A DNA stretch of 64,000 nt, from assembly GCA_017514025.1 (NCBI GenBank), contig JAFWLB010000002.1, positions 126,346 to 190,345 of the forward strand. The letters run 5' to 3'. This document shows, in pieces, positions 1 through 64,000 of this stretch; positions within the stretch are counted from its first letter, which is position 1, and every line of letters starts with the position of its first letter. The translations under genes and the position numbers were made by a program. The stretch is from Candidatus Saccharimonadota bacterium. Lineage in GTDB: Bacteria > Patescibacteriota > Saccharimonadia > Saccharimonadales > Saccharimonadaceae. Under the pieces are notes generated by a model, which searched no databases, was not told where the DNA came from, and worked only from the letters and a program-made list of their open reading frames with translations.

Positions 1-1374
1 ACGGACGTATTTGACGCCAGCTTTTTCGATTTCTTTGAGATTGGTTCTTCTGTCAAAAATCCAATCTGGTTCATCGGTAGCTTCGGAGGTGACTTTTCTA
101 AACATGGGGATAGCAATACCCCAAGGAATTTGACGAGAAATGTTCCAATCTTTGAGATTTTCGAGATAATTGATGATGACTTTTTGCTTGTTTGCGGGGT
201 GGAATTTGATTTCGTTTTTGCTCAGATGGTCGATGGCGAGTTTGGCAAGTTTTTGGACGTCGATAAACCACTGCTCTTTAAGCATGGGCTCGAGCACTGT
301 ACCGCATTTGTAACAGTGAGCGACAGAGTGGATTATTTTTTTCTCACCTTTCAAGAGACCTTGTTCTTTGAGGTCTTTTAAGACTTGTTTACGACATTCT
401 TCGGTGGTGAGGCCGTTATACTTCTCGGGGACGTTGACCATGGTGCCATCTTCGGTGATGACCTGAATGCGCTCGAGATTATGGCGCTCGCCCACTTCGA
501 AATCGTCAAAGTCGTGGGCAGGGGTGATTTTGACGGCACCGGTGCCGTACTCGGGGTCGGCGTGTTCGTCGGCGATGATGGGGATTTCGCGGTCGGTCAG
601 AGGCAAATGGACGGTGGTACCGATTCGCTCTTTATATCTTTCGTCTTCTGGATTAACGGCGACGGCGACATCACCGAATAAAGTTTCTGGGCGCGTAGTG
701 GAAACGATAATATCATCATAAGCGATATCCCAGAGGTGGCCTTTTTCGTCTTTGTGCTCGACTTCAATATCAGCGAAGGCGGTGCGATGCTTGGGGCAGT
801 AGTTGACGAGCTTTTCGCCCCGGTAAATTAGCCCGTCGTTCCACATTTTTTCAAAAGTAGTGTAGACGCGATCGATGACGTTTTCGTCCAGAGTAAAGGT
901 GAGATCGTCCCAGGCGCAGGAGGCACCGAGGGCGCGGAGTTGGAGCTCCATGTTGCCACGTTGCTCGGCGACGAAGTTCCAGACTTTGGCGTAGAGTTCG
1001 TCGCGGTCAAATTCGAAACGAGTGTGGCCGTGTTTTTCGAGCTCTTTTTCGTAAACGACCCAGGTCTCGAAACCGGCGTGGTCGGCACCAGGGACATACC
1101 AAGTGGATTGACCCCTTAACCTGTGGTAACGGGTGAGGGAATCTTCCAAAGCGACGGTGAGACCGTGGCCAATGTGGAGGTTGCCGTTAGCGTTGGGGGG
1201 TGGCATGACAATGGAGTAAGTGGGGCGGATTTTTTCTAATCTGTCGTCTGCTCCGTCGGCATTGTCGTCGACTGGATAGGTCGGAACTGATGGATTAAAA
1301 ATACCGCTGGCCTCCCAAGCGGCGTAAATATCTGATTCATACTCCCCTGGTTCGTAACTTTTGGCAAAACTCAT
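1..1374 (-). CDS. valS: Valyl-tRNA synthetase, N-terminal part (runs off window start)
   Basis: Charges tRNA-Val with valine in the cytoplasm. The visible 458 codons begin at 1374 and hold the class I signature PPPNANGNLHIGHG (HIGH at residues 67-70), the ValRS-type stretch LRALGASCAWDD, and most of the editing (CP1) domain with a Cys pair near HCYKCGTVLEP. The KMSKS part and C-terminus lie outside the window. The ATG at 1372-1374 is chosen because a TAAAAT -10 box (1381-1386) sits exactly 6 nt upstream, the leaderless spacing seen repeatedly here; there is no Shine-Dalgarno. The IleRS/LeuRS alternatives fit less well. The name is family knowledge; the motifs are seen directly. Confidence 0.95.
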   Translation of the reverse strand, partial: MSFAKSYEPGEYESDIYAAWEASGIFNPSVPTYPVDDNADGADDRLEKIRPTYSIVMPPPNANGNLHIGHGLTVALEDSLTRYHRLRGQSTWYVPGADHAGFETWVVYEKELEKHGHTRFEFDRDELYAKVWNFVAEQRGNMELQLRALGASCAWDDLTFTLDENVIDRVYTTFEKMWNDGLIYRGEKLVNYCPKHRTAFADIEVEHKDEKGHLWDIAYDDIIVSTTRPETLFGDVAVAVNPEDERYKERIGTTVHLPLTDREIPIIADEHADPEYGTGAVKITPAHDFDDFEVGERHNLERIQVITEDGTMVNVPEKYNGLTTEECRKQVLKDLKEQGLLKGEKKIIHSVAHCYKCGTVLEPMLKEQWFIDVQKLAKLAIDHLSKNEIKFHPANKQKVIINYLENLKDWNISRQIPWGIAIPMFRKVTSEATDEPDWIFDRRTNLKEIEKAGVKYVR

Positions 1375-1380
1375 GATTTT

Positions 1381-1386
1381 ATTTTA
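1381..1386 (-). promoter_or_regulatory. -10 box of valS, leaderless (N6)
   Basis: TAAAAT on the minus strand, 6 nt before the ATG, so the predicted first transcribed base is the A of the start codon. Confidence 0.6.
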
Positions 1387-1561
1387 GCATAAATTGGGGA
1401 GCGGGGAAAGGGGTCGCAAAACTCCTGCGACTAGATTGGGCTATCTAAAATGTGGTTGCGATAGGATCTTAACCGGGAGTAAGACTTTACGAAAATTAGT
1501 TTTTATGATATAGTTGTGTTGACGCGTCATTTGGGTAGCACATTAAAAAGGAGGTGGTATT

Positions 1562-2389
1562 ATGAATGTTTTGCCCCTGTATAAACTGCATTGGGAGGCG
1601 CTAAATTTCTGTAAGGATTTCTTTTCAAACGGCTCGTTGCCTTTTGGCATATCTAGTCTAATCCTATTTGGGTCGGCAACTTATCCGGGCTGCTTTGACC
1701 CGGAGAACTCAGACCTAGATATCATGGCGATTGTTACAGGTATGGGTTCTGCAGAGTTTGATGGAATAGCTAAGGAGTTAGAGCGGAAAGAGCTCTTGCG
1801 TTTTAGCCAAAAGCCGCCTACCGTTGTACGTGATTTCATCGGCGATAGGATAGAATTCTCATTCAAGTATGAACGTGTAGTTTTAGACTGCACTATTATG
1901 TCGTCGTTGTTGCCAAGTTATGAAACCCTGACGAGTAATGCTGTGCGCGACTCTACTGACATAATAATCGGCGCTGTCGTCCAACACGGGATTCTCATTG
2001 CTGGAGATGAACTCGATTTGTCAAATATTGGTTATGAGATAAATCCATATTACGCCGAAACACTGCGGAAGCAACGGCTCTTGCGCATCGAACAATATCT
2101 TGCGCCAAAAGTTAATCGTCTCAAGAAAATGGCCGAGATGGGTAGCTCAGAGGTAATTGATTATTATTTCCGGTACAGAACAACCTTTCTAAAATGGTTC
2201 TTTTGCTACTATCGGCAGTATCCAGTCAGCCTCTACAAACATTTGTCGTATCAGCTCTCTCTCATCCCCCAATTGTCCAAGGAGGATAAAGAAATCCTTT
2301 TGTTAGTTGGCGATAAGACCGTTACTGAAAGTATTGCGTCGTTTGTCAATTTATATGAGAAGGTGGTGGATATAAGCCATAATGAATGA
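1562..2389 (+). CDS. Nucleotidyltransferase-fold protein (KNTase-like)
   Basis: 275 aa. The N-terminal nucleotidyltransferase core shows FGS (residues 36-38) followed by SDLD (50-53), and a third candidate acidic residue is D109 in RVVLDC. A helical C-terminal half follows, as in aminoglycoside-type and other small-molecule nucleotidyltransferases. The expected activity is transfer of a nucleoside monophosphate to an unknown acceptor. Translation is supported by a strong Shine-Dalgarno (AAGGAGGTGG) ahead of the ATG, unlike the leaderless native genes. A possible promoter is TTTACG-17-TATAGT (1486-1514). It is the first gene of a three-gene cassette with a decarboxylase and a phosphatase-fold enzyme. 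The pyrimidine-rich, T-ending codon use differs from that of the neighbours, suggesting acquisition. The substrate cannot be named. Confidence 0.8.
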   Translation: MNVLPLYKLHWEALNFCKDFFSNGSLPFGISSLILFGSATYPGCFDPENSDLDIMAIVTGMGSAEFDGIAKELERKELLRFSQKPPTVVRDFIGDRIEFSFKYERVVLDCTIMSSLLPSYETLTSNAVRDSTDIIIGAVVQHGILIAGDELDLSNIGYEINPYYAETLRKQRLLRIEQYLAPKVNRLKKMAEMGSSEVIDYYFRYRTTFLKWFFCYYRQYPVSLYKHLSYQLSLIPQLSKEDKEILLLVGDKTVTESIASFVNLYEKVVDISHNE

Positions 2390-2396
2390 CGTGCGT

Positions 2397-2419
2397 AGCG
2401 GTGCCATTTAGGCACCGCT
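2397..2419 (+). other. Perfect 9-bp hairpin between cassette genes
   Basis: AGCGGTGCC-ATTTA-GGCACCGCT lies 7 nt after the nucleotidyltransferase stop. There is no T-run, so it is more likely an mRNA stabiliser or attenuator than an intrinsic terminator. Confidence 0.55.
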
Positions 2420-2446
2420 TGCCAGAATTAAACTTAAAGACACGTT

Positions 2447-4135
2447 ATGGGATACAAAGAATTAGCCAAGACTTTATTTGGGAATTATCAAAGTTCGAAT
2501 TTTGCTCGAGTTTCTGATTATTCAAAAAAATTTCATGATGCAGCGGTGCCATTCCAAAACTATAGTAGCCCATACTTTTCTGGGACGCCAAACCTTGATT
2601 TTCAAGATTTTTTAAAGGCTAAAGAGCTTAATTATAAACCGCAGCCTGTTGATGATGTGTATCGAGATGTTGCCCCTCTTCTACAAAATCTTCCTAATTG
2701 GTCTAACCCTGGGACTATGATTAATGTTATCCCTCCCGTAAACTTGGCGTCGCTAGCCGCTATAAATTATGTACAGGGTTTAAATCCTAATTTCGCACAA
2801 GACACCTATGCTGGTTTTTTGATATTGTCAGAACTAGAAGTGTCAAAATATATTTCCGACCTCGTAGGATGGGATTGGAAGAAGAGTTTGGGTCTTTTTA
2901 CCTTCGGAGGAAAGGGGACTAACCTTTATGCCACAAAAATCGCTCTGGCAAAATGTGATCCTGCGTCATCATCGCAGGGGTGCGAAAAGGGCAAATATTT
3001 TATCCTTACGAGCGCGAATGCTCATCCATGTCATTATGAGGCTTGTGACTGGCTTGGAATTGGGAAAGATTCTTGCATAGAAATACCTTGTCTTTCGGAT
3101 GGAACTGTGAATTTGGAGGAAACTGAATCAATTATTCGCAGAGAATTAGACAAAGGCAAAAAGTTTCTTGGGTGTAATCTAAACGGTGGAAGCACAAATG
3201 AGTTATACATAGATCCTATTAAGAAAGTGCATGTTTTATTTTCGAGAATTGCTAAAGATTATGGCCTCCAATATCGTCCACATATCCATGTGGACTCTGT
3301 CATCGGTTGGATTTATTTGTTTTTCAAAGATTATGATTTTAAGAAAAATCCTTTAGGGATTGGCAGCTCAAGTCTTGATAAAATTCACAAACTCAGTAAA
3401 ATGGCTGAGGAGTTTAAATACGCAGACTCAATGGGCATAGATTTTCACAAAACTGGTTTCTGCCCATATCTTTCTAGTCTTTTTCTTTGTCGAAGACGTA
3501 AAGATTATTACGCGATGAACCCGAGTAAATTCCAGGCGATGGAAGATCTAAAATATGGGAATTATAACCCATATCAGACCACATTGGAGTTAACTCGTTC
3601 ATCAACGGGGGCATTGTCAGCCCTAGTTTCGTTAAAGACATTGGGCGTTATGGGCTTTCAACAAATGTATGCGGAGATGTTTGAGGCGTCAGAATATTTT
3701 AGGCAAGAGCTTGCTAAGGACGCTAGGATTTGCATTATCAACTCTGAAAGTTGTTGGCTTGCCTCACTTTTTATACTTAAGCCTAAAGAATATGCGGATT
3801 TAACATTACAAGACATATTGAAATTAAACCACTCTGAAATTGAAGCCATTAAACAATATAACGTCAATTTTGCAAAGTATATTCAAAGAGATGCATATAA
3901 TGCAAAAATAGACTTCGTATTTACATCATCTCGTAGCCACCTTGTTCCTGGCACAAACATAGCATTGGGCACCCTGAAAGCTTACCCGATGTCTGTGTTT
4001 TTTGATAAAAAAGCGGCTGCAAATATAGTGCGCGAATTAAGAAATGAAATTGATAGCTACTCAAAAGATGCTCATGTGGGGGAACTTGACGGGCTTAGCG
4101 CTTTCTCCGATGACATGGTTTACAGAGAAAAATAA
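2447..4135 (+). CDS. Group II PLP-dependent amino acid decarboxylase-like protein
   Basis: 562 aa. It resembles the aromatic-amino-acid/glutamate/histidine decarboxylase family (fold type I PLP enzymes), which convert an amino acid to an amine plus CO2. Visible features: the phosphate-binding region FGGKGTNLYATK, the ring-stacking His in NAHPCHYEACDWLG (H196), Asp in HIHVDSVIGW (D283), and the Schiff-base Lys in GIDFHKTGFCPY (K335). A long N-terminal extension precedes the core. The ATG at 2447 has only a weak upstream purine stretch. It sits between a nucleotidyltransferase and a phosphatase-superfamily gene in the same direction, suggesting a short biosynthetic route to a modified amine. 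Composition is foreign to the region. The substrate is unknown, and a lyase other than a decarboxylase is possible. Confidence 0.8.
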   Translation: MGYKELAKTLFGNYQSSNFARVSDYSKKFHDAAVPFQNYSSPYFSGTPNLDFQDFLKAKELNYKPQPVDDVYRDVAPLLQNLPNWSNPGTMINVIPPVNLASLAAINYVQGLNPNFAQDTYAGFLILSELEVSKYISDLVGWDWKKSLGLFTFGGKGTNLYATKIALAKCDPASSSQGCEKGKYFILTSANAHPCHYEACDWLGIGKDSCIEIPCLSDGTVNLEETESIIRRELDKGKKFLGCNLNGGSTNELYIDPIKKVHVLFSRIAKDYGLQYRPHIHVDSVIGWIYLFFKDYDFKKNPLGIGSSSLDKIHKLSKMAEEFKYADSMGIDFHKTGFCPYLSSLFLCRRRKDYYAMNPSKFQAMEDLKYGNYNPYQTTLELTRSSTGALSALVSLKTLGVMGFQQMYAEMFEASEYFRQELAKDARICIINSESCWLASLFILKPKEYADLTLQDILKLNHSEIEAIKQYNVNFAKYIQRDAYNAKIDFVFTSSRSHLVPGTNIALGTLKAYPMSVFFDKKAAANIVRELRNEIDSYSKDAHVGELDGLSAFSDDMVYREK

Positions 4136-4145
4136 TATTGTTTGA

Positions 4146-4151
4146 TATAAT
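4146..4151 (+). promoter_or_regulatory. -10 box of the phosphatase-fold gene, leaderless (N6)
   Basis: TATAAT lies 6 nt before the ATG at 4158, within the 22-nt gap after the decarboxylase stop, so the third cassette gene has its own start site. Confidence 0.6.
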
Positions 4152-4157
4152 TGTGAT

Positions 4158-5270
4158 ATGAAGGTAAAAAATGACTATACTAAGACTTTAACCAATGTCG
4201 CCGCTTCGGTGCAAAAATATTTTGATTTGCCGCAAAAACATAATTCCTACCATCCGTTCGACTCTATGCTGGAAAAATATCGCCCTGAGAATGTTGTGAT
4301 AATTTTATTTGATGGCCTCGGTGCAAATATCTTGAGCCGTGCTTTACCCGAAAACTCTTTTTTGCGACAAAATTTAAGGGAGGTTTTGACTACAGTTTTC
4401 CCTGCAACTACTGCTGCCGCTACGTCCTCAATTCGTACTGGTCTTAACCCAGTAGAACATGGTTGGATTGGTTGGACTTCTTACATAGAGCCCATTGATA
4501 AAATTATCACGCTTTTTCTTAATTCTGAAAAATGTCACGATGATGAAATCTGTCAGGAATTTTTGGGCGTCAAAAAGCTACTAGTTTCTGAGACGGTCAC
4601 TGATCAGATCAATCAATCAGGTCACGGCAAATCTCTTGAAATAACTTCGTTTAGCGACGACCCTTACGATGACTTGGATGACATGTTGTCTAGAATCAAA
4701 AATGAGGTTAAGGGACCGGGGAAGAAATATATTTATGCCTATGACCCTGAGCCAGACGGGACAATGCATGAAAAAGGTCCCGACTCTCCAGAAGTACGTG
4801 CGCTGATCAAGGAGCGCGATCGAAAAATCTCTAAGTTGGCTACTGAGTTGCACGATACTTTACTGGTTGTCATTGCCGATCATGGCCACATTAAAAATAG
4901 GACAGTTTTTTTGGAAGATTACCCAGAGCTTTTGCGTCTCATGACTCGTACGACTTCAATCGATCAACGTGCTGCTGCCTTTAAAATCAAGTCTGGTCAG
5001 AAAGATGAGTTTGAAAAATTATTTAATGAAAGGTTCGGCAATTTTTATAACCTATATAGGTCGAGCGAGGTAGTCAAAAGTCATCTGTTTGGCAACGGGG
5101 AAGAGAACCCCCTGTTTCGCCCGGCGCTTGGTGATTTTCTCGCTGTCGCCGTTTCCGATGTGACTATAACTGCTCCTGGCGATGAGCCTCATGTCTCTAG
5201 TCATGCAGGATACACTGATGATGAAGTCCTAATCCCCTTTATTGCAAAATATCTACCGCGTAGGTCTTAG
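4158..5270 (+). CDS. Alkaline phosphatase superfamily (nucleotide pyrophosphatase/phosphodiesterase-like) enzyme
   Basis: 370 aa. Metal-dependent phospho- or sulfo-hydrolase fold. Visible: the first metal Asp in VVIILFDGLGAN, the catalytic Thr/Ser region FPATTAAATSS, then DPEPDGTMHEKGP, IADHGHI and HVSSHAGYTDDE, matching the Asp/His metal ligands of the family in order. No signal peptide is visible, so a cytoplasmic role is expected. It follows the decarboxylase by 22 nt and probably completes the cassette by hydrolysing a phosphoester or nucleotide-linked intermediate (inference). The start is fixed by a TATAAT exactly 6 nt upstream. Phosphonoacetate-hydrolase-like or phosphoglyceromutase-like activities are alternatives. 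Confidence 0.8.
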   Translation: MKVKNDYTKTLTNVAASVQKYFDLPQKHNSYHPFDSMLEKYRPENVVIILFDGLGANILSRALPENSFLRQNLREVLTTVFPATTAAATSSIRTGLNPVEHGWIGWTSYIEPIDKIITLFLNSEKCHDDEICQEFLGVKKLLVSETVTDQINQSGHGKSLEITSFSDDPYDDLDDMLSRIKNEVKGPGKKYIYAYDPEPDGTMHEKGPDSPEVRALIKERDRKISKLATELHDTLLVVIADHGHIKNRTVFLEDYPELLRLMTRTTSIDQRAAAFKIKSGQKDEFEKLFNERFGNFYNLYRSSEVVKSHLFGNGEENPLFRPALGDFLAVAVSDVTITAPGDEPHVSSHAGYTDDEVLIPFIAKYLPRRS

Positions 5271-5284
5271 TGGGCTTCGTGTGC

Positions 5285-5306
5285 TTGCTTTTTGGGTAAA
5301 ATATAG
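5285..5306 (+). promoter_or_regulatory. Possible promoter of the 83-aa gene
   Basis: TTGCTT, about 16 nt, then TAAAAT lies upstream of the small gene at 5373. The boxes are near consensus but the exact start is not certain. Confidence 0.35.
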
Positions 5307-5372
5307 TAAAATCAGGGGTAGAGGTTTGTTTTTGGGTTTCTGAAAATTGGTAACAGAGAGACGGGAGCTGAA

Positions 5373-5624
5373 ATGGAAGAACGGTTTCGAGTGCTGAAAG
5401 AGAGCGGATACGACACGGTAAAATTGACAGTCGCTATTCTGGAACAAAGCGGATACACCATTAAACGAATCGAGGAAGGCATGGTGCCGTTTTGCGAAGG
5501 AGCAGATGGGCAGCCGGTGTTAGTGCATGGATGGAGCGTTGTGGCTGAAAGGCCAAAACCGGAACAGACACCGTCTGTGCCTAGCCAGGATGCTGCCTAT
5601 CCAACGCCTTGGCTTTGGAAATAG
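5373..5624 (+). CDS. Small protein of unknown function
   Basis: 83 aa; I do not recognise a family. The first half (residues 1-35) is charged and predicted helical (MEERFRVLKESGYDTVKLTV), the middle is GMVPFCEGADGQPVLVHGW, and the tail is Pro-rich. GGGAGC upstream could act as Shine-Dalgarno. The gene has its own candidate promoter and a strong intrinsic terminator 32 nt after its stop, so it seems to be a single-gene unit between the acquired cassette and the HIT gene. It could belong to the cassette or be an orphan. Confidence 0.5.
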   Translation: MEERFRVLKESGYDTVKLTVAILEQSGYTIKRIEEGMVPFCEGADGQPVLVHGWSVVAERPKPEQTPSVPSQDAAYPTPWLWK

Positions 5625-5655
5625 AACGCCATAAGCAAACTTCAGTACATTGGGG

Positions 5656-5682
5656 AACCCACCGTTTGTTCGGCGGGTTTTT
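5656..5682 (+). terminator. Intrinsic terminator after the 83-aa gene
   Basis: AACCCACCG-TTTGTT-CGGCGGGTT with one mismatch, followed by TTT. It abuts the stop codon of the convergent HIT gene. Confidence 0.8.
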
Positions 5683-6057
5683 CTAGAGTTTTATTTTTTC
5701 TTGGACTTTTTTGAAATCGTCTTCGTTCATGGGGATCTCGCGACCGTGGTGCCAAGTCTCATCGTAAGGGGTCAAGTGGACGTGAGCGTGGGGGACGTCG
5801 GTACCGATGACTTTCCAGAGAGTGCGGGCGCCTAGTTGTTTTTCCATGTGTTTTGATAGTTTTTTAACAGTGGCCATGAGGGCCTGATAGTCTTCATCAG
5901 GGAGATCGTAGATTTTGTCGACTTCTTTTTTGGGAATGACCAAGGTATGACCTTTGGTCTCGGGATGGATGTCGAGAAAGGCAAAGGTTTTATCGTCTTC
6001 GTAGATTTTGTAACAGGGAATATCTCCGTTGATAATTTGGGTGAAAATGCTAGGCAT
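5683..6057 (-). CDS. HIT family nucleotide hydrolase/transferase
   Basis: 124 aa, normal length for a HIT (histidine triad) protein; members cleave nucleoside-phosphate linkages such as AMP-lysine or Ap4A. Visible: the N-terminal IFTQIINGDIPCYKIYEDD typical of the HINT branch, the GHTLVIPKKEV strand, and the catalytic triad motif HAHVHL near residues 90-95. It overlaps the 3' end of the upstream PAP2 gene by 8 bp, so the two are probably cotranscribed and translationally coupled. The substrate cannot be told from sequence. Confidence 0.93.
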   Translation of the reverse strand: MPSIFTQIINGDIPCYKIYEDDKTFAFLDIHPETKGHTLVIPKKEVDKIYDLPDEDYQALMATVKKLSKHMEKQLGARTLWKVIGTDVPHAHVHLTPYDETWHHGREIPMNEDDFKKVQEKIKL

Positions 6058-6541
6058 GTTTGGCTCCTTTGATTAGTTTTTTGATGATTAGCCAGTAGAT
6101 GGCGACGAAAATAGCGGCAAAGGCGAGGGCGCCGAGAACGTCGGAAACCCAGTGCATGTTGGCGAGGACGCGACCGACGGCGACGAGGGCGGTAAGGGCG
6201 AGCATGAGAAAATCTAGGATGATAAGGGTGGTTTTGGACTTGATGTATTTGGGGATGACAACAGCGGTGAGGGCGAAGACGGTGGCGACGAGCATGACGT
6301 GACTAGAGGGGAAGGAGGGTTCGCCGGAGCCGTTGGGGCGGGTGTTCCAGATGAGGAGATGGTCGAAAATAAAGTAAGTGGCGGCCATGAGGATGATCGG
6401 GACGGCAGCCCAGCGGAGTTCGGGGTCGATTTTGGTGAAAGATTTGGTTTTGATCCATTGACAAAGGGCGAGCACGGCAAAAAGGGCGAGCACGGCAATG
6501 GCGGCTATTAAAATAATGTTGGTGATTAAATCCCAGTCCAT
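6050..6541 (-). CDS. PAP2-family membrane phosphatase
   Basis: 163 aa. Type 2 phosphatidic acid phosphatase fold, acting on membrane-linked (pyro)phosphates such as undecaprenyl pyrophosphate or phosphatidic acid. Several membrane segments are visible, with the signature pieces PSFPSSH and GRVLANMHWVSDVLGA (His and Asp of the third motif). A role in recycling the lipid carrier used by the wall and polysaccharide genes of this window is plausible but not shown. The start at 6541 has TATAAT exactly 6 nt upstream, and this -10 box overlaps the stop codon of the upstream iminopeptidase gene. It overlaps the HIT gene downstream. Confidence 0.85.
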   Translation of the reverse strand: MDWDLITNIILIAAIAVLALFAVLALCQWIKTKSFTKIDPELRWAAVPIILMAATYFIFDHLLIWNTRPNGSGEPSFPSSHVMLVATVFALTAVVIPKYIKSKTTLIILDFLMLALTALVAVGRVLANMHWVSDVLGALAFAAIFVAIYWLIIKKLIKGAKHA

Positions 6542-6547
6542 AATTCA

Positions 6548-6553
6548 ATTATA
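6548..6553 (-). promoter_or_regulatory. -10 box of the PAP2 gene, leaderless (N6)
   Basis: TATAAT 6 nt before the ATG; it overlaps the TAA stop (6549-6551) of the upstream gene. Confidence 0.6.
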
Positions 6554-7460
6554 ACATGGCGCAGATGGTACGGAAGATGGAGTTTAGCTCGCGCTCTTTG
6601 TGGTGGTTGGAGTTGGCCCAGAAAAGTTGGGCGTGGGGGAGTTTTTGGCTGATTTGATAAGCAAATTCGGGTGGGCAGACGAGGTCGGAGCGACCTTGGA
6701 CGATGTAGACTGGACATTTGATTTCTGTGACGTGGTTTAAGATATAGTTTTCTTCGGGGAGGAAACAATTGTTTGAGATATAGTGGGTTTCAATCTGGGT
6801 AGGAATAGGATCAAAATCCTCGTAAGGCCCCGGGGAACAGGTATCTGAGTCGTAGTTGGCAATAGTAAACTCAGTTGTTCCGATAGCGTGGCAGGCACGC
6901 TTTTTCTCTTTAGGGGTGCCTTTGAGGGCGGTGGTTTGGAGATATTTTGTGAGATTTTTGTGGTATTCTTTTGGGGTATCGGCGAGGACATTGGCATAAA
7001 CTTCGGGGAAGAAAGTTTTAAAACGATCTAACATCTCGGAAAAATCGTTAGCGCCGCCGTAAACGCCACCGATGACGAGAGTTTGGATTTTTTCAGGATG
7101 TTGGATGGTGTAGCAGAGAGCAAGGGTGGAGCCCCAAGAGTAGCCGTAGAGGTGGAATTTTGTGATTTTGAGATGATCGGCGATTTTAGTAATATCGTTT
7201 ATTAGATCCTCGGTGGTGTTGTTTTTCAGCAGGCCATAAGGGGTGGATTTGCCGCAGCCGCGCTGGTCGAAAAAGATGACGCGGTGTTTTACGGGGTCGA
7301 AGGGGAGCTTGTGACGGTCTTCGACGGAGCCACCGGGGCCGCCGTGGAGGAAAATGAAGGGGGTTTTGGCTTGCTGGTTGCCCCAGTCTACGACGTGAAG
7401 TTTGTGCCCGTCGCCGACGTCGAGCGTGAAGTTTTGATTGGTGAATTTGTCATCTGTCAT
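6549..7460 (-). CDS. pip: Proline iminopeptidase-like alpha/beta hydrolase
   Basis: 303 aa. Releases N-terminal proline from peptides in characterised relatives (S33 family). Visible: the oxyanion motif FLHGGPGG, DQRGCGKS, the nucleophile elbow GYSWGS, the acid in QGRSDLVCPPE and the catalytic His in NSNHHKERE. The ATG at 7460 is preferred to the in-frame ATG at 7493: an AAAGGAAA Shine-Dalgarno and a TATAAT (7480-7485) lie between them, so the longer form would span the promoter. For an organism with few biosynthetic genes, peptide scavenging is a likely role (inference). Confidence 0.9.
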   Translation of the reverse strand: MTDDKFTNQNFTLDVGDGHKLHVVDWGNQQAKTPFIFLHGGPGGSVEDRHKLPFDPVKHRVIFFDQRGCGKSTPYGLLKNNTTEDLINDITKIADHLKITKFHLYGYSWGSTLALCYTIQHPEKIQTLVIGGVYGGANDFSEMLDRFKTFFPEVYANVLADTPKEYHKNLTKYLQTTALKGTPKEKKRACHAIGTTEFTIANYDSDTCSPGPYEDFDPIPTQIETHYISNNCFLPEENYILNHVTEIKCPVYIVQGRSDLVCPPEFAYQISQKLPHAQLFWANSNHHKERELNSIFRTICAML

Positions 7461-7479
7461 GGTGGTTTCCTTTGAGATA

Positions 7480-7485
7480 ATTATA
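7480..7485 (-). promoter_or_regulatory. -10 box of the iminopeptidase gene
   Basis: TATAAT 19 nt before the chosen ATG, leaving a short leader with an AAAGGAAA ribosome site. Confidence 0.55.
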
Positions 7486-7503
7486 GCAAACATTGACAGG
7501 ATT

Positions 7504-7609
7504 AGACTTTTTACTTCGTAAAAAGTCTTCCGTTCCTCGTGGCTCGAAAGAAAATAAGCAAGCTTATTTTCTTTGCTCGCTCACTCGTCCGGTTGAACCT
7601 ACGGTTCAA
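7504..7609. repeat. Three consecutive inverted repeats beside tRNA-Arg
   Basis: Perfect hairpins: 7504-7528 (11-bp stem AGACTTTTTAC, loop TTC), 7547-7574 (13-bp stem AAAGAAAATAAGC, 2-nt loop) and 7593-7609 (7-bp stem TTGAACC, loop TAC). Their arms are unrelated to one another. No protein gene fits here. They lie downstream of tRNA-Arg on its strand. Confidence 0.7.
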
Positions 7610-7622
7610 ATCTGTAGAATGC

Positions 7623-7662
7623 CCAGAATAAAAAAGAGGCTAAAGCCTCGTTTTTATTCTGG
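7623..7662 (-). terminator. Terminator hairpin fused to the tRNA-Arg 3' end
   Basis: A 12-bp outer stem (CCAGAATAAAAA / TTTTTATTCTGG) and a 5-bp inner stem (GAGGC / GCCTC, loop TAAA). On the minus strand the inner hairpin is followed by a T-run, so it should terminate tRNA-Arg. The outer stem includes the encoded CCA of the tRNA. Confidence 0.75.
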
Positions 7663-7736
7663 TACGCCCGACAGGATTTGAACCTACGACCTTTTGCTCC
7701 GCAAGCAAACGCTCTATCCAGCTGAGCTACGGGCGC
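7660..7736 (-). tRNA. tRNA-Arg (anticodon GCG), CCA encoded
   Basis: A 77-nt cloverleaf: acceptor GCGCCCG/CGGGCGT (terminal G-U), D stem GCTC/GAGC, anticodon stem TTTGC/GCAAA with loop TTGCGGA, T arm GTAGG-TTCAAAT-CCTGT, discriminator A, CCA. The anticodon GCG reads CGC/CGT; most bacteria use ACG modified to inosine for these codons. It is flanked by clusters of hairpins on both sides. Confidence 0.92.
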
Positions 7737-7748
7737 ACACTCTGATGG

Positions 7749-7885
7749 TCTACCGGCGAGCCTTTAGGGCTGTGCGGTAGATATGTGGATGTTTTGATTT
7801 TATTCTCGACATCCACCTAGAAATTAAATGAGCATCACCGTCAGAGGTGACGGTATTATTATACCATATTTTTGGAGATATGGTA
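7749..7885. repeat. Four hairpins upstream of tRNA-Arg (structured leader or small RNA candidate)
   Basis: Inverted repeats: 7749-7781 (TCTACCG/CGGTAGA with an inner AGCC/GGCT), 7785-7816 (GTGGATGT/ACATCCAC), 7837-7854 (ACCGTCA-GAGG-TGACGGT) and 7862-7885 (TACCATAT/ATATGGTA). A minus-strand TATAAT (7858-7863) would place the first three in a leader of about 115 nt before the tRNA. No known RNA family is recognised. Confidence 0.5.
7858..7863 (-). promoter_or_regulatory. -10 box of the tRNA-Arg transcript
   Basis: TATAAT on the minus strand about 122 nt before the tRNA 5' end, with a TTTACC-like -35 about 18 nt upstream. Confidence 0.5.
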
Positions 7886-7896
7886 AAAATTAATTT

Positions 7897-8484
7897 TTAG
7901 CTTTTATTCTTAATTTTGCGAGACTGGCGCTTCTTTTTGATGGCCTTGAGGAGATGTTGGTGAGCGCGGAAGCCGTATTTGCCGTTTAGGGGATCTTTGA
8001 AAAGGAAGGTTTTGAGGGGCTCTAGGGTGAGAGTCATATAACAGCCAAAGAAAATGAAAAGACCGAGGCAGGATAGATATTGGACGATGTGGGGAAGAGC
8101 TGGAGCGGCGAGGAAGCCATAAAAAGAGAGCTGACCAAGGAGAATGGCGATGTAAAAGAGGGAGATGTCGATCGCGAGGATGGATTTTTTGGCGAAAAGG
8201 CGGTAAAAATAAAAAATTGCGGGGATAGTGGAAGAGATGACGAGGAGACTGACGAGTTTGGCGAGGAAATAGTTGGGCTCTGGGCCGTAGATAAAACCGT
8301 CTACGAGACCCCAGGCAAAGGCGGCAGTGAGAGCGATTTTGATGTGTTCCCAAGTAGATTCGTTGACGGCGCTAAAGAGGCCGGCGATGCGGTTGTGGTG
8401 AGACCAGTCATAGAAAAAGTGGGCAAGGGTGCCGATGGTAGAGATAACAATGACGCTAAGCCAGAAGATGAAAACATTGTCCAT
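7897..8484 (-). CDS. DUF6512-like integral membrane protein
   Basis: 195 aa with about five to six hydrophobic segments and a Lys/Arg-rich C-terminal tail. The N-terminal pattern HFFYDWSHHNRIAGLFSAVN followed by ESTWEHIKI resembles the DUF6512 membrane family (recalled, not searched). Function unknown. Monocistronic: the TATAAT at 8491-8496 lies exactly 6 nt before the ATG, and tRNA-Ser is divergent upstream. Confidence 0.7.
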   Translation of the reverse strand: MDNVFIFWLSVIVISTIGTLAHFFYDWSHHNRIAGLFSAVNESTWEHIKIALTAAFAWGLVDGFIYGPEPNYFLAKLVSLLVISSTIPAIFYFYRLFAKKSILAIDISLFYIAILLGQLSFYGFLAAPALPHIVQYLSCLGLFIFFGCYMTLTLEPLKTFLFKDPLNGKYGFRAHQHLLKAIKKKRQSRKIKNKS

Positions 8485-8490
8485 GTGGTT

Positions 8491-8496
8491 ATTATA
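8491..8496 (-). promoter_or_regulatory. -10 box of the DUF6512-like gene, leaderless (N6)
   Basis: TATAAT on the minus strand, 6 nt before the ATG at 8484. Confidence 0.6.
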
Positions 8497-8537
8497 GCAT
8501 AGTTGCCGTTATGGTTTTAATTGAAGTGGCTTTATGG

Positions 8538-8543
8538 TATAAT
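8538..8543 (+). promoter_or_regulatory. -10 box of tRNA-Ser(CGA)
   Basis: TATAAT 7 nt before the first base of the mature tRNA, so the transcript may have almost no 5' leader. Confidence 0.55.
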
Positions 8544-8550
8544 TGGGGGC

Positions 8551-8641
8551 GGAAACGTGGCCGAGTGGTTGAAGGCGCACGACTCGAAATCGTGTGGGCG
8601 GGTTGACCGTCTCGGGAGTTCGAATCTCCCCGTTTCCGCCA
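8551..8641 (+). tRNA. tRNA-Ser (anticodon CGA), CCA encoded
   Basis: A 91-nt class II tRNA: acceptor GGAAACG/CGTTTCC, anticodon loop CTCGAAA (CGA, reads TCG), long variable arm, T arm GGGAG-TTCGAAT-CTCCC, discriminator G as expected for Ser, CCA. Confidence 0.96.
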
Positions 8642-8642
8642 T

Positions 8643-8664
8643 TGGCTCCATTGAGCCATTTTTT
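8643..8664 (+). terminator. Intrinsic terminator of tRNA-Ser(CGA)
   Basis: TGGCTC-CATT-GAGCCA followed by TTTTTT, starting inside the gap right after the CCA end. Confidence 0.85.
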
Positions 8665-8679
8665 ATTGAAATTTTGTTT

Positions 8680-9657
8680 TTAGGCCCCGGAGTGGAGTTT
8701 GGCGAATTTTTTAGATTTTTTATCTAGCTCGGCAAAGGATTTTTCGTCTGGAATATCGTCTTTGCCAGAGTTGATGAAATTGCGCAGGACACCGACTAAG
8801 ATGAATGGGCGAACGAAGACGGAGTGGAGAATGGACCAGAAGACGAGACCGACGATGACAGCACAGGTGATAGTGAGGGCGGTGGGGTCGGAAATAAAGG
8901 TCGGGGCAGTGTCACCGGAACTGGATATAGCCTCGGTGAGTTCGTGACTGAGATTGGTGAAGGCGTCGCGGAAGCCCATGAAGATGAGGTAGGCAATGCC
9001 TGTGAAGATGCCGCCGATGACGATAAGGGAAAGGAGAGCAATGCCAAAGATACGGCCGAGATTTTTGATCAGAGTTTTACCGTGTTTAAAGAAGATTGCG
9101 GCGCCTTCAAGGGTAGCTTTGGTGGCTTTTTCGTCTTTACGATAAAAGACCCAACCTAGACAACAATCACATAAATAGGCTACGATAGTTTCGACAACGC
9201 CGCCAACGGCACTACCGACAGCACCACCGTTGTTGCCACCGATAGCCTGACCAGCAGCGGTAATAGCGTTACTGATTTGGCGAAAAATGCCTTTAATAGC
9301 GCTGGTGATAGCGAAGTAGGCGGCAACAGTGGTGAAGCGTTCTTTGACGATTTTTCTGCCTTCGGCAACGACGTTGGTGGGGAGCTTACCTTCGGCGACG
9401 CCCTTAGTCATCATGGCGATTTGGCCAGCTTTGTAGGAGTAAGCAAAATATTTAAGGACGATATAGACAACCACGATGCCTAAAATGGCGCCAATAGCGA
9501 GACCGATGAGACCTTGGTTAAAGCCATTTTCGGCGATGAGAAAACCGGCGACAGTGGCGCCAACGATGAACAGAAACGCTAGGAAGTCCCAAAGGAACCG
9601 CCAATAAGAAAATTTGATGGTTTTTTGATAAACTTGTTTATTGCTTAATTCGGTCAT
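8680..9657 (-). CDS. Multi-pass membrane protein of unknown function
   Basis: 325 aa with about six hydrophobic segments: two near residues 22-75, a Gly/Ala-rich stretch near 130-160, and others near 205-235 and 265-300. A Cys-rich DCCLGWVFYRKDE segment and the tail ELDKKSKKFAKLHSGA are notable. I do not recognise a family with confidence; it resembles large uncharacterised membrane proteins common in Patescibacteria. A TATAAT upstream and AGGGAGAT as Shine-Dalgarno support the start at 9657. Confidence 0.7.
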   Translation of the reverse strand: MTELSNKQVYQKTIKFSYWRFLWDFLAFLFIVGATVAGFLIAENGFNQGLIGLAIGAILGIVVVYIVLKYFAYSYKAGQIAMMTKGVAEGKLPTNVVAEGRKIVKERFTTVAAYFAITSAIKGIFRQISNAITAAGQAIGGNNGGAVGSAVGGVVETIVAYLCDCCLGWVFYRKDEKATKATLEGAAIFFKHGKTLIKNLGRIFGIALLSLIVIGGIFTGIAYLIFMGFRDAFTNLSHELTEAISSSGDTAPTFISDPTALTITCAVIVGLVFWSILHSVFVRPFILVGVLRNFINSGKDDIPDEKSFAELDKKSKKFAKLHSGA

Positions 9658-9758
9658 TTGGAATCTCCCTTATTTTTGCTTTCATTATAACATATTTTTG
9701 GCAAGAGCGAGGGGCGGAACGTATTAGATCGGGGTCTTTTGCTTTGGGATAATTTTGG

Positions 9759-9764
9759 TATAAT
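9759..9764 (+). promoter_or_regulatory. -10 box of the RhuM-Fic gene
   Basis: TATAAT 25 nt before the chosen ATG at 9790; the leader carries GGGAGG. Confidence 0.55.
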
Positions 9765-9789
9765 AGAGGTGGTAAGGGAGGCCGATAAA

Positions 9790-10797
9790 ATGAAGGAAGA
9801 TAAGCCCGAAGAAAAGCGAATTGAGATTTACAAAGGGATGAGTGGGGAAGTGGTTTTTGATATAGATACGGACGGGGAGACGATTTGGGCGACACAGGCG
9901 CAAATGGCGCAAGTGTTTGGGGTGAATACTCAGGCCATTTCTAGGCATCTAAGTAATATTTTTAAGAGTGGGGAGTTAGATAAAAATTCAGTATGTTCCA
10001 TTTTGGAACATACTGCCACGGACGGCAAAAATTATAAGGTAAATGTATACAATCTGGATGCAATTATCTCGGTAGGATATAGGGTGAATTCGAAAAAGGC
10101 GACGAATTTCCGGATTTGGGCTACAGGAGTGCTCAAGCGATTTGTGATGAACGGGGTAGCAATAAACGAGCGGAGGTTGGAAGACTTGCGAGCGAAGGAT
10201 GACGCGAAGCGCTTAAGGGAAGTGGAGAAGATGATGGGGATTGTGAGGAGGCTTACGACTACGAAGTTGTTAGATGCCGGGGAAGCCAACGGGGTGCTAG
10301 AGGTGATTTCGCGCTACGCAGGAAGCTTTAAGACCCTGAAAGAATACGACGAAGGACATATTGATTTGAGATTTTTGAATAAAAAACGGCGGCAAAAAGA
10401 GTTGACGATAGAAATGTGCAACGTAGCAGTAGGGCAGTTGCGAGAAAAGGTGAAGGGCAGTGATTTGTTTGGGAAAGAGCGGGGCGGGATGTTTGAGGGG
10501 AGCCTAACGGCAATTTTCCAGAGTTTTGACGGCAAGGAATTATACCCGAGCGTGCCAGAGAAGGCGGCAAATTTGCTGTATTTCATTATTAAGGATCACC
10601 CGTTTTACGATGGAAACAAGCGAATTGGGGCGCTGTTGTTTATTTTGTTTTTGACGCAGAATGATTGTCATTTAACAGAGAACGGAGAGACGAAAATTTC
10701 GGATCGGGCGCTGACGGCGATTGCTTTGCTCATAGCGGAAAGCGAACCGAAAGAGAAAGTCTTGATAGTGAGTTTGATTTGTAAATTATTAGAGTAA
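9790..10797 (+). CDS. RhuM-type N-terminal domain fused to a Fic/DOC domain
   Basis: 335 aa. The N-terminal half matches the virulence RhuM family: WATQAQMAQVFGVNTQAISR, helix-turn-helix-like, then SVGYRVNSKKATNFRIWAT. The C-terminal third holds the Fic signature HPFYDGNKRIGA, which in Fic proteins transfers AMP or another nucleotide/phosphate moiety to protein hydroxyls. The start is set at 9790 (MKEDKPEEKR), with GGGAGG upstream, because the in-frame start at 9739 precedes the -10 box. It may be a toxin or regulatory modifier. No antitoxin gene is adjacent, so self-inhibition or an internal antitoxin is possible. Confidence 0.88.
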   Translation: MKEDKPEEKRIEIYKGMSGEVVFDIDTDGETIWATQAQMAQVFGVNTQAISRHLSNIFKSGELDKNSVCSILEHTATDGKNYKVNVYNLDAIISVGYRVNSKKATNFRIWATGVLKRFVMNGVAINERRLEDLRAKDDAKRLREVEKMMGIVRRLTTTKLLDAGEANGVLEVISRYAGSFKTLKEYDEGHIDLRFLNKKRRQKELTIEMCNVAVGQLREKVKGSDLFGKERGGMFEGSLTAIFQSFDGKELYPSVPEKAANLLYFIIKDHPFYDGNKRIGALLFILFLTQNDCHLTENGETKISDRALTAIALLIAESEPKEKVLIVSLICKLLE

Positions 10798-10821
10798 CTT
10801 TGTAATTTTAAGGGAAGGTGA

Positions 10822-10827
10822 TATAAT
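10822..10827 (+). promoter_or_regulatory. -10 box of the truncated Mur ligase gene (N9)
   Basis: TATAAT 9 nt before the ATG at 10837, leaving at most a few untranslated bases. Confidence 0.5.
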
Positions 10828-10836
10828 TAAGGTATT

Positions 10837-11592
10837 ATGGGAAAGAGGGAAAAATCTAGCCAAGGTAAAAACAAAAACGGTGGGTTTAGAGCTGGTTCGC
10901 AAAAATTAAGAGCGAAGATGTTGAAATCGTATTACGGAAATCCTCTGAAGGATATGAAGCTCATAGCGATTACGGGGACGACGGGGAAGACCACGGTGGC
11001 GCATTATGTGCATGAGATCTTAAAAGCGACCGGGGAACAAGTGGCGGTATTAGCTAGCGATCAGCCGTTTAAGGTAGGGATGCTGCATAAGTTTTTGTCT
11101 GATGCGTGGAAGGCGGGAGCTAATTATGTGATCGTGACGGTGCCAGCTGAGGGGCTTCGCGATAACGTGTTCTATGGGCTGCCGGTAACGGTGGCAGCGA
11201 TGACGAACTTCGTGACGGCGGGACTCTCCGATATGGAGCCAAAAGAATATCTGGAAAACGAGAAAACTTTGTTTGATATGAAACCAGAAATTGTGGTCTT
11301 GAATCACGATGATTTGAATTATGACACATTTGAGGAGTTTAAGGGGACGAAAAAAACGGTGACGTTTGGACAAAGTTCGGCGGATGTAAAGATTTTGAAC
11401 TCAAAACTATATTCCAAGGGAACAGAGGCGACGATTTCGGTGAAGTCGGAAATCATTACCGTGGCGACGTTTGTGCCAGGAGAAACAGCGGTGTCCTATA
11501 TGGCTTGTGCGGCAGCAATTGCGCATAGCCTAGAGATTGATAATGAGAAAATTATTGACGGGATCGCCGAATACAGTCCTGAGCAACCTTAA
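10837..11592 (+). CDS. Truncated Mur ligase paralogue (no C-terminal domain)
   Basis: 251 aa. It has a basic N-terminus and a Mur-ligase central domain with the P-loop AITGTTGKTTVAH (residues about 45-57), then a region ending in ACAAAIAHSLEIDNEKI, which in full MurE leads into the C-terminal substrate domain. Here it stops, at about 60% of normal length. Active ligases need the third domain, so it may be a regulator, a pseudo-enzyme or an ATPase subunit. It converges with MurE and the two reading frames overlap by 41 bp (11552-11592). The start is supported by TATAAT 9 nt upstream. Reading-frame integrity argues against a random decay product. Confidence 0.8.
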   Translation: MGKREKSSQGKNKNGGFRAGSQKLRAKMLKSYYGNPLKDMKLIAITGTTGKTTVAHYVHEILKATGEQVAVLASDQPFKVGMLHKFLSDAWKAGANYVIVTVPAEGLRDNVFYGLPVTVAAMTNFVTAGLSDMEPKEYLENEKTLFDMKPEIVVLNHDDLNYDTFEEFKGTKKTVTFGQSSADVKILNSKLYSKGTEATISVKSEIITVATFVPGETAVSYMACAAAIAHSLEIDNEKIIDGIAEYSPEQP

Positions 11593-12799
11593 TATCTTCA
11601 AAGGTATGAGGGCCGTCAGCACGGAGAATGGTTTTTTCGTGGCCCTTGCCGAGGATGAGGACGAGGTCGCCCGGTTTGGCTTTGTCAATGGCGAGCTGGA
11701 TGGCCTTCTTGCGGTCTAGCTCTTTAAAGAGGTCTTTACCCATGATTTTGCCGTGTTTTTCGGCGCCTTTGATGAAGGCGGCGGCGATTTTCTCGGGGTC
11801 TTCGTCGCGAGAGTCGTCCTCGGTGATGATGACGAGATCAGAATGTTGGGCGAGGATGGCGCCTCGAATGGGCCTGGTGGAGGGATCGCGGCGACCGGCA
11901 CCGCCATGAACGGAAATGATTTTGCCTTTGTGGGGGGTGACGGAGTTGAAGACTTTTTCGAGAGCATCGGGGGCGTGAGCATAGTCAACAATGACAGTGA
12001 AGGGCTGACCTTCATCCACGATATTCATGCGGCCCTCAACACTGTCTAAGGATTTGATGCCGCCTTGGATTTGTCGGTTGGTGAGACCGAGTTTTTGACC
12101 AGTAATCACAGCCGCGAGGGAATTATAGACATTAAATTTGCCGGGGATTTTGGTCTCTATTTTTATATCACCAGATGAATATTTGACGCCGGTTGCGCTG
12201 AGCTGAATGTCTGTGGCTCGATGGTCACCGTGTTTAATGCCGTAAGTGGTAAACTCACGGGATAGATTTTTGTAATATTTGGTGGCTGGGTCGTCGGCAT
12301 TGAGAATACTAAATTTGGCACGTTTGAAGAGTTTGCCCTTGGCGGCGCGATAGCGGGCGAAAGTTTTGTGGTAATCTAGGTGTTCGTGAGTGAGATTGGT
12401 GAAGACGGCGATTTCGATAGGGATACCTAACGTGCGAAATTCGGCGAGAGCGTGAGAAGTGACTTCGAGAACGAGAAATTCGGCGCCTTGGTTTTTGATT
12501 TCTTGAATACGCTGATTAAGAGTGAAGGCGTCAACGGTGGTCATGTGACCGAGTTCGGGTTCTAGTTTATCAACTCCCCAGGCGACAGTAGTCATGAGGC
12601 CAGTTTTGCGACCAGCGTGATTCAGCATGCGCCAGATCATGAAGCTAGTAGTAGTTTTGCCGTTGGTACCGGTGACGCCGATAACTTTAAGGTTTTTGGC
12701 GGGATGACCGTATTTAAAACCGGCAATGATGGATTGGGCGTAGTGATAAGGCAGAACGGCTTGATTATAAAACGGAAGTTTTTCTAAAAATTGTTTCAT
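11552..12799 (-). CDS. murE: UDP-N-acetylmuramoyl-tripeptide synthetase (MurE)
   Basis: 415 aa. Adds the third residue of the peptidoglycan stem peptide in the cytoplasm. Visible: P-loop GVTGTNGKTTTSF, TSHALAEFRT, THEHLDYH, the carbamylated-Lys region RAAKGKLF, VDYAHAPDALEKV, and HGGAGRRDPSTRP. The specificity position reads DDSRDEDP rather than the DNPR of diaminopimelate-adding enzymes; the Arg is kept but I would not assign the amino acid. It is shorter than the usual 480-500 aa, lacking most of the N-terminal UDP-binding domain. The start is fixed by TATAAT exactly 6 nt upstream (12806-12811). Confidence 0.92.
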   Translation of the reverse strand: MKQFLEKLPFYNQAVLPYHYAQSIIAGFKYGHPAKNLKVIGVTGTNGKTTTSFMIWRMLNHAGRKTGLMTTVAWGVDKLEPELGHMTTVDAFTLNQRIQEIKNQGAEFLVLEVTSHALAEFRTLGIPIEIAVFTNLTHEHLDYHKTFARYRAAKGKLFKRAKFSILNADDPATKYYKNLSREFTTYGIKHGDHRATDIQLSATGVKYSSGDIKIETKIPGKFNVYNSLAAVITGQKLGLTNRQIQGGIKSLDSVEGRMNIVDEGQPFTVIVDYAHAPDALEKVFNSVTPHKGKIISVHGGAGRRDPSTRPIRGAILAQHSDLVIITEDDSRDEDPEKIAAAFIKGAEKHGKIMGKDLFKELDRKKAIQLAIDKAKPGDLVLILGKGHEKTILRADGPHTFEDIKVAQDCIRRSRQ

Positions 12800-12805
12800 A
12801 GACTT

Positions 12806-12811
12806 ATTATA
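12806..12811 (-). promoter_or_regulatory. -10 box of murE, leaderless (N6)
   Basis: TATAAT on the minus strand, 6 nt before the ATG at 12799. Confidence 0.6.
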
Positions 12812-12814
12812 ACA

Positions 12815-14047
12815 TTAGCGATAATGTTTGAGGGAGTCGATTGGGTTTTTGGCGGCAGCTTTGATGGCTGGGTAGATGCCGAAAATGATGCCAACGATGA
12901 AGGTTGTGAGGAAGGTGATAAGAATAATCTCCCAACTGATAAATGGGGCAAATGGAGTAATGGTGGAGAGGATGAAGGCGAGAACGTAGGCGAGGATGAG
13001 GCCAAGAATGCCGCCGAGAAGAGAGAGGATTAGAGACTCAAAGAGGAATTGCATCAAAATGTTGCGGCTAGAGGCACCGACGGCCTTGCGGACGCCGATT
13101 TCATGATTACGCTCAGAGACAGAAACGAGCATAATATTCATGACCCCTATGCCGCCGACAACAAGCGAGATTGCTGCTACCAATGTCAGCATCCCGGAGA
13201 CGATCATAAAGAGAGAGCTGGCCGGATGGGTGATTTGGTCACCATAGGCAACGGTGAAATTTTGATCGCCGAGTTTTTGATTAGTGAGGGCTCTTTCAAT
13301 ATCAGAGGAAACTTGGGGAAGGGAATCAGTGTTGGCGGCTTTAATATTGATTTGCTGGATTTGAATAGAACCGGTGATTTTATCCATGGCTTCGGCATCC
13401 ATGATGAGGGCATTATCGAAGTCGATATTGTCGAAGTTAATGGATTTGTTGACTTCATCGAGGACACCGACAACCATGAATTTTTCGCCCATAATAGTAA
13501 CTGTTTGGCCGACGGTGCTGTTGATTGTATTAAATAAAGCTAGAGAAAGAGTGTGGCCAAGGACGACTGAGTGGGCTTCAGTTTGACCGCCGAGGAAGGA
13601 ACCGTAGCGAATAGTGAGTGGTTCGACCTTGATGAAATCTGGGTTAGTGCCAAGAACAGGAACAGATGGGAAAGTGTTTTTATCGGAAATAACGGTGTTA
13701 GTGGAAATGGCGATAGGGGCGACAGCGGCTACCCCCTCTACATCGGAAATGGCTCTGACATCTTTGAGAGCAAGGCTGGATTTTTGGAAAGAATTGGCGG
13801 AAGTGAGCTCTTCGACAATATCAGTGACGGTATCTTTGGTGGTGGCAGGACGAACGACGATGAGGTCGGAGCCTATCTCGGTGGCTTCAGTTTTGACGAG
13901 GTTGGAAATACTGCCCATGAGGGAGAGAATAAGAATGATGCTGGCTACGCCAATTGCAATACCAAGACAGGTAAGAAAAGAGCGGGTGCGATTTTCTTTG
14001 ATGGCGGTTTTGGCGAGCTTGTAATGAGTTCTGAGTAATAAGGGCAT
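12815..14047 (-). CDS. MacB-type ABC transporter permease
   Basis: 410 aa. N-terminal membrane helix (LGIAIGVASIILILSLMGSI), a large extracytoplasmic MacB-like domain (about residues 50-280), then three helices of the FtsX domain with GGIGVMNIMLVSVSERNHEI and VRKAVGA. Such permeases work by mechanotransmission on peptides, lipoproteins or antibiotics at the envelope. It overlaps the upstream ATPase gene by 1 bp (14047), so the two form an operon and complex. There is no separate adaptor gene, as is common in monoderms. The substrate is unknown. Confidence 0.92.
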   Translation of the reverse strand: MPLLLRTHYKLAKTAIKENRTRSFLTCLGIAIGVASIILILSLMGSISNLVKTEATEIGSDLIVVRPATTKDTVTDIVEELTSANSFQKSSLALKDVRAISDVEGVAAVAPIAISTNTVISDKNTFPSVPVLGTNPDFIKVEPLTIRYGSFLGGQTEAHSVVLGHTLSLALFNTINSTVGQTVTIMGEKFMVVGVLDEVNKSINFDNIDFDNALIMDAEAMDKITGSIQIQQINIKAANTDSLPQVSSDIERALTNQKLGDQNFTVAYGDQITHPASSLFMIVSGMLTLVAAISLVVGGIGVMNIMLVSVSERNHEIGVRKAVGASSRNILMQFLFESLILSLLGGILGLILAYVLAFILSTITPFAPFISWEIILITFLTTFIVGIIFGIYPAIKAAAKNPIDSLKHYR

Positions 14048-14862
14048 TATTTCTTCCTCCGGGATTTTTGACGTTTTTTGGATTTTTTGGCAGGTAGTTC
14101 AATGGCGGGGGTGGATTTTTTCTTGCGTTTTTTAATCTTGACGCTGACGGGCTGAGGGAGATTGCTATCTGCGACGGTTTTAATATCGGTATCAATTTGG
14201 CCGTCTAGCATGTTGATAACGCGAGTGGCGTAGGTGGTGAGGGAAGGATTGTGAGTGACCATAATAATAGTGTTGCCCTCTTCATGGATGGATTTTAGCT
14301 CTTCCATGACGATGTGGGAAGAACGGGAATCGAGATTGCCGGTTGGTTCATCGGCAAGAATGATTTCGGGGCTACCAACAATGGCGCGGGCGATGGCAAC
14401 GCGTTGTTGCTGACCGCCAGAGAGTTGATAAGGGTAATAGTATTCACGCTCCTGAAGGTGAAAACGTCCGAGGGCGCGAGAGGCTTGCTTGAGGCGAGAG
14501 GTCTTAGTGTAACCAGTGTAGACAAGTGGGAGAGCTACGTTTTCAATAATAGGAAGGTCTTCGATGAGGTTGAAATTTTGAAAAACAAAGCCGATTTTTT
14601 TGGCGCGGAGTTTGGCCTGACGGCGAGAAGAAATGCCGGCAACATTTTCGCCACCCAGAATATACTCGCCATGGGTGGCACGATCAAGAAGGCCAATAAT
14701 GTCAAGAAGAGTGGTTTTACCGCAGCCGGAGGGGCCCATAATCATGATAAACTCACCACGTTTGATGGTGAGGTCAAAATCTTTGAGCGCAAAAGTTTCG
14801 GTATCACCGTAACCATAGCGTTTGGTCAGTCCTTTTAGTTCGATTAGTATGTTTTCGCTCAT
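14047..14862 (-). CDS. MacB/LolD-type ABC transporter ATP-binding protein
   Basis: 271 aa. Walker A GPSGCGKTT, Q-loop FVFQNFNL, signature LSGGQQQR, Walker B IILADEPTGNLD and switch His in VTHNP are all present, so it should be an active ATPase. After the ABC domain a Lys/Arg-rich tail of about 40 residues (KIKKRKKKSTPAIELPAKK) extends past the family norm. It pairs with the overlapping permease. No clear -10 box is seen upstream; tRNA-Ser(GGA) lies 18 bp upstream on the same strand, so cotranscription with the tRNA is possible. Confidence 0.93.
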   Translation of the reverse strand: MSENILIELKGLTKRYGYGDTETFALKDFDLTIKRGEFIMIMGPSGCGKTTLLDIIGLLDRATHGEYILGGENVAGISSRRQAKLRAKKIGFVFQNFNLIEDLPIIENVALPLVYTGYTKTSRLKQASRALGRFHLQEREYYYPYQLSGGQQQRVAIARAIVGSPEIILADEPTGNLDSRSSHIVMEELKSIHEEGNTIIMVTHNPSLTTYATRVINMLDGQIDTDIKTVADSNLPQPVSVKIKKRKKKSTPAIELPAKKSKKRQKSRRKK

Positions 14863-14879
14863 AGTAGTGCCTGTAAAAT

Positions 14880-14969
14880 TGGCGGAAAGGACAGGATTTG
14901 AACCTGCGAACGAGTTGCCCCGTTACACGCTTTCCAAGCGTGCGCCTTAAACCACTCGGCCACCTTTCC
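14880..14969 (-). tRNA. tRNA-Ser (anticodon GGA), CCA encoded
   Basis: A 90-nt class II tRNA: acceptor GGAAAGG/CCTTTCC, anticodon stem ACGC/GCGT with loop TTGGAAA (GGA, reads TCC/TCT), long variable arm, T arm GCAGG-TTCAAAT-CCTGT, discriminator G, CCA. No terminator separates it from the ABC ATPase gene downstream. Confidence 0.96.
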
Positions 14970-15015
14970 GTCTTTAAATTTATTCTAGCATAAAGTGAGG
15001 GCGAAACAAAGAGGT

Positions 15016-16164
15016 TTAGTTTAAAATGACGAGGTTTTCTATGTGGGGGGTGCGGGGGAAGAAATTAAAGGTTTTAATCATATCAATTTGGTATTTGGTA
15101 AGTAAGAGCTTGACGTCACGAGCTTGGGTGGCGGGGTTGCAAGAAAGATAAATAATTTTTTGAGGCCTGGTTTTAAGAAGTTTGTCAATTAATTTGCGGT
15201 CACAACCAGCACGAGGAGGATCCAAAATTACAGTTTGACGGGGAGTAATGTACTTAAGAACGTTTTCAGATTTTTCCAGAATAGGAGTGACGTTGCTCAT
15301 ATTGTAAGCGTTATTTAATAACTCGGCGAAAGCAGATTTATCGACTTCTACGAGAGTGAGCTGTTGATCACGAGCGACAGAGAGACCGATAGTGCCGACA
15401 CCGGCGTAAAGATCGAGGACTTCGTCTGTGGTGATGTTTTCCCAAATTTCTCGGAGAGCTAGTTCGTAGACGGGGAGATTGATTTGAAAGAAACCGTTGG
15501 GAGAATAGGAATAAGTATGGCCAAGAATGACGTCGGTGAGAGCGGGGAAGTTGGGATGGGGTTGGTGGTTTTCGTAGAGGCCGCCGGAGATTTCGCCGGC
15601 TTGATTGCAGCGAAGTAATAATGACTGGTATTTGCGAGCCTCCTCGCCGCGGGCGTTAAGGTCATCGATGATTTTTTGGGCTTGGCTGAAAATTTCAGGG
15701 CGTTCGATAGAGGATTTAGCAATGGGGATCTTACGGTGAGAGCCGCGCTGATGAAAAGCTAGACGGATTTGGCTGATGTCGTGATCCCAGTAAAGGGCAT
15801 ATTCCATTTTGTTGCGATAATAATAGTCGCGATGATCGGTGATGATTTGAGGGGGAGCGATTTTTAGCTGGTGCTCGCGAAAAATCTCGACTACCAGCTT
15901 TTGTTTTTGTTTTAGCTCGTAATCATAGTCCATGATTTGCCAGGGGGAAGTGGAAAGATAACAAGGGTCGCGCGGTTCGATACGATGGAGAGAAATTTTT
16001 TCGACTTCGGTGGCGACGGCCTCAAAATAGTGAGATTTTTGTTTAGTAATATCATATTTGGTAACAATTTCACCGGGAAGAGCGTTCCAGAAAAAACCTT
16101 TACGGCCGTCATCGTCAGTGCCAATGCCAAAGCCCCCAGGTATGAGTTTTTCTATCTGAATCAC
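15016..16164 (-). CDS. TrmA/RlmD-family RNA (uracil-5-)methyltransferase
   Basis: 382 aa. SAM-dependent C5 methylation of uracil in tRNA or 23S rRNA. Visible: SAM motif VLDLYAGVGTIGLSVA, VILDPPRAGCD, nucleophile Cys in YLSCNP, and the C-terminal catalytic region FPRTPHIE. The N-terminal TRAM-like part is short, and the usual 4Fe-4S motif CGGC after the first Cys is replaced (DPCYLSTSPWQIM), so the cluster is probably absent. The start codon is GTG at 16162-16164: a minus-strand TATAAT lies exactly 6 nt upstream, supporting it over the out-of-frame ATG at 16166. Target base unknown. Confidence 0.88.
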   Translation of the reverse strand: MIQIEKLIPGGFGIGTDDDGRKGFFWNALPGEIVTKYDITKQKSHYFEAVATEVEKISLHRIEPRDPCYLSTSPWQIMDYDYELKQKQKLVVEIFREHQLKIAPPQIITDHRDYYYRNKMEYALYWDHDISQIRLAFHQRGSHRKIPIAKSSIERPEIFSQAQKIIDDLNARGEEARKYQSLLLRCNQAGEISGGLYENHQPHPNFPALTDVILGHTYSYSPNGFFQINLPVYELALREIWENITTDEVLDLYAGVGTIGLSVARDQQLTLVEVDKSAFAELLNNAYNMSNVTPILEKSENVLKYITPRQTVILDPPRAGCDRKLIDKLLKTRPQKIIYLSCNPATQARDVKLLLTKYQIDMIKTFNFFPRTPHIENLVILN

Positions 16165-16165
16165 A

Positions 16166-16195
16166 TTGGTATTATATCATAAAATATGTTATAAT
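16166..16195. promoter_or_regulatory. Overlapping divergent promoters (methyltransferase / 724-aa protein)
   Basis: Minus -10 TATAAT at 16171-16176 (6 nt to the GTG at 16164). Plus promoter TTGGTA (16166-16171), 18 nt, TATAAT (16190-16195), 9 nt to the ATG at 16205. Both promoters fit in 40 bp between start codons. Confidence 0.6.
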
Positions 16196-16204
16196 TTAAC
16201 TATT

Positions 16205-18379
16205 ATGACCGCTGAGGAAGTGTTGCGTTATAGTGAAGATTCGGCGTTGGAAAACAACCAGATTATTTCGCATGTGACAGGGAGTCGGGGAAAAGTAAAA
16301 ACGACCGGAAAGTTGAAATCTTTGGGGGCGATGGGGTTGATTACGGCGTTATTGGTGGTAGCAGCGGTGTTATTTAGCTCGGGAAATTTAATTCCATCAG
16401 CGATTTCGGAAAGGTTGATCGAAGAAACTGATGTGCAATATGCTGATGCAGTGGAAAGCAAAAAGTTGGTATTCCAGCAAGCGATGAAAAATGGGGAGTT
16501 GCCAGAAAATACGATAGCGGTCTTGGGGCAATATGGGGTGGAAGTGGAGAAGGCGGAAAATGGTGAGATTGTTTTAAAGACAAAAGATAAAACTGTAACA
16601 GCGGATGATTTTATTACAGTGGTGAGTAGTGATGTGAATTTATATAATGCGTTTGACCAGGCAACTTATTCGCGGGCGGCGTATTATTTTGATGATTCAG
16701 CAAAGAAAATTTTTAAAGAAATAGGGACAACGCGAAATAATTACACGAAGGATTCGAATTTTGACGAGGTGATGGGATCTTTGGTGGGGAGCGGAAGCAA
16801 TATCGATGTGAATAATGTAGTGGCGACAGAGGACGAGGAGGGGGGAAGTGGATATGAAAGTGCCGGAGCCGTAGCAAGATCAAGTAGTGGAGCGGAGGAG
16901 TTTATCAGTGGAGTAGGGGCACAAACGAGGGCCGGTTCTAGCACGGAAGCAACTTTAAATTCGGCAGATTCTTTGAAAGTGGCGGATACGATTTCGAAAG
17001 AACAGCGATCGTCACTGTTTTTCTTAACTTTTATGGAAAATATTAGCAAAATGAAGGCGGGGAAAGGGGATGAATCGAAAATTAACGAGGCGATGAACTT
17101 TTTGTACGAGCAACACGAAACGGAGGTAGTGAACGTGAAGACTGGGGAGATAATGAAAGTGAAGGGGACGGCGTTGGACTCGCCGAGCTTGTACGCGGTA
17201 CTATCGGGGAGTAAAGTGAATTTGGAGGGGGCAGAGAATTATTCTTCGGATAGGGTTTTGAAGACTATCGAAAATAGATTAGGAACAACGAATGGAACGG
17301 GGGCAATTACGGGGACGGTGGCTTCGGCGGATGAGAATATTAAGGGGTCGATCGGACGATTTTTAGATATTGGTGGAGAGGGAGCGTCGGTAGAAACGCT
17401 GAATATCGTGAATAAAACAATTGATGGATCGCTGGTAAATAATTCCTATGAAACGATTAACGGCGTAGACGCCGGGGAAATGCTGGTGGAAGGAGCAGTG
17501 AATGTGGGAAAGAAGCTAGCGAAAGCGAGCGGGGCGACGGCTGGAGATGCGGCGGCGGTAAGTGAGTATGCGCGACTGAATTCGGCGGTGTTAGCGATGG
17601 ATGCAGAGGCAGACCGAATGAATCGGAGTCCGTTTGATGTGACTTCGAAAAATACATTTTTGGGATCAATTCTACATAAATTGGCGGTGGCGAGCACAAA
17701 GATGAGTGGAACGCTGACTTCCAACATGAAGACTATCGCGAGTTTAACTAGTGAGGCGGTGTTGGGACTGTTGCCAGCAAGCTATGCGGATGCGGCGAGT
17801 GGATTTTTGACAGAATTTGGAGATTGTGAAACTTACAGCACAATTGGGGCGGTAGGGTCGCCGCAATGTTCGGAGGTGGCGACTTTTGATACTTCAACTT
17901 TGAATGATACTTTTAATGATCCGGAGTTTATTGATTTTGTGAATAATAATACCACCCTCAGCGCGTCAGGGAAGCGAACGATAAATAAGGGGTCGGTGCT
18001 GGCGGATTTTGTATTATATAATGATGAACGGACAACACCATTAGGCGTGACAGATGGAGGGATTTTGAATTCTCTAGGCAATGAACTATCTTCGGTGAAT
18101 TTTGTGTCGAATATACTGGAGATGATCCGAAGTTTCTTGGGAGCTTCAGAAACAGAAAAACGGATAGCCTCTGGAGCGGAATATGTGAATTCGAGTAGTA
18201 ATCCGAATTGGGGACAATATAAATATGCACAAAGATATGTGTCACTGGCTAGAGCGACAGAATCCTTGCAACAATACGCGGGCGAATCATCGGCATACAA
18301 TAATGTATATGGTTTTGAAGGTGGTGAAAATCCAGTGATAGCGTTTATGAATGATTATTATCAAACCGCTCAACGCTAG
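16205..18379 (+). CDS. Large single-membrane-anchor protein of unknown function
   Basis: 724 aa. A basic, hydrophilic N-terminus of about 35 residues, one membrane segment (LGAMGLITALLVVAAVLFSS, about 41-60), and then a long Ser/Ala/Gly/Asn-rich extracytoplasmic region. Two Cys-containing patches (FGDCETYS and GSPQCSEV near residues 540-560) could form a disulfide. No known domain is recognised. Size, topology and composition resemble T4SS-linked or surface proteins of Saccharibacteria, but that is weak. The ATG at 16205 is preferred; the in-frame TTG at 16166 is the -35 element. The 3' end overlaps convergent recF by 35 bp. Confidence 0.8.
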   Translation: MTAEEVLRYSEDSALENNQIISHVTGSRGKVKTTGKLKSLGAMGLITALLVVAAVLFSSGNLIPSAISERLIEETDVQYADAVESKKLVFQQAMKNGELPENTIAVLGQYGVEVEKAENGEIVLKTKDKTVTADDFITVVSSDVNLYNAFDQATYSRAAYYFDDSAKKIFKEIGTTRNNYTKDSNFDEVMGSLVGSGSNIDVNNVVATEDEEGGSGYESAGAVARSSSGAEEFISGVGAQTRAGSSTEATLNSADSLKVADTISKEQRSSLFFLTFMENISKMKAGKGDESKINEAMNFLYEQHETEVVNVKTGEIMKVKGTALDSPSLYAVLSGSKVNLEGAENYSSDRVLKTIENRLGTTNGTGAITGTVASADENIKGSIGRFLDIGGEGASVETLNIVNKTIDGSLVNNSYETINGVDAGEMLVEGAVNVGKKLAKASGATAGDAAAVSEYARLNSAVLAMDAEADRMNRSPFDVTSKNTFLGSILHKLAVASTKMSGTLTSNMKTIASLTSEAVLGLLPASYADAASGFLTEFGDCETYSTIGAVGSPQCSEVATFDTSTLNDTFNDPEFIDFVNNNTTLSASGKRTINKGSVLADFVLYNDERTTPLGVTDGGILNSLGNELSSVNFVSNILEMIRSFLGASETEKRIASGAEYVNSSSNPNWGQYKYAQRYVSLARATESLQQYAGESSAYNNVYGFEGGENPVIAFMNDYYQTAQR

Positions 18380-19355
18380 TAATAATAACTTGGTGATGTT
18401 TAAAGTTTTCGACTAGACAGGTGCGGCGAGAGTCATCCAGTTCGGAAAAGACGTCATCGAGAAGAATGAGAGGTTTTTGATTAAGAGTTTCTTCGATGAG
18501 TTTGGCTTCGATGAATTTAAGGGCGAGAATGATGGAGCGGGTTTCACCACGAGAAGCGGAGCCGTTAGCGGGTTTATGGTTAAATTCAAAGAGATATTCA
18601 TCGCGATGAATACCAAAAGTAGTGTGACCGAGGTAGGCATCTTTTTGGAAGTTTTGTTCTAGATGACTGAGGTATTTATCTTCGGTAAGGTTTTTAGCTT
18701 CACTTTGGTAAACAATTTGAACTTCGTCGTCGTTTTTGGCAATAGAGTGATAAGTGGCGGGGAGACGAGAGTTGACCTCCCTAATGAAATCATTGCGGGA
18801 ATTATGGATAGCGGTGCCAAGACGAGCGAGGAGAAGATTCCAGGAAAATAGCGCCGACGGAGTGATTTGTTCGTTTTTAAGAATTTCGTTGCGTTGACGG
18901 AGGGCTTTTTTATATTTGGAGAGATTGACGGCGTAAGTTTCATCCAATCCACTAAAGAAGGTATCAAAATAGTCACGGCGGCGGCCGGGAGAATGACTAA
19001 TTAAATTAAGGTCGGAGGGTAAAAAAAGAATTACGGGATACCTATATTTTTTAGGAAGGCGAGCACTTTTTTTATCTACGCTTAAAAATGTTTTGGTTTT
19101 ACCATCATAAGTGGTAATAATAGAGTCGCCGTTTTGGTATTTAAGTTCAATGCGGTAATAATCGGTGCCACGTTTGATGATTTCCGAATCCGTAGCGCGA
19201 AAACTTTTGCCACGAGTAAGGATATAGATCGCTTCAAGGACGGAAGTTTTACCACAACCATTTTTACCGAGAATGAGGGAGGTCTCATCTTCACACTCTA
19301 ATAGGTAACTAGAATGATTGCGGAAATTGGTAAGTTTGATGGATTTAATAATCAT
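18345..19355 (-). CDS. recF: DNA replication/repair protein RecF
   Basis: 336 aa, SMC-like ATPase that helps load RecA at gaps. Visible: Walker A ILGKNGCGKTSVLEAI (about residues 29-44), ABC signature region SASRGETRSIILALKF, and Walker B PLILLDDVFSELD. It follows dnaN directly (dnaN stop and recF start meet at 19355) in the classical dnaA-dnaN-recF order. Its 3' end overlaps the convergent 724-aa gene by 35 bp. Slightly shorter than the usual 360 aa. Confidence 0.95.
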   Translation of the reverse strand: MIIKSIKLTNFRNHSSYLLECEDETSLILGKNGCGKTSVLEAIYILTRGKSFRATDSEIIKRGTDYYRIELKYQNGDSIITTYDGKTKTFLSVDKKSARLPKKYRYPVILFLPSDLNLISHSPGRRRDYFDTFFSGLDETYAVNLSKYKKALRQRNEILKNEQITPSALFSWNLLLARLGTAIHNSRNDFIREVNSRLPATYHSIAKNDDEVQIVYQSEAKNLTEDKYLSHLEQNFQKDAYLGHTTFGIHRDEYLFEFNHKPANGSASRGETRSIILALKFIEAKLIEETLNQKPLILLDDVFSELDDSRRTCLVENFKHHQVIITSVERFDNNHS

Positions 19356-20455
19356 TAGGAATTTAGTGGCATTATAATATGAGTATATTTATTACTCTTT
19401 TTATTCTTGATGACGATAGGAGCAGTATGGTCGGTGAATTCAAAGGCAATTTCGGGTTCTTCGAGGGCGTTAAGGGCGTCAATGAGGAAGCGAGAATTGA
19501 GGTTGACTTTGCCATCTTGATCAACAGAAGCCTCGATCCTAGAATCGTTTTCGCCAAATTCATTAGCAATAGATTTGACTGAAAAAGTATCCGGAGTGGT
19601 AGCTTCACAAATGATGGAGCCACCAACAGAACGGGCAAAGAGAGCGGCTAGTCTAGTGACGCGGGTGAGTTCTTCGCGTTTTAAGATGGTTTTAATTTTA
19701 CTGTCCTTAGGGATGAGCTTTTGGTAATCTGGGAAGCTGGCATCAATAAGTTTGGAAATAATTTCGATTTCGCCGAGGCGGAAGCGAACTAAGTCTTCGT
19801 TGAAAGAAAATTCAACGGCTTCGATGTCGTCAGGGATGGCGCGGAGGACTTCCTGGAGTGAGCTAGAAGGGACGATGGCTTTGACTTCGCTTTTGACTTT
19901 ATCGATGAGCTTTTTTTCGGCTAAACGGTAGCCGTCCGTGGCGGCGATAGCGAGACGGTCGCCGTCAGTATTGAAGTAGACGCCGGTCAGGGCGGGGCGA
20001 GTAAGGTCGTTACTGCTAGCAATGAGGACTTGGCTGGCGCTAACCTTGAATTCGTTGATACCGATTTGATAGGTAACGGCGGTTTTTTCGTCGATTTCGG
20101 GGAGTTCGGGGAAATCATCGGCAGGGGAGCCGTTAATAGTAGAGGAGTATTTACCGGCAGAAATAGTAACTTTGGTGTCATCAGTGGAAATTTCGATGGT
20201 TTCGCCTTTAGGTAGATTGGAGACGAACTCGGCAAGAAGTTTGGCGGGGACGGTAACCACACCATCTTCAGAACTAGAGACAGGGAGAAAATCAACAACG
20301 GCCATATCTAGGTTGGTGGTGACTAGAGAGACTTTTTTATTATCTACTCGAATAAGGACGTTATTAAGGATAGGGAGGGTGACCTTACCGATAGCAATGC
20401 GACTAACATTATTAAGGGCTTTACTGAGTTTTTCTTGAGTAACTTTGATTTTCAT
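19355..20455 (-). CDS. dnaN: DNA polymerase III sliding clamp (beta subunit)
   Basis: 366 aa, normal length. Three clamp domains are recognisable: the N-terminal start MKIKVTQEKLSKALNNVSRI, the central DLTRPALTGVYFNTDGDRLA, the central-to-C-terminal FPDYQKLIPKD, and the C-terminal end THIIMPLNS (clamp proteins typically end in a similar M-P-hydrophobic peptide). It tethers polymerase to DNA as a ring dimer. AGAAAGGA precedes the ATG. It lies downstream of dnaA across a 262-bp gap that carries DnaA-box-like motifs. Confidence 0.97.
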   Translation of the reverse strand: MKIKVTQEKLSKALNNVSRIAIGKVTLPILNNVLIRVDNKKVSLVTTNLDMAVVDFLPVSSSEDGVVTVPAKLLAEFVSNLPKGETIEISTDDTKVTISAGKYSSTINGSPADDFPELPEIDEKTAVTYQIGINEFKVSASQVLIASSNDLTRPALTGVYFNTDGDRLAIAATDGYRLAEKKLIDKVKSEVKAIVPSSSLQEVLRAIPDDIEAVEFSFNEDLVRFRLGEIEIISKLIDASFPDYQKLIPKDSKIKTILKREELTRVTRLAALFARSVGGSIICEATTPDTFSVKSIANEFGENDSRIEASVDQDGKVNLNSRFLIDALNALEEPEIAFEFTDHTAPIVIKNKKSNKYTHIIMPLNS

Positions 20456-20717
20456 GTGAGAAATCCTTTCTTTCTATTAAATAAATATTTTGTAGTTGTA
20501 ATAGTAGGGTTTGTGGAATAGTGGAAAAGTGAGGTGATTATCTGGGGTGGGGTGGCGGTGGGAAAAGTTGTGAGAAAGTGAGGAAAAGGTGGTGGGAAAG
20601 TGGAGTTTTGCACTGGATGGTGGTGTGGTAGGTTGGTTGTACACATTTTTTGCACGGATTTTTGCGGCGGTTTTACACGTAGAAATACACAGGGTTTTGC
20701 ACATTGCGGAGGTATGA
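20456..20717. other. dnaA-dnaN intergenic region with DnaA-box-like motifs and a purine-rich tract
   Basis: No gene is seen. 20515-20605 is a nearly homopurine + strand with repeated GTGGAAAAG/GTGGGAAAG units. 20606-20703 holds DnaA-box-like sites: TTTTGCAC (20606), TTGTACACA (20637), TTTTGCACG (20648), TTTTACACG (20671), AAATACACA (20683) and TTTTGCACA (20695, which fits TTWTNCACA). It may be the downstream half of the origin, a dnaN promoter control site, or both. Confidence 0.5.
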
Positions 20718-22079
20718 TTAGATGCCATAGATCTTCTCCTTGATTTCTTCGATTTGGTCGCGAAGGGTGAAATTTAGTTTGAGATCCTGTTCAATTTTTT
20801 TAATACCGTGCATGACGGTGGTATGATCCTTGACGCCGACTTCGGCGGCGATTTTGGTGGTACTACTGCCGATTTCTTTGGAAATGATAAACATGGCGAC
20901 TTGGCGGGCGTTTTTAATATTGGCGACGCGTGATTTACTACACATTTCTTTGGGGGTGAGATTATAGTATTTGGCGACTTTTTCAACAACTTGTTTGGGG
21001 GTAATGGGGCGGAGTTTGGAAGATTTGTTGACAGAGACGGAGCCGTTTTCGATAAGTTCTAGAGGGGTGAGACCGCGGACTTCGGACATAAGGAGGATGG
21101 TGGAAAATTCGCCCTCGAGGTCGCGGATATTGGTGTTGACGTTTTCGGCGATATATTCGATGGCTTCCGGTTCGATTTCGGCACCCATGATTTCGGCTTT
21201 GGCTTGGAGGATGGCGCATTTATCTTCGAATTTGGGGAGTTGAAGGTCGAAAGCGCCAGCCATGGCAAGGCGAGAAGCGAGGCGTTCATCGACGGATTTG
21301 ATTTGGGAGGGGAGACGATCACTGGTAACAATGATTTGCTTGTTGAGCTGGTAGAGAGCGTTGAAAATATTGAAGAACTCCTCTTGGGATTTTTCTTTAC
21401 CGACAATGAATTGAAAGTCGTCGATAATGAGACAGTCGAGGGCGCGGAATTTTTGATTGAAATCTTTACCTTTGCCGTTGCGAACAGAGTCTATAAAATC
21501 AGAGTAAAAGTCGGAAATGGGGGTGTAAAGGATTTTGTAATCAGGGTTTTTCTTTAAGAGTTCGTTACCGATGGCCTGGACGAGGTGGGTTTTGCCGAGA
21601 CCTGGGCCACCGTAAAGGAAGAAGGGGTTATAGCGATCGCCGGGAGAATCAATAATACTACGAGCGGCGGAAGCGGCTAAGTCATTATTGGAGCCAACAA
21701 CGAAGTTATCAAGGGTATATTTTTGATTAAGGCCAGTTTCGTGATTTTGGCGGGTTTTAGTGTTACGAATAGATTTGATGCGTTCTTTAACGGTGGGGGT
21801 GGATTTGGTGATTTCGCGGGGGCGAACGCGAGACTTAGTGGGGGTTTTGACTTCAAAAGTAAGATCTTTGACTTCGACGCGATTGTTTTTAAGGGCGGTA
21901 GAAATAAGATCGTAATAACGATTGCGAAGTTGTTTGACATAGAAGGTGTTTTTGACGCTGATTTTAACATGGCCATCTTTGGTGGAAAGAAGCGAGGTGT
22001 CTTGGAACCAGGTGGAAAAATTGGCAGGGGAGATTTGTTGTTCGATTTCAGCAAGCGCGTTTTTCCAAACGTCATACAT
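20718..22079 (-). CDS. dnaA: Chromosomal replication initiator DnaA
   Basis: 453 aa. Domain I at about 1-85 (WKNALAEIEQQISPANFSTW), a basic linker, AAA+ domain III with Walker A GGPGLGKTHLVQAIGNE and Walker B CLIIDDFQF, and DNA-binding domain IV with the signature DHTTVMHGIKKIE. It melts the origin and recruits helicase. GGAGGT sits before the ATG and TATAAT further upstream, so this mRNA has a leader, unlike many neighbours. DnaA boxes lie on both sides of the gene. Confidence 0.98.
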   Translation of the reverse strand: MYDVWKNALAEIEQQISPANFSTWFQDTSLLSTKDGHVKISVKNTFYVKQLRNRYYDLISTALKNNRVEVKDLTFEVKTPTKSRVRPREITKSTPTVKERIKSIRNTKTRQNHETGLNQKYTLDNFVVGSNNDLAASAARSIIDSPGDRYNPFFLYGGPGLGKTHLVQAIGNELLKKNPDYKILYTPISDFYSDFIDSVRNGKGKDFNQKFRALDCLIIDDFQFIVGKEKSQEEFFNIFNALYQLNKQIIVTSDRLPSQIKSVDERLASRLAMAGAFDLQLPKFEDKCAILQAKAEIMGAEIEPEAIEYIAENVNTNIRDLEGEFSTILLMSEVRGLTPLELIENGSVSVNKSSKLRPITPKQVVEKVAKYYNLTPKEMCSKSRVANIKNARQVAMFIISKEIGSSTTKIAAEVGVKDHTTVMHGIKKIEQDLKLNFTLRDQIEEIKEKIYGI

Positions 22080-22130
22080 TTTGGTGTGGACCTCCTTTAT
22101 TGTTATCTATTATAGCACGGGTCGGGGGAG

Positions 22131-22261
22131 TTTTCCACAGGGTTTGCGAAGGAAATTTTTTGTGGTGTAATGTGAAGGTGGGAAATCAGAGAGGAGTTTT
22201 TCCACAATGAAAAGATAACCCCAGAAAAAGATGTGGAAAACTTCTTGAAAAATGTGGAAAA
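22131..22261. other. oriC: Putative oriC: DnaA-box cluster between dnaA and rpmH
   Basis: Four identical 9-mers TTTTCCACA (fits TTWTNCACA): forward at 22131-22139 and 22198-22206, reverse at 22232-22240 and 22253-22261. An AT-rich stretch follows (22280-22313). The gene order rpmH-dnaA-dnaN-recF is the classical origin context. GC skew does not change sign here, so firing of this origin is an inference. Confidence 0.65.
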
Positions 22262-22313
22262 ATGCGGTATACTATGAAAAGAATTTGAAAATAATAAAAG
22301 TTTAAGGAATAAT

Positions 22314-22451
22314 ATGCCAAAGCGAACATATCAGCCGCATAAGCGACAACGGAAGGCTGAACATGGATTTATGAAGAGGAATGCTTCGAAGTCTGGACGA
22401 AAAGTTTTAAAGTTGCGTAGATTGAAAGGTCGCGCAAGACTAAGTGCTTAA
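22314..22451 (+). CDS. rpmH: 50S ribosomal protein L34
   Basis: 45 aa: [39 protein letters not shown], then RARLSA. This matches bacterial L34 throughout (KRTYQP start, H-GF, R-KGR-LSA end). Structural protein of the large ribosomal subunit. AAGGAA lies before the ATG, with TATACT at 22268-22273 upstream. Divergent from dnaA. The stop codon overlaps the left arm of a terminator hairpin. Confidence 0.97.
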
Positions 22452-22474
22452 AATAAGCCCTACGGGGCTTATTT
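22451..22474 (+). terminator. Terminator of rpmH
   Basis: AAATAAGCCC-TACG-GGGCTTATTT; symmetric, with a short T-run, it overlaps the rpmH stop and sits just before the rnpA -10 box (22477). Confidence 0.8.
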
Positions 22475-22476
22475 GG

Positions 22477-22482
22477 TATAAT
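22477..22482 (+). promoter_or_regulatory. -10 box of rnpA, leaderless (N6)
   Basis: TATAAT 6 nt before the ATG at 22489, immediately after the rpmH terminator, so rnpA-yidC-jag can be transcribed separately from rpmH. Confidence 0.6.
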
Positions 22483-22488
22483 AATATT

Positions 22489-22848
22489 ATGTTGAGTAAG
22501 AGATACCGATTTCATTCACGAGGGGGGGTGAAGTATGTTTATCAGAAAGGCAAGACGGTGAGAAAGCCGAAAATGTCTTTGGTTTTTTGTGATAATACAA
22601 AGGGATTTACGCGAGTAGCGGTAGTGGTATCGAAAAAAGTGGAGAAAACGGCGGTGGGGCGAAACCGAATTCGGCGACGGGTTTACGAAGCTTTGAGGAA
22701 GAATTTTGATTTGATACCTTTGAAGCGAGATTATATTTTTGTGGTTTATGATAAAAGGGTGAGAGAAATGAAGTTCGCGGAGTTAGAGAAGTTACTGGGG
22801 GAGCTCGTAAACGAGAGCAAAGTGTGTTATAATAAGAAGAATGGATAA
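22489..22848 (+). CDS. rnpA: Ribonuclease P protein component
   Basis: 119 aa. Protein subunit of RNase P, which removes tRNA 5' leaders. Visible: the N-terminal RYRFHSRGGVKYVYQKGK and the conserved RNR motif region VGRNRIRRRVYEALRKN. The ATG at 22489 is chosen over upstream in-frame TTG (22444), which lies inside the rpmH terminator region; TATAAT is 6 nt upstream. It overlaps yidC by 8 bp. Confidence 0.96.
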   Translation: MLSKRYRFHSRGGVKYVYQKGKTVRKPKMSLVFCDNTKGFTRVAVVVSKKVEKTAVGRNRIRRRVYEALRKNFDLIPLKRDYIFVVYDKRVREMKFAELEKLLGELVNESKVCYNKKNG

Positions 22849-23950
22849 AAAGAGGATTAGGAAGTATATCTATTGGGGGCTTTTTATCGTGTTTGTGATT
22901 GGCTCAATTGCGACGGGTGGGCCGTTTAATTTTATTGATATGATTATTGTGCGGCCAATTGTGAACATTTTGTTTGTGATATTTAATTTGGTGCATGATT
23001 TTGGCTTGGCAATTATTATTTTGACGGTGATCGTGAAGCTTTTGATGTGGCCGGTGATGAAACGGCAGTTGAATCAATCTAAGTTGATTCGGAAATTACA
23101 GCCGGAGTTGACACAAATTAAAAAGAACTGTAAGGGGAATAAGCAATTAGAATCTTTGCAAACGATGGATCTATATAAACGGTATAATGTGAAGCCGTTT
23201 GCGTCGATTTTGACACTACTAATACAGTTGCCGATATTTATTGCGATTTTTTCGGCTATTCGAGTAGTGGCAACACCTTTACCGACTGATAATTTGATGA
23301 ACCGGGCGTATGATATTGTGGCGTATGAGGGGAGTGAGATTCGTGAGTTGGAGCAGAAGCAGGAAGTATATTTGGCAGATTTGACGAATGCAGAGATTGC
23401 GGCAGAAGATAAGACGGCTTATGATTTTCATCCGCAGCTATTTGGGGTGATTGATTTAGACGTGAAGGCGAGTGACGTGTTGATGGGGAACTTTTCGTGG
23501 TCGGCGCTGTTTATTTTAGTTTGTACAGTTGCGGCTTCGGTGATCCAATATTGGGCAACGAAGCAACAGATGCCGTCTGGGAAGTCTGAGAAAAAGAAGA
23601 AATTCCGCGATTTGATTAAAGAGGCAAAACAGGGGAAGGAAATTGACGAGAGTGAGATTAGTACAATGGCGACTGGCTCGATGGCCTGGATGATGCCATT
23701 TATGATGTTTATTATTATGTTTAATTTGAATGGGGCGTTGGCATTTTATTATTTCCTAAGTAATATTATTACGGTGACACAGCAAAGAATTGTACTACGG
23801 AAAGTAGATGATGATATTGACGCAACGACGGATAAGGCAGTATTAAAGGAGCTCCGGGGGATTAAAGAGGCTGAAGTGGTGGAAAACAAAAAAACAGGAA
23901 CAAAAATTACACGTATCTCCGCGAAAGATATTAAAAAGAAAAGGAGATAA
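22841..23950 (+). CDS. yidC: Membrane protein insertase YidC/Oxa1
   Basis: 369 aa. Inserts membrane proteins with or without SecYEG. The first membrane segment is at about residues 8-25, the core begins with LVHDFGLAIIILTVIVKLLMW, then the cytosolic hairpin KRQLNQSKLIRKLQPELTQI, a second core helix with ILTLLIQLPIFIAIFSAIR, and last helices MPFMMFIIMFNLNGALAFYY and FLSNIITVTQQ. An insert of about 60 residues between core helices and a basic tail (ISAKDIKKKRR) are visible. It overlaps rnpA and is followed 3 nt later by the Jag-like gene. Confidence 0.96.
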   Translation: MDKKRIRKYIYWGLFIVFVIGSIATGGPFNFIDMIIVRPIVNILFVIFNLVHDFGLAIIILTVIVKLLMWPVMKRQLNQSKLIRKLQPELTQIKKNCKGNKQLESLQTMDLYKRYNVKPFASILTLLIQLPIFIAIFSAIRVVATPLPTDNLMNRAYDIVAYEGSEIRELEQKQEVYLADLTNAEIAAEDKTAYDFHPQLFGVIDLDVKASDVLMGNFSWSALFILVCTVAASVIQYWATKQQMPSGKSEKKKKFRDLIKEAKQGKEIDESEISTMATGSMAWMMPFMMFIIMFNLNGALAFYYFLSNIITVTQQRIVLRKVDDDIDATTDKAVLKELRGIKEAEVVENKKTGTKITRISAKDIKKKRR

Positions 23951-23953
23951 ATT

Positions 23954-24424
23954 ATGAATAAAGATGAATCAATTAGGTTTGCAGCTAGATATCTGGAAGA
24001 CCTGCTGAGTTTTTTTGGGATAAACGTAGCAGTGACATCAACTATTGATGATGAGGTAATACAATTGTCAGTGCCTTCAACATCGTTGAACTCTTTACTA
24101 ATTGGGCGAAATGCAGATAATCTAAGAGCTTTGCAACATGTGGTGTCGATGGCATTAGTTTCGAAAGAGGCGGAGGTGACGAGAGTAAATGTGGACGTGG
24201 CTAATTATAAACGGCAACGTGCGGATAGGATTGCGGAGAAGGCAGAGGGATGGATCGCGAAGGTGCGAAAAACTGGGGAGCCGATGACGATAGATTTGAA
24301 TGCGGCGGATCGGCGAGTGGTGCACAAGGTGGCACAAGATTATTCGGATATTGAGACACATTCAGAGGGGGAAGGAAGAGAGCGGAAGTTAATTATTAGT
24401 CGAATCGGAGTTGCCGAGGATTAA
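23954..24424 (+). CDS. jag: KH-R3H RNA-binding protein (Jag/KhpB-like)
   Basis: 156 aa. A KH-like domain with GRNADNLRALQHVVSMAL and a C-terminal R3H domain with LNAADRRVVHKVAQDY. The N-terminal Jag-N domain is missing, giving the short form. In Firmicutes KhpB binds RNA and affects cell elongation. Standard neighbour of yidC. AAGGAGA precedes the start. Its 3' end overlaps the convergent LCP gene by 36 bp. Confidence 0.93.
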   Translation: MNKDESIRFAARYLEDLLSFFGINVAVTSTIDDEVIQLSVPSTSLNSLLIGRNADNLRALQHVVSMALVSKEAEVTRVNVDVANYKRQRADRIAEKAEGWIAKVRKTGEPMTIDLNAADRRVVHKVAQDYSDIETHSEGEGRERKLIISRIGVAED

Positions 24425-26080
24425 AATAAAGTCGTAGGTGGTGTCAATACCGGCGGGGATAGTTTCGGCGGGCTCTGCGGTGGTATGGTATTTTTCTTCG
24501 AGGAGCTTTTTGGTACCGGGTTTGTCGTTGGTAGTGGTGTAGAGAGTGTATTGGTCGGTGTAGGTGCTGGTCGGGGCGTCGCCAGTGGAAACGTTTTGAT
24601 AGCCGTCTTCGGTGAGAGCGGCTTGTTCGGTGGTAGCGAGGCCAGGAGTTTCGGTGCCATTAAGGACGAGGATAGTGGCGTTTTCGTAGACTTTAGGATC
24701 GCTGGAGAACATTTTAGCAACGTATTCTTGAATAGCGTTGTAGTAGCCGGCACCACCGATAGGAACGACATAGGAAATACCGTTGATGGTAGCGGTGGTC
24801 ATGTAATTTTCGGGCTCGATGAGGGAGACTTGACGCATGTCGTCAAAGTTGAATTCGGAAGTGAAGTGGGCAATGGTTTTGAGCTCGTTGACGGAGAAGT
24901 TGGAGGTGAAATTATTGCCGAGAGTATCAAGGAGGCCGAGAAGATCGGAAACGGATAGATCTTTTTCGAAGACGCGGTCTTTAATACCGATAAGGATTTT
25001 TTGCTGAGAGGCGCCACGGGAGAAATCGCCGCTAGTAGTGCCATGGCGAGCGCGAGCGAGACCGAGAGCTTGCGCACCATCTAAGGTGTAAGGGACACCG
25101 GCTTGGAAGACGGCGCCAGTGTAGGTGTAATCTTCGATGTCTTCGTCGAGAGTGACGGTGACACCACCAAGAATATCAACAATGGAAACGAGGGAGCCCC
25201 AGTTGAGATGGGCATAATATTGAAAATCTATGCCTAAGATATCTCCAACTTCTTGCATAAGGGCTTCGGCGCCGGCTTTGTCATTGTTGCCGTCCATATT
25301 GTTACACCAGTAGATTTCGTTGATTTTGCCAGTGGCTGTGCAGGTGGAAGAGACTTTAAGATCACGAGGTAGAGAAAGCATGGCGAGATCGCCAGTTTCT
25401 TGGTTGAGGCTAATGACCATGATAGAATCGGTGAGCTGAGCACCGTCGTGAGTGCTATCGCCTTCGGTACCTTCCATGTCGTAGCCGCTAGTGCCGAAAG
25501 CGAGAATGTTGGTACGGCCATTTTCGTCAGTTTTTAGAGGGTCATAAGTTTCGGTAAAAAAGTCAAAGATGCTACCTTCGTTGGTCATATTACCAATTTT
25601 GCCGTTGATCCAGAAGACGAAGACGATGGCGGCGATGAGGAGGAGGCTGAGAATAGTAATAATAGTGCGGGTGATGATTTTACGTTTTTTACTGACGGGC
25701 TTTTTTTCTTTTTTCATTTTTTTACCTTTATGGTTGATCGGGTCGGTGGAAGCTTTAAGTTCGCCGGATTGTTCGTCAAAATCAAAAGCTTGGACGGGTT
25801 TCAAAAAATCTTCAACGGAGCTAGTGGGGGTAGGGGTGATAACGGGTTTTTGAGGGGTAGCTTCGACTGGTTTGGCGGCTTTGGCGATTTTAGCGGTTTT
25901 GGCAGTCGGTTTTTTGGCGGGGGATTTTTTAGGAGTGGTTTTGGCGGCGGTAGTTTTGGTAGCTGGTTTTTTGGTGGTCTTAGTAGTTTTGGCTTTAGTT
26001 GTCTTTTGGGATACAGAAGAAGTTGTCGCTGTTTTAGAGCGACGGGAGCTAAGGCCATCGATTGATTTATTTTTATCCAT
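24389..26080 (-). CDS. LytR-CpsA-Psr (LCP) family glycopolymer transferase with histone-H1-like tail
   Basis: 563 aa. LCP enzymes transfer lipid-linked glycopolymers onto peptidoglycan. Order: a cytoplasmic tail of about 130 residues rich in Lys/Thr/Ala/Pro (e.g. KTTAAKTTPKKSPAKKPTAK), one membrane helix (TRTIITILSLLLIAAIVFVF), then the LCP domain with DSIMVISLNQETGDLAMLSL, PRDLKV and GLARARHG, and a C-terminal LytR_C-like part (ATILVLNGTETPGLATT). Likely attaches the polysaccharide made by the 28-48 kb locus (inference). The promoter overlaps that of the divergent LexA-like gene; TATAAT is 8 nt from the ATG. The tail is unusual for the family. Confidence 0.93.
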   Translation of the reverse strand: MDKNKSIDGLSSRRSKTATTSSVSQKTTKAKTTKTTKKPATKTTAAKTTPKKSPAKKPTAKTAKIAKAAKPVEATPQKPVITPTPTSSVEDFLKPVQAFDFDEQSGELKASTDPINHKGKKMKKEKKPVSKKRKIITRTIITILSLLLIAAIVFVFWINGKIGNMTNEGSIFDFFTETYDPLKTDENGRTNILAFGTSGYDMEGTEGDSTHDGAQLTDSIMVISLNQETGDLAMLSLPRDLKVSSTCTATGKINEIYWCNNMDGNNDKAGAEALMQEVGDILGIDFQYYAHLNWGSLVSIVDILGGVTVTLDEDIEDYTYTGAVFQAGVPYTLDGAQALGLARARHGTTSGDFSRGASQQKILIGIKDRVFEKDLSVSDLLGLLDTLGNNFTSNFSVNELKTIAHFTSEFNFDDMRQVSLIEPENYMTTATINGISYVVPIGGAGYYNAIQEYVAKMFSSDPKVYENATILVLNGTETPGLATTEQAALTEDGYQNVSTGDAPTSTYTDQYTLYTTTNDKPGTKKLLEEKYHTTAEPAETIPAGIDTTYDFILILGNSDSTNN

Positions 26081-26118
26081 TGTTTATAATTATAACATAA
26101 TGGTAATGAAGTTGACAA
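26062..26118. promoter_or_regulatory. Bidirectional promoter with overlapping -10 boxes (LCP / LexA-like)
   Basis: Only 19 bp separate the two start codons. Plus: TTGATT (26062-26067), 17 nt, TATAAT (26085-26090), 9 nt to ATG. Minus: TTGTCA (26113-26118), 18 nt, TATAAT (26089-26094), 8 nt to ATG. The -10 boxes share two bases, and each -35 lies inside the other gene. Confidence 0.65.
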
Positions 26119-26426
26119 AAAAACAATTAGCGGTTTTGGAGTTTTTGGAGGATTTTACAGAGAGAGAAGGATATTCGCCTTCGTATCGGGAGATGATGGC
26201 GGGACTGGGGCTAACTTCAGTTTCGGCGGTGGCGGAGCATGTGGATAACTTGGTTGCTAAGGGAGTTTTGCGCAAAGTGCCAGGGGCGGCAAGGTCGCTA
26301 GAGATTTTGGATTACAAACATGAGGAGACGGTGGAGCTATTTCGGGAACGGATGGTGAATTGTTCGGAAGAGAAAAAAGAGATTTTGTTGAAGGCGGCGG
26401 AAATATTGGGGCTAGATTTAGAATAG
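26100..26426 (+). CDS. LexA-like winged-helix DNA-binding protein without peptidase domain
   Basis: 108 aa. The N-terminal domain matches LexA: LTKKQLAVLEFLEDFTEREG, YSPSYREMMAGLGLTSVSAV (helix-turn-helix), KGVLRKVPGAARSLEI. The C-terminal S24 autopeptidase domain of LexA is absent; instead a short helical tail (residues about 75-108) follows. It therefore cannot self-cleave in an SOS response. It is divergent from the LCP gene over a 19-bp promoter, suggesting it regulates itself and LCP. The start is ATG 26100; 26106 is an alternative. Earlier in-frame codons lie inside the LCP gene and are rejected. Confidence 0.85.
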   Translation: MVMKLTKKQLAVLEFLEDFTEREGYSPSYREMMAGLGLTSVSAVAEHVDNLVAKGVLRKVPGAARSLEILDYKHEETVELFRERMVNCSEEKKEILLKAAEILGLDLE

Positions 26427-26442
26427 ATTAGGATAAGGGGAT

Positions 26443-26470
26443 TTGACAGATTGAGCCTAGGTGTTATAAT
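26443..26470 (+). promoter_or_regulatory. Consensus promoter of the 27-kb operon
   Basis: TTGACA (26443-26448), 16 nt, TATAAT (26465-26470); AGGAGAA then precedes the ATG at 26492. One of the best matches to sigma-70 consensus in the window. Confidence 0.75.
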
Positions 26471-26491
26471 GGTATTAGGAGAATAGTCGTT

Positions 26492-27037
26492 ATGGCACAA
26501 GGAAGAAAGCGAAATCGAAAATGGTTATGGATTAGTCTGGGGGTGATTTTGGTGGGGGCAGCGGTGATAATAGGGGTGGTGATTTGGCAGAATAATAATG
26601 GTGGGGGCAAAAATGATGAAGCGGTGATGCCGGAGGCAGAAAAACAGGAGACAGCCCAGACGGAGGCGACGATAGATGCTGAGGTGGTGAATGCACAGGG
26701 AGAGAAACAGAAAGTGGTGCAGTATGAGGGGGAGGATCCGAATACCTTGGAGGAATTGACTGGAGTAGTGACTTATGCGGGAGTGAATGGAGAAAATTTG
26801 ATGGTCAGAGTGAGCATTGACCAGTATTTGACTGAGGGGAGTTGCGAATTGACACTGACGCGAGGGGGTGCTACTATATATAATAGTATAGCCGATATAG
26901 TGGGAGATGTGGCAACTGCTACTTGCAAGGGATTTGATATTCCGGTGGCGGAGCTTGGGGGAGGAGAAGTACAGATAAATATTAATCTAAAAGCGGATGG
27001 TAAGAGTGGGGAAATCCGCGGAGAGGCAAGTATTTGA
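26492..27037 (+). CDS. Membrane-anchored extracytoplasmic protein, unknown function
   Basis: 181 aa. Basic N-terminus (MAQGRKRNRKW), one membrane helix (about 12-33), a Gln/Glu/Ala-rich linker, then a compact domain of about 100 residues with two Cys (GSCELTLTRGG and TATCKGFD) that may form a disulfide. No family recognised. Similar anchored small domains occur in Saccharibacteria next to cell-wall proteins. It shares one base with the next gene (TGATG), so the two are probably translationally coupled. Confidence 0.8.
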   Translation: MAQGRKRNRKWLWISLGVILVGAAVIIGVVIWQNNNGGGKNDEAVMPEAEKQETAQTEATIDAEVVNAQGEKQKVVQYEGEDPNTLEELTGVVTYAGVNGENLMVRVSIDQYLTEGSCELTLTRGGATIYNSIADIVGDVATATCKGFDIPVAELGGGEVQININLKADGKSGEIRGEASI

Positions 27038-28755
27038 TGAAAACACAAAGAAGTAGACAAAATTGGTTTGCGATACTGGGGGTGTTTGTGGCGGTATGTT
27101 TGTTTACTTTCTTAGTGCAGAAGTTTAATGGTGCGAAAGAAGTGGACGCGGCGAATATGGCTGGTTTTGATGCCGGGTACATCATCTCGGACTATCAGAT
27201 GGGGAATTATGGGTCGATGAACGAGAGCCAGATTCAGGCGTTTTTGAAATCCAAGGTGAATTGTAATGATACGGCAACTTGGCAGACAGGGAATAATGTG
27301 GGGCATCTGTCAGAGACAGCGCCATATTCTTGGCATGTGGAGGGGGGGCATTATGTGTGTATGGCGGATGAGAATTTCAACGGGGAAAGTGCAGCGCATA
27401 TTATCTGGCAGGCGGCGCAGGATTACCGGATTAATCCGCAAGTTTTGATTGTGCTTTTGCAAAAAGAGCAGGGACTGGTGACAGATTCTTTCCCGAATAG
27501 CGTGCAATATCGTTCGGCGATGGGGTATGGGTGCCCAGATACGGCAGCCTGCTCGTCTAAGTATTATGGCTTTAAGAATCAGGTGCGAAATGCGGCAGCA
27601 TTGTTTAGAGAAGTACTAGATGGGGGGTGGACGAATTACCCGCTAGGGAATAACTACGTGAGATATAATCCGAATGCGGGATGTGGGGGATCTACGGTGA
27701 ATATTCGGTCGCGGGCGACTTCGGCGCTTTATCGGTATACGCCGTATCAGCCGAATGCGGCAGCTTTATCGTCTTCTTATGGTGGAGGGGATGGATGTTC
27801 GGCGTATGGGAATAGAAATTTTTATAGTTATTTTGAGGATTGGTTTGGGAATATTAAGTGGGATGGGTGGCCGAGTAGTGATGTGATTAATGCCAGCTTG
27901 AATAATGTATCAAATCCGGGGACGGATGTAGGAGTGCAATATCGGACGTATTTGGAACATTATGGTTGGAGGAATTGGACTGATGGGGCAAAGGCGTCGG
28001 GTAGTGTAGGACATTCGGTGCAAGTGGAAGCCTTGCAATTAAAATTGAAAGATAGTTCGCTGGGCGGAATTGAATATCGGACGCATGTAGCTGATGTGGG
28101 CTGGATGGAATACGTGAAAGATGGAGCAATGGCTGGGACTACAGAAACGTCTAAGCAAGTGGAAGCGGTACAGATTCGGCTGACGGGGGATATTGCGCGG
28201 CGGTATGATGTGTATTATCGGGCACATGTAGCAAATAAAGGCTGGATGGATTGGGTAAAAAATGATGAAGTAGCTGGGACTACTGGGCAGTCGTTGCAGG
28301 TAGAAGCGATTCAGGTGAGAATTGTGAAGAAAGATTTGGGATTGGGGCCAGATTATATGGTACATGCGCAGGATTACGGTTGGATGAATTGGGTGAAGGG
28401 CGTTAAGGTGGCTGGGACTACGGGGCAGTCAAAACGATTAGAAGCGATAGAGATTAAATTGCCAAGTGAGTTGTCAGGTAAAGGCGACATTTCTTACCAA
28501 GTTCATGCACAGGATTACGGTTGGATGGACTGGGTAAAGAATGGCGAATCGGCTGGGACTACGGGGCAGTCAAAACGATTAGAAGCGATACGGATAAAGG
28601 CATCCGATGAATTAGCAAAGAGTTACGACGTGTATTATCGTGTGCATGCACAGGATTACGGTTGGATGGACTGGGTAAAGAATGGCGAATCGGCTGGGAC
28701 TACGGGGCAGTCAAAACGATTAGAAGCGGTGCAGATCGAGTTAGTGAAGAAATAG
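27037..28755 (+). CDS. Secreted cell-wall protein: glucosaminidase-like domain plus ChW repeats
   Basis: 572 aa. N-terminal membrane/signal segment (NWFAILGVFVAVCLFTFLVQ). Residues about 45-280 contain DYRINPQVLIVLLQKEQGLV, resembling lysozyme/glucosaminidase-type hydrolases, with several Cys. Residues about 290-572 hold six ChW (clostridial hydrophobic with W) repeats of about 47 aa; a typical unit ends ..GWMDWVKNGESAGTTGQS.. then KRLEAI. ChW repeats are thought to bind the wall or surface partners. The last two repeats are encoded by an 84-bp perfect direct repeat. The start is ATG at 27037, overlapping the previous stop; the TTG just before it is rejected. Confidence 0.88.
   Translation: MKTQRSRQNWFAILGVFVAVCLFTFLVQKFNGAKEVDAANMAGFDAGYIISDYQMGNYGSMNESQIQAFLKSKVNCNDTATWQTGNNVGHLSETAPYSWHVEGGHYVCMADENFNGESAAHIIWQAAQDYRINPQVLIVLLQKEQGLVTDSFPNSVQYRSAMGYGCPDTAACSSKYYGFKNQVRNAAALFREVLDGGWTNYPLGNNYVRYNPNAGCGGSTVNIRSRATSALYRYTPYQPNAAALSSSYGGGDGCSAYGNRNFYSYFEDWFGNIKWDGWPSSDVINASLNNVSNPGTDVGVQYRTYLEHYGWRNWTDGAKASGSVGHSVQVEALQLKLKDSSLGGIEYRTHVADVGWMEYVKDGAMAGTTETSKQVEAVQIRLTGDIARRYDVYYRAHVANKGWMDWVKNDEVAGTTGQSLQVEAIQVRIVKKDLGLGPDYMVHAQDYGWMNWVKGVKVAGTTGQSKRLEAIEIKLPSELSGKGDISYQVHAQDYGWMDWVKNGESAGTTGQSKRLEAIRIKASDELAKSYDVYYRVHAQDYGWMDWVKNGESAGTTGQSKRLEAVQIELVKK
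28504..28587 (+). repeat. 84-bp perfect direct repeat, copy 1
   Basis: Identical to 28645-28728 with a 141-bp (47-codon) period. It encodes the core of a ChW repeat. A diverged third copy starts near 28363. Confidence 0.9.
28645..28728 (+). repeat. 84-bp perfect direct repeat, copy 2
   Basis: Second copy of 28504-28587 in phase, so recombination would change repeat number without breaking the frame. Confidence 0.9.
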
Positions 28756-28764
28756 GATAACCAA

Positions 28765-29934
28765 ATGAAAAATGAGATAAAAAATAAGAAAATAGCTTTT
28801 TACATCAAAAGCGAAGTGCAGTTTTTCTCTTTGGAACCGCTTTTAAAAGAATTAAAAAGAAAAGGTTATAATTTTAAGATTTTGATTCCTAGCTATGAGT
28901 GGGAAAAAGATTATAAAGCGATGACGGAAAAAATAAAGGAATTAGTGAATGGCGGTGGCTACAAGACGGGGATTGTAAACGGGATTTTGAAAGAAAAGTT
29001 TGATCTATATATTACTGCATATAGAGGACCAGAAGTTGACGCTAAGTGTTATTTGAAATACGAATATGGAACTTTGAACGTGAAGCCTATTTCGACAGAT
29101 AAGCCAGAGGTTATGGCGGGTTTTCATGGATTTTTGTGTCAGAGTACGGTGACGGCGGATTATTTTGCGGCGTATGGTAGGACTTTTTTGGTTGATAATT
29201 TAAAGTTTTTGGATAAAAAACGAACAAAAAACCGGGGAAGTAAAAAGAAGGTTTTATTTGCTCCTACATATAATGATGCGGGTGATGCGACTGACTTAGT
29301 GGAAATTGTGAAGAATTTAAAGAGAAAGTATTATGTGATTATCAAAGGACACCACGGAACTACATATCGGAGCGATAAAAAAGCCCAAAAGGACGTACTA
29401 ATGGATATGGCGGATGAGTATTACGGGCCGGAGAAAAATATCGCAGATGTTATGATGGGAGTAGATGTATGTTTGACGGGCAACTCTTCGGTAATTGGCG
29501 AAGCGCTTTATGCCGAGGTGCCTTGTGCGGTTTTTGCGTACGATTTAGATGAATTTTGTTTGCCTGGGATGCATACCACGCAGTATAAAATGGTGCGGGA
29601 CGGGATGTTGCCATATACTGGTGACGTAAAAAAGATAGAAAAAATAATTGAGGCTGCTTTGACGAGAGAATATAAGAAAAAACAGAGAAAGTTGGGGCGA
29701 GAGATTTTGCCTCTGGATAGACGAAATGGCGTGGAGGGATATCTGGAAGTGATTGATTATTTTTTGGATTATGAAAATGTGGAAGATTATGTGGGGTTGC
29801 ATAATTATAAAAATAAGATAATGCAGGAGGAAAAAGAAGAGCTTGATAAGTATAAGGTAATGGTGGACAGTTACAAGAATAGAAAACTATATAAATTGGC
29901 GGGCAAAGTATATAAAATGATGGGAAGGCCGTAA
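28765..29934 (+). CDS. CDP-glycerol glycerophosphotransferase-like enzyme
   Basis: 389 aa. Matches the C-terminal catalytic region of TagF/TarF-type transferases and related GT-B enzymes: KVLFAPTYNDAGDATD, VIIKGHHGTTYRSD, then ADVMMGVDVCLTGNSSVIGE and ALYAEVPCAVFAYD. Such enzymes polymerise or attach glycerol- or ribitol-phosphate in teichoic-acid-like polymers. A helical tail follows residue 330. First gene of the polysaccharide locus, starting 9 nt after the ChW protein stop, so it may be in the same transcript. The substrate is inferred. Confidence 0.75.
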   Translation: MKNEIKNKKIAFYIKSEVQFFSLEPLLKELKRKGYNFKILIPSYEWEKDYKAMTEKIKELVNGGGYKTGIVNGILKEKFDLYITAYRGPEVDAKCYLKYEYGTLNVKPISTDKPEVMAGFHGFLCQSTVTADYFAAYGRTFLVDNLKFLDKKRTKNRGSKKKVLFAPTYNDAGDATDLVEIVKNLKRKYYVIIKGHHGTTYRSDKKAQKDVLMDMADEYYGPEKNIADVMMGVDVCLTGNSSVIGEALYAEVPCAVFAYDLDEFCLPGMHTTQYKMVRDGMLPYTGDVKKIEKIIEAALTREYKKKQRKLGREILPLDRRNGVEGYLEVIDYFLDYENVEDYVGLHNYKNKIMQEEKEELDKYKVMVDSYKNRKLYKLAGKVYKMMGRP

Positions 29935-29935
29935 A

Positions 29936-31030
29936 ATGAAGGTGTTAACTGTATTCGGGACAAGACCCGAAGCCATTAAGATGGCACCGGTGGTGAAGGA
30001 GCTAGAGCGTAGAGATGGGATAGTGTCAGTGGTGTGTATTACGTCTCAACACAGGAGTATGCTTGATCAGGTTTTGGAATGCTTTAAGATTGTGCCGGAT
30101 TATGATTTAGACATTATGAAACCGGAACAAACTTTAAGTTATATTACGGCGGAAGTTTTAGCGGGAATAGAAAAAGTTTTGATAAAGGAGAAGCCGGATT
30201 TGGTTTTGGTGCATGGGGATACGACCACTGCAATGGCGGCGTCGCTTGCAAGTTTTTATCAACAAATTGAGATTGGGCATGTGGAGGCGGGGTTAAGGAC
30301 TTACGATAAGAATTCACCTTTTCCTGAGGAAGTAAATCGTCAGATTATTGATAGAGTAGCGGATTATCTTTTTGCTCCGACTAATGTAAGCAGGAAAAAC
30401 CTTGAAAAAGGGTTGAACAAGGGTCAAAAAATTATAGTTACAGGGAATACTGCGATTGATGCCTTAAAAATGACCATATCGAAAGAGTATAGTCATCCCG
30501 ATTTGGAGTGGGTAAAGGACGGCAAGTTAATTTTGGTTACGGCGCATCGACGGGAGAATTTGGGTGATCCTATGAGGGGAATATTCAAGGCAATAAAAAG
30601 AATTGTCGAAGAGTATCCAGACGTCAAAGTGATTTATCCCGTACATTTGAACAAGAGGGTGCGAGAAGTCGCAAGGGAGATTTTGGGCGATAATGATAGG
30701 ATAAAATTAATCGAACCATTAGATGTGTTGGATTTCCATAATTTTATGGAGCGGGCGTATTTTATTGTATCGGATAGTGGCGGAGTGCAAGAAGAGGCGC
30801 CGTCTTTAGGTAAGCCGGTGCTGGTGATAAGAGATACGACTGAACGGCCAGAAGGAGTTGAGGCTGGTACACTTAAGCTAATAGGGGTCGAAGAGGAAAA
30901 AGTTTATAGGGAAATAAAGAAATTGTTGGAAGACGAGGTGGCTTATAACTTGATGGCGAAGTCGAAGAATCCGTATGGTGACGGTTTTGCAAGTAAAAGA
31001 ATAGTGGATGCTATTTTGAGCGAGAGGTAA
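29936..31030 (+). CDS. wecB: UDP-N-acetylglucosamine 2-epimerase
   Basis: 364 aa. Interconverts UDP-GlcNAc and UDP-ManNAc for surface polymers. Visible: FGTRPEAIKMAPVV at the N-terminus, HGDTTTAMAASLA, GHVEAGLRTYDKNSPFPEE, VTAHRRENLG, and SDSGGVQEEAPSLGKPVLVI. It begins 2 nt after the upstream stop. Its 3' end overlaps the convergent LicD gene by 20 bp. ManNAc is common in teichoic acid linkage units, consistent with the upstream glycerophosphotransferase-like gene. Confidence 0.96.
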   Translation: MKVLTVFGTRPEAIKMAPVVKELERRDGIVSVVCITSQHRSMLDQVLECFKIVPDYDLDIMKPEQTLSYITAEVLAGIEKVLIKEKPDLVLVHGDTTTAMAASLASFYQQIEIGHVEAGLRTYDKNSPFPEEVNRQIIDRVADYLFAPTNVSRKNLEKGLNKGQKIIVTGNTAIDALKMTISKEYSHPDLEWVKDGKLILVTAHRRENLGDPMRGIFKAIKRIVEEYPDVKVIYPVHLNKRVREVAREILGDNDRIKLIEPLDVLDFHNFMERAYFIVSDSGGVQEEAPSLGKPVLVIRDTTERPEGVEAGTLKLIGVEEEKVYREIKKLLEDEVAYNLMAKSKNPYGDGFASKRIVDAILSER

Positions 31031-32048
31031 GATTTTTGACTAAGTCTTTTGCTTTTGAGAAGGGCTTAAGGATGCGATTGCCGAGTTTGTAGCTGGATGA
31101 ACCGCGTAATGCGGCAACATCGTTTTGATATTGTTTGATTTTTGTTTCAAGCTCTAGGCAATAGTTTTTGTATAGTCCGGCTTCGCGGGCACTAGAGATA
31201 CCAAATAAATGATTTTTATAGGAGAGATCTTTTAGCCATTTATCGGTTTTTTGTTTGGAGAAAGAGTCGGAATATTCTTTGCAGGGTTTATCTAGGTCGC
31301 AGAGAGCGTAAAAATTGTGATGGACTAATTGACGTTCGGCTCGGGGTACGTGTTTGACTATTTTGCCATAAGCCGTAGCCAGATCTTGGCTTTGAGCTGA
31401 AGATATGGGGATGGTTGTGTTTTCGAACTTCGCTTCTTTGGGGTCCATAAAGCCTCGGGTGAGATAGGCTGGGCATTTGATGCAGGAGAGATCTGTGCAA
31501 TATTGGGTGGTGCCAAAAGGGTATTTGGTGATAATTTCTTGGCGCCATTTTTTGATTTTCTGGGTGGTTTGGCCGGTAAATGGGCTTAATTCTGGGGCGC
31601 GACTATTGGCAGAGGCTTCAACGATGTAGCGTTTGATTTCGGAAGAGAATCCGGCTCTTTCGTTCGCCTCGTCGGGCAAACCGATGAGAGGAACTATGTC
31701 TAGAAAAACGCCATAGTAGTGGTCGGGAGAGAAGGCGTATGGAGCTTCGATTAGAGTAGTGTTTTTGTTGAAGAATTTACCGCCTAGCTCTGGGAGCTCG
31801 ATGAAAGCGTATGGTTCGGGGAGCTTTTTGGCTATAGTTTTGCGGAATTTTTCAAAATCTTGAATTGGCATAGCGATGTCCATATCGTCATCCCATGGGA
31901 TGAAGCCGTTCCATAGTTCGACGCCCAGGGCGGTGCCGCTAATGGCAAAGAAATGAAGGTGATTTTCTTCACAGAGAGTTTTAAATACTGAATATGTTGC
32001 TAAATTGATTTTTTGAATCTTTTTAACGATAGGATCAATATCGTCCAT
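31011..32048 (-). CDS. LicD-family phosphotransferase
   Basis: 345 aa. LicD proteins add phosphorylcholine or other phospho-substituents to glycans and belong to the nucleotidyltransferase fold. Visible: ISGTALGVELWNGFIPWDDD followed by MDIAMP, the family hallmark, and a Cys cluster (CTDLSCIKCPAY). The C-terminal region is coiled. It is inverted within the polysaccharide locus, with its own leaderless promoter (TATAAT 6 nt upstream). Confidence 0.9.
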   Translation of the reverse strand: MDDIDPIVKKIQKINLATYSVFKTLCEENHLHFFAISGTALGVELWNGFIPWDDDMDIAMPIQDFEKFRKTIAKKLPEPYAFIELPELGGKFFNKNTTLIEAPYAFSPDHYYGVFLDIVPLIGLPDEANERAGFSSEIKRYIVEASANSRAPELSPFTGQTTQKIKKWRQEIITKYPFGTTQYCTDLSCIKCPAYLTRGFMDPKEAKFENTTIPISSAQSQDLATAYGKIVKHVPRAERQLVHHNFYALCDLDKPCKEYSDSFSKQKTDKWLKDLSYKNHLFGISSAREAGLYKNYCLELETKIKQYQNDVAALRGSSSYKLGNRILKPFSKAKDLVKNLTSRSK

Positions 32049-32054
32049 AGCTTT

Positions 32055-32060
32055 ATTATA
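32055..32060 (-). promoter_or_regulatory. -10 box of the licD-like gene, leaderless (N6)
   Basis: TATAAT 6 nt before the ATG at 32048. Confidence 0.6.
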
Positions 32061-32092
32061 CTACCAAAATAGACTTTCGGTGGGTTTTTTGG

Positions 32093-32098
32093 TAAAAT
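32093..32098 (+). promoter_or_regulatory. -10 box of the glycosyltransferase operon (N7)
   Basis: TAAAAT 7 nt before the ATG at 32106; likely start of the 32-40 kb operon. Confidence 0.5.
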
Positions 32099-32105
32099 TG
32101 AAGAG

Positions 32106-34274
32106 ATGGAAAGAGATTTTAAGACTTTGCTTGAAAAGAGCAAAAAAGCGTTAAAAGAAGATGGGGTTGGGGCTTTTTTGGTGAAAGCTAAAAATTGGAC
32201 GGCTTTTCGCCTGAAGCATCGGAAACGTGAAAAAGTGATGAAAGATATTTTGTTTGTCAATGGGTGTGGCTTGCCGCATCCTGAGAGATATCGAGTGGAC
32301 CATCAGATTGAGCAGTTAGAGGCGAATGGTATGACGGTGGACAAAATATATTATACGGAAGTCAACCCTGAAATAATTAAATTTTATCGGGGAGTGATAA
32401 TTTTTCGTTGCCCGATGACTGACCCAATTGACGAGCTGATTGATAAGGCTAAGTATTTTAATAAAAAAGTGTTTTTTGACGTAGATGATTTGGTGATTGA
32501 TACGAAATATACCAATGGTATTGAATATGTGCAAGCAATGGACGCTAAGGAACGGAAGATTTATGATGATGGTGTAGTTAAAATGGGGGAAACGATGAAA
32601 AAATGTGACTATTTGATTACGACCACTGAGGCTTTAGCGAGAGAGTTGAGGAAATATGGTAAAGAAGTATTCGTGAATAAGAATGTGGCGAGTGAAGAGA
32701 TGGTAAAATTATCGCTGGAAGCGATGGGCAGGGTAGAGAAGGACTCAGGAGAAATCGTAATTGGATATTTGAGTGGAAGCATTACGCACAATCCGGATTT
32801 TGAATTGATAAAACCGGCGTTGATAAAAATTATGGATGAATTTGAAAATACCAAGTTGTGTGTAATGGGGCATTTGGATTTGCCAAAGGAACTGAAGCGA
32901 TTTGAGGGGAGGGTGATTCGGAAGCCGTTTGCGAATTGGCAAAAATTGCCGGAAGTGATTGCGGGTTTAGATATTAATTTAGCGCCGATTGAGAAAACGA
33001 TTTTCAATGAGGCGAAGTCGGAAAATAAGTGGACGGAAGCGGCACTTTGCAAAGTGGTGACAGTAGCAAGTGATTTTGGGGCGTTTAAGGACGTGATAGA
33101 AAACGGGGTGGACGGAATGCTTTGTAAGACGGGGGAGGATTGGTATGAAAAAATTAAAGAAATAATTGTTGACGAAAAATTAAGGAAGAAGATTGCGGAA
33201 AATGCGCACAAGAAAGCAATGAAGGGATATATTTCGACGTATTCTGGTTTGAAGTTGACTAAATTTATCGAATCGAAATTGGCTAAGAATATTGCTTTTG
33301 TGTTGCCATCCACGAATATTAGCGGGGGAGTGAATGTGGTATTGAAACATTGCGAAATTTTGCGAAAAGATGGCTGGGATGCAATGGTGATAAATATGGA
33401 TATGAGTGACGATAATTTTAAAAACAAGGCCGGAGAGGTGAATGTGGTGAGTGGTGTGAAGCATGACGTATTGGCGAGGTTTGACAGAATGGTGGCGACG
33501 CTTTATACTACACTGGCTTATGTAAAAACATATGCAGATGTGAAGAAGAAATTATATTTGGTGCAGAATTTTGAGACTAATTTTGGCGATTACGGTGCGA
33601 ATATGAAAAAAGTAGCGAACGCAACTTATCATGCGTTTGATGATGTCAATTATATTACGATTTCGAAGTGGTGCGAGAAGTGGTTAAAGGAAGAATATGG
33701 TAAAGAAGCAAAATTTGCTCCAAACGGGATTAATTTGGATGAATTTGAGTTCAAAGAAAGAAAGTTTGGGCGAGAGAAAGTGAAGGTTTTGATTGAAGGG
33801 AATTCGGATGATTATTATAAAAATGTGGACGAGAGTTTTCGGGTGGTGGAGAAATTGGATCCGGAAAAATACGAGATTGTCTATTTGTCGTATCAAGGTG
33901 AGCCGAAGAATTGGTATAGAGTAGATAAGTTTTACCACCGGGTGCCGCATGAAGAAGTGGGGAAGATTTATGGCGAATGTGATATTTTGTTAAAGACGAG
34001 CATCCTGGAGAGCTTTTCGTATCCGCCGCTAGAGATGATGGCAACGGGTGGATACGTAGTAGCGGTACCGAATGAGGGGAATGTGGAATATTTGAGGGAT
34101 GGGGAAAATTGTTTGTTTTATGAGCAGGGAGATGTTGATCAGGCAGTGGAAAAAATAAATGAACTAACGAAAAATGAAGAATTGAGAAAGAAATTGGTAG
34201 GGAATGCCAAAAAGACGGTAAATGAAAGAGATTGGGCTAAGGTTGAAAAGAAGGTGTTGGAACTATATAAATAG
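32106..34274 (+). CDS. Two-domain glycosyltransferase (tandem GT-B)
   Basis: 722 aa. The first GT-like unit (about residues 45-400) has VFFDVDDLVIDTKYTN and a GT4-like C-terminal part (NLAPIEKTIFNEAKSENKWT), and a second GT-B unit (about 400-722) has SGGVNVVLKHCEILRKDG and the GT4 donor site ILLKTSILESFSYPPLEMMA. The first half resembles the separate glycosyltransferase at 34285. It probably adds two sugars of the surface polymer in the cytoplasm. It starts a run of same-strand genes. Confidence 0.88.
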   Translation: MERDFKTLLEKSKKALKEDGVGAFLVKAKNWTAFRLKHRKREKVMKDILFVNGCGLPHPERYRVDHQIEQLEANGMTVDKIYYTEVNPEIIKFYRGVIIFRCPMTDPIDELIDKAKYFNKKVFFDVDDLVIDTKYTNGIEYVQAMDAKERKIYDDGVVKMGETMKKCDYLITTTEALARELRKYGKEVFVNKNVASEEMVKLSLEAMGRVEKDSGEIVIGYLSGSITHNPDFELIKPALIKIMDEFENTKLCVMGHLDLPKELKRFEGRVIRKPFANWQKLPEVIAGLDINLAPIEKTIFNEAKSENKWTEAALCKVVTVASDFGAFKDVIENGVDGMLCKTGEDWYEKIKEIIVDEKLRKKIAENAHKKAMKGYISTYSGLKLTKFIESKLAKNIAFVLPSTNISGGVNVVLKHCEILRKDGWDAMVINMDMSDDNFKNKAGEVNVVSGVKHDVLARFDRMVATLYTTLAYVKTYADVKKKLYLVQNFETNFGDYGANMKKVANATYHAFDDVNYITISKWCEKWLKEEYGKEAKFAPNGINLDEFEFKERKFGREKVKVLIEGNSDDYYKNVDESFRVVEKLDPEKYEIVYLSYQGEPKNWYRVDKFYHRVPHEEVGKIYGECDILLKTSILESFSYPPLEMMATGGYVVAVPNEGNVEYLRDGENCLFYEQGDVDQAVEKINELTKNEELRKKLVGNAKKTVNERDWAKVEKKVLELYK

Positions 34275-34284
34275 GAGTTGAGGC

Positions 34285-35334
34285 GTGAAAAAAGTATTGT
34301 ATGTAGTGGAGGATGAGATAAGTGCGCAATTTCGGTATCGGGTGAAGAACGTAATGGAAGCGATGGGCGTAAGTAAACAATGGGATGTGGAATGGTGTCT
34401 AAAATCGGGAATTGAAAAAGTAAGATTTGTTGAATATGATTTGGTGGTGATTTTGAGGCAGACGGCGAAAGATAATGCGATACTTGATTTTATTCAGAAA
34501 GCTCAGTCGTTAGGAATAAGGGTTTTATTTGATTTGGATGATTTGGTTTTTGATTTTCGGGATTTGCCGCTCTTGATGGAATCTACGAACAGTCGGAATG
34601 TATTTTATTGGACAGGATATTTTTGGGGGGTTCGGAGAATTGCGAAAATGGTCGATGGGTTTTTGTGCACAAATGAGTTTTTGGGAAAGAAGTTGAAGCG
34701 GAGTTTTGGGAAAGGATACCAAGTAATTCCGAATTCGTTAAATCGTGAACAGGTTGAGGTTTCGGAGAAGTGCGTGAAAAATAAAAAATGGGACAGTTTT
34801 CGTATCGGGTATTTTAGTGGGTCGCCGACACATGCAAAAGATTTTGCAGTGGCGGAACCAGAATTGATAAAGTTTTTGGATAAACATGATGATGTTGTGT
34901 TGAATGTGGTGGGGTACATGCGATTTTCGAAGGGGGCGGGAGAATTGTTGAAAAAGGGAAGGATTCGTTTTTTGCCGTTGGTGGATTTTCGAAAATTGCA
35001 GAGACTAATGACGGAGGTGGATGTGAATATTGCGCCGCTCGTGGTAAATGATTTTACGAATTGTAAATCGGAATTAAAGTTTTTTGAAGCGGCGGTGGTA
35101 GAGACGACAACGATTGCTTCGCCTATATATACTTTTAAAAAAGCGATTGTGGATGGAAAAAATGGGTATTTGGCGCAGCCGGGCGAGTGGTATGATAAAC
35201 TAGAATATTTATATCGGCATCCAGAAAAAAATCGTGAGGTGGCATTAGCGGCAAAAAAATACGCGTTAGAGAACTATTATGGCAAAAAGTTTTTGCAGGA
35301 AGTGGAGGCGGCGTATGATAGCTTCGCTAAATAA
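34285..35334 (+). CDS. GT4-like glycosyltransferase
   Basis: 349 aa. GT-B-type enzyme with VLFDLDDLVFDFRDLPLLME, GYFSGSPTHAKDFAVAEPEL and VNIAPLVVNDFTNCKSELKF followed by FEAA. The same FDxDDLV motif occurs in the first half of the upstream 722-aa enzyme, suggesting duplication. The start codon is GTG at 34285 with AGGAG 8 nt upstream. Its 3' end overlaps the next GT2 gene by 20 bp. Confidence 0.88.
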   Translation: MKKVLYVVEDEISAQFRYRVKNVMEAMGVSKQWDVEWCLKSGIEKVRFVEYDLVVILRQTAKDNAILDFIQKAQSLGIRVLFDLDDLVFDFRDLPLLMESTNSRNVFYWTGYFWGVRRIAKMVDGFLCTNEFLGKKLKRSFGKGYQVIPNSLNREQVEVSEKCVKNKKWDSFRIGYFSGSPTHAKDFAVAEPELIKFLDKHDDVVLNVVGYMRFSKGAGELLKKGRIRFLPLVDFRKLQRLMTEVDVNIAPLVVNDFTNCKSELKFFEAAVVETTTIASPIYTFKKAIVDGKNGYLAQPGEWYDKLEYLYRHPEKNREVALAAKKYALENYYGKKFLQEVEAAYDSFAK

Positions 35335-36187
35335 AAAAGTATCGGTGATAGTGCCGAATTATAATTACGGGCGATATATAAAAAAACGGATTCGTTCTAT
35401 TCTCAGGCAAACTTATCCGATTTATGAATTGATCGTTTTGGATGACAATTCGATGGATGGGAGTGCGGAGCTAATAAAGAATTTGGTTTTGGATTTGAAA
35501 CTAAAAAATCCAGAGTTAAATATTAAGTTTGTGCCGAGTGAAAAGAATTCTGGCAAGGCGATGAGCCAATGGAAAAAAGGTTGGGAGATGGCGACGGGAG
35601 ATTATATTTGGATTGCGGAGGCGGATGATTTATGCAGGCGGGATTTTTTGGCGGAAGTGATGAAGGGATTTGATGATCCGGAGGTGGTGCTGTCCTATAC
35701 AGAGTCGGAAATCATAAATAGTTGGGGGGTGGTTTTGGCGCCGAATTTTCGGTGGTCGCGGGATAAGGAAAAAACGGGACATTATAATTCGAACTATACG
35801 AAAGATGGATTTAGGGAAATTGAAGAGATAATGGCGATTAGATGCACGATTCCGAATGTGTCGGCGGTGGTGATAAAGAAAGAAAAAAAGTTTTTGAAAT
35901 ATTTAGAGGAGGCGTTAAAATTTTCGCAGGTGGGGGATTGGTATTTTTATGCGAAGGTACTGGAAAACGGAAAGATAAGCTATAATCGGAAAGCGCTAAA
36001 TAAGTTTAGGATACATGAGGGGAGTAAGACTGAAAAGTCAAAAAAAGATAGCCGGCATTACGAGGAAATTTTGGAGTTGCACGAATATTTCAAAAAGAAT
36101 TACCAGATAGATAAGAAGGTTTCGGAAAGAATAGAGGCAGAAGAGGCGCGAGTTCGAGCAAAACATGGTATAATTGAAGTAAAGTAA
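35315..36187 (+). CDS. GT2 family glycosyltransferase
   Basis: 290 aa. GT-A fold: [20 protein letters not shown], first acidic motif [13 protein letters not shown]-like [13 protein letters not shown]. Adds a sugar from a nucleotide donor to the growing lipid-linked glycan. ATG 35315 is chosen over the in-frame upstream ATG at 35279, because GGAGG lies 6 nt before it and the longer form adds a basic peptide not seen in the family. It overlaps the previous gene by 20 bp. Confidence 0.9.
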
Positions 36188-36201
36188 CAGGGAGTTATTT
36201 T

Positions 36202-37086
36202 ATGAAAGGAATTATACTTGCAGGGGGGTCGGGGACGAGGTTATATCCGTTGACACTAGGGACTTCGAAGCAGATGTTGCCGGTGTATGATAAGCCGATG
36301 ATTTATTACCCGTTGTCGACATTGATGTTAGCGGGGATTCGAGATATTTTGGTGATTTCGACGCCGGATGATTTGCCGAATTTTGAGAGATTACTAGGTG
36401 ATGGCAAAGCGATGGGGCTAAATTTATCGTATAAGGTGCAGCCGTCGCCAGATGGATTAGCACAAGCGTTTATTTTGGGAGAAGAGTTTATTGGTGAAGA
36501 TGGGTGTGCGATGGTGCTGGGCGATAACATTTTCTATGGCTCAGGATTTAGCGAAAAATTAAAAGATGCGACCAAAAAAGCCGAGGAGGGTAGGGCGACA
36601 GTATTTGGTTATCACGTGATGGATCCGGAGAGGTTTGGTGTGGTGGAATTTGATGAAAATTGGCATGCGGTTTCGATCGAAGAAAAGCCGGAGAATCCGA
36701 AGAGTAATTATGCGGTGACCGGTTTGTATTTTTATCCGGCTGGGGTGTCGGCGAAGGCTAAGGAAGTGAAGCCGTCAGCACGGGGTGAATTGGAAATTAC
36801 GACGTTGAATGAGATGTATTTAGACGAGGGGCTTTTGGATGTGCAACTTTTAGGACGAGGGTCGGCATGGCTGGACACTGGGACGATGGATTCGCTAGCC
36901 GATGCGTCGGATTTTGTGAGAGTAGTGCAAAAGCGGCAGGGAATTCAGATTGCGGCACCGGAGGAAGCAGCTTATAAGAACGGTTGGATTACGAAAGAAG
37001 AGTTGTTGGCTTCGGCGGAGAAGTATAAAAAATCTTCATATGGGCAACATTTGTTTAAGGTGGCAGAAGGGAGAGTGTGGGACTAA
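36202..37086 (+). CDS. rmlA: Glucose-1-phosphate thymidylyltransferase
   Basis: 294 aa, normal length. First step of dTDP-L-rhamnose synthesis. Visible: [51 protein letters not shown], and [22 protein letters not shown] upstream. Followed by rmlC with a one-base overlap (TAATG). Confidence 0.97.
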
Positions 37087-37643
37087 TGGGGAAGTTCAAG
37101 TTTAATCCGACTAGACTAAAGGGGGTGTATGTGATTGAGCCGACGGTGTTTGGAGATGAGCGGGGGTATTTTATGGAGACTTATTCGGAGACGGATTTTA
37201 GAGAAGCGGGACTGGATTACGAATTTGTGCAGGATAACCAGTCATCATCGTGGCGTGGGGTTCTCCGGGGGTTACATTTTCAGAAAGAGCATCCGCAGGC
37301 GAAGTTGGTACGAGTTTTGTCGGGCGAAGTGTTTGACGTGGCGGTAGATTTACGTGAGAATAGCCCGACCTATGGTCAGTGGGTAGGGGAACTACTGTCG
37401 GCGGATAATAAAAAGCAGCTGATGATTCCGCGAGGATTTGCGCATGGTTTTTTGGTAGTTTCGGAGACGGCGGAATTTGCCTATAAATGTGATGAATTTT
37501 ACCATCCGGAAGATGAAGGTGGGATGATGTATGATTCTTGCGGAATTGAATGGCCGGAAGTGGAGGGGGAATTAGTGTTGTCGGAAAAGGATTTGAAACA
37601 TCCAAAATTGTCTGAACTAGAATTTAAGTTTAAGGAGGTCTAA
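37086..37643 (+). CDS. rmlC: dTDP-4-dehydrorhamnose 3,5-epimerase
   Basis: 185 aa. Cupin-fold epimerase. Visible: VFGDERGYFMETYSE, QDNQSSSWRGVLRGLHFQ (substrate and catalytic His region), PRGFAHGFLVVSETAEF, and the Tyr/Asp-containing CDEFYHPEDEGG. ATG 37086 overlaps the rmlA stop by one base; GTG at 37077 is a weaker in-frame alternative. The 3' end overlaps rmlB by one base. Confidence 0.96.
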   Translation: MGKFKFNPTRLKGVYVIEPTVFGDERGYFMETYSETDFREAGLDYEFVQDNQSSSWRGVLRGLHFQKEHPQAKLVRVLSGEVFDVAVDLRENSPTYGQWVGELLSADNKKQLMIPRGFAHGFLVVSETAEFAYKCDEFYHPEDEGGMMYDSCGIEWPEVEGELVLSEKDLKHPKLSELEFKFKEV

Positions 37644-38671
37644 TGGATAAAAAAACGATAATTGTAACTGGTGGGGCGGGGTTTATTGGGTCGAACTTTG
37701 TGTATTATATGTTGAAAAAATATCCGGCATATAGAATTGTATGTTTGGATGCGTTGACGTATGCGGGGAATTTGTCAACTCTGAAGAAGGCTTTAGAAAA
37801 TGAGAATTTTCGGTTTGTAAGAGCGGACATTCGTGACGCGGAAGCAGTGGATAAGTTGTTTGCGGAAGAAAAACCGGACATTGTGGTGAACTTTGCGGCG
37901 GAAAGCCATGTGGATCGTTCAATTGAGAATCCGCAGTTGTTTTTGGAAACTAATATCATGGGGCCGGAAGTACTGATGGAAGCTTGCCGGAAATATGATG
38001 TGAAACGATATCACCAAGTATCAACGGATGAGGTGTATGGAGATTTACCGTTAGATAGACCGGATTTGTTCTTTACGGAAAAAACGAATTTGCATGCATC
38101 TTCGCCGTATAGTGCGTCAAAGGCTTCGGCAGATTTGGTGACGATGGCTTATCATAGAACATATGGATTGCCGGTAACAATTTCGAGATGTTCGAATAAT
38201 TATGGGCCGTATCATTTTCCGGAAAAGTTGATCCCACTGATGATTATTAATGCTCTGAATGATAAGCCTTTGCCGGTGTATGGGGATGGAAAGAATGTGC
38301 GGGATTGGCTGTATGTGGAAGATCATTGTAAAGCGATTGATATGATTATCCATGCTGATTGTGTGGGCGAAGTGTATAATGTGGGTGGCCACAATGAGAT
38401 GGCGAATATTGATATTGTAAAATTGATTTTGAAAGAATTAGGGAAGCCGGAAAGTTTGATTACGTTTGTGGAGGATCGGAAAGGGCATGATAGGCGGTAT
38501 GCGATTGACCCGACTAAGATTCGTGAACAGTTAGGTTGGGAGCCGGAAACGAAATTTGAAAATGGAATCGTGAAGACGATAAAGTGGTATCTAGATCATA
38601 AAGATTGGTGGGAGGAGATAATTTCGGGGGATTATCAAAATTATTACGCCAAGATGTATGGAGATAAATAA
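37643..38671 (+). CDS. rmlB: dTDP-glucose 4,6-dehydratase
   Basis: 342 aa, extended SDR enzyme. NAD-binding GGAGFIGSNFVYYML, substrate region NFAAESHVDRSIENP, catalytic STDEVYGDL and YSASKASADLV. Second step of dTDP-rhamnose synthesis. Translationally coupled to rmlC (overlap of one base) and abutting rmlD. AAGGAGGT precedes the start. Confidence 0.97.
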   Translation: MDKKTIIVTGGAGFIGSNFVYYMLKKYPAYRIVCLDALTYAGNLSTLKKALENENFRFVRADIRDAEAVDKLFAEEKPDIVVNFAAESHVDRSIENPQLFLETNIMGPEVLMEACRKYDVKRYHQVSTDEVYGDLPLDRPDLFFTEKTNLHASSPYSASKASADLVTMAYHRTYGLPVTISRCSNNYGPYHFPEKLIPLMIINALNDKPLPVYGDGKNVRDWLYVEDHCKAIDMIIHADCVGEVYNVGGHNEMANIDIVKLILKELGKPESLITFVEDRKGHDRRYAIDPTKIREQLGWEPETKFENGIVKTIKWYLDHKDWWEEIISGDYQNYYAKMYGDK

Positions 38672-39568
38672 ATGAAGGTGTTGGTGACGGGAACGAGCGG
38701 ACAATTGGGATATGACGTGGCGGAGGAATTGTTGCGACGTGGACATGAGGCAGTGGGGGCGGATCGGTCTGGGGGTGAAGGTGATTTTGAGCGAGTGCAA
38801 CTGGATATTACGGATGCGGAGAAGGTGATGGAGGTGGTGCGCGAGTTGAAGCCAGAGGCAATTGTTCATTGTGCGGCGTGGACAAATGTGGATGGGGCGG
38901 AAGCGCCAGAAAATTTGGAAAAGGTGCGGGCGGTGAACGTGAAGGGGACGCGGAATTTGGCGTTGGCTGCGAAAGAAGTGGATGCGAAATTTGTATATAT
39001 ATCGACGGATTATGTGTTTGATGGGTCTGGTGAGCGACCATGGGAGACGGATGACAAAAATTATGCGCCGATAAATGTGTATGGGCAATCTAAGTTGGAC
39101 GGGGAATTAGAAGTTTCTGGTATTTTGGACAAATATTTTATCGTGAGGATTGCGTGGGTATTTGGGCGGAATGGGAAGAATTTTGTGAGGACGATGCTGA
39201 AAGTGGCAGAAGGGCGTGAAGCGGTGAAAGTAGTGGATGACCAAATTGGTACGCCGACCTATACTTTTGATTTGGCGCGGCTTTTGGTGGATATGATTGA
39301 AAGCGATAAATACGGATATTATCACGCGACGAATGAGGGCGGGTTTATTTCGTGGGCGGATTTTACGAAAGAGATTTATAAGCAAGCAGGAGTTTACTGC
39401 AGGGTGGAGCCGGTGACGACGGCGGAATATGAAGAAATTGCGGGTAAGACAGTGGCGAAGCGGCCGTTTAATTCGAGATTGGACAAGTCTAAGTTGGTGG
39501 AGGCGGGTTTTGAGCCTTTGCCGGATTGGCGGGATGCGCTGGGACGATATTTGAAGGAGGTAAAATGA
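38672..39568 (+). CDS. rmlD: dTDP-4-dehydrorhamnose reductase
   Basis: 298 aa SDR reductase, last step to dTDP-L-rhamnose. Visible: GTSGQLGYDVAEELL, VHCAAWTNVDGAE, STDYVFDG, YGQSKLDGE, and C-terminal RPFNSRLDKSKL. It begins directly after the rmlB stop. It overlaps the next GT2 gene by 4 bp (ATGA). The rmlACBD set is complete, so rhamnose is probably a component of the surface polymer. Confidence 0.96.
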   Translation: MKVLVTGTSGQLGYDVAEELLRRGHEAVGADRSGGEGDFERVQLDITDAEKVMEVVRELKPEAIVHCAAWTNVDGAEAPENLEKVRAVNVKGTRNLALAAKEVDAKFVYISTDYVFDGSGERPWETDDKNYAPINVYGQSKLDGELEVSGILDKYFIVRIAWVFGRNGKNFVRTMLKVAEGREAVKVVDDQIGTPTYTFDLARLLVDMIESDKYGYYHATNEGGFISWADFTKEIYKQAGVYCRVEPVTTAEYEEIAGKTVAKRPFNSRLDKSKLVEAGFEPLPDWRDALGRYLKEVK

Positions 39569-40503
39569 AAAAAGAAATAGCAGTACTTATTCCGTGTTAC
39601 AACGAAAGCAAGACGATTGAGAAAGTAGTGAAGGAATATAAGAAGGCTTTGCCGGAAGCGAAGATTTATGTGTATGATAATAACTCGACGGATGGAACGG
39701 GAGAGATTGCTAAAAAAGCGGGGGCGATAGTTAAGGCTGAGCATCGGCAAGGTAAAGGCAATGTAGTGCGAAGTATGTTTCGGGATATTGAAGCGGATTG
39801 CTATTTGATGATTGATGGGGACGGAACCTATCCAGCGGACGTGGCGAGAAAGATGTGTGATATGGTGCTGGATGGTGGCGTAGATATGGTGGTAGGCGAT
39901 AGGCTTTCTTCGACTTATTTTAAAGAAAACAAAAGACCGTTTCATAATGTAGGGAATAGGACGGTGCGATTTTTGATTAATATGATTTTTCGGAGTCATA
40001 TTAAGGATATCATGACGGGGTATCGGGCGTTTTCGCGAGATTTTGTGAAAACTTATCCAGTGTTATCTAAGGGTTTTGAGATTGAAACTGAGATGACCAT
40101 TCACGCGCTAGATAAAAATTTTTATATTGAAGAAATACCGGTAAACTATAAAGATCGTGAAGAGGGTAGCGAATCGAAATTAAATACGGTTAGCGATGGG
40201 ATTAAAGTAATCACGACGATTGCGAGATTATTTGAAGAACATAAGCCGATGCTGTTTTTTGGGATAGTGAGTTTGATATTATTGGGCATTGCATTAATTA
40301 TGGGCATTCCGGTGTTGGTAGAATTTTTCCAGACCGGTGAAGTATTGAGATTCCCAACTTTGATTGTGGCGGGGCTGCTGATCGTGATTGCAGTTTTGAT
40401 GATGGTATGTGGGATTATTCTGCAGGTGGTAGTAAGAAAGCATAAAGAGATGTTTGAGATAAACTTGAACAATTTAAAAATAATAAGTGGCGGGGCTAAA
40501 TAA
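39565..40503 (+). CDS. Membrane GT2 glycosyltransferase (DPM1/GtrB-like)
   Basis: 312 aa. N-terminal GT2 domain: AVLIPCYNESKTIEKVVKEY, YVYDNNSTDGTGE, LMIDGDGTYPAD (DXD), and two C-terminal membrane helices (MLFFGIVSLILLGIALIMGI and VAGLLIVIAVLMMVCGIILQ). Such enzymes transfer a sugar to undecaprenyl phosphate. ATG 39565 follows AGGAGG and overlaps rmlD by 4 bp; in-frame 39526 lies inside rmlD and is rejected. Confidence 0.9.
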   Translation: MKKEIAVLIPCYNESKTIEKVVKEYKKALPEAKIYVYDNNSTDGTGEIAKKAGAIVKAEHRQGKGNVVRSMFRDIEADCYLMIDGDGTYPADVARKMCDMVLDGGVDMVVGDRLSSTYFKENKRPFHNVGNRTVRFLINMIFRSHIKDIMTGYRAFSRDFVKTYPVLSKGFEIETEMTIHALDKNFYIEEIPVNYKDREEGSESKLNTVSDGIKVITTIARLFEEHKPMLFFGIVSLILLGIALIMGIPVLVEFFQTGEVLRFPTLIVAGLLIVIAVLMMVCGIILQVVVRKHKEMFEINLNNLKIISGGAK

Positions 40504-40517
40504 AGAGTAAGGTGTGC

Positions 40518-40523
40518 TAAAAT
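40518..40523 (+). promoter_or_regulatory. -10 box of the DUF2142 gene, leaderless (N6)
   Basis: TAAAAT 6 nt before the ATG at 40530, starting a new transcription unit at the border of the compositional island. Confidence 0.55.
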
Positions 40524-40529
40524 ATACTC

Positions 40530-42065
40530 ATGAAACGAAGACTTCTCACAATCTTAAAAAACTATAAGTTTTATTTGATTGTAGTTTGTGGCGCCTTGTT
40601 GACTTTGACGGTTAAGCACGTCCTTTCCGTCAATTCGGTTGGACATTCTATGATCATTTCGCTTGCTGTTTTAACGGTTTATTTAGGCATTGTGTGGACG
40701 TTCTTTTATTTGCGGAAACGGGAAGTTCCTATGGAAAAACTTTTCCTCCTGTTTGCTATTCCGCTTGGGATTGCTTTTTTGGTTTTTCTGCCCCCCGGCG
40801 AATCTCCTGATGAGATTAACCATTTTAAACGCGCCTATGCTATTACTGAGGGTTATTTTGTCTCTGAAGTCTATGATGACTTTGGCCATGCTGGGGCTGA
40901 ATTGCCTGTAGGTTTTCAGGATTCTTTAGTGACTAAACCAAAACAGGGCGCCTATACTGAAGTGATTACAAAATTAAGTGAGCCAGTTTCTGAGGAGAAG
41001 GCGTATGCAGCGTTTAACAACACTTCTTTATATCATTGGCTTTGTTATTTGCCTCAAATTGTTGGTATTTCGATTGGCAAGGTTTTTGGTGCTTCGTTGG
41101 AGCTTATGGCGTATTTTGCCGAGATAGTCAATTTTGTTGTCTGGCTGTTGTTGATTTATTTTTCGATTAAACTTGTTCCTAAGTTCAAAACAATTATTAT
41201 GTTTTTAGCTTTACTGCCTATTACTCTTCAAGAGGCGACTTCTCTTGCGCCGGACGCATTGGCGATTGGTTTGGGTATTTTTCTCACGTCTTATGTTTGT
41301 TATTTGACTTATGTTCAGAAAACTAAGCTTAAGTTTTGGGGGATAGCTTTACTTTACGTCTTAGCAATTTTAATTGGCTACTGTAAGATTGTTTATCTTC
41401 CGCTTGTGGCGTTGTATCTGCTTATTCCTGCAGAAAGGTTTGGCTCAAAGCGTGCTAAATGGATCTATGCATCTCTACTCGCTGTGATTTTGCTTGTTTT
41501 AAATCTTAGTTGGCTGTCTATTTCATCTCAGTTCCTAGTTGAGTTTAATCCGGGTGTCGACTCGCATGAGCAGATTGTCGGTATTTTGCAAAATCCGTTT
41601 CACTATCTCATGGTGCTATTTAACAGCTTTAATGTTATGGGAGAATTTTATTTTACTTCGCTGCTGGGCATTAATCTCGGGGCATTTACGTTTAACCTCC
41701 CGACTATTTTCTTTCTCATTTCCTTCGCTTTGTTTGTCATTTTGTTTGCCCAGCGCGATGAAGCTTTGAAGGTTACGGCATTTCAGCGAGTAATATTTGG
41801 TGCGACTTTTTGTGTCATCCTACTCTTGACTTTTACGAGTATTTATATCCAATGGAGTCCTGTTAATCTTTCTTACGTTGATGGTGTGCAGGGGCGATAC
41901 TTTTTGCCGGTGCTTTTGTTGGTCCCGCTTGCTATAGCGGCGTGCCCGCGATCTAAAACTTCTGCGGGTGCCCGACGAGCTATTGTTTCGCTGGATACCG
42001 TTGTTTGTTACGCGCTTACTACTAACCTGATTGCGGTTGTTATGTTCTTTGCGCAGAATGTCTAA
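40530..42065 (+). CDS. DUF2142-like polytopic membrane protein (GT-C-like)
   Basis: 511 aa with about 11-12 membrane segments. The first outer loop has FLPPGESPDEINHFKRAYAI, the DUF2142 hallmark, and the end has VDGVQGRYFLPVLLLVPLAI. These proteins look like GT-C transferases or polymer ligases acting on lipid-linked sugars. Codons are T/C-ending and the usual strong + strand G excess is reduced, unlike the rml genes just upstream. It is the first gene of a foreign-looking block ending at 45648. Confidence 0.8.
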   Translation: MKRRLLTILKNYKFYLIVVCGALLTLTVKHVLSVNSVGHSMIISLAVLTVYLGIVWTFFYLRKREVPMEKLFLLFAIPLGIAFLVFLPPGESPDEINHFKRAYAITEGYFVSEVYDDFGHAGAELPVGFQDSLVTKPKQGAYTEVITKLSEPVSEEKAYAAFNNTSLYHWLCYLPQIVGISIGKVFGASLELMAYFAEIVNFVVWLLLIYFSIKLVPKFKTIIMFLALLPITLQEATSLAPDALAIGLGIFLTSYVCYLTYVQKTKLKFWGIALLYVLAILIGYCKIVYLPLVALYLLIPAERFGSKRAKWIYASLLAVILLVLNLSWLSISSQFLVEFNPGVDSHEQIVGILQNPFHYLMVLFNSFNVMGEFYFTSLLGINLGAFTFNLPTIFFLISFALFVILFAQRDEALKVTAFQRVIFGATFCVILLLTFTSIYIQWSPVNLSYVDGVQGRYFLPVLLLVPLAIAACPRSKTSAGARRAIVSLDTVVCYALTTNLIAVVMFFAQNV

Positions 42066-42130
42066 ATTGCTCCGGTGCGCCTCTATTTGTGCTATAATTA
42101 GTTAGAGAATAATAAAATGGAGAGTTTAGG

Positions 42131-43858
42131 ATGGGGAGGCAGAAGGTTGGTAAAAAAACCGATTGTAAAGCTGATGAGAAATCGCCAAAGACCGGTAGGG
42201 CGGCAGATGTTTTGAAAGAGGGAAAAAGTTTTCTGAAAAAGCACGGAGGCAAGCTTCTCACCTTTCTCTTTTTTGCGGTTTTGTTTGTGTTTGGTTTGCA
42301 TTTCCTGCCCAGTGTGAATGGGAATTTTGATGAGAATGTGGAGCAGAATATTCTATTGTCGAACATAAAAGATTATGCCGAAGAGTTCCATGTTGATGAG
42401 GTTACCGAGGCAATTCATAGTCAAGGGATTTTAGCGATTAGCGTTGATCCGAATCGGGATCATGGTATTGCGCCGTATTATCTTTTTGCGCCTATATTGG
42501 TTTTGAAGAGCAAATACCCGCATATTGTTTCGGTTTTGTGGCATTTTTATACTTATTGCCTTGCTTTTCTTGGCGTGATTTTCTTTTATTTGTTGATGCA
42601 ATATTTGTTTAAGAATAAAAAGATGTCCATAGTTTTGACGATGCTTTATTTTTTGACACCGCGGATATTTGTGGATAGTCTGCATAATAATAAAGACATA
42701 GTTTTCATGGCGCTGCTCGTGGTGATGATTTATTTTGGTGTTAGATTGATTCGAGAAAAAGAATTTAGATGGGCGGTATTGTTCGCGTTGGTCGGGGCTT
42801 TTGTCTGCAACATAAAAATTTTGGGTTTGTTCTTTGTTGGAATTGTTGGCTTGGGATATATTGCTTATTTGACGATAAAGAAAGAATGGTCGACCCGAAA
42901 TCTTTTGTGCGGATTGACTGCCGCTATTGCAGTTCTTTGCCTTTATATAGCTTTGACGCCAGCAATATGGGGTGATGGGCACTTTGCCCTGTTTGAATAT
43001 ATCCAATATTGTCTTGGCAATGCGGTTGATTTTAGTGCTAATACTGCTGTTATGTTTGAAGGGGTCGTGCACCGTCACAGCGAAAATCCTTTGCCTTGGT
43101 ATTATATTCCGAAACTGATTTTGGTGACTATTCCGATAATTATTTCGGTTTTGTTTATTGTTTCCAGTATTACGGTTGTTGTTGACCTTATCAAAAATAT
43201 TAAGCATCGGAAGTTTGATTTTAATAATTTTGTTTTTATATTGGTCCTGACGATGTTCTTAGTGCCGCTGGGTATTGCTATATTTTCAAATCCAAATCTC
43301 TATAATGGTTGGCGCCATTTTTACTTCCTGTATTCTTTGATGGTGATTGTCGGGAGTTATGCGGTGTTTAAGTTTAAAGATTACAAGAAGATTAATTTAA
43401 CTATTATGGTTTTGATTGGCTTGACGATCACCAATAATGTCTGCTGTCTTTTTAAATATGGCATGGCGAATACCGCTTATTATAATATTCTTCTTGGGAC
43501 TGACAATTTGGCTGGGGTTTATGAATTGGATTATTATAATGCTTCTTCACAAGAAGCCTTGAAAAAGTTTTTGGCTTCGGGGGAACTTGAAGAGAACGAG
43601 GATGGTATGCTCTATTTATACTCCACTGGTTTTGGCGAAGTGGTGATTGGCGACATGAAAACTTATATCAATCCGGGGATCAGTCGGAAGATAGTTCTAG
43701 TCACTAAGGATACTATTAAGAAATATCAGGATGAAGGGAAGATAATTTACAATATGTCTAATCCTGTTTATCGCTATAACGACGTTTCGGATTATGAGCT
43801 AACTTATTCCTATAAGATGTTTAATAATGAGGTGATAAATTTTTATAAGGTAAATTAG
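42131..43858 (+). CDS. GT39/ArnT-like membrane glycosyltransferase
   Basis: 575 aa. Basic cytoplasmic N-terminus (about 50 residues), then about 11 membrane helices and a C-terminal soluble domain of about 120 residues. The first outer loop has VNGNFDENVEQNILL, whose Asp-Glu pair fits the catalytic site of GT-C enzymes that use polyprenyl-phosphate sugars. Likely decorates the exported glycan outside the membrane, with the GtrB-like gene downstream supplying the donor. Promoter TATAAT at about 42097 and GGAGAG before the ATG. Atypical codon use. Confidence 0.78.
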   Translation: MGRQKVGKKTDCKADEKSPKTGRAADVLKEGKSFLKKHGGKLLTFLFFAVLFVFGLHFLPSVNGNFDENVEQNILLSNIKDYAEEFHVDEVTEAIHSQGILAISVDPNRDHGIAPYYLFAPILVLKSKYPHIVSVLWHFYTYCLAFLGVIFFYLLMQYLFKNKKMSIVLTMLYFLTPRIFVDSLHNNKDIVFMALLVVMIYFGVRLIREKEFRWAVLFALVGAFVCNIKILGLFFVGIVGLGYIAYLTIKKEWSTRNLLCGLTAAIAVLCLYIALTPAIWGDGHFALFEYIQYCLGNAVDFSANTAVMFEGVVHRHSENPLPWYYIPKLILVTIPIIISVLFIVSSITVVVDLIKNIKHRKFDFNNFVFILVLTMFLVPLGIAIFSNPNLYNGWRHFYFLYSLMVIVGSYAVFKFKDYKKINLTIMVLIGLTITNNVCCLFKYGMANTAYYNILLGTDNLAGVYELDYYNASSQEALKKFLASGELEENEDGMLYLYSTGFGEVVIGDMKTYINPGISRKIVLVTKDTIKKYQDEGKIIYNMSNPVYRYNDVSDYELTYSYKMFNNEVINFYKVN

Positions 43859-43868
43859 GAGTTTGATA

Positions 43869-44825
43869 ATGAAAAAAGAAAATATTCTCTATTTGGTTAT
43901 TCCGTGTTACAACGAAGAGCCGGTTTTGGCTGAGACTACTAGCAGATTGACTGACAAAATGGAGCGGATGATAAAAGCTAAATTGGTCTCGCCAAAAAGT
44001 AAAATTATGTATGTTGATGATGGCTCGAAGGATGGTACTTGGACTTTGATTGAAAAATTACATAAAGATAATAAGTTTGTTGAAGGTGTTAAACTTGCCA
44101 AGAATCGTGGTCACCAAAATGCTCTTCTCGCTGGTCTTATGACGGCTAAAGAATATGCCGATATTCTTATTTCTATGGACGCCGATTTGCAAGATGACGT
44201 TGAGGTTTTGGATGATTTTATTAAGGAGTATGACGAAGGTTCGGAGATTGTTTATGGAGTTAGGTCGTCGAGAAAAAAGGATACTTTTTTCAAAAGGAAT
44301 ACCGCGCAGCTTTTTTATAAATTGATGACAAAACTTGGCGTGGACGTTGTTTATAATCATGCCGATTATCGTTTGATGAGCAAAAGAGCCGTTAACGAAT
44401 TGGAAAAATATAGTGAGGTGAACCTATTTTTAAGGGGGATTATCCCGCAAATTGGTCTCAAGACTTCTACTGTGGAGTATGAAAGAAAAGAAAGGTTTGC
44501 GGGCGAGAGTAAATACCCTTTGAAAAAGATGCTAGGTTTTGCACTGGAAGGGGTCTTGTCGTTTAGTGTTAGCCCGTTGAGAATTATTACGATCCTTGGA
44601 TTACTGATTTCTTTTATCAGCTTTGTTTTTCTGATTTATGTGATTGTTGGACATTTTGTTAATGGGAATGTTGCTGGTTGGACTACGACTGTTGCTCTGG
44701 TCTGTTTCTTTGGCGGGTTCCAGATTCTTTGTATGGGCGTAATTGGTGAATATATTGGTAAGATTTATAGCGAGACTAAGCGTCGACCGAGATATTCGAT
44801 AGAGAAGATTTTGTCGAGAAAGTAG
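43869..44825 (+). CDS. GtrB-like polyprenyl-phosphate glycosyltransferase
   Basis: 318 aa. GT2 domain with YLVIPCYNEEPVLAETTSRL, MYVDDGSKDGTWTLIE, ISMDADLQDD, the KNRGHQNALLAG motif typical of bactoprenol glucosyltransferases, and two C-terminal membrane helices (about residues 228-300). Loads a sugar onto undecaprenyl phosphate. ATG 43869 with AGGAG upstream; TTG at 43863 rejected. It follows the GT39-like gene by 10 nt. A GtrA-family gene at 47224 may supply flippase function. Confidence 0.92.
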   Translation: MKKENILYLVIPCYNEEPVLAETTSRLTDKMERMIKAKLVSPKSKIMYVDDGSKDGTWTLIEKLHKDNKFVEGVKLAKNRGHQNALLAGLMTAKEYADILISMDADLQDDVEVLDDFIKEYDEGSEIVYGVRSSRKKDTFFKRNTAQLFYKLMTKLGVDVVYNHADYRLMSKRAVNELEKYSEVNLFLRGIIPQIGLKTSTVEYERKERFAGESKYPLKKMLGFALEGVLSFSVSPLRIITILGLLISFISFVFLIYVIVGHFVNGNVAGWTTTVALVCFFGGFQILCMGVIGEYIGKIYSETKRRPRYSIEKILSRK

Positions 44826-44847
44826 CGGCGCTATGGGAAAAAGGATA

Positions 44848-45648
44848 ATGGACAAAAACGAGTTAAAGAAGCTTGCGAAAAAACATACGTTCGCTATATG
44901 CGCGTATAAGGAATCTGAGTATTTGGAAGATTGCATTAAGTCATTGCTGAATCAGACGATTCAGACTAACTATCTGATTGTTACATCGACGCCCAATAAG
45001 TATATCAAAACTTTGGCTAAGAAGTATGGAATACCTTGTTATGTTAGAAAGGGGAAATCCGATATTCAAGACGATTGGAATTTTGCCTATAATCAATCTA
45101 AAACTGAATTGGTGACGATCGCTCATCAGGACGATCTTTATGAACCTGAATATGTGAAGTATATTTTAGATAGTTATGATAAGAGAATTCTTATGTATAA
45201 CACTGACTATACGCCATATAAAAATGGTGTTGACGCTTCAGATAGCAATAGTAAAATTAAACGGGTTTTAAAGTTTTTTACGAAATATAAATTTTTTGCG
45301 CGGTTTAGATTTTTTAAAGTTATGTCGCTGGCGTTTGGCAATTCGATAAATTGTCCGTCCGTGACTTACAATAAAAAGTTGCTTGGAGATACGGTTTTTA
45401 CTTCGGAATTGAAGTTTGGCCTCGACTGGGATACTTTTCTTAAAATTGCTCGGAAGAAGGGGATTAGCCTTTATATTCCGCATAAATTAGTGAAATATCG
45501 TATTCATGATGACGCCACAACTAAAAAATTTATTCTGGATAATAAGCGCCAAGAGGAAGATATGACTATGTTTTGTAAAGTTTGGCCGCGTTGGGTTGCG
45601 AGGCTAATCATGAAATTTTATATTAAGTCCTACGATACTTACGACTAA
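44848..45648 (+). CDS. GT2-like glycosyltransferase
   Basis: 266 aa. FAICAYKESEYLEDCIKSLL, IVTSTPNKYI, IQDDWNFAYNQSKTELVTIA followed by HQDDLYEP (DXD-like), and HKLVKYRIHDDATTK at the end. The typical N-terminal VIVPxYN is altered to ICAYKES, seen in a subset of GT2 enzymes. The start is uncertain: ATG 44848 has AAAGGA just upstream; ATG 44833 adds five residues. Last gene of the island; its stop is 4 nt from the convergent ABC ATPase gene. Confidence 0.85.
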   Translation: MDKNELKKLAKKHTFAICAYKESEYLEDCIKSLLNQTIQTNYLIVTSTPNKYIKTLAKKYGIPCYVRKGKSDIQDDWNFAYNQSKTELVTIAHQDDLYEPEYVKYILDSYDKRILMYNTDYTPYKNGVDASDSNSKIKRVLKFFTKYKFFARFRFFKVMSLAFGNSINCPSVTYNKKLLGDTVFTSELKFGLDWDTFLKIARKKGISLYIPHKLVKYRIHDDATTKKFILDNKRQEEDMTMFCKVWPRWVARLIMKFYIKSYDTYD

Positions 45649-45652
45649 GAGG

Positions 45653-46387
45653 CTAGCTCCAGAGTTTTTTGTAGGCTTTGGCGATCTTTTCAGGGTCACC
45701 GTCTAGGGCGATTTTGCCGTTTTCGATTAATATGGCGCGGGTGCAATATTTGGTGACGTTGCCCATATCGTGGGTGACGAGAATAACAGTTTGTTTTCCT
45801 TTGATGGAGGCAAAGTAGTCAGCGCATTTTTGTTGGAAGGCGGCATCGCCGACAGCGAGGACTTCGTCAAGGAGGAGGATGTCGCCTTTGGCGCGGATGG
45901 CAATGGAAAAGGCAAGGCGGACTTGCATGCCGCTGGAATAGTTTTTGAGTTTCTGGTCCATGAAGGGGCGGAGTTCAGCGAAATCGATAATTTCGTCATA
46001 CATGGCGTCCATTTCTTTGTTGCTAAAACCGAGAAGGGCGCCGTTTAAGTAGATATTTTCGCGGCCAGAAAGTTCGGGATTGAAACCAACGCCGAGTTCG
46101 ATGAATGGAACAAGGGTACCGTTGATATTGATGGAGCCTTTTTCGGGGAAGTAGATTTTGGCCAAGGTTTTAAGCAAGGTGGATTTGCCGGAGCCGTTGC
46201 GGCCGACGATGCCAATGAACTCGTTCTTGCGGACATCGAAGCTGATGCCATTTAGAACTTTCTGTTCTTTGTAGCCTTTGATGCCTTTGAGGCGGTTGAA
46301 GATGGCTTGTTTTAGGCCCCAAGCACGTTCAGTTGGGAGCTTGAAACTTTTGTGGAGATTTTTGACTGAAACTACAATGTCGCTCAT
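45653..46387 (-). CDS. Polysaccharide ABC exporter ATPase (Wzt/TagH-like)
   Basis: 244 aa. Walker A GRNGSGKST, Q-loop/ELGVGF region typical of polysaccharide exporters (FIELGVGFNPELSGREN), signature YSSGMQVRLAF, Walker B LLLDEVLAVGD. No C-terminal glycan-binding extension, so it is of the short TagH/RfbB type. It partners with the permease encoded 2 nt upstream and exports lipid-linked polymer made by this locus. Confidence 0.94.
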   Translation of the reverse strand: MSDIVVSVKNLHKSFKLPTERAWGLKQAIFNRLKGIKGYKEQKVLNGISFDVRKNEFIGIVGRNGSGKSTLLKTLAKIYFPEKGSININGTLVPFIELGVGFNPELSGRENIYLNGALLGFSNKEMDAMYDEIIDFAELRPFMDQKLKNYSSGMQVRLAFSIAIRAKGDILLLDEVLAVGDAAFQQKCADYFASIKGKQTVILVTHDMGNVTKYCTRAILIENGKIALDGDPEKIAKAYKKLWS

Positions 46388-46389
46388 AT

Positions 46390-47208
46390 TTAGATTTCCT
46401 CTGCGAAACGTTTAGATTTCTTACGGAAATACCAGGAGCCCCAGACGAGCAGGATGATAACGAGTAGAATAGGGATGAACGGAAGGGCGGGGTTGGTTTC
46501 GCCGACATAGCCCCAAGTAGTGATGGTCTCTGGAGTGATTACTAAATAGCGAAAATCTTGGATAACTTGGGCGATGGGATTTAAAAGGATGATTTTAGCG
46601 GCTATACTGCTGGTGGCGATGATCATGGAGATGGGATAGATGATGGGCACAGCATAGAAAAGAGCCTGAGTGAGGACGTCCCAGATAGAAGTGATATCGC
46701 GGTATTTAACATTGATGGCGCCAAATAGAAAAGATATGCCAAGGGCGAGGCAATAAAATTCAAAGAGAACAAGCGGAGCAAGAAGCCAGGTCCAACTGGG
46801 GGCGATGCCATCAAGGAGAGCAAAGATGGCGACTACTACCATGTTGATAAGTAAGTTGATGACCGCAGTGAGAGTGGCGGAAACTACAACGATGTATTTA
46901 GGAAAACAGATTTTACGGATGAGGTCTCCGCGGGTAACGATGGCTTGGATACCCTGATTGGTGCATTCAGTGAAGAAAGCCCAAAGGGTAGTACCGGCGA
47001 GGAGATAAACCGGGTAATGAGGGATGTCGCCGCCAAACCTTAATAGTTTGCCAAAGACTACATAAAGGATGGCGAACATCATGAGAGGACGGAGAAGAGC
47101 CCAAAGGTAACCGAGGATGGAGCCTTGATAGCGAAGTTTAAAATCGGTTTTAGTAAGTTCCTTTAAGAGGACGCGATTGCCTTTGTAAAGAAAATTAGGA
47201 ATTGCCAT
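46390..47208 (-). CDS. Polysaccharide ABC exporter permease (Wzm/TagG-like)
   Basis: 272 aa, six membrane helices of the ABC2 type. Visible: LKELTKTDFKLRYQGSILGY followed by LWALLRPLMMF, GISFLFGAINVKYRDI, and YPISMI, all characteristic. Two nucleotides separate it from the ATPase gene, so they are one operon. The start at 47208 has TATAAT 7 nt upstream (47216-47221). Confidence 0.94.
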   Translation of the reverse strand: MAIPNFLYKGNRVLLKELTKTDFKLRYQGSILGYLWALLRPLMMFAILYVVFGKLLRFGGDIPHYPVYLLAGTTLWAFFTECTNQGIQAIVTRGDLIRKICFPKYIVVVSATLTAVINLLINMVVVAIFALLDGIAPSWTWLLAPLVLFEFYCLALGISFLFGAINVKYRDITSIWDVLTQALFYAVPIIYPISMIIATSSIAAKIILLNPIAQVIQDFRYLVITPETITTWGYVGETNPALPFIPILLVIILLVWGSWYFRKKSKRFAEEI

Positions 47209-47215
47209 GTAATAT

Positions 47216-47221
47216 ATTATA
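47216..47221 (-). promoter_or_regulatory. -10 box of the ABC exporter operon (N7)
   Basis: TATAAT 7 nt before the ATG at 47208. Confidence 0.55.
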
Positions 47222-47223
47222 CA

Positions 47224-47760
47224 CTATTTTGGAGATTTAGAGGAGGACTTGGGTTGGTGTTTGGTAGGTTTGCCGAAGACGAATTTGTCGTATAAAAGGT
47301 AATTCAGAATGGTCACGACGATGGTGGTGAGGATGAAGGCACCGGTAGTAAGAGTGAAGTCGTAAGAGAATGGAATGTGGAGGGCCTGAAAAATGTTAAA
47401 GGCAAATTCATAAAGTGGAGCAATATAGCTAAAAAGTTGGGTGAGAATGGGGCCGACGGCAACGGTGAGTATGATATTCCAGATGAAAAATTTGTAGATA
47501 GCTGTTTTGGTGATAGGGCGTTCTTTCCAAGTAATCCTAGAATGAAGAATGTAGGCTAAAATGGTGGTCGCCGCAGTGGCTATGAAAGTGGAAAGCCAGA
47601 TAAGGTCATTGTTTTTGATGATTAAGTTGGCCAGGATTGCGTAAAAACCGTAGTTGAAGAGGGCTAGGGTAGTACCGACGATTAAATATCTGGTGGCGTG
47701 TTTGGATGCTGCGACGTCTTTAGGAGCAGCTTTAGCGATTGTCTCGGCCTCTTTTTCCAT
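47224..47760 (-). CDS. GtrA-family membrane protein
   Basis: 178 aa with four membrane helices: YLIVGTTLALFNYGFYAILA, LIWLSTFIATAATTILAYIL, IWNIILTVAVGPILTQ and a final hydrophobic stretch followed by LLYDKFVFG, the GtrA hallmark. GtrA proteins are proposed flippases for polyprenyl-phosphate sugars and pair with GtrB. Here GtrB-like genes are at 39565 and 43869. The start has TATAAT 7 nt upstream (47768-47773). Confidence 0.92.
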   Translation of the reverse strand: MEKEAETIAKAAPKDVAASKHATRYLIVGTTLALFNYGFYAILANLIIKNNDLIWLSTFIATAATTILAYILHSRITWKERPITKTAIYKFFIWNIILTVAVGPILTQLFSYIAPLYEFAFNIFQALHIPFSYDFTLTTGAFILTTIVVTILNYLLYDKFVFGKPTKHQPKSSSKSPK

Positions 47761-47767
47761 AGTATAT

Positions 47768-47773
47768 ATTATA
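47768..47773 (-). promoter_or_regulatory. -10 box of the gtrA-like gene (N7)
   Basis: TATAAT 7 nt before the ATG at 47760. Confidence 0.55.
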
Positions 47774-47790
47774 ACATGGTAGAGGTTGTT

Positions 47791-48786
47791 TTAGCTTTGA
47801 TTGATGAATGTGAGAGTGTCGCGGATGGCGTCGTCGATAGTGAGTTTGGCGTGCCAGTTTAGTTCTTTGATAGCTTTAGTGGGGTCGGCCCAGAATTCTG
47901 GGAGATCGCCGGGACGGCGAGGCGCGAACTTGTGAGGGAGAGGTTGGTCGGAGATTTTCTCGAAGGCATGGATTATTTCGAGAACTGATGCAGGTTGGCC
48001 GGTGCCGAGATTATAGGCTTCAAATCCGGGCTTTAATACTGAGATAGCTGCGAGGTGACCTTTAGCGAGGTCGACGACGTGGATATAATCACGGCGGCAA
48101 GTGCCGTCGGGAGTGGGATAATCGTGGCCGTAAACAGAGAGCTTCGAGATTTGACCGCGATAGACTTTGGTGATGATGGGCATGAGATTGTTGGGGATGC
48201 CATTAGGGTTTTCACCGAGGAGACCGGAAGGGTGATTGCCAATGGGGTTGAAATATCGCAAAGCGATGGCGCAAAAATTGGGGTTTGAAGCGGCCGCGTC
48301 TTTCATGATTTCCTCGATCATGTATTTGGTTTTGCCGTAGGGGCTGGAGATGTTTTGGCCGGTAGGGAGATTTTCGGTATATTTGGGGGTGCCAGGGTTA
48401 CCGTAAACAGTGGCGGAAGAGGAGAATATGAAATTATTGACTTGGTTAGCTTGCATGGCTTCAAGAAGATTGATAGTGCCGGTGATGTTGTTGCGATAAT
48501 AAAGTAGCGGTTTTTCGACAGACTCGGCAACGGCTTTAAGGCCGGCAAAATGAATGACGAGGTCAAAGTGGTTTTCTTGAAAGATTTGATTGGTGGCTGT
48601 TCGATTAGTAAGATCAACGTGATAAAATTTGGGTTTGGTGCCGGTAAGTTTGGTAATTTGTTCAAGGACGGTTTTTTTGCTGTTGATGAGATTGTCGACG
48701 ATAGTGACGTCGTGGCCTTGATTGATTAGTTCGATGGCAGTGTGAGAGCCGATGTAGCCGGTGCCGCCAGTAATAAGTATTTTCAT
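47791..48786 (-). CDS. galE: UDP-glucose 4-epimerase
   Basis: 331 aa extended SDR enzyme. GGTGYIGSHTAIELI, VIHFAGLKAVAESVEKPLLY, SSSATVYG and the catalytic Tyr-Lys in SSPYGKTKYMIEE. Makes UDP-galactose (or UDP-GalNAc) for the surface polymer. TATAAT 6 nt upstream of the ATG. It is the most upstream gene of a minus-strand group but has its own promoter, as do gtrA and the exporter. Confidence 0.96.
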   Translation of the reverse strand: MKILITGGTGYIGSHTAIELINQGHDVTIVDNLINSKKTVLEQITKLTGTKPKFYHVDLTNRTATNQIFQENHFDLVIHFAGLKAVAESVEKPLLYYRNNITGTINLLEAMQANQVNNFIFSSSATVYGNPGTPKYTENLPTGQNISSPYGKTKYMIEEIMKDAAASNPNFCAIALRYFNPIGNHPSGLLGENPNGIPNNLMPIITKVYRGQISKLSVYGHDYPTPDGTCRRDYIHVVDLAKGHLAAISVLKPGFEAYNLGTGQPASVLEIIHAFEKISDQPLPHKFAPRRPGDLPEFWADPTKAIKELNWHAKLTIDDAIRDTLTFINQS

Positions 48787-48792
48787 GCGTTT

Positions 48793-48798
48793 ATTATA
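48793..48798 (-). promoter_or_regulatory. -10 box of galE, leaderless (N6)
   Basis: TATAAT 6 nt before the ATG at 48786. Confidence 0.6.
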
Positions 48799-48879
48799 AC
48801 ATATGACAATACGCTCTTTAGTTTTTTGGAGTTTATGTTATAATATATAGTATAGAATCATAATGGTGAGGACCATAAA

Positions 48880-51828
48880 ATGAAAAAAAGAGTGTTTATG
48901 GTATTGCTAATGGTGATATTGGCAGGGTTTTTGGTGGTGCCGACAGTAATGGCGAAAGAAAAGAGCGCATCGATTAGCTATCAAACACATGTGCAGAATG
49001 TGGGCTGGCAAGATTGGAAAGTAGATGGTCAAATGGCGGGGACGACTGGTCGGGCCCTGAGACTAGAGGGAATAAAAATCAATTTGGATTTGGATGGATA
49101 TGAAGGTGGGGTAGAATACCAAACACATGTGCAGAATATAGGATGGCAAGGCAAGGTAGAAAATGGGGAAATGTCTGGGACGAGTGGGCAAGCTCTGAGA
49201 CTGGAAGCGATTAGGATTAATTTGACTGGCGAGGTGGCTGATAACTATAGTGTTTGTTACCGAGTGCATGCGCAGAATTTTGGTTGGCTAGGATGGGCTT
49301 GTGATGGCAGTTCGGCAGGGACGGCGACTTATGGATATCGGTTGGAGGGGATTGAGATTAAGATGGTGAAAAAGACTGATTTGGGCAATGTTGGGATGGG
49401 CGATGCATACCAGACCAGAATGCTGAAGTATAGGACGCATGTGCAAAATGTAGGGTGGCAGGGCTACAAGTGGGACGGAGAGATGTCGGGGACGAGCGGG
49501 CAAGCTTTGAGACTGGAAGGAATAAACATCTCTCTCGGTGATATAGATCCGATGACTGGTGGGATTACTTATAGAACGCATGTACAGAATGTGGGCTGGC
49601 AAGACTGGAAGTCTAATGGAGAGATGTCTGGGACGTCAGGTAGATCGTTGAGATTAGAGGGAATTGAAATAAAATTGACGGGGGATATTGCTATTTGTTA
49701 CGATGTTTATTATCGGACACATGTGCAAAACGTAGGTTGGCAGGATTGGAAGAAAAATGGTGAAATGGCGGGGACGTCGGGGCAAGCGTTGAGATTGGAA
49801 GGGATTGAGATTAAGCTGATGGCGACGGATAGATGTGGTGTTGGTAGCATTGGTCCGATTGATGATGGTGGTGAAAATGGTGGGGATGAAGGCGGTAACC
49901 AAGGCGATGAGAACAATGGAAATGGGGAGGCTAAGTTGGTGCATTTTACGGAAGAGGCGCCAATTGTGGAAGCGAGCCCGGATGCGTTTGGGCCCTATGA
50001 CTATGGAGTAATTGCGAAGTATGCGGACGAGAATTTATATGTAGATGGGTTTGAATTTGAAATATTTGAGAATGAAGAAAATTATTCCCCATGGGTCGCT
50101 TCTAATACGCCAAAACGAACAGCATGGGACGCCGAGAATCAAACGTCGTTGGTTAATGCGATTGAGTATGATTGGACATTGGCTAAAATAGGAGAAAGAA
50201 CTGGTCGGCAAGAAATAAGGGCGCGAAGCTATGGAGTGGTTAATGGTGAACGTCAATACAGTGCGTATAGTGAGCCGTTTTATGTGGAATATGATAATTT
50301 GAATATAGATTTGGATGGTGGAGAAATGCCAGAATTGATATGGCCGTACAAGGAAGGTGATGCAGTATTGGTGGGCGCGGGGAAGGACAGTTATTTCTAT
50401 GGACAGGAATATAAGCTGCTGAATCCGAATAAATATGGCTATAAGTTTATGGGTTGGACGGGAAGCAATGGTGAAGTTCCACAGAAAGATGTTTATATTG
50501 TGGCAGATACTACAGGTGAGTTAAACTACACGGCAAATTGGGAAGAAGTGCCGGAGGAGTATTATTTGACTTTGGAAACTCCGAATTTGGTGAGGGACGA
50601 GTTGCCTGATGGTGGGAGAGCGGGAACAATGACCGATTATCGGTTGAAGGTGTATTATGATGATGTGGAGTATTATGTGGATGGGTTTGAGATTTATCGG
50701 ACTGATGAAGATGGCGAGAATTTGACTTTGATCGAAACGACGACGCACGGGGAGGCGGAACATAATTATTATGATGAGAGCGGTCGGCGGCATATGAGTG
50801 ATTCAGAAGTGAATAGGTCGCTCGAGATGGAAATAGCTGATCGGGAGATGTATTATAAAGCTCGAGCATTTAAGATGGTGGGAGATGAGAAGAAATATAG
50901 TCGTTTTTCGGATGTGCTGAAGGTAGAGTCTGGAATAATGGAATTAGATCTTGATGGGGGGACTTTGCCAGAATATGTGACGGCGGATGGCGTGCCGAAT
51001 ATCCACAATGGCGTGGGTTATGTATATGAGAGGGAAGTGGGCGATTATGTTTCGGGAAAGATGTATGTATATAATCAGGAATATAGATTGGCGGAGCCGG
51101 AAAAAGAGGGATATACTTTTGCGGGCTGGACGGGTAGTAATGGTGAAGTGCCAGAGAAAAATGTGAGAATTGCGGCTGGAACGACGGGCGTGGTGAGATA
51201 TAAGGCGAATTGGATAGAGGGCGAATCGGAGCTAAATGTAGCGCGGCCGATAATAGTATGGAAAGATTCGGCGACGATGGCAGTAAGAGTGCAGATAGGA
51301 AACACGAATCATGGTGACTATGCGAATGGGTTCGAGTTAGGGTATAGTAGTTTGCCGGAAGGGGAGTTTGTAAAATATAGCGAATGGTGTTCGGTTTCTC
51401 CATACAGTAGTGGTGTTTATGGGTCGTTGATTATGGAGTGTTCGATGCTTCCTAGTGAGATTAACTCGGATATTTACTTGGCGGCGCGAGGATACAGGGA
51501 TGTTGAAGGAGGAAGAATTTACGGAGAATGGTCGGAGCCAGTATTGGTGAGAGTGCAGTCGGTAGAATTTGATTTAAATGGCGGCAGTGAAGATGGGATG
51601 GGAATGGGCTATGGAACTGCCGATGAAGAACCTTTTGCGATAATAGAGCCGACGGCGAAGGGATATATCCTGGGAAAGAGATATAAAGTGGCGCAGCCTA
51701 TACGAGAAGGGCATACTTTTGCGGGTTGGACGGGGAGTAATGGTGAAATGCCAGAAGTGAACCTTTATATTGAGGCGGAGACGGATGAGTCATTGCACTA
51801 TAAGGCTAATTGGACGAAAAATAGCTAG
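48880..51828 (+). CDS. Secreted adhesin-like protein: ChW repeats plus InlB-type B-repeats
   Basis: 982 aa. A Sec signal peptide (MKKRVFMVLLMVILAGFLVV then PTVMAKE), then six ChW repeats in about residues 28-320, each with HVQNVGWQDWK-like and GTSGQALRLEGI-like halves. A Gly/Asn/Asp linker follows, and the rest holds three InlB B-repeat (Listeria-Bacteroides) units ending in YTFAGWTGSNGEVPEKN-like text near residues 525, 750 and 950, separated by fibronectin-like segments. There is no LPXTG or C-terminal anchor, so wall attachment may rely on the ChW part. GTGAGGA precedes the ATG; a TATAAT lies about 40 nt upstream. Probable host- or partner-contact protein (inference). Confidence 0.88.
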   Translation: MKKRVFMVLLMVILAGFLVVPTVMAKEKSASISYQTHVQNVGWQDWKVDGQMAGTTGRALRLEGIKINLDLDGYEGGVEYQTHVQNIGWQGKVENGEMSGTSGQALRLEAIRINLTGEVADNYSVCYRVHAQNFGWLGWACDGSSAGTATYGYRLEGIEIKMVKKTDLGNVGMGDAYQTRMLKYRTHVQNVGWQGYKWDGEMSGTSGQALRLEGINISLGDIDPMTGGITYRTHVQNVGWQDWKSNGEMSGTSGRSLRLEGIEIKLTGDIAICYDVYYRTHVQNVGWQDWKKNGEMAGTSGQALRLEGIEIKLMATDRCGVGSIGPIDDGGENGGDEGGNQGDENNGNGEAKLVHFTEEAPIVEASPDAFGPYDYGVIAKYADENLYVDGFEFEIFENEENYSPWVASNTPKRTAWDAENQTSLVNAIEYDWTLAKIGERTGRQEIRARSYGVVNGERQYSAYSEPFYVEYDNLNIDLDGGEMPELIWPYKEGDAVLVGAGKDSYFYGQEYKLLNPNKYGYKFMGWTGSNGEVPQKDVYIVADTTGELNYTANWEEVPEEYYLTLETPNLVRDELPDGGRAGTMTDYRLKVYYDDVEYYVDGFEIYRTDEDGENLTLIETTTHGEAEHNYYDESGRRHMSDSEVNRSLEMEIADREMYYKARAFKMVGDEKKYSRFSDVLKVESGIMELDLDGGTLPEYVTADGVPNIHNGVGYVYEREVGDYVSGKMYVYNQEYRLAEPEKEGYTFAGWTGSNGEVPEKNVRIAAGTTGVVRYKANWIEGESELNVARPIIVWKDSATMAVRVQIGNTNHGDYANGFELGYSSLPEGEFVKYSEWCSVSPYSSGVYGSLIMECSMLPSEINSDIYLAARGYRDVEGGRIYGEWSEPVLVRVQSVEFDLNGGSEDGMGMGYGTADEEPFAIIEPTAKGYILGKRYKVAQPIREGHTFAGWTGSNGEMPEVNLYIEAETDESLHYKANWTKNS

Positions 51829-51863
51829 ACTGCAGTAGTCTGGACAAATTTTAAGTTTTTTGG

Positions 51864-51869
51864 TATAAT
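51864..51869 (+). promoter_or_regulatory. -10 box of uvrA (N11)
   Basis: TATAAT 11 nt before the ATG at 51881; the leader is about 5 nt and no Shine-Dalgarno is seen. Confidence 0.5.
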
Positions 51870-51880
51870 ATACGGCGTTT

Positions 51881-54760
51881 ATGGAAGAGAACTATATTAA
51901 TGTACGGGGGGCGAGACAGAATAATTTGCAGGATTTGGATGTCAAAATTCCGCGGGATAAGCTGGTGATTATTACGGGTCTGTCGGGGAGTGGGAAGTCG
52001 TCGCTGGCATTTGATACGATTTATGCGGAGGGGCAGCGGCGGTATGTGGAATCTTTGTCGTCCTATGCGCGGATGTTCCTGGGGATTATGGACAAACCGG
52101 ATGTGGATTCTATTACGGGTCTTAGTCCGGCGATTTCGATTGACCAGAAATCGACTTCGCGAAATCCGCGCTCGACAGTGGCGACGGTGACGGAAGTGTA
52201 TGATTATCTGCGACTTTTGTTTGCGCGGGTGGGGGTGCCGCATTGTCCGATTTGTCATAAGCAAGTGTCGCGAAGGTCGGTAGAAGATATCGTGAACGAA
52301 GTGATGAAGCTGCCGCTGGGTTCGAAGTTAATGCTGCTTGCGCCGATTGTGTCGGCGAAAAAAGGTGAGTTTTTGCATATTCCGGAGCAATATACGGCGA
52401 AGGGATTTTCTAGAGTGAGGGTGGATGGGATTGTTTATGCGCTGGATGAGTTTCCGGAGTTAAATAAAAATGAACGACATGATATTGAGATTGTGGTGGA
52501 TAGGTTTGTGTTGTCGCCGGAGTTGCGGACGAGGATTAGCGGGTCGATAGAGCAGGCGCTAGAGATGGGGCAGGGGATAATTCAATTATTACGAGTGACG
52601 GATAATGCGACGGCGGTGGGGTCGAGTGGGATTTCGGCGGCGAATTCGGAAGTTTTGACTTATTCGCAACGGTATGCCTGTCCGGATCATCCGGATGAAT
52701 TGATTCCGGAGCTGACGCCGAGGTTGTTTAGTTTTAACGCGCCGGAGGGGGCTTGCCCGACTTGTACAGGTCTCGGGACGAGGATGGAGATCGATCCGGA
52801 ATTAGTGTTTAACAATAATTTGACGATTGCGGAAGGGGGAATCCGGTCGTTTAATAGAATCGGGCAGGATTCGTGGTGGCTGAAGAGATTGATGAGGGTG
52901 GGAGCGAAACATGGGTTTGATGTGCATACACCAATTAGGGAACTATCGGAAGAAGTGCGACATTTGATTTTGTATGGGACGGGGGAAGAAAAATATGAGA
53001 TGCGGATTAGCGGGAGCGGTCGGTTTGCCGATGGGACGGTGTATGAAACGACTTACGAGGGGGTGATTCCGATGTTGGAACGGCGATATAATGATCCGAA
53101 AATATCGGAGTTTACCAAGCATGATATTGAAAGGTTTATGCGGGTGCGAAAATGTCAAACTTGTAATGGGGCGAGACTGAAGCCTGCTGTTTTGGCGGTG
53201 ACAGTGCATGATTTGAACATTATGGATATGTGTAATTTGGATGTGGATGCGACTCTGGAAGTTTTGTCGCAAGATTTGGGATTTTCGGAATCAGAAATGG
53301 TGATTGCGGGACCGATTTTGAAAGAAATTCGGGAGCGAGTGAAATTTATGCAGGATGTGGGGTTGGGATATTTGGAGTTAGGAAGGGCGGCGAATACTTT
53401 GTCTGGTGGGGAGGCGCAGAGGATCAGGTTGGCGACACAAATTGGGTCGGGGCTTACCGGGGTGCTATATGTTTTGGACGAGCCGTCTATTGGGCTACAT
53501 CAGCGAGATAATGATAAGCTGATTGCGACGTTGAAGCATCTCAGGGATCTCAAAAATACGGTGTTGGTGGTGGAACATGATGAGGATACAATGCTAGCGT
53601 CTGATTATATTGTGGATATTGGACCGGGGGCGGGAGCGAAAGGTGGACGGTTGGTGGTTTGTGGGACGCCGGCTGAGATTATGAAAAATCCGGATTCGAT
53701 TACGGGGAAGTATTTGTCGGGAGAATTAACAATCCCGGTGCCTACTAAGCGACGAAAAGTGCGTGCTGGACATGAGCTCATTGTGCGAGGGGCGAGGGAA
53801 AATAATTTGAAAGACATTGATGTGGCGTTTCCGCTGGGAGTGATGACAGTAGTATCGGGGGTTTCGGGCTCTGGTAAGTCTACTTTGGTGAATAATATTT
53901 TAGCAAATGAGCTGCTGGCGCGGTTAAACCGGGCGCAGACGGTGTCGGGGACACACGAGAGGATTGACGGGATTGAGAAGCTGAACAAGATTATCGTGAT
54001 TGATCAGTCGCCGATTGGGCGGACGCCGCGGAGTAATGTGGCGACATATACAGGGGTGTTTACGGCGATTCGGGAGTTATTTGCTTCGCAGCCGGAGGCG
54101 GAAGTACGAGGGTATAAAGCGGGGAGATTTAGTTTTAATGTGAAGGGCGGGCGGTGCGAGAATTGTCAGGGGGATGGAGTGAATAAAATTGAGATGCATT
54201 TTTTGCCAGATGTGTATGTGAAGTGTCCTTCCTGCCAAGGGCGGAGATATAACCGGGAGGCGCTAGAGATTAAATATAAGGGTCGTGATATTTCGCAGGT
54301 GCTCAATATGACGATTGACGAAGCGGTGGAGTTTTTTGCAAATATTCCGGCTATCGTGGGGAAGCTCAAGACGATCCAGGAAGTGGGGCTGGGATATATT
54401 AAGCTAGGACAGCCGGCAACGACTTTTTCGGGGGGTGAGGCGCAGAGAATTAAACTGGCGACGGAATTATCTAAGCGATCTACGGGGAAGACTTTGTATG
54501 TTTTGGACGAGCCGACGACGGGGTTGCATACGGATGACGTAAAAAGGTTACTGACGATTTTGGGGCGGCTGGTGGACGGGGGAAATACAATGATTATCAT
54601 TGAGCATAATTTGCATGTGATCAAAAGTGCGGACTGGGTGATAGATATGGGGCCAGAGGGGGGTGCGAAGGGTGGCAAGGTGTGTGCGTGCGGGACGCCA
54701 GAACAATTAGCCAAGGATGCGAAAACTCCAACAGGTAGATACTTGAAAAAAGTATTGTGA
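51881..54760 (+). CDS. uvrA: Excinuclease ABC subunit A
   Basis: 959 aa, full length. Damage-recognition ATPase of nucleotide excision repair. Two ABC modules: Walker [13 protein letters not shown] (about residue 33) and [11 protein letters not shown] (about 662), signatures [14 protein letters not shown] and [14 protein letters not shown], and Walker [11 protein letters not shown] and [10 protein letters not shown]. Zinc-binding Cys pairs are visible ([18 protein letters not shown] with CPSCQG). TGA stop. Monocistronic; the stop codon is close to the promoter of the next gene. Confidence 0.98.
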
Positions 54761-54772
54761 TTATGCTAAAAT
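54743..54772 (+). promoter_or_regulatory. Promoter of the TrbL/VirB6-like gene, leaderless (N6)
   Basis: TTGAAA (54743-54748), 18 nt, TAAAAT (54767-54772), then 6 nt to an ATG at 54779. The promoter overlaps the end of uvrA. It predicts translation from 54779, in a different frame from the main gene body. Confidence 0.65.
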
Positions 54773-54778
54773 GGGGGC

Positions 54779-54859
54779 ATGGATGAAGGTCAGAAGTATT
54801 TTGGGGCTAGCAACCGAGTAGATTTTGGCGTTCAGAACTTGCAGGGGGGGGGGCAATAG
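54779..54859 (+). CDS. Short 5' frame (26 codons) leading into the poly-G tract
   Basis: From the leaderless ATG it reads MDEGQKYFGASNRVDFGVQN, then LQ, Gly codons, Gln and TAG at 54857-54859. The run of ten G (54844-54853) lies near its end. With nine G the frame would run straight into the 54825-57791 frame, before its signal-like segment. It is thus probably the true N-terminus of the membrane protein in another phase state, or shows a one-base homopolymer error. A stand-alone 26-aa peptide is less likely. Confidence 0.5.
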   Translation: MDEGQKYFGASNRVDFGVQNLQGGGQ

Positions 54860-57791
54860 TAGAAATCCACTAGGGTATCCACAGGTTTTTCCACGGAGGC
54901 TGTTTTTGGTGGTGCTGTTTTTGCCGCTTTGTTTAGTTTTGTCGTTTTTTCTCGTGAATGATACGTTTGCTGATGTTACCGATAAAGTATGCAAGAGCCT
55001 GGTGGCGAGGGCGGATACGGCTGGCTGGGATTCTCCGGCGGTGACGGTGTGTGCGGGGAAAGCTGACGATGGAGGGGCGACGTTGTTGATTTCGCTGGGC
55101 AAGAGCGATAATTATTATGGTAGTGGAGCAAACGTTAGTGGCGTGGCGGGGTCGGCGGCGATTGATGTGAATGACAATGCCAACCCTAAGCGGGGAGTGA
55201 ACCTGATTGGGAATGGGGGAACTGGTAGTATTGGGGTGAAGGGCTTAAATTGGTGGGATGCCCAGACGGATTTTAAGGCGCAAGATTATGATGACCCAGG
55301 GTCGTTTATTGATGCGGTTTTGAGTAAGGCTCGGGAGACGATAGCCACGGATACGTTGACGGCTTCACATTATGTGTCAAGTAGTGGCGGTGAGACAATG
55401 GGGGTGACATGTGTGGCTACCGTGGGTTCATCATGCGATGAGGGTCGGATGAGGCAATACGAAAATGCTATTTTGGCGGCGGGGTATAATATCGGTGATT
55501 GTTCTTGGCAGTATGTTTCTACTAGCACTGGTGGTGCAACTAACTTTACTTTGGTTTGTGGGGGAGAGCCGGCGCGTACGGAAATAATTAGTTATGATTT
55601 GGTGGTTGTTACGGAGAGCGATGAGGTGACACAGGCGGCGACGAATACGGCAACCAATACAACGACCGATACTGGGGCAACGACGGATATAGATTGTATG
55701 ACTTCAGGGGCGATCAATTCTTTGGGGTGGGTGGTTTGTCCGATTATTGATTTTTTGAGTGATGCGGCGAATACGCTATACGATGATTTTGTGAAGCCAG
55801 CTTTAAATATAGAACCAGAGCTTTTTAACCAAGGGGATGGAGTGAACTCGGCGACGAGGGAAGGCTGGAAAATCTTTCGAGATTTTGCGAATGTGATATT
55901 TGTGATTTTGTTTATGGTGGTGATTTTCTCGCAACTTACTGGGGTGGGGATTGATAATTATGGGATAAAAAAGATTTTGCCGAGACTGATCGTGGCGGCG
56001 ATTTTAATCAATTTATCATATTGGATTTGTTTGGTGTTTGTGGATTTGTCTAATATTATAGGCAGTGGGTTGCAGGCGCTGTTTAATGGGATGGCAGATT
56101 CGATTGCGGCGCCGGCGGAGATTGGGGGAATTAGTATTGGTGGATTAGGAATGGGAGCGTTTACGGCGGCGGTGCTTTTGGGGATTTTGGCGGTGAGTAT
56201 TTGGTCGGTGTGGGCGGCTGAAGGGAGCGTGGGATTATTTGCGATATTGATGATGGCGGCGGTGACGGTGGGGACAGCATTGCTGTTTCTATTTTTGATT
56301 TTGGCGGCGAGAGAAGCAGCAGTGGTGGTGCTGGTGATGTTGTCGCCGCTGGCGGTGGTGTGCTATATGTTGCCAAATACAAAAACAATATTTGATAGAT
56401 GGCTGAAGATGATGAAAGGATTGCTGTTGGTGTATCCGATTTGTGGGCTGCTGGTAGGAGGTGGGAATTTTGTGTCAAAAGTGCTGCTGGCGGCAGGGGC
56501 AGGAACCGGAGGATTTTTCTCGGCGTTTGCGGCGATGTTTGTAGGGGTGGCGCCAATATTCTTTATCCCGACGGTGCTGAAGAATTCATTTACGGCGATG
56601 GGGAATTTAGGGGCAAAGATTTCGGGGATTGGGAAGAGTTTGGGCGGTAGGTTGAGTAATACTACGGGGCGGGTAATGCAAAATTCTAATACGATGCAAA
56701 GGTGGGGAAATAGATTAGATAGTAGTGTAATAGCGCCAAGGACTATGAGGGCAGCTGCGGCGGAGAGGGAGGCGAAGCGGGTGGCGGCGGAAAGGCGACG
56801 AAACCGTATGGGTAGCAGAGAAGGATATAGAGCGCGAGTGGAGGCGGCAGCAATTGCGGCGGATGAAGCGGCGTGGAATGAGGAGGTGACGCAGGAAGCA
56901 GCGAGGATACGAAGCGGAGGGATTATGATGGATGGAGCGGATAGCCCGGTGGCGTTTACGCTAGATAGCGCGACGGCCAGAATGTCTGAACTAGAGGTGG
57001 CTTCGCGAACACGGGATTTGACGGCGGCGGAGCATAAAGAGATGGCGGCGTTAGCTAACATGATGGCGGGAATGAGGGGTGGGGCGTCTAGAATTAACAA
57101 TATTGTGCGAAATGCGCAAGGCGCTAATGGTGGCGTGAACAAAAACTTTATGGCGGCGATGGGGCAAATCTATTCACAAGATGCGGCGGTAGCGGGTAAG
57201 ATGGGTGAAAAAGATGGGACGATGGCGTCGTATATGGAAGGGTTTATTCCGGGTGGAACTGGGAGCGAAAGCTATGCTGAAGCGGCGGCGAATGGGCATT
57301 TGGAGAATCGGGCGAATTCTTATGAGGCGGGGTTAAATCAGGGTGGTGAGGCATTAGATAATTATATTGGTGGGCTGAGTGCGCAAGATTGCCAAAATAT
57401 TTATGATCAGGGATTGGAGAGTGTTTTGGATCAAGGAGATTTGCAGACTTTTCAAGCGCATGCGGCGGGATTGGGAGTGACTGGTTCGCAGGCGACGGTG
57501 GCGGCGCAAGAACAGGTAGCGGCGACTCAGGCAGTAGGTGGGCAATTGGGAGCGGTGAGCGGGCAACTGGGGACGGTGAGTGGGCAGTTGGGGCAGATGA
57601 ACGATTCGGTGGATGCGGTGAACAACGAGTTACAAGCGCATCATGCGGCAGCGAGTCAGGTTCATATTCTTAGCCACGGGGCGTATCAAGCGCCGGATGG
57701 CACTGTGTATCATTTGAGGGAGATGAGCGACGGGACGTACCGGGATGATGCTGGTTATACAGTGGACATTACGCACTTTAAGAAGATGTAG
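54825..57791 (+). CDS. Large TrbL/VirB6-like membrane protein (T4SS-type)
   Basis: 988 codons open from 54825. A signal-like segment (FPRRLFLVVLFLPLCLVLSF, then ..DTFADV), an extracytoplasmic domain of about 230 residues with several Cys, and a polytopic core of about six helices (about residues 350-590) with GTALLFLFLILAAREAAVVV, resembling TrbL/VirB6 or Mbov_0396-type proteins. A hydrophilic Ala-rich C-terminus includes GQLGAVSGQLGTVSGQLGQM and ends DITHFKKM. No good start exists in this frame: TTG 54825 lacks a ribosome site, and TTG/GTG near 54904-54909 follow GGAGG but lose the basic n-region. The leaderless ATG at 54779 is out of frame by one base. It may form the inner-membrane channel of a type IV-like system. 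Confidence 0.78.
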   Translation: MAFRTCRGGGNSRNPLGYPQVFPRRLFLVVLFLPLCLVLSFFLVNDTFADVTDKVCKSLVARADTAGWDSPAVTVCAGKADDGGATLLISLGKSDNYYGSGANVSGVAGSAAIDVNDNANPKRGVNLIGNGGTGSIGVKGLNWWDAQTDFKAQDYDDPGSFIDAVLSKARETIATDTLTASHYVSSSGGETMGVTCVATVGSSCDEGRMRQYENAILAAGYNIGDCSWQYVSTSTGGATNFTLVCGGEPARTEIISYDLVVVTESDEVTQAATNTATNTTTDTGATTDIDCMTSGAINSLGWVVCPIIDFLSDAANTLYDDFVKPALNIEPELFNQGDGVNSATREGWKIFRDFANVIFVILFMVVIFSQLTGVGIDNYGIKKILPRLIVAAILINLSYWICLVFVDLSNIIGSGLQALFNGMADSIAAPAEIGGISIGGLGMGAFTAAVLLGILAVSIWSVWAAEGSVGLFAILMMAAVTVGTALLFLFLILAAREAAVVVLVMLSPLAVVCYMLPNTKTIFDRWLKMMKGLLLVYPICGLLVGGGNFVSKVLLAAGAGTGGFFSAFAAMFVGVAPIFFIPTVLKNSFTAMGNLGAKISGIGKSLGGRLSNTTGRVMQNSNTMQRWGNRLDSSVIAPRTMRAAAAEREAKRVAAERRRNRMGSREGYRARVEAAAIAADEAAWNEEVTQEAARIRSGGIMMDGADSPVAFTLDSATARMSELEVASRTRDLTAAEHKEMAALANMMAGMRGGASRINNIVRNAQGANGGVNKNFMAAMGQIYSQDAAVAGKMGEKDGTMASYMEGFIPGGTGSESYAEAAANGHLENRANSYEAGLNQGGEALDNYIGGLSAQDCQNIYDQGLESVLDQGDLQTFQAHAAGLGVTGSQATVAAQEQVAATQAVGGQLGAVSGQLGTVSGQLGQMNDSVDAVNNELQAHHAAASQVHILSHGAYQAPDGTVYHLREMSDGTYRDDAGYTVDITHFKKM
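54844..54853 (+). repeat. Run of ten G at the 5' end of the T4SS-like gene
   Basis: G10 homopolymer at the junction of the leaderless start frame and the main frame. Loss of one G joins the frames. Mononucleotide runs of this length are typical phase-variation sites, and also typical sequencing error sites. Confidence 0.85.
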
Positions 57792-57813
57792 GCGGAGCTT
57801 GGCGGCTGTGGTG

Positions 57814-57847
57814 AGGGCTAGAGACGGATTCATATATACTAGCCCTC
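57814..57847 (+). terminator. Possible hairpin after the T4SS-like gene
   Basis: GAGGGCT and AGCCCTC arms separated by about 20 nt, without a clear T-run. Weak terminator candidate before the next promoter. Confidence 0.35.
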
Positions 57848-57868
57848 GCCAGAGAGGCTAAGCTTTGT

Positions 57869-57874
57869 TATAAT
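57869..57874 (+). promoter_or_regulatory. -10 box of the TylF-like gene (N7)
   Basis: TATAAT 7 nt before the ATG at 57882. Confidence 0.55.
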
Positions 57875-57881
57875 ATTTGAT

Positions 57882-58502
57882 ATGAGTTGGAAGAATGAGC
57901 AGGTGTCTAGGGGTGAGACGGAGAAGATTCTGGAGGTGGCGCGGGCTCAGTTAGGGGTGGAGGGGGACTACGTAGAGATGGGATGCTATAGGGGGGATAC
58001 GTCTTTGGTGCTGGCGGAGGTTTTGCGAGATTATAATAGGGGCCAGACGGTGGAAAAGCCTGTGGAAAACTCTGGAGAGAAGTGGCTGTGGATTTATGAT
58101 TCGTTTGAGGGGTTGCCAGAGAAGAGCAGTGCAGACGAATCGGCATTAGGGGTGGATTTTAAGAAGGGGGAGCTTTTGGTGACAAAAAGAGAGGTGAAGG
58201 AGAGGTTCTTGCGGGCTGGGTTGCCAGTGCCGGTGATCAAAAAGGGGTGGTTTGTGGATTTGGCTTCTGATGATTTGCCGTCTGAAATTGCCTTGGCGTT
58301 TTTGGATGGGGATTTGTATGAATCGATCAGGGATTCGTTGAAGCTAGTGGGACCAAAAATGGTCTCTGGTGGGGTGATTTTGGTGCATGACTATAGTAAT
58401 CCGGCTCTTCCTGGGGTGGCGAAGGCGGTAGATGAATGGAGGCGGGGGAAGGGCCTGAAGTTAGAGAGGTTTGAGAGTTTGGCGATTTTGAGGGGTTTTT
58501 GA
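57882..58502 (+). CDS. TylF/macrocin-O-methyltransferase-like protein
   Basis: 206 aa. Class I SAM-dependent methyltransferase of the TylF type: DYVEMGCYRGDTSLVLAEVL (SAM site), YDSFEGLPEKSS, ALAFLDGDLYESIRDSL (metal/substrate Asp), GGVILVHDYSNPALPGVAKA. Relatives O-methylate sugars, so a role in glycan decoration is plausible, though it lies 9 kb from the polysaccharide locus. Not close to the upstream T4SS-like gene in function. Confidence 0.85.
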   Translation: MSWKNEQVSRGETEKILEVARAQLGVEGDYVEMGCYRGDTSLVLAEVLRDYNRGQTVEKPVENSGEKWLWIYDSFEGLPEKSSADESALGVDFKKGELLVTKREVKERFLRAGLPVPVIKKGWFVDLASDDLPSEIALAFLDGDLYESIRDSLKLVGPKMVSGGVILVHDYSNPALPGVAKAVDEWRRGKGLKLERFESLAILRGF

Positions 58503-58511
58503 GATTTGGAA

Positions 58512-58538
58512 TTAGCACTCGGGGGTTGACAGTGCTAA
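58512..58538 (+). promoter_or_regulatory. CIRCE operator (HrcA site)
   Basis: TTAGCACTC-N9-CAGTGCTAA; one base differs from the consensus TTAGCACTC-N9-GAGTGCTAA. It covers the -35 box of groES, so HrcA binding would block transcription. HrcA itself is not in the window. Confidence 0.92.
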
Positions 58539-58553
58539 TTTTTGCGCTATAAT
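58526..58553 (+). promoter_or_regulatory. groES-groEL promoter
   Basis: TTGACA (58526-58531), 16 nt, TATAAT (58548-58553), the -35 lying within the CIRCE element. Confidence 0.85.
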
Positions 58554-58576
58554 AGGGGTAAGAAAAGGAGAAAACT

Positions 58577-58831
58577 ATGGCACTTAAACCATTGAAAGAC
58601 AGAGTGGTGGCGGTAGTGGAAAAGCCACTGGAGAAAACAAAATCGGGAATCTTATTAGGGGAAGCGAAGGAAAAGCCGGCCTATGCGGTGGTGGAAGCGG
58701 TGGGACCGGAAGTATCTGGGATAAAGAAGGGGGATAAGATTGTATATAAGGAGTATTCGACGACGGAGATCAAGGTGGACGAGACGGATTATATTATTTT
58801 GAAGGAAGAAGATATTTTGGCGACTTTATAG
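58577..58831 (+). CDS. groES: Co-chaperonin GroES
   Basis: 84 aa. Lid of the GroEL chamber. PLKDRVVAVVEKPLEKTKSG followed by GILLG (mobile loop), VVEAVGPEVSGIKKGDKIVY, and YIILKEEDILATL at the end. Slightly shorter than the usual 95 aa, mainly in the roof loop region. AAGGAGAA precedes the ATG. Followed by groEL after 48 nt; regulated by CIRCE. Confidence 0.96.
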   Translation: MALKPLKDRVVAVVEKPLEKTKSGILLGEAKEKPAYAVVEAVGPEVSGIKKGDKIVYKEYSTTEIKVDETDYIILKEEDILATL

Positions 58832-58879
58832 AGGTCGTTCGGTGGAAAACCTGTGGAAAACTTTAATTAAGGAGTAAAA

Positions 58880-60496
58880 ATGGCAAAGAAAATTTATTAC
58901 GAAGCAGAGGCGCGAGAGAAAGTGCTATCAGGGGCGAAGCAGCTGTATGACGCGGTGAAAGTGACGTTTGGGCCGAAGGGCAAAAATGTGATTATTGAGA
59001 AATCTTACGGGGCGCCGGTGATTACACACGATGGCGTAACCGTGGCAGAAGCGGTGGAGCTACCGAATAAAGACGAGGCTCTAGGGGAAGCAGTGGGGGC
59101 GAAGTTGATTAAAACTGCGGCACAGAAGTTGAATAAAGTGGCGGGGGATGGAACGACAACTGTGACAGTGCTTACTTATAATATCCTGTCGGAAGCGAAC
59201 AAGTTGATTGCGGCAGGGATGAACCCGATGGAGCTACGGCGGGGGATTGAGAAAGCGGGGGCGGAAATCGTGAAAGAGATTGAGAAGTCTGCCGAGAAGA
59301 TTGAGGGGGATTCGGATAAGGTAGCAGAGGTGGCGACGATTTCGGCGGGGGATGCGGAAATTGGGCGACTAATCGCGGAAGTGATTTCGAAGATTGGCAA
59401 AGACGGAGTAGTGACGGTAGAAGCAGGGCAAGGTTTGGAGATGGAAGAAGAGATTGTGGAAGGGTTTTCTTATGATAAAGGTTATGCGTCGCCGTTTTTC
59501 GTGACGGATGCGAACCGGCAGGAAGCGATTTTTGAGAAGCCGTTGATTTTGATTACAGAGAAGAAGATTTCGGCGGCGTCGGATATTTTGCCGCTACTAG
59601 AGACGGTGGCACAGAGTGGAAAGAAAGATTTGGTGATTGTAGCTGAGGAAGTGTCTGGGGAGGCTTTGTCACTCTTGGTGCTGAACAAATTGAAAGGGGT
59701 GTTTAACTCGTTAGTTTTGAAAGCGCCGGCGTTTGGGGATCGGAGAAAAGAAATCATGGAAGACATGGCGATTTTGACAGATGCGACGGTGGTGTCGGAA
59801 GAAAAGGGGTTGAAGCTAGAGGAAGTGGGGCTAGAAGTGTTAGGCTCGGCAGCGAAAGTGATTGCGACGAAGGATGAAACGACGATTATCAAGGGGGCAG
59901 GTGATGCCAAAGCAGTAGCTGAGCGGATTAAATTGATTGGCAATTTTGCGGAAAATGCGAAATCTGATTATGAACGCGAGGAATTTGAAAAGCGAGCAGC
60001 GGCTTTGTCTGGTAAAGTGGCGGTGATTAAGGTCGGTGGGGCGACGGAGACGGAGATTGACGAGAAGAAGTTCCGGGTGGATGATGCGGTGGCGGCGACA
60101 AAGGCAGCTTTGGCGGAAGGAATTGTGACTGGCGGCGGGGTGACGCTGGTGAACCTCGCGGCAGGGCTTTCTGATTCTGAGGCGGGGGCACGGATTGTGA
60201 AAGAGGCTTTGAAGGCACCGTTTGTGCATATTATGGAGAATGCAGGATTGAATGCGCAGGCACTTTTGGCCGAAGTGGAAGGTTCGAGTAAGCCTGGATT
60301 TGGGGTGAATGTGATGGCACCGGAAAAAGGTCTGATTGATTTGAAGAAGGCGGGTGTGATTGATCCGGCGAAGGTGACAAAGGAAGCGGTGAAGAATGCG
60401 ACGTCGATTGCGGCGACGGCGATTACAATGGGAGCGCTGATTTGTGAAATCCCGGAGGAAAAGCCGGCTGCGCCGGATATGGGCGGGATGTACTAA
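58880..60496 (+). CDS. groEL: Chaperonin GroEL
   Basis: 538 aa. Visible: VTFGPKGKNVIIEKSYGAPV, ATP-site VAGDGTTTVTVL, and AAALSGKVAVIKVGGATETE, GIVTGGGVTLV near the C-terminal half, and the Gly-Met C-terminus PAAPDMGGMY. AAGGAG before the start. The groES-groEL gap contains two GTGGAAAAC units, the second matching the DnaA-box-like TGTGGAAAA. Ends in a strong terminator. Confidence 0.98.
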   Translation: MAKKIYYEAEAREKVLSGAKQLYDAVKVTFGPKGKNVIIEKSYGAPVITHDGVTVAEAVELPNKDEALGEAVGAKLIKTAAQKLNKVAGDGTTTVTVLTYNILSEANKLIAAGMNPMELRRGIEKAGAEIVKEIEKSAEKIEGDSDKVAEVATISAGDAEIGRLIAEVISKIGKDGVVTVEAGQGLEMEEEIVEGFSYDKGYASPFFVTDANRQEAIFEKPLILITEKKISAASDILPLLETVAQSGKKDLVIVAEEVSGEALSLLVLNKLKGVFNSLVLKAPAFGDRRKEIMEDMAILTDATVVSEEKGLKLEEVGLEVLGSAAKVIATKDETTIIKGAGDAKAVAERIKLIGNFAENAKSDYEREEFEKRAAALSGKVAVIKVGGATETEIDEKKFRVDDAVAATKAALAEGIVTGGGVTLVNLAAGLSDSEAGARIVKEALKAPFVHIMENAGLNAQALLAEVEGSSKPGFGVNVMAPEKGLIDLKKAGVIDPAKVTKEAVKNATSIAATAITMGALICEIPEEKPAAPDMGGMY

Positions 60497-60524
60497 AAAA
60501 TAGCCCCTGCGGGGGCTATTTTTT
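60495..60524. terminator. Bidirectional terminator after groEL
   Basis: AAAAAATAGCCCC-TGCG-GGGGCTATTTTTT, a 13-bp perfect stem with T-runs on both strands; it serves groEL and the convergent gene at 60538. Confidence 0.9.
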
Positions 60525-60537
60525 GTGAGGTGGTTTT

Positions 60538-61164
60538 TTACATTTTGTCGATAGATTCAACGAGGTAGAGGAGAGCTTCGGCGCGCTCAGTATCGTCAGG
60601 GATTTCTGAAGCGGCGCGATAAGCTGGCTCGAGGACCGTGTAATCTTTGAGATCTTCGAAGATGTTGCGGTAGATGTTGAACTTTTGGGAAGGATTCATA
60701 TTGATGCGATCGAGCAAGGGGATAAGGTCGCGGAGAGCGGCAGTTTTGACTTGATGCATATTGAGGCCTTCGGCTGGTTGTTCTGGAGTGATAGTCGGAG
60801 TTTCTGGCGCGGGTGGTTCAGGTGCGATGGGTTGCGTAGGCTCCGGAGCAGGCTGCTCGGGCAAAGGTGCAGGAGCTTCGGGGACTTCGAGGTTGGGAAT
60901 GGTGATGGGGTCGACCGGAGCGATCGGCTCGGGGGCGGGAGGGGCCATCTCGACCTTGGGCTCTGGTTCTGGAGCTGGGAAAGGACCAACTGGCTCGCCG
61001 AGCTCGCCAGTGTCGCCTTCTGGGACAGAAGATGGTGCGGCGATCGGATCGGAAAATACGGGATCGACATTAGTTGTGTTAGTGATGTCGTCGATCGCTT
61101 TTTGCAAATCGTTATCGGTTTTTTGGTCTAAAACTTGGTTGTCTATAGTTTGATTTTGGTCCAT
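60538..61164 (-). CDS. Pro/Glu-rich protein with conserved helical C-terminus, unknown function
   Basis: 208 aa. No signal peptide. Residues about 45-130 are a Pro/Ala/Glu spacer (e.g. APEPEPKVEMAPPAPEPIAP). The last 80 residues look folded and helical (HQVKTAALRDLIPLLDRINM, then NPSQKFNIYRNIFEDLKDY). Probably a cytoplasmic adaptor with a flexible arm; no family recognised. AAAGGTGGG precedes the ATG, and a TATAAT lies further upstream. Confidence 0.75.
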   Translation of the reverse strand: MDQNQTIDNQVLDQKTDNDLQKAIDDITNTTNVDPVFSDPIAAPSSVPEGDTGELGEPVGPFPAPEPEPKVEMAPPAPEPIAPVDPITIPNLEVPEAPAPLPEQPAPEPTQPIAPEPPAPETPTITPEQPAEGLNMHQVKTAALRDLIPLLDRINMNPSQKFNIYRNIFEDLKDYTVLEPAYRAASEIPDDTERAEALLYLVESIDKM

Positions 61165-61214
61165 TATTTGCCCACCTTTTACATTATACTTATGTTTATG
61201 ATAGCACGAATTTT

Positions 61215-61682
61215 CTAAATGCGCAAGAAGTTTACGATTTTATCGAGAAAGTCGAGCTTAACTTCTTTCATGGGGAGGCGGGCGCCGAGTGCGTCGACGA
61301 TGACTTCGCCGCTACCGCCGGGGAAATAAACTTTGACGCTGAGGCCGAAGCGTTTTTTGGGGATGAGGACGGCGGAGAAATGAGAGCCTTCTTTGAGGAT
61401 GCCGAAAGCTTTGAAATCTTCGTAGCTGTGGAGTTTGCCAGCTTCGGTGAGACCGTCTTTGTTTAGGGTGTATTTGATTTTGCGGGGAGGGCGGAGATTG
61501 GAAGTGAGGATGGCGATCACACAGAGGATGACGACGACGAGGAAGGTCCACCAACTTTGCCAGACGGCGATGGCGGAGAGGCCAGCGCCAACTAAAAAGA
61601 GACCGATATACCACCAAACATTACGGTCACGGACGATGTATTCTTCGGCTTCCCAAGAAATGTCTTGAATTGCTTGTGCCAT
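61215..61682 (-). CDS. Two-helix membrane protein of unknown function
   Basis: 155 aa. Two membrane helices near residues 22-60 (WWYIGLFLVGAGLSAIAVWQ and WWTFLVVVILCVIAIL), then a cytoplasmic beta-rich domain (KIKYTLNKDGLTEAGKLHSY, EDFKAFGIL), reminiscent of small bacterial PH-like membrane proteins. The function is not known. TATAAT exactly 6 nt before the ATG (61689-61694). It is divergent from tRNA-Ser(GCT). Confidence 0.75.
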   Translation of the reverse strand: MAQAIQDISWEAEEYIVRDRNVWWYIGLFLVGAGLSAIAVWQSWWTFLVVVILCVIAILTSNLRPPRKIKYTLNKDGLTEAGKLHSYEDFKAFGILKEGSHFSAVLIPKKRFGLSVKVYFPGGSGEVIVDALGARLPMKEVKLDFLDKIVNFLRI

Positions 61683-61688
61683 GATTTG

Positions 61689-61694
61689 ATTATA
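61689..61694 (-). promoter_or_regulatory. -10 box of the 155-aa membrane protein gene, leaderless (N6)
   Basis: TATAAT 6 nt before the ATG at 61682. Confidence 0.6.
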
Positions 61695-61732
61695 TCACGA
61701 TTTTGGCGAAAATATGATAAAATAGAAGTAAT

Positions 61733-61825
61733 GGAGGGTTACCCAAGTGGCTGAAGGGGACGGTTTGCTAAATCGTTAGTCCGGAGTGATCTGGAGCGGG
61801 AGTTCGAATCTCCCACCCTCCGCCA
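61733..61825 (+). tRNA. tRNA-Ser (anticodon GCT), CCA encoded
   Basis: A 93-nt class II tRNA: acceptor GGAGGGT/ACCCTCC, anticodon stem ACGGT/ATCGT with loop TTGCTAA (GCT, reads AGC/AGT), long variable arm, T arm GGGAG-TTCGAAT-CTCCC, discriminator G, CCA. TAAAAT lies about 8 nt upstream. Confidence 0.96.
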
Positions 61826-61848
61826 TTGAGTTTTCTAACAATATATGA

Positions 61849-61854
61849 TATGAT
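61849..61854 (+). promoter_or_regulatory. -10 box of the VirB2-like gene, leaderless (N6)
   Basis: TATGAT 6 nt before the ATG at 61861. Confidence 0.5.
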
Positions 61855-61860
61855 TGAACT

Positions 61861-62250
61861 ATGAAAAAGATTTTGAGAGTGATCTTGCCAGTCTTAGTGA
61901 TGGGGGTAGTGGCAGTTGTGGGTTTGATGGGGGCGGTGGATACATCGGCATTAACTTTGCAAGAGGGGGCGGAAGCCGCGAGATGTGAGAATTGCCCAAA
62001 AGATTTATTTGGTGATACGGGGGTGTTTAAGAAGATTACGAATACGATTTTGTATATCGTAGGAATTATCGCGGTAATAATGCTGATTATCGGGGGGATT
62101 AAATATGTGATTTCGGGGGGAGACGCGAAGAAAGTGACGGATGCAAAAAATACGGTGTTGTATGCGATTATCGGGCTGGTGGTTTGTTTCTTGGCGTTTG
62201 CGATTGTGAATTTTGTAATTTCTGCGTTGCCGTCTTCGTCGGGGGCTTAG
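61861..62250 (+). CDS. VirB2/TrbC-like small membrane protein (pilin-like)
   Basis: 129 aa. Signal peptide (MKKILRVILPVLVMGVVAVV), a short outer segment with CENCPKD, then two membrane helices (YIVGIIAVIMLIIGGIKYVI and AIIGLVVCFLAFAIVNFVIS) joined by the basic loop SGGDAKKVTDAKNT. This topology fits VirB2/TrbC pilins of type IV secretion systems. Two paralogues lie at 63571 and 63950 on the opposite strand. The start has TATGAT 6 nt upstream. Confidence 0.85.
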   Translation: MKKILRVILPVLVMGVVAVVGLMGAVDTSALTLQEGAEAARCENCPKDLFGDTGVFKKITNTILYIVGIIAVIMLIIGGIKYVISGGDAKKVTDAKNTVLYAIIGLVVCFLAFAIVNFVISALPSSSGA

Positions 62251-62254
62251 ATAT

Positions 62255-62935
62255 TTAGGAGCGAGCTAGTATTGTTAGGATAATGTTTTTGGTGCCGGCT
62301 TTTTGGAGAAGTTGGCAGGCGGTTTGAGCGGAGGCGCCGGTAGTCCAGACGTCGTCAAAGATGATGTAGGTGGCGCTGGGGTCGATTTTGGCTTTGGGAT
62401 TGAGGGTGTAGGCGGAGGCGGCTTGGGTTTTGCGAGTGGAAGAGTCGGAGCCGACTTGGACGGTGTTTTTGGCGCGGACGAGAAGGCGAGAGACGTGGCA
62501 ATCGGGGCGGAGGCGTGCGAGATGCTTAGCGATGAGATAGGTGTGGTCAAAACCACGTTCGCGGATGTGGCGACTGATGGTGGGGAGAGGAATGATGATG
62601 GATTTTTTGGTGGGGGGTAGGCAAGAATTCATGATTTCGGCGAGGGGGCGAGCAAGGGAGCGAACGGAGTCGTATTTGAGGTCATGAATGAGGTCGCCGA
62701 TGAGGTCAGAGCGGTTGCCGGCGACGAAAGTGAGAGGAGAGTTGGGACAATTAGAACAAAGGCCAGTGGGATTTTTGGAACGACAAATTGGGCAGACGTT
62801 TTGGTTGTGTTTAATTATGTAATTTTTACAACGGTCACAAAGTGGCTCTCCTAAGTGACCACAACCTCTACAAGAGTGGGGCGCGAGGAGGCTAAAAAGT
62901 CCAGGAAATGTTGTATTTTTTACAATGATGGGCAT
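62255..62935 (-). CDS. comF: ComF-family phosphoribosyltransferase-like protein
   Basis: 226 aa. N-terminal zinc ribbon with Cys pairs (CRGCGHLGEPLCDRC and CPICRS, CSNC) and a C-terminal PRTase domain with the PRPP motif YIIFDDVWTTGASAQTA. In Gram-positives ComFC supports DNA uptake during competence; natural uptake fits the dependence of CPR bacteria on scavenged nucleotides (inference). The stop lies 5 nt from the convergent VirB2-like gene. TAAAAT is 9 nt upstream of the start. Confidence 0.9.
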   Translation of the reverse strand: MPIIVKNTTFPGLFSLLAPHSCRGCGHLGEPLCDRCKNYIIKHNQNVCPICRSKNPTGLCSNCPNSPLTFVAGNRSDLIGDLIHDLKYDSVRSLARPLAEIMNSCLPPTKKSIIIPLPTISRHIRERGFDHTYLIAKHLARLRPDCHVSRLLVRAKNTVQVGSDSSTRKTQAASAYTLNPKAKIDPSATYIIFDDVWTTGASAQTACQLLQKAGTKNIILTILARS

Positions 62936-62944
62936 ATTTTCTTG

Positions 62945-62950
62945 ATTTTA
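62945..62950 (-). promoter_or_regulatory. -10 box of comF (N9)
   Basis: TAAAAT 9 nt before the ATG at 62935. Confidence 0.45.
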
Positions 62951-62998
62951 CCATAGAGATGGTGTATAATAAAGCATAACAATATAAGTGGAGGAAAT

Positions 62999-63511
62999 AT
63001 GGCTCGTACAAACAGTGACGATTTGCTGATGGAAGACGATCTCGCTGCTGCATTCTTGGGTGGAGACGATGAGCTCACCGCGCCGGTGGCTACGGAGGAA
63101 CCTGTGGTAGAAGAGACCGTGACCCTAGAGGAAGAAGTTAGCGAACCGATCGAAGATGAGTGGGAAACTACCGACGATTTTCCTGGACAGCTCGCCGTGG
63201 ATGTCTATGAAACCGCCGACAAATTAGTTGTAAAAGCTCGTACTGCTGGCATTTCGAAATCTGATCTCGATGTCAGTATTTCCGACAATATCCTGACGAT
63301 TTCGGGAGTATTGTCTGGGGGTGAAGACGAGCAGACGACTAGGTGGCACATCCAGGAATGCTATTGGGGTGAGTTTTCGCGGACGATTGCTTTGCCGGTG
63401 CAAGTGCGCGAGGATGAGAATAGCGTGAAGGCGGAGTTGAAAGACGGGGTGCTGACGATTTCGTTTGAGAAAGAAAAGACGGAAGCGCCGAAGAAGATTA
63501 ATATCCAGTAG
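62999..63511 (+). CDS. Hsp20/alpha-crystallin small heat-shock protein
   Basis: 170 aa. An acidic N-terminal extension of about 60 residues (LLMEDDLAAAFLGGDDELTA), then an alpha-crystallin domain: LAVDVYETADKLVVKARTAG, DVSISDNILTISG, and VKAELKDGVLTISFEKEK (GVLTI signature). Holds unfolding proteins in solution. GGAGGAA precedes the ATG. The first 200 bases use C-ending codons unlike the rest of the gene. No CIRCE is visible. Ends in a strong terminator. Confidence 0.93.
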   Translation: MARTNSDDLLMEDDLAAAFLGGDDELTAPVATEEPVVEETVTLEEEVSEPIEDEWETTDDFPGQLAVDVYETADKLVVKARTAGISKSDLDVSISDNILTISGVLSGGEDEQTTRWHIQECYWGEFSRTIALPVQVREDENSVKAELKDGVLTISFEKEKTEAPKKINIQ

Positions 63512-63524
63512 CAAAGATGGTCTT

Positions 63525-63553
63525 TAAAAAACGCCCTGTGAGGGGCGTTTTTT
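63525..63553. terminator. Terminator after hsp20
   Basis: AAAAAACGCCC-TGTGAG-GGGCGTTTTTT; probably serves both hsp20 and the convergent VirB2-like gene. Confidence 0.88.
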
Positions 63554-63570
63554 GGGTGGGTCTTTGTATG

Positions 63571-63924
63571 TTAGTCAGCGACGCAGGTTTTGCTGTTACC
63601 GTCCCAGTGGGTGCCTTCACCACAAGTAGTAGCTGTGTTGCCAAGAATGCCAGTAATGACGAATTGGACGATAGCAAAGGCAAGAGCTGCAACGATGAGA
63701 CCGATGAGACCGTAGAGGATAGTCTTTTTGGCTTTTTCAACTTTGCCAGAGTCGCCAGAGGAAGTCATGTAGTTGACACCGCCGATGATCATAACGACGA
63801 CACAGGCGAGACCGAGGACGGCGATGATGGCCGTGAGAATAGTTTGGACGTCTCCAACTAAAGTGTTGCCGCCAGCGACTTGGTCGACTTTGCCACCTAC
63901 GGCGAATTGTGAAATTGAATTCAT
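63571..63924 (-). CDS. VirB2-like small membrane protein
   Basis: 117 aa. Two membrane helices (TILTAIIAVLGLACVVVMII and ILYGLIGLIVAALAFAIVQF) joined by the loop TSSGDSGKVEKAKKT, the same layout as the 61861 gene, but with no classical signal peptide and a C-terminal Cys pair (TTCGEGTHWDGNSKTCVAD). AGGAGG precedes the ATG. It lies 25 nt downstream of a further paralogue, so the two are likely one operon. Confidence 0.85.
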   Translation of the reverse strand: MNSISQFAVGGKVDQVAGGNTLVGDVQTILTAIIAVLGLACVVVMIIGGVNYMTSSGDSGKVEKAKKTILYGLIGLIVAALAFAIVQFVITGILGNTATTCGEGTHWDGNSKTCVAD

Positions 63925-63949
63925 AAGTAATTACCTCCTAAAGTTGATA

Positions 63950-64000
63950 TTAATCGCCACCAAGGATGGTACCGATGACAAATTGGACGAGTGCGAAAGC
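63950..64000 (-). CDS. VirB2-like membrane protein, C-terminal end (runs off window end)
   Basis: Only the last 16 codons are visible: AFALVQFVIGTILGGD then TAA. The sequence matches the final helix of the neighbouring paralogue (AFAIVQFVITGILG), so this is a third family member continuing beyond the window. Confidence 0.7.
   Translation of the reverse strand, partial: AFALVQFVIGTILGGD

Follow-up and report, generated by a model that had tools for sequence, protein, structure and literature searches.

Related systems

Chromosomal integration hotspots are recognized by conserved flanks, by empty sites and by genes that differ between sister species. The gap between the genes for a HIT-domain protein and valS, described here in a probable Saccharibacterium, is alike in these three respects. 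It differs in having no visible integrase, transposase or tRNA, and in the small resident ORF that lies beside the cargo. Natural transformation has been demonstrated in Saccharibacteria, where homologous flanks of about 1 kb let linear DNA in between them (PMC10633639), and the gene content of these and related lineages is continuously remodelled by transfer and loss (PMC8406219).

The three genes found in this gap each have described relatives at some distance. These are the MntA-like antitoxins and kanamycin-type nucleotidyltransferases of the pol-beta superfamily (gene 1), the group II PLP-dependent decarboxylases for glutamate, diaminobutyrate, tyrosine and, in the case of PanP, aspartate (gene 2), and the NPP/ENPP phosphodiesterases, such as ENPP5, ENPP6 and the Xanthomonas NPP (gene 3).

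Organization of the HIT-valS region

The window is the whole 64,000-nucleotide stretch of DNA that was analysed. The host genome is a draft of 0.68 Mb in seven contigs, and the organism is probably a gut Saccharibacterium. Genomes of 0.5-1.6 Mb are typical of Patescibacteria, and those shown from the phylum of the host span this range. The three + strand ORFs pointed out in the earlier note are present, packed on one strand with spacers of 57 bp (genes 1 and 2) and 22 bp (genes 2 and 3). The features of the region are as follows.

1-1373, - strand: 5' part of valS, starting at 1373 and running off the window edge; left host flank, assigned from its translation and from 68-88% identity to the HIT-adjoining valS of sister species
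1486-1514, + strand: TTTACG-17-TATAGT with TG, a promoter-like site 47 nt ahead of the gene 1 ATG
1562-2389, + strand: gene 1, pol-beta-type nucleotidyltransferase of 275 aa, from the GS/D51/D53/D109 motif and a distant Bacillota relative
2397-2419, + strand: hairpin in the spacer between genes 1 and 2, GCGGTGCC-ATTTA-GGCACCGC, without a T-run
2447-4135, + strand: gene 2, group II PLP-dependent amino-acid decarboxylase of 562 aa, from Pyridoxal_deC and H193, D283 and K335
4146-4151, + strand: TATAAT (in the context TGaTATAAT), host-style leaderless promoter of gene 3, 6 nt before the ATG
4158-5270, + strand: gene 3, NPP-type phosphodiesterase (alkaline phosphatase superfamily) of 370 aa, from Phosphodiest, the catalytic residues and the fold
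5373-5624, + strand: gene 4, a small ORF convergent with HIT, from a fast-evolving family resident at this locus
5683-6057, - strand: HIT-domain protein, right host flank
6050-6541, - strand: PAP2 phosphatase, host gene upstream of HIT, from family assignment

In the host genome, the third codon positions are G-rich as read on the + strand in nearly every gene, whichever strand the gene is on. The other + strand ORFs of the window have a third-position C content (C3) of 0.09 ± 0.03 and a G content (G3) of 0.39 ± 0.07. For genes 1, 2 and 3 the values are 0.23, 0.16 and 0.20 (C3) and 0.25, 0.18 and 0.19 (G3), and their G3-C3 asymmetries of 0.03, 0.02 and -0.01 are the lowest three among the 54 window ORFs, which bears out the previously noted lack of a + strand G excess. 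The GC content also falls, to 0.38-0.42. An excess of T-ending codons had also been claimed; it is modest in genes 2 and 3 (T3 0.38 and 0.40) and is not seen in gene 1 (0.32), as compared to 0.31 ± 0.06 elsewhere. Separately, four more genes with a weakened host strand bias lie at 40530-45648, encoding a DUF2142 membrane protein, a PMT_2-like protein and two family 2 glycosyltransferases; this block is probably a second foreign island.

A variable gap in a conserved block

The PAP2-HIT-valS block is conserved across the genus. The distance between the HIT stop and the valS start is 14-74 bp in ten sister species, as compared to 4310 bp in the window. The gap measures 390-447 bp in five species, most of which hold a small ORF alone, and 0.7-2.9 kb in others, where the gene content differs. 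The cargo found there includes an HD-domain protein, a TM2 protein, large proteins bearing an HEFGH-like motif, and a radical SAM protein together with a pol-beta nucleotidyltransferase. It also includes, as assigned by eye, an alpha/beta-hydrolase-like protein, a YafQ/RelB-like pair, ABC-transporter-like genes and Fic-like genes. The radical SAM gene followed by the pol-beta gene occupies the gap of congener G012 (L099, 1944-4165), which is also the sole sampled congener with a gene 3 relative, located elsewhere in its genome. No integrase, transposase or tRNA was seen at the HIT-valS site, and no convincing direct repeats or target-site duplications flank the insertion.

The small ORF in the gap of the window, gene 4, belongs to a family detected in 13 genomes including this one (E < 1e-12; 60 congeners searched), always at the HIT-valS locus, with a second, weaker copy adjoining the first in one genome. 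As the search model was built from the gap-located members themselves, the informative result is the absence of further strong copies elsewhere in the genomes. In about one in five of the sampled species, an ORF of this type adjoins the inserted genes. The members are 63-108 aa long as called, evolve fast and were found in the genus only between HIT and valS. Their leaders carry a Shine-Dalgarno sequence (SD), some fold into hairpins, and the terminator is common to the convergent HIT gene. Besides the window copy (5373-5624), the family loci are L092, L093, L094, L102, L103, L105, L072, L077, L078, L081 and L087.

An assembly chimera or a contaminant stretch could give rise to a sharply differing composition in a draft of seven contigs. 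This source is very improbable here, as host genes lie on both sides within one contig, the right neighbour, gene 4, comes from a family confined to this locus in sister species, gene 3 carries a host-style promoter, and other sister species have inserted genes at this site too. The foreign origin proposed in the earlier note is supported by the composition, by the empty sites of sister species and by a gene 3 tree that places this gene inside gut Bacillota (see below), and genes 1-3 are foreign accessory genes at a variable locus.

Predicted functions of the three genes

The enzyme classes first assigned to the three genes all held, with different degrees of similarity to known families. For gene 1, the assignment as a nucleotidyltransferase comes from the motif GS...DLD...D (G37-S38, D51, D53 and D109) and from a distant pol-beta-like relative, with no match to the Pfam and NCBIfam family models. 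This relative, the sole credible one, is found in a Bacillota-side genome (25% identity over 230 residues) and itself matches the Polbeta and MntA models weakly. Gene 1 shares the GS...DxD...D motif with the MntA-like antitoxins and the kanamycin-type nucleotidyltransferases and differs from them in the missing family match and in having no adjoining HEPN toxin partner. The C-terminal part is probably helical; the single-sequence structure model was unusable (pLDDT 35). A role as a defence system was rejected, PADLOC having returned one weak match (E 0.0027) to a candidate model. No match was found among plasmids and phages, and a scan of viral contigs gave no relatives. Two weak matches, in G055 and G496, were attributed to chance, since on reading the sequences they lie in a glycosyltransferase-like and a GidA/MnmG-like protein, respectively.

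Gene 2 matches Pfam Pyridoxal_deC (E 2.4e-11, 43.4 bits for a cutoff of 27) and has the catalytic H193, D283 and K335 placed as in group II PLP decarboxylases. It falls far below every NCBIfam cutoff for the named decarboxylases (Glu, DABA, Tyr and PanP); for example, it scores 60 bits where 900 are needed for DABA decarboxylase. It also differs from these enzymes in belonging to a separate, well supported clade (100/100) that is mostly marked by DFHK in place of DPHK or NPHK. The members of this clade, which come from other phyla and are 23-26% identical to gene 2 over the full alignment, are plasmid-borne proteins of Plesiomonas, Polymorphobacter, E. albertii, Kosakonia, Rhodococcus, Melissococcus and Brevibacillus, plus those of two Bacillota genomes. 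The decarboxylases of other Patescibacteria form a clade separate from this one. Among the solved structures nearest to gene 2 by profile are an annotated diaminobutyrate transaminase and glutamate decarboxylases. Phage or plasmid cargo was considered as a source of gene 2 and rejected, with plasmid relatives at most about 33% identical and no relatives in the scan of viral contigs.

Gene 3, described in the earlier note as a phosphatase-fold hydrolase, matches Pfam Phosphodiest (E 3.5e-24). An AF2 model built on 30 aligned sequences reaches a pLDDT of 95, and the nearest solved structures are ENPP5, ENPP6, ENPP4 and the Xanthomonas NPP; the listed Foldseek and VIA matches are all ENPP/NPP, with Z 27.4, rmsd 3.0 and 293 aligned residues for 5veo_A (VIA). 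Residues D52, T85, D200, H204, D241, H242 and H349 are invariant in 30 relatives, and the Thr nucleophile T85 and the two-metal ligands were assigned by alignment to ENPP5. Gene 3 thus shares the fold, the metal-binding residues, the catalytic Thr and the EPDxTxH motif of the NPP/ENPP family. It differs in an identity of about 20%, in the lack of an apparent signal peptide, which suggests that the protein is probably cytosolic, and in W106, which aligns with the Asn of the NPP motif HGIVxN and is an invariant Trp in the gene 3 family. The enzyme may still work like an NPP, yet is a side branch. Phosphonate chemistry was rejected (PhnA, E 0.15 only), as was an origin as phage or plasmid cargo, the plasmid relatives being at most about 30% identical.

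Close relatives of gene 3 (44-61% identity) occur in gut Bacilli and Clostridia. The nearest named one, at 61%, belongs to a sheep-ileum Saccharibacterium. This copy groups in the tree with those of the window and of G012 as one clade (98/95) within gut Bacillota, and the other Patescibacteria copies fall far away. The three clade mates have three different gene contexts, and the Bacillota relatives were found to have no consistent neighbour.

Expression signals

The 51 other ORFs of the window start in either of two styles. An SD-like motif of at least 4 nt precedes 22 of them, four with the full AGGAGG, and a leaderless-type TATAAT lies within about 11 nt of the ATG in 19; no ORF has both styles together. 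Gene 1 has an AGGAGG between its promoter-like site and the ATG. Its classic Shine-Dalgarno had been called unlike most natives, which is correct for the full form (4/51) and does not extend to SD-like motifs in general (22/51). Gene 3, with TATAAT 6 nt before its ATG, follows the leaderless style of the host. No promoter was recognizable for gene 2. A search against the RNA families of Rfam returned three sub-threshold matches, none of them credible.

The 57 bp that separate genes 1 and 2 (-21 kcal/mol as a whole) hold a strong GC-rich hairpin. With no T-run, it is not a clear terminator, so that co-transcription of genes 1 and 2 is possible. These two genes could form one functional unit, beside which gene 3 arrived separately: gene 2 has no recognizable promoter and follows gene 1 by 57 bp, and gene 3 comes with a promoter-like site and a history of its own. 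We regard such a unit as unlikely, as no second locus with the pair was found, the relatives found of either gene occur without such pairing, and the strong intervening hairpin could separate the two.

Co-occurrence of the three genes

The earlier note had read the locus as a cassette possibly encoding a linked pathway for a modified amine or a head group. In this compact three-step scheme, gene 2 would make an amine, gene 1 would nucleotidylate it and gene 3 would hydrolyse a phospho-linkage. The common strand, the spacers of 57 and 22 bp, the shared foreign composition and the intact catalytic residues of all three enzymes are consistent with it.

The search for gene 2 covered 59 congeners, the 42 genomes known to carry a gene 3 relative, additional genomes sampled from the phylum and about 540 genomes on the Bacillota side. 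The search for gene 1 covered the same congeners, the same set of 42 and 269 genomes on the Bacillota side, and that for gene 3 covered the congeners together with 278 genomes from across the phylum. Apart from the host genome, no genome in these sets was found to carry two or more of the genes. Gene 2 is absent from the 59 sampled congeners, and gene 1 has no credible match there. Similarly, the 42 genomes with a close gene 3 relative yielded no credible relative of either gene 1 or gene 2 (0/42), the gene 2 search of this set being one without a positive control. No donor of gene 1 or of gene 2 emerged from the searches made; such donors may have been missed, since the two pattern scans of genome contigs reach only close relatives.

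The earlier note had made its reading depend on the three genes recurring together, and within the genomes that could be searched they do so nowhere. Moreover, gene 3 moves alone and has a promoter-like site of its own, and the relatives of gene 2 keep other neighbours: instead of the proposed partners, they adjoin gadC antiporters in Plesiomonas, Polymorphobacter and E. albertii, and a class I/II aminotransferase in Melissococcus and Brevibacillus. The amine or head-group pathway was therefore not supported, and we consider the three-step scheme very improbable. Equally slim is the chance that a single Patescibacterium assembled piecewise, from gut-bacterial genes, an undescribed route in which an amino-acid-derived amine is nucleotidylated and then freed by a dedicated phosphodiesterase. 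As the three genes do not travel together, they look like ordinary recent cargo and not like a shared new pathway.

Origin and significance of the insertion

The most probable explanation, in which we have high confidence, is that a host-dependent Patescibacterium recently acquired unrelated accessory genes at its variable HIT-valS site. Given natural transformation with homologous flanks in Saccharibacteria, the likeliest and most economical route would be DNA uptake followed by recombination through the conserved flanks. Genes 1 and 2, or even all three, might conceivably have arrived as one piece from an unsampled donor, since their similar composition and tight one-strand packing also fit a single transfer.

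Under the preferred reading of unrelated accessory genes, each of the three enzymes most likely acts on its own. Gene 1, perhaps co-transcribed with gene 2, would transfer a nucleotide onto some target, gene 2 would decarboxylate an L-amino acid by PLP chemistry, and gene 3, a cytosolic enzyme with Thr85 and two metal ions at work, would hydrolyse a phosphodiester or pyrophosphate of the nucleotide type.

The locus is an example of how genes flow from Bacillota of the gut to a Patescibacterium with a reduced genome. The empty sites are clean, and the tree of one gene is nested within the donor group. Host-style expression signals precede two of the three transferred genes. Finally, the HIT-valS gap offers a ready comparative system for the gain of genes without visible integrases in these bacteria.
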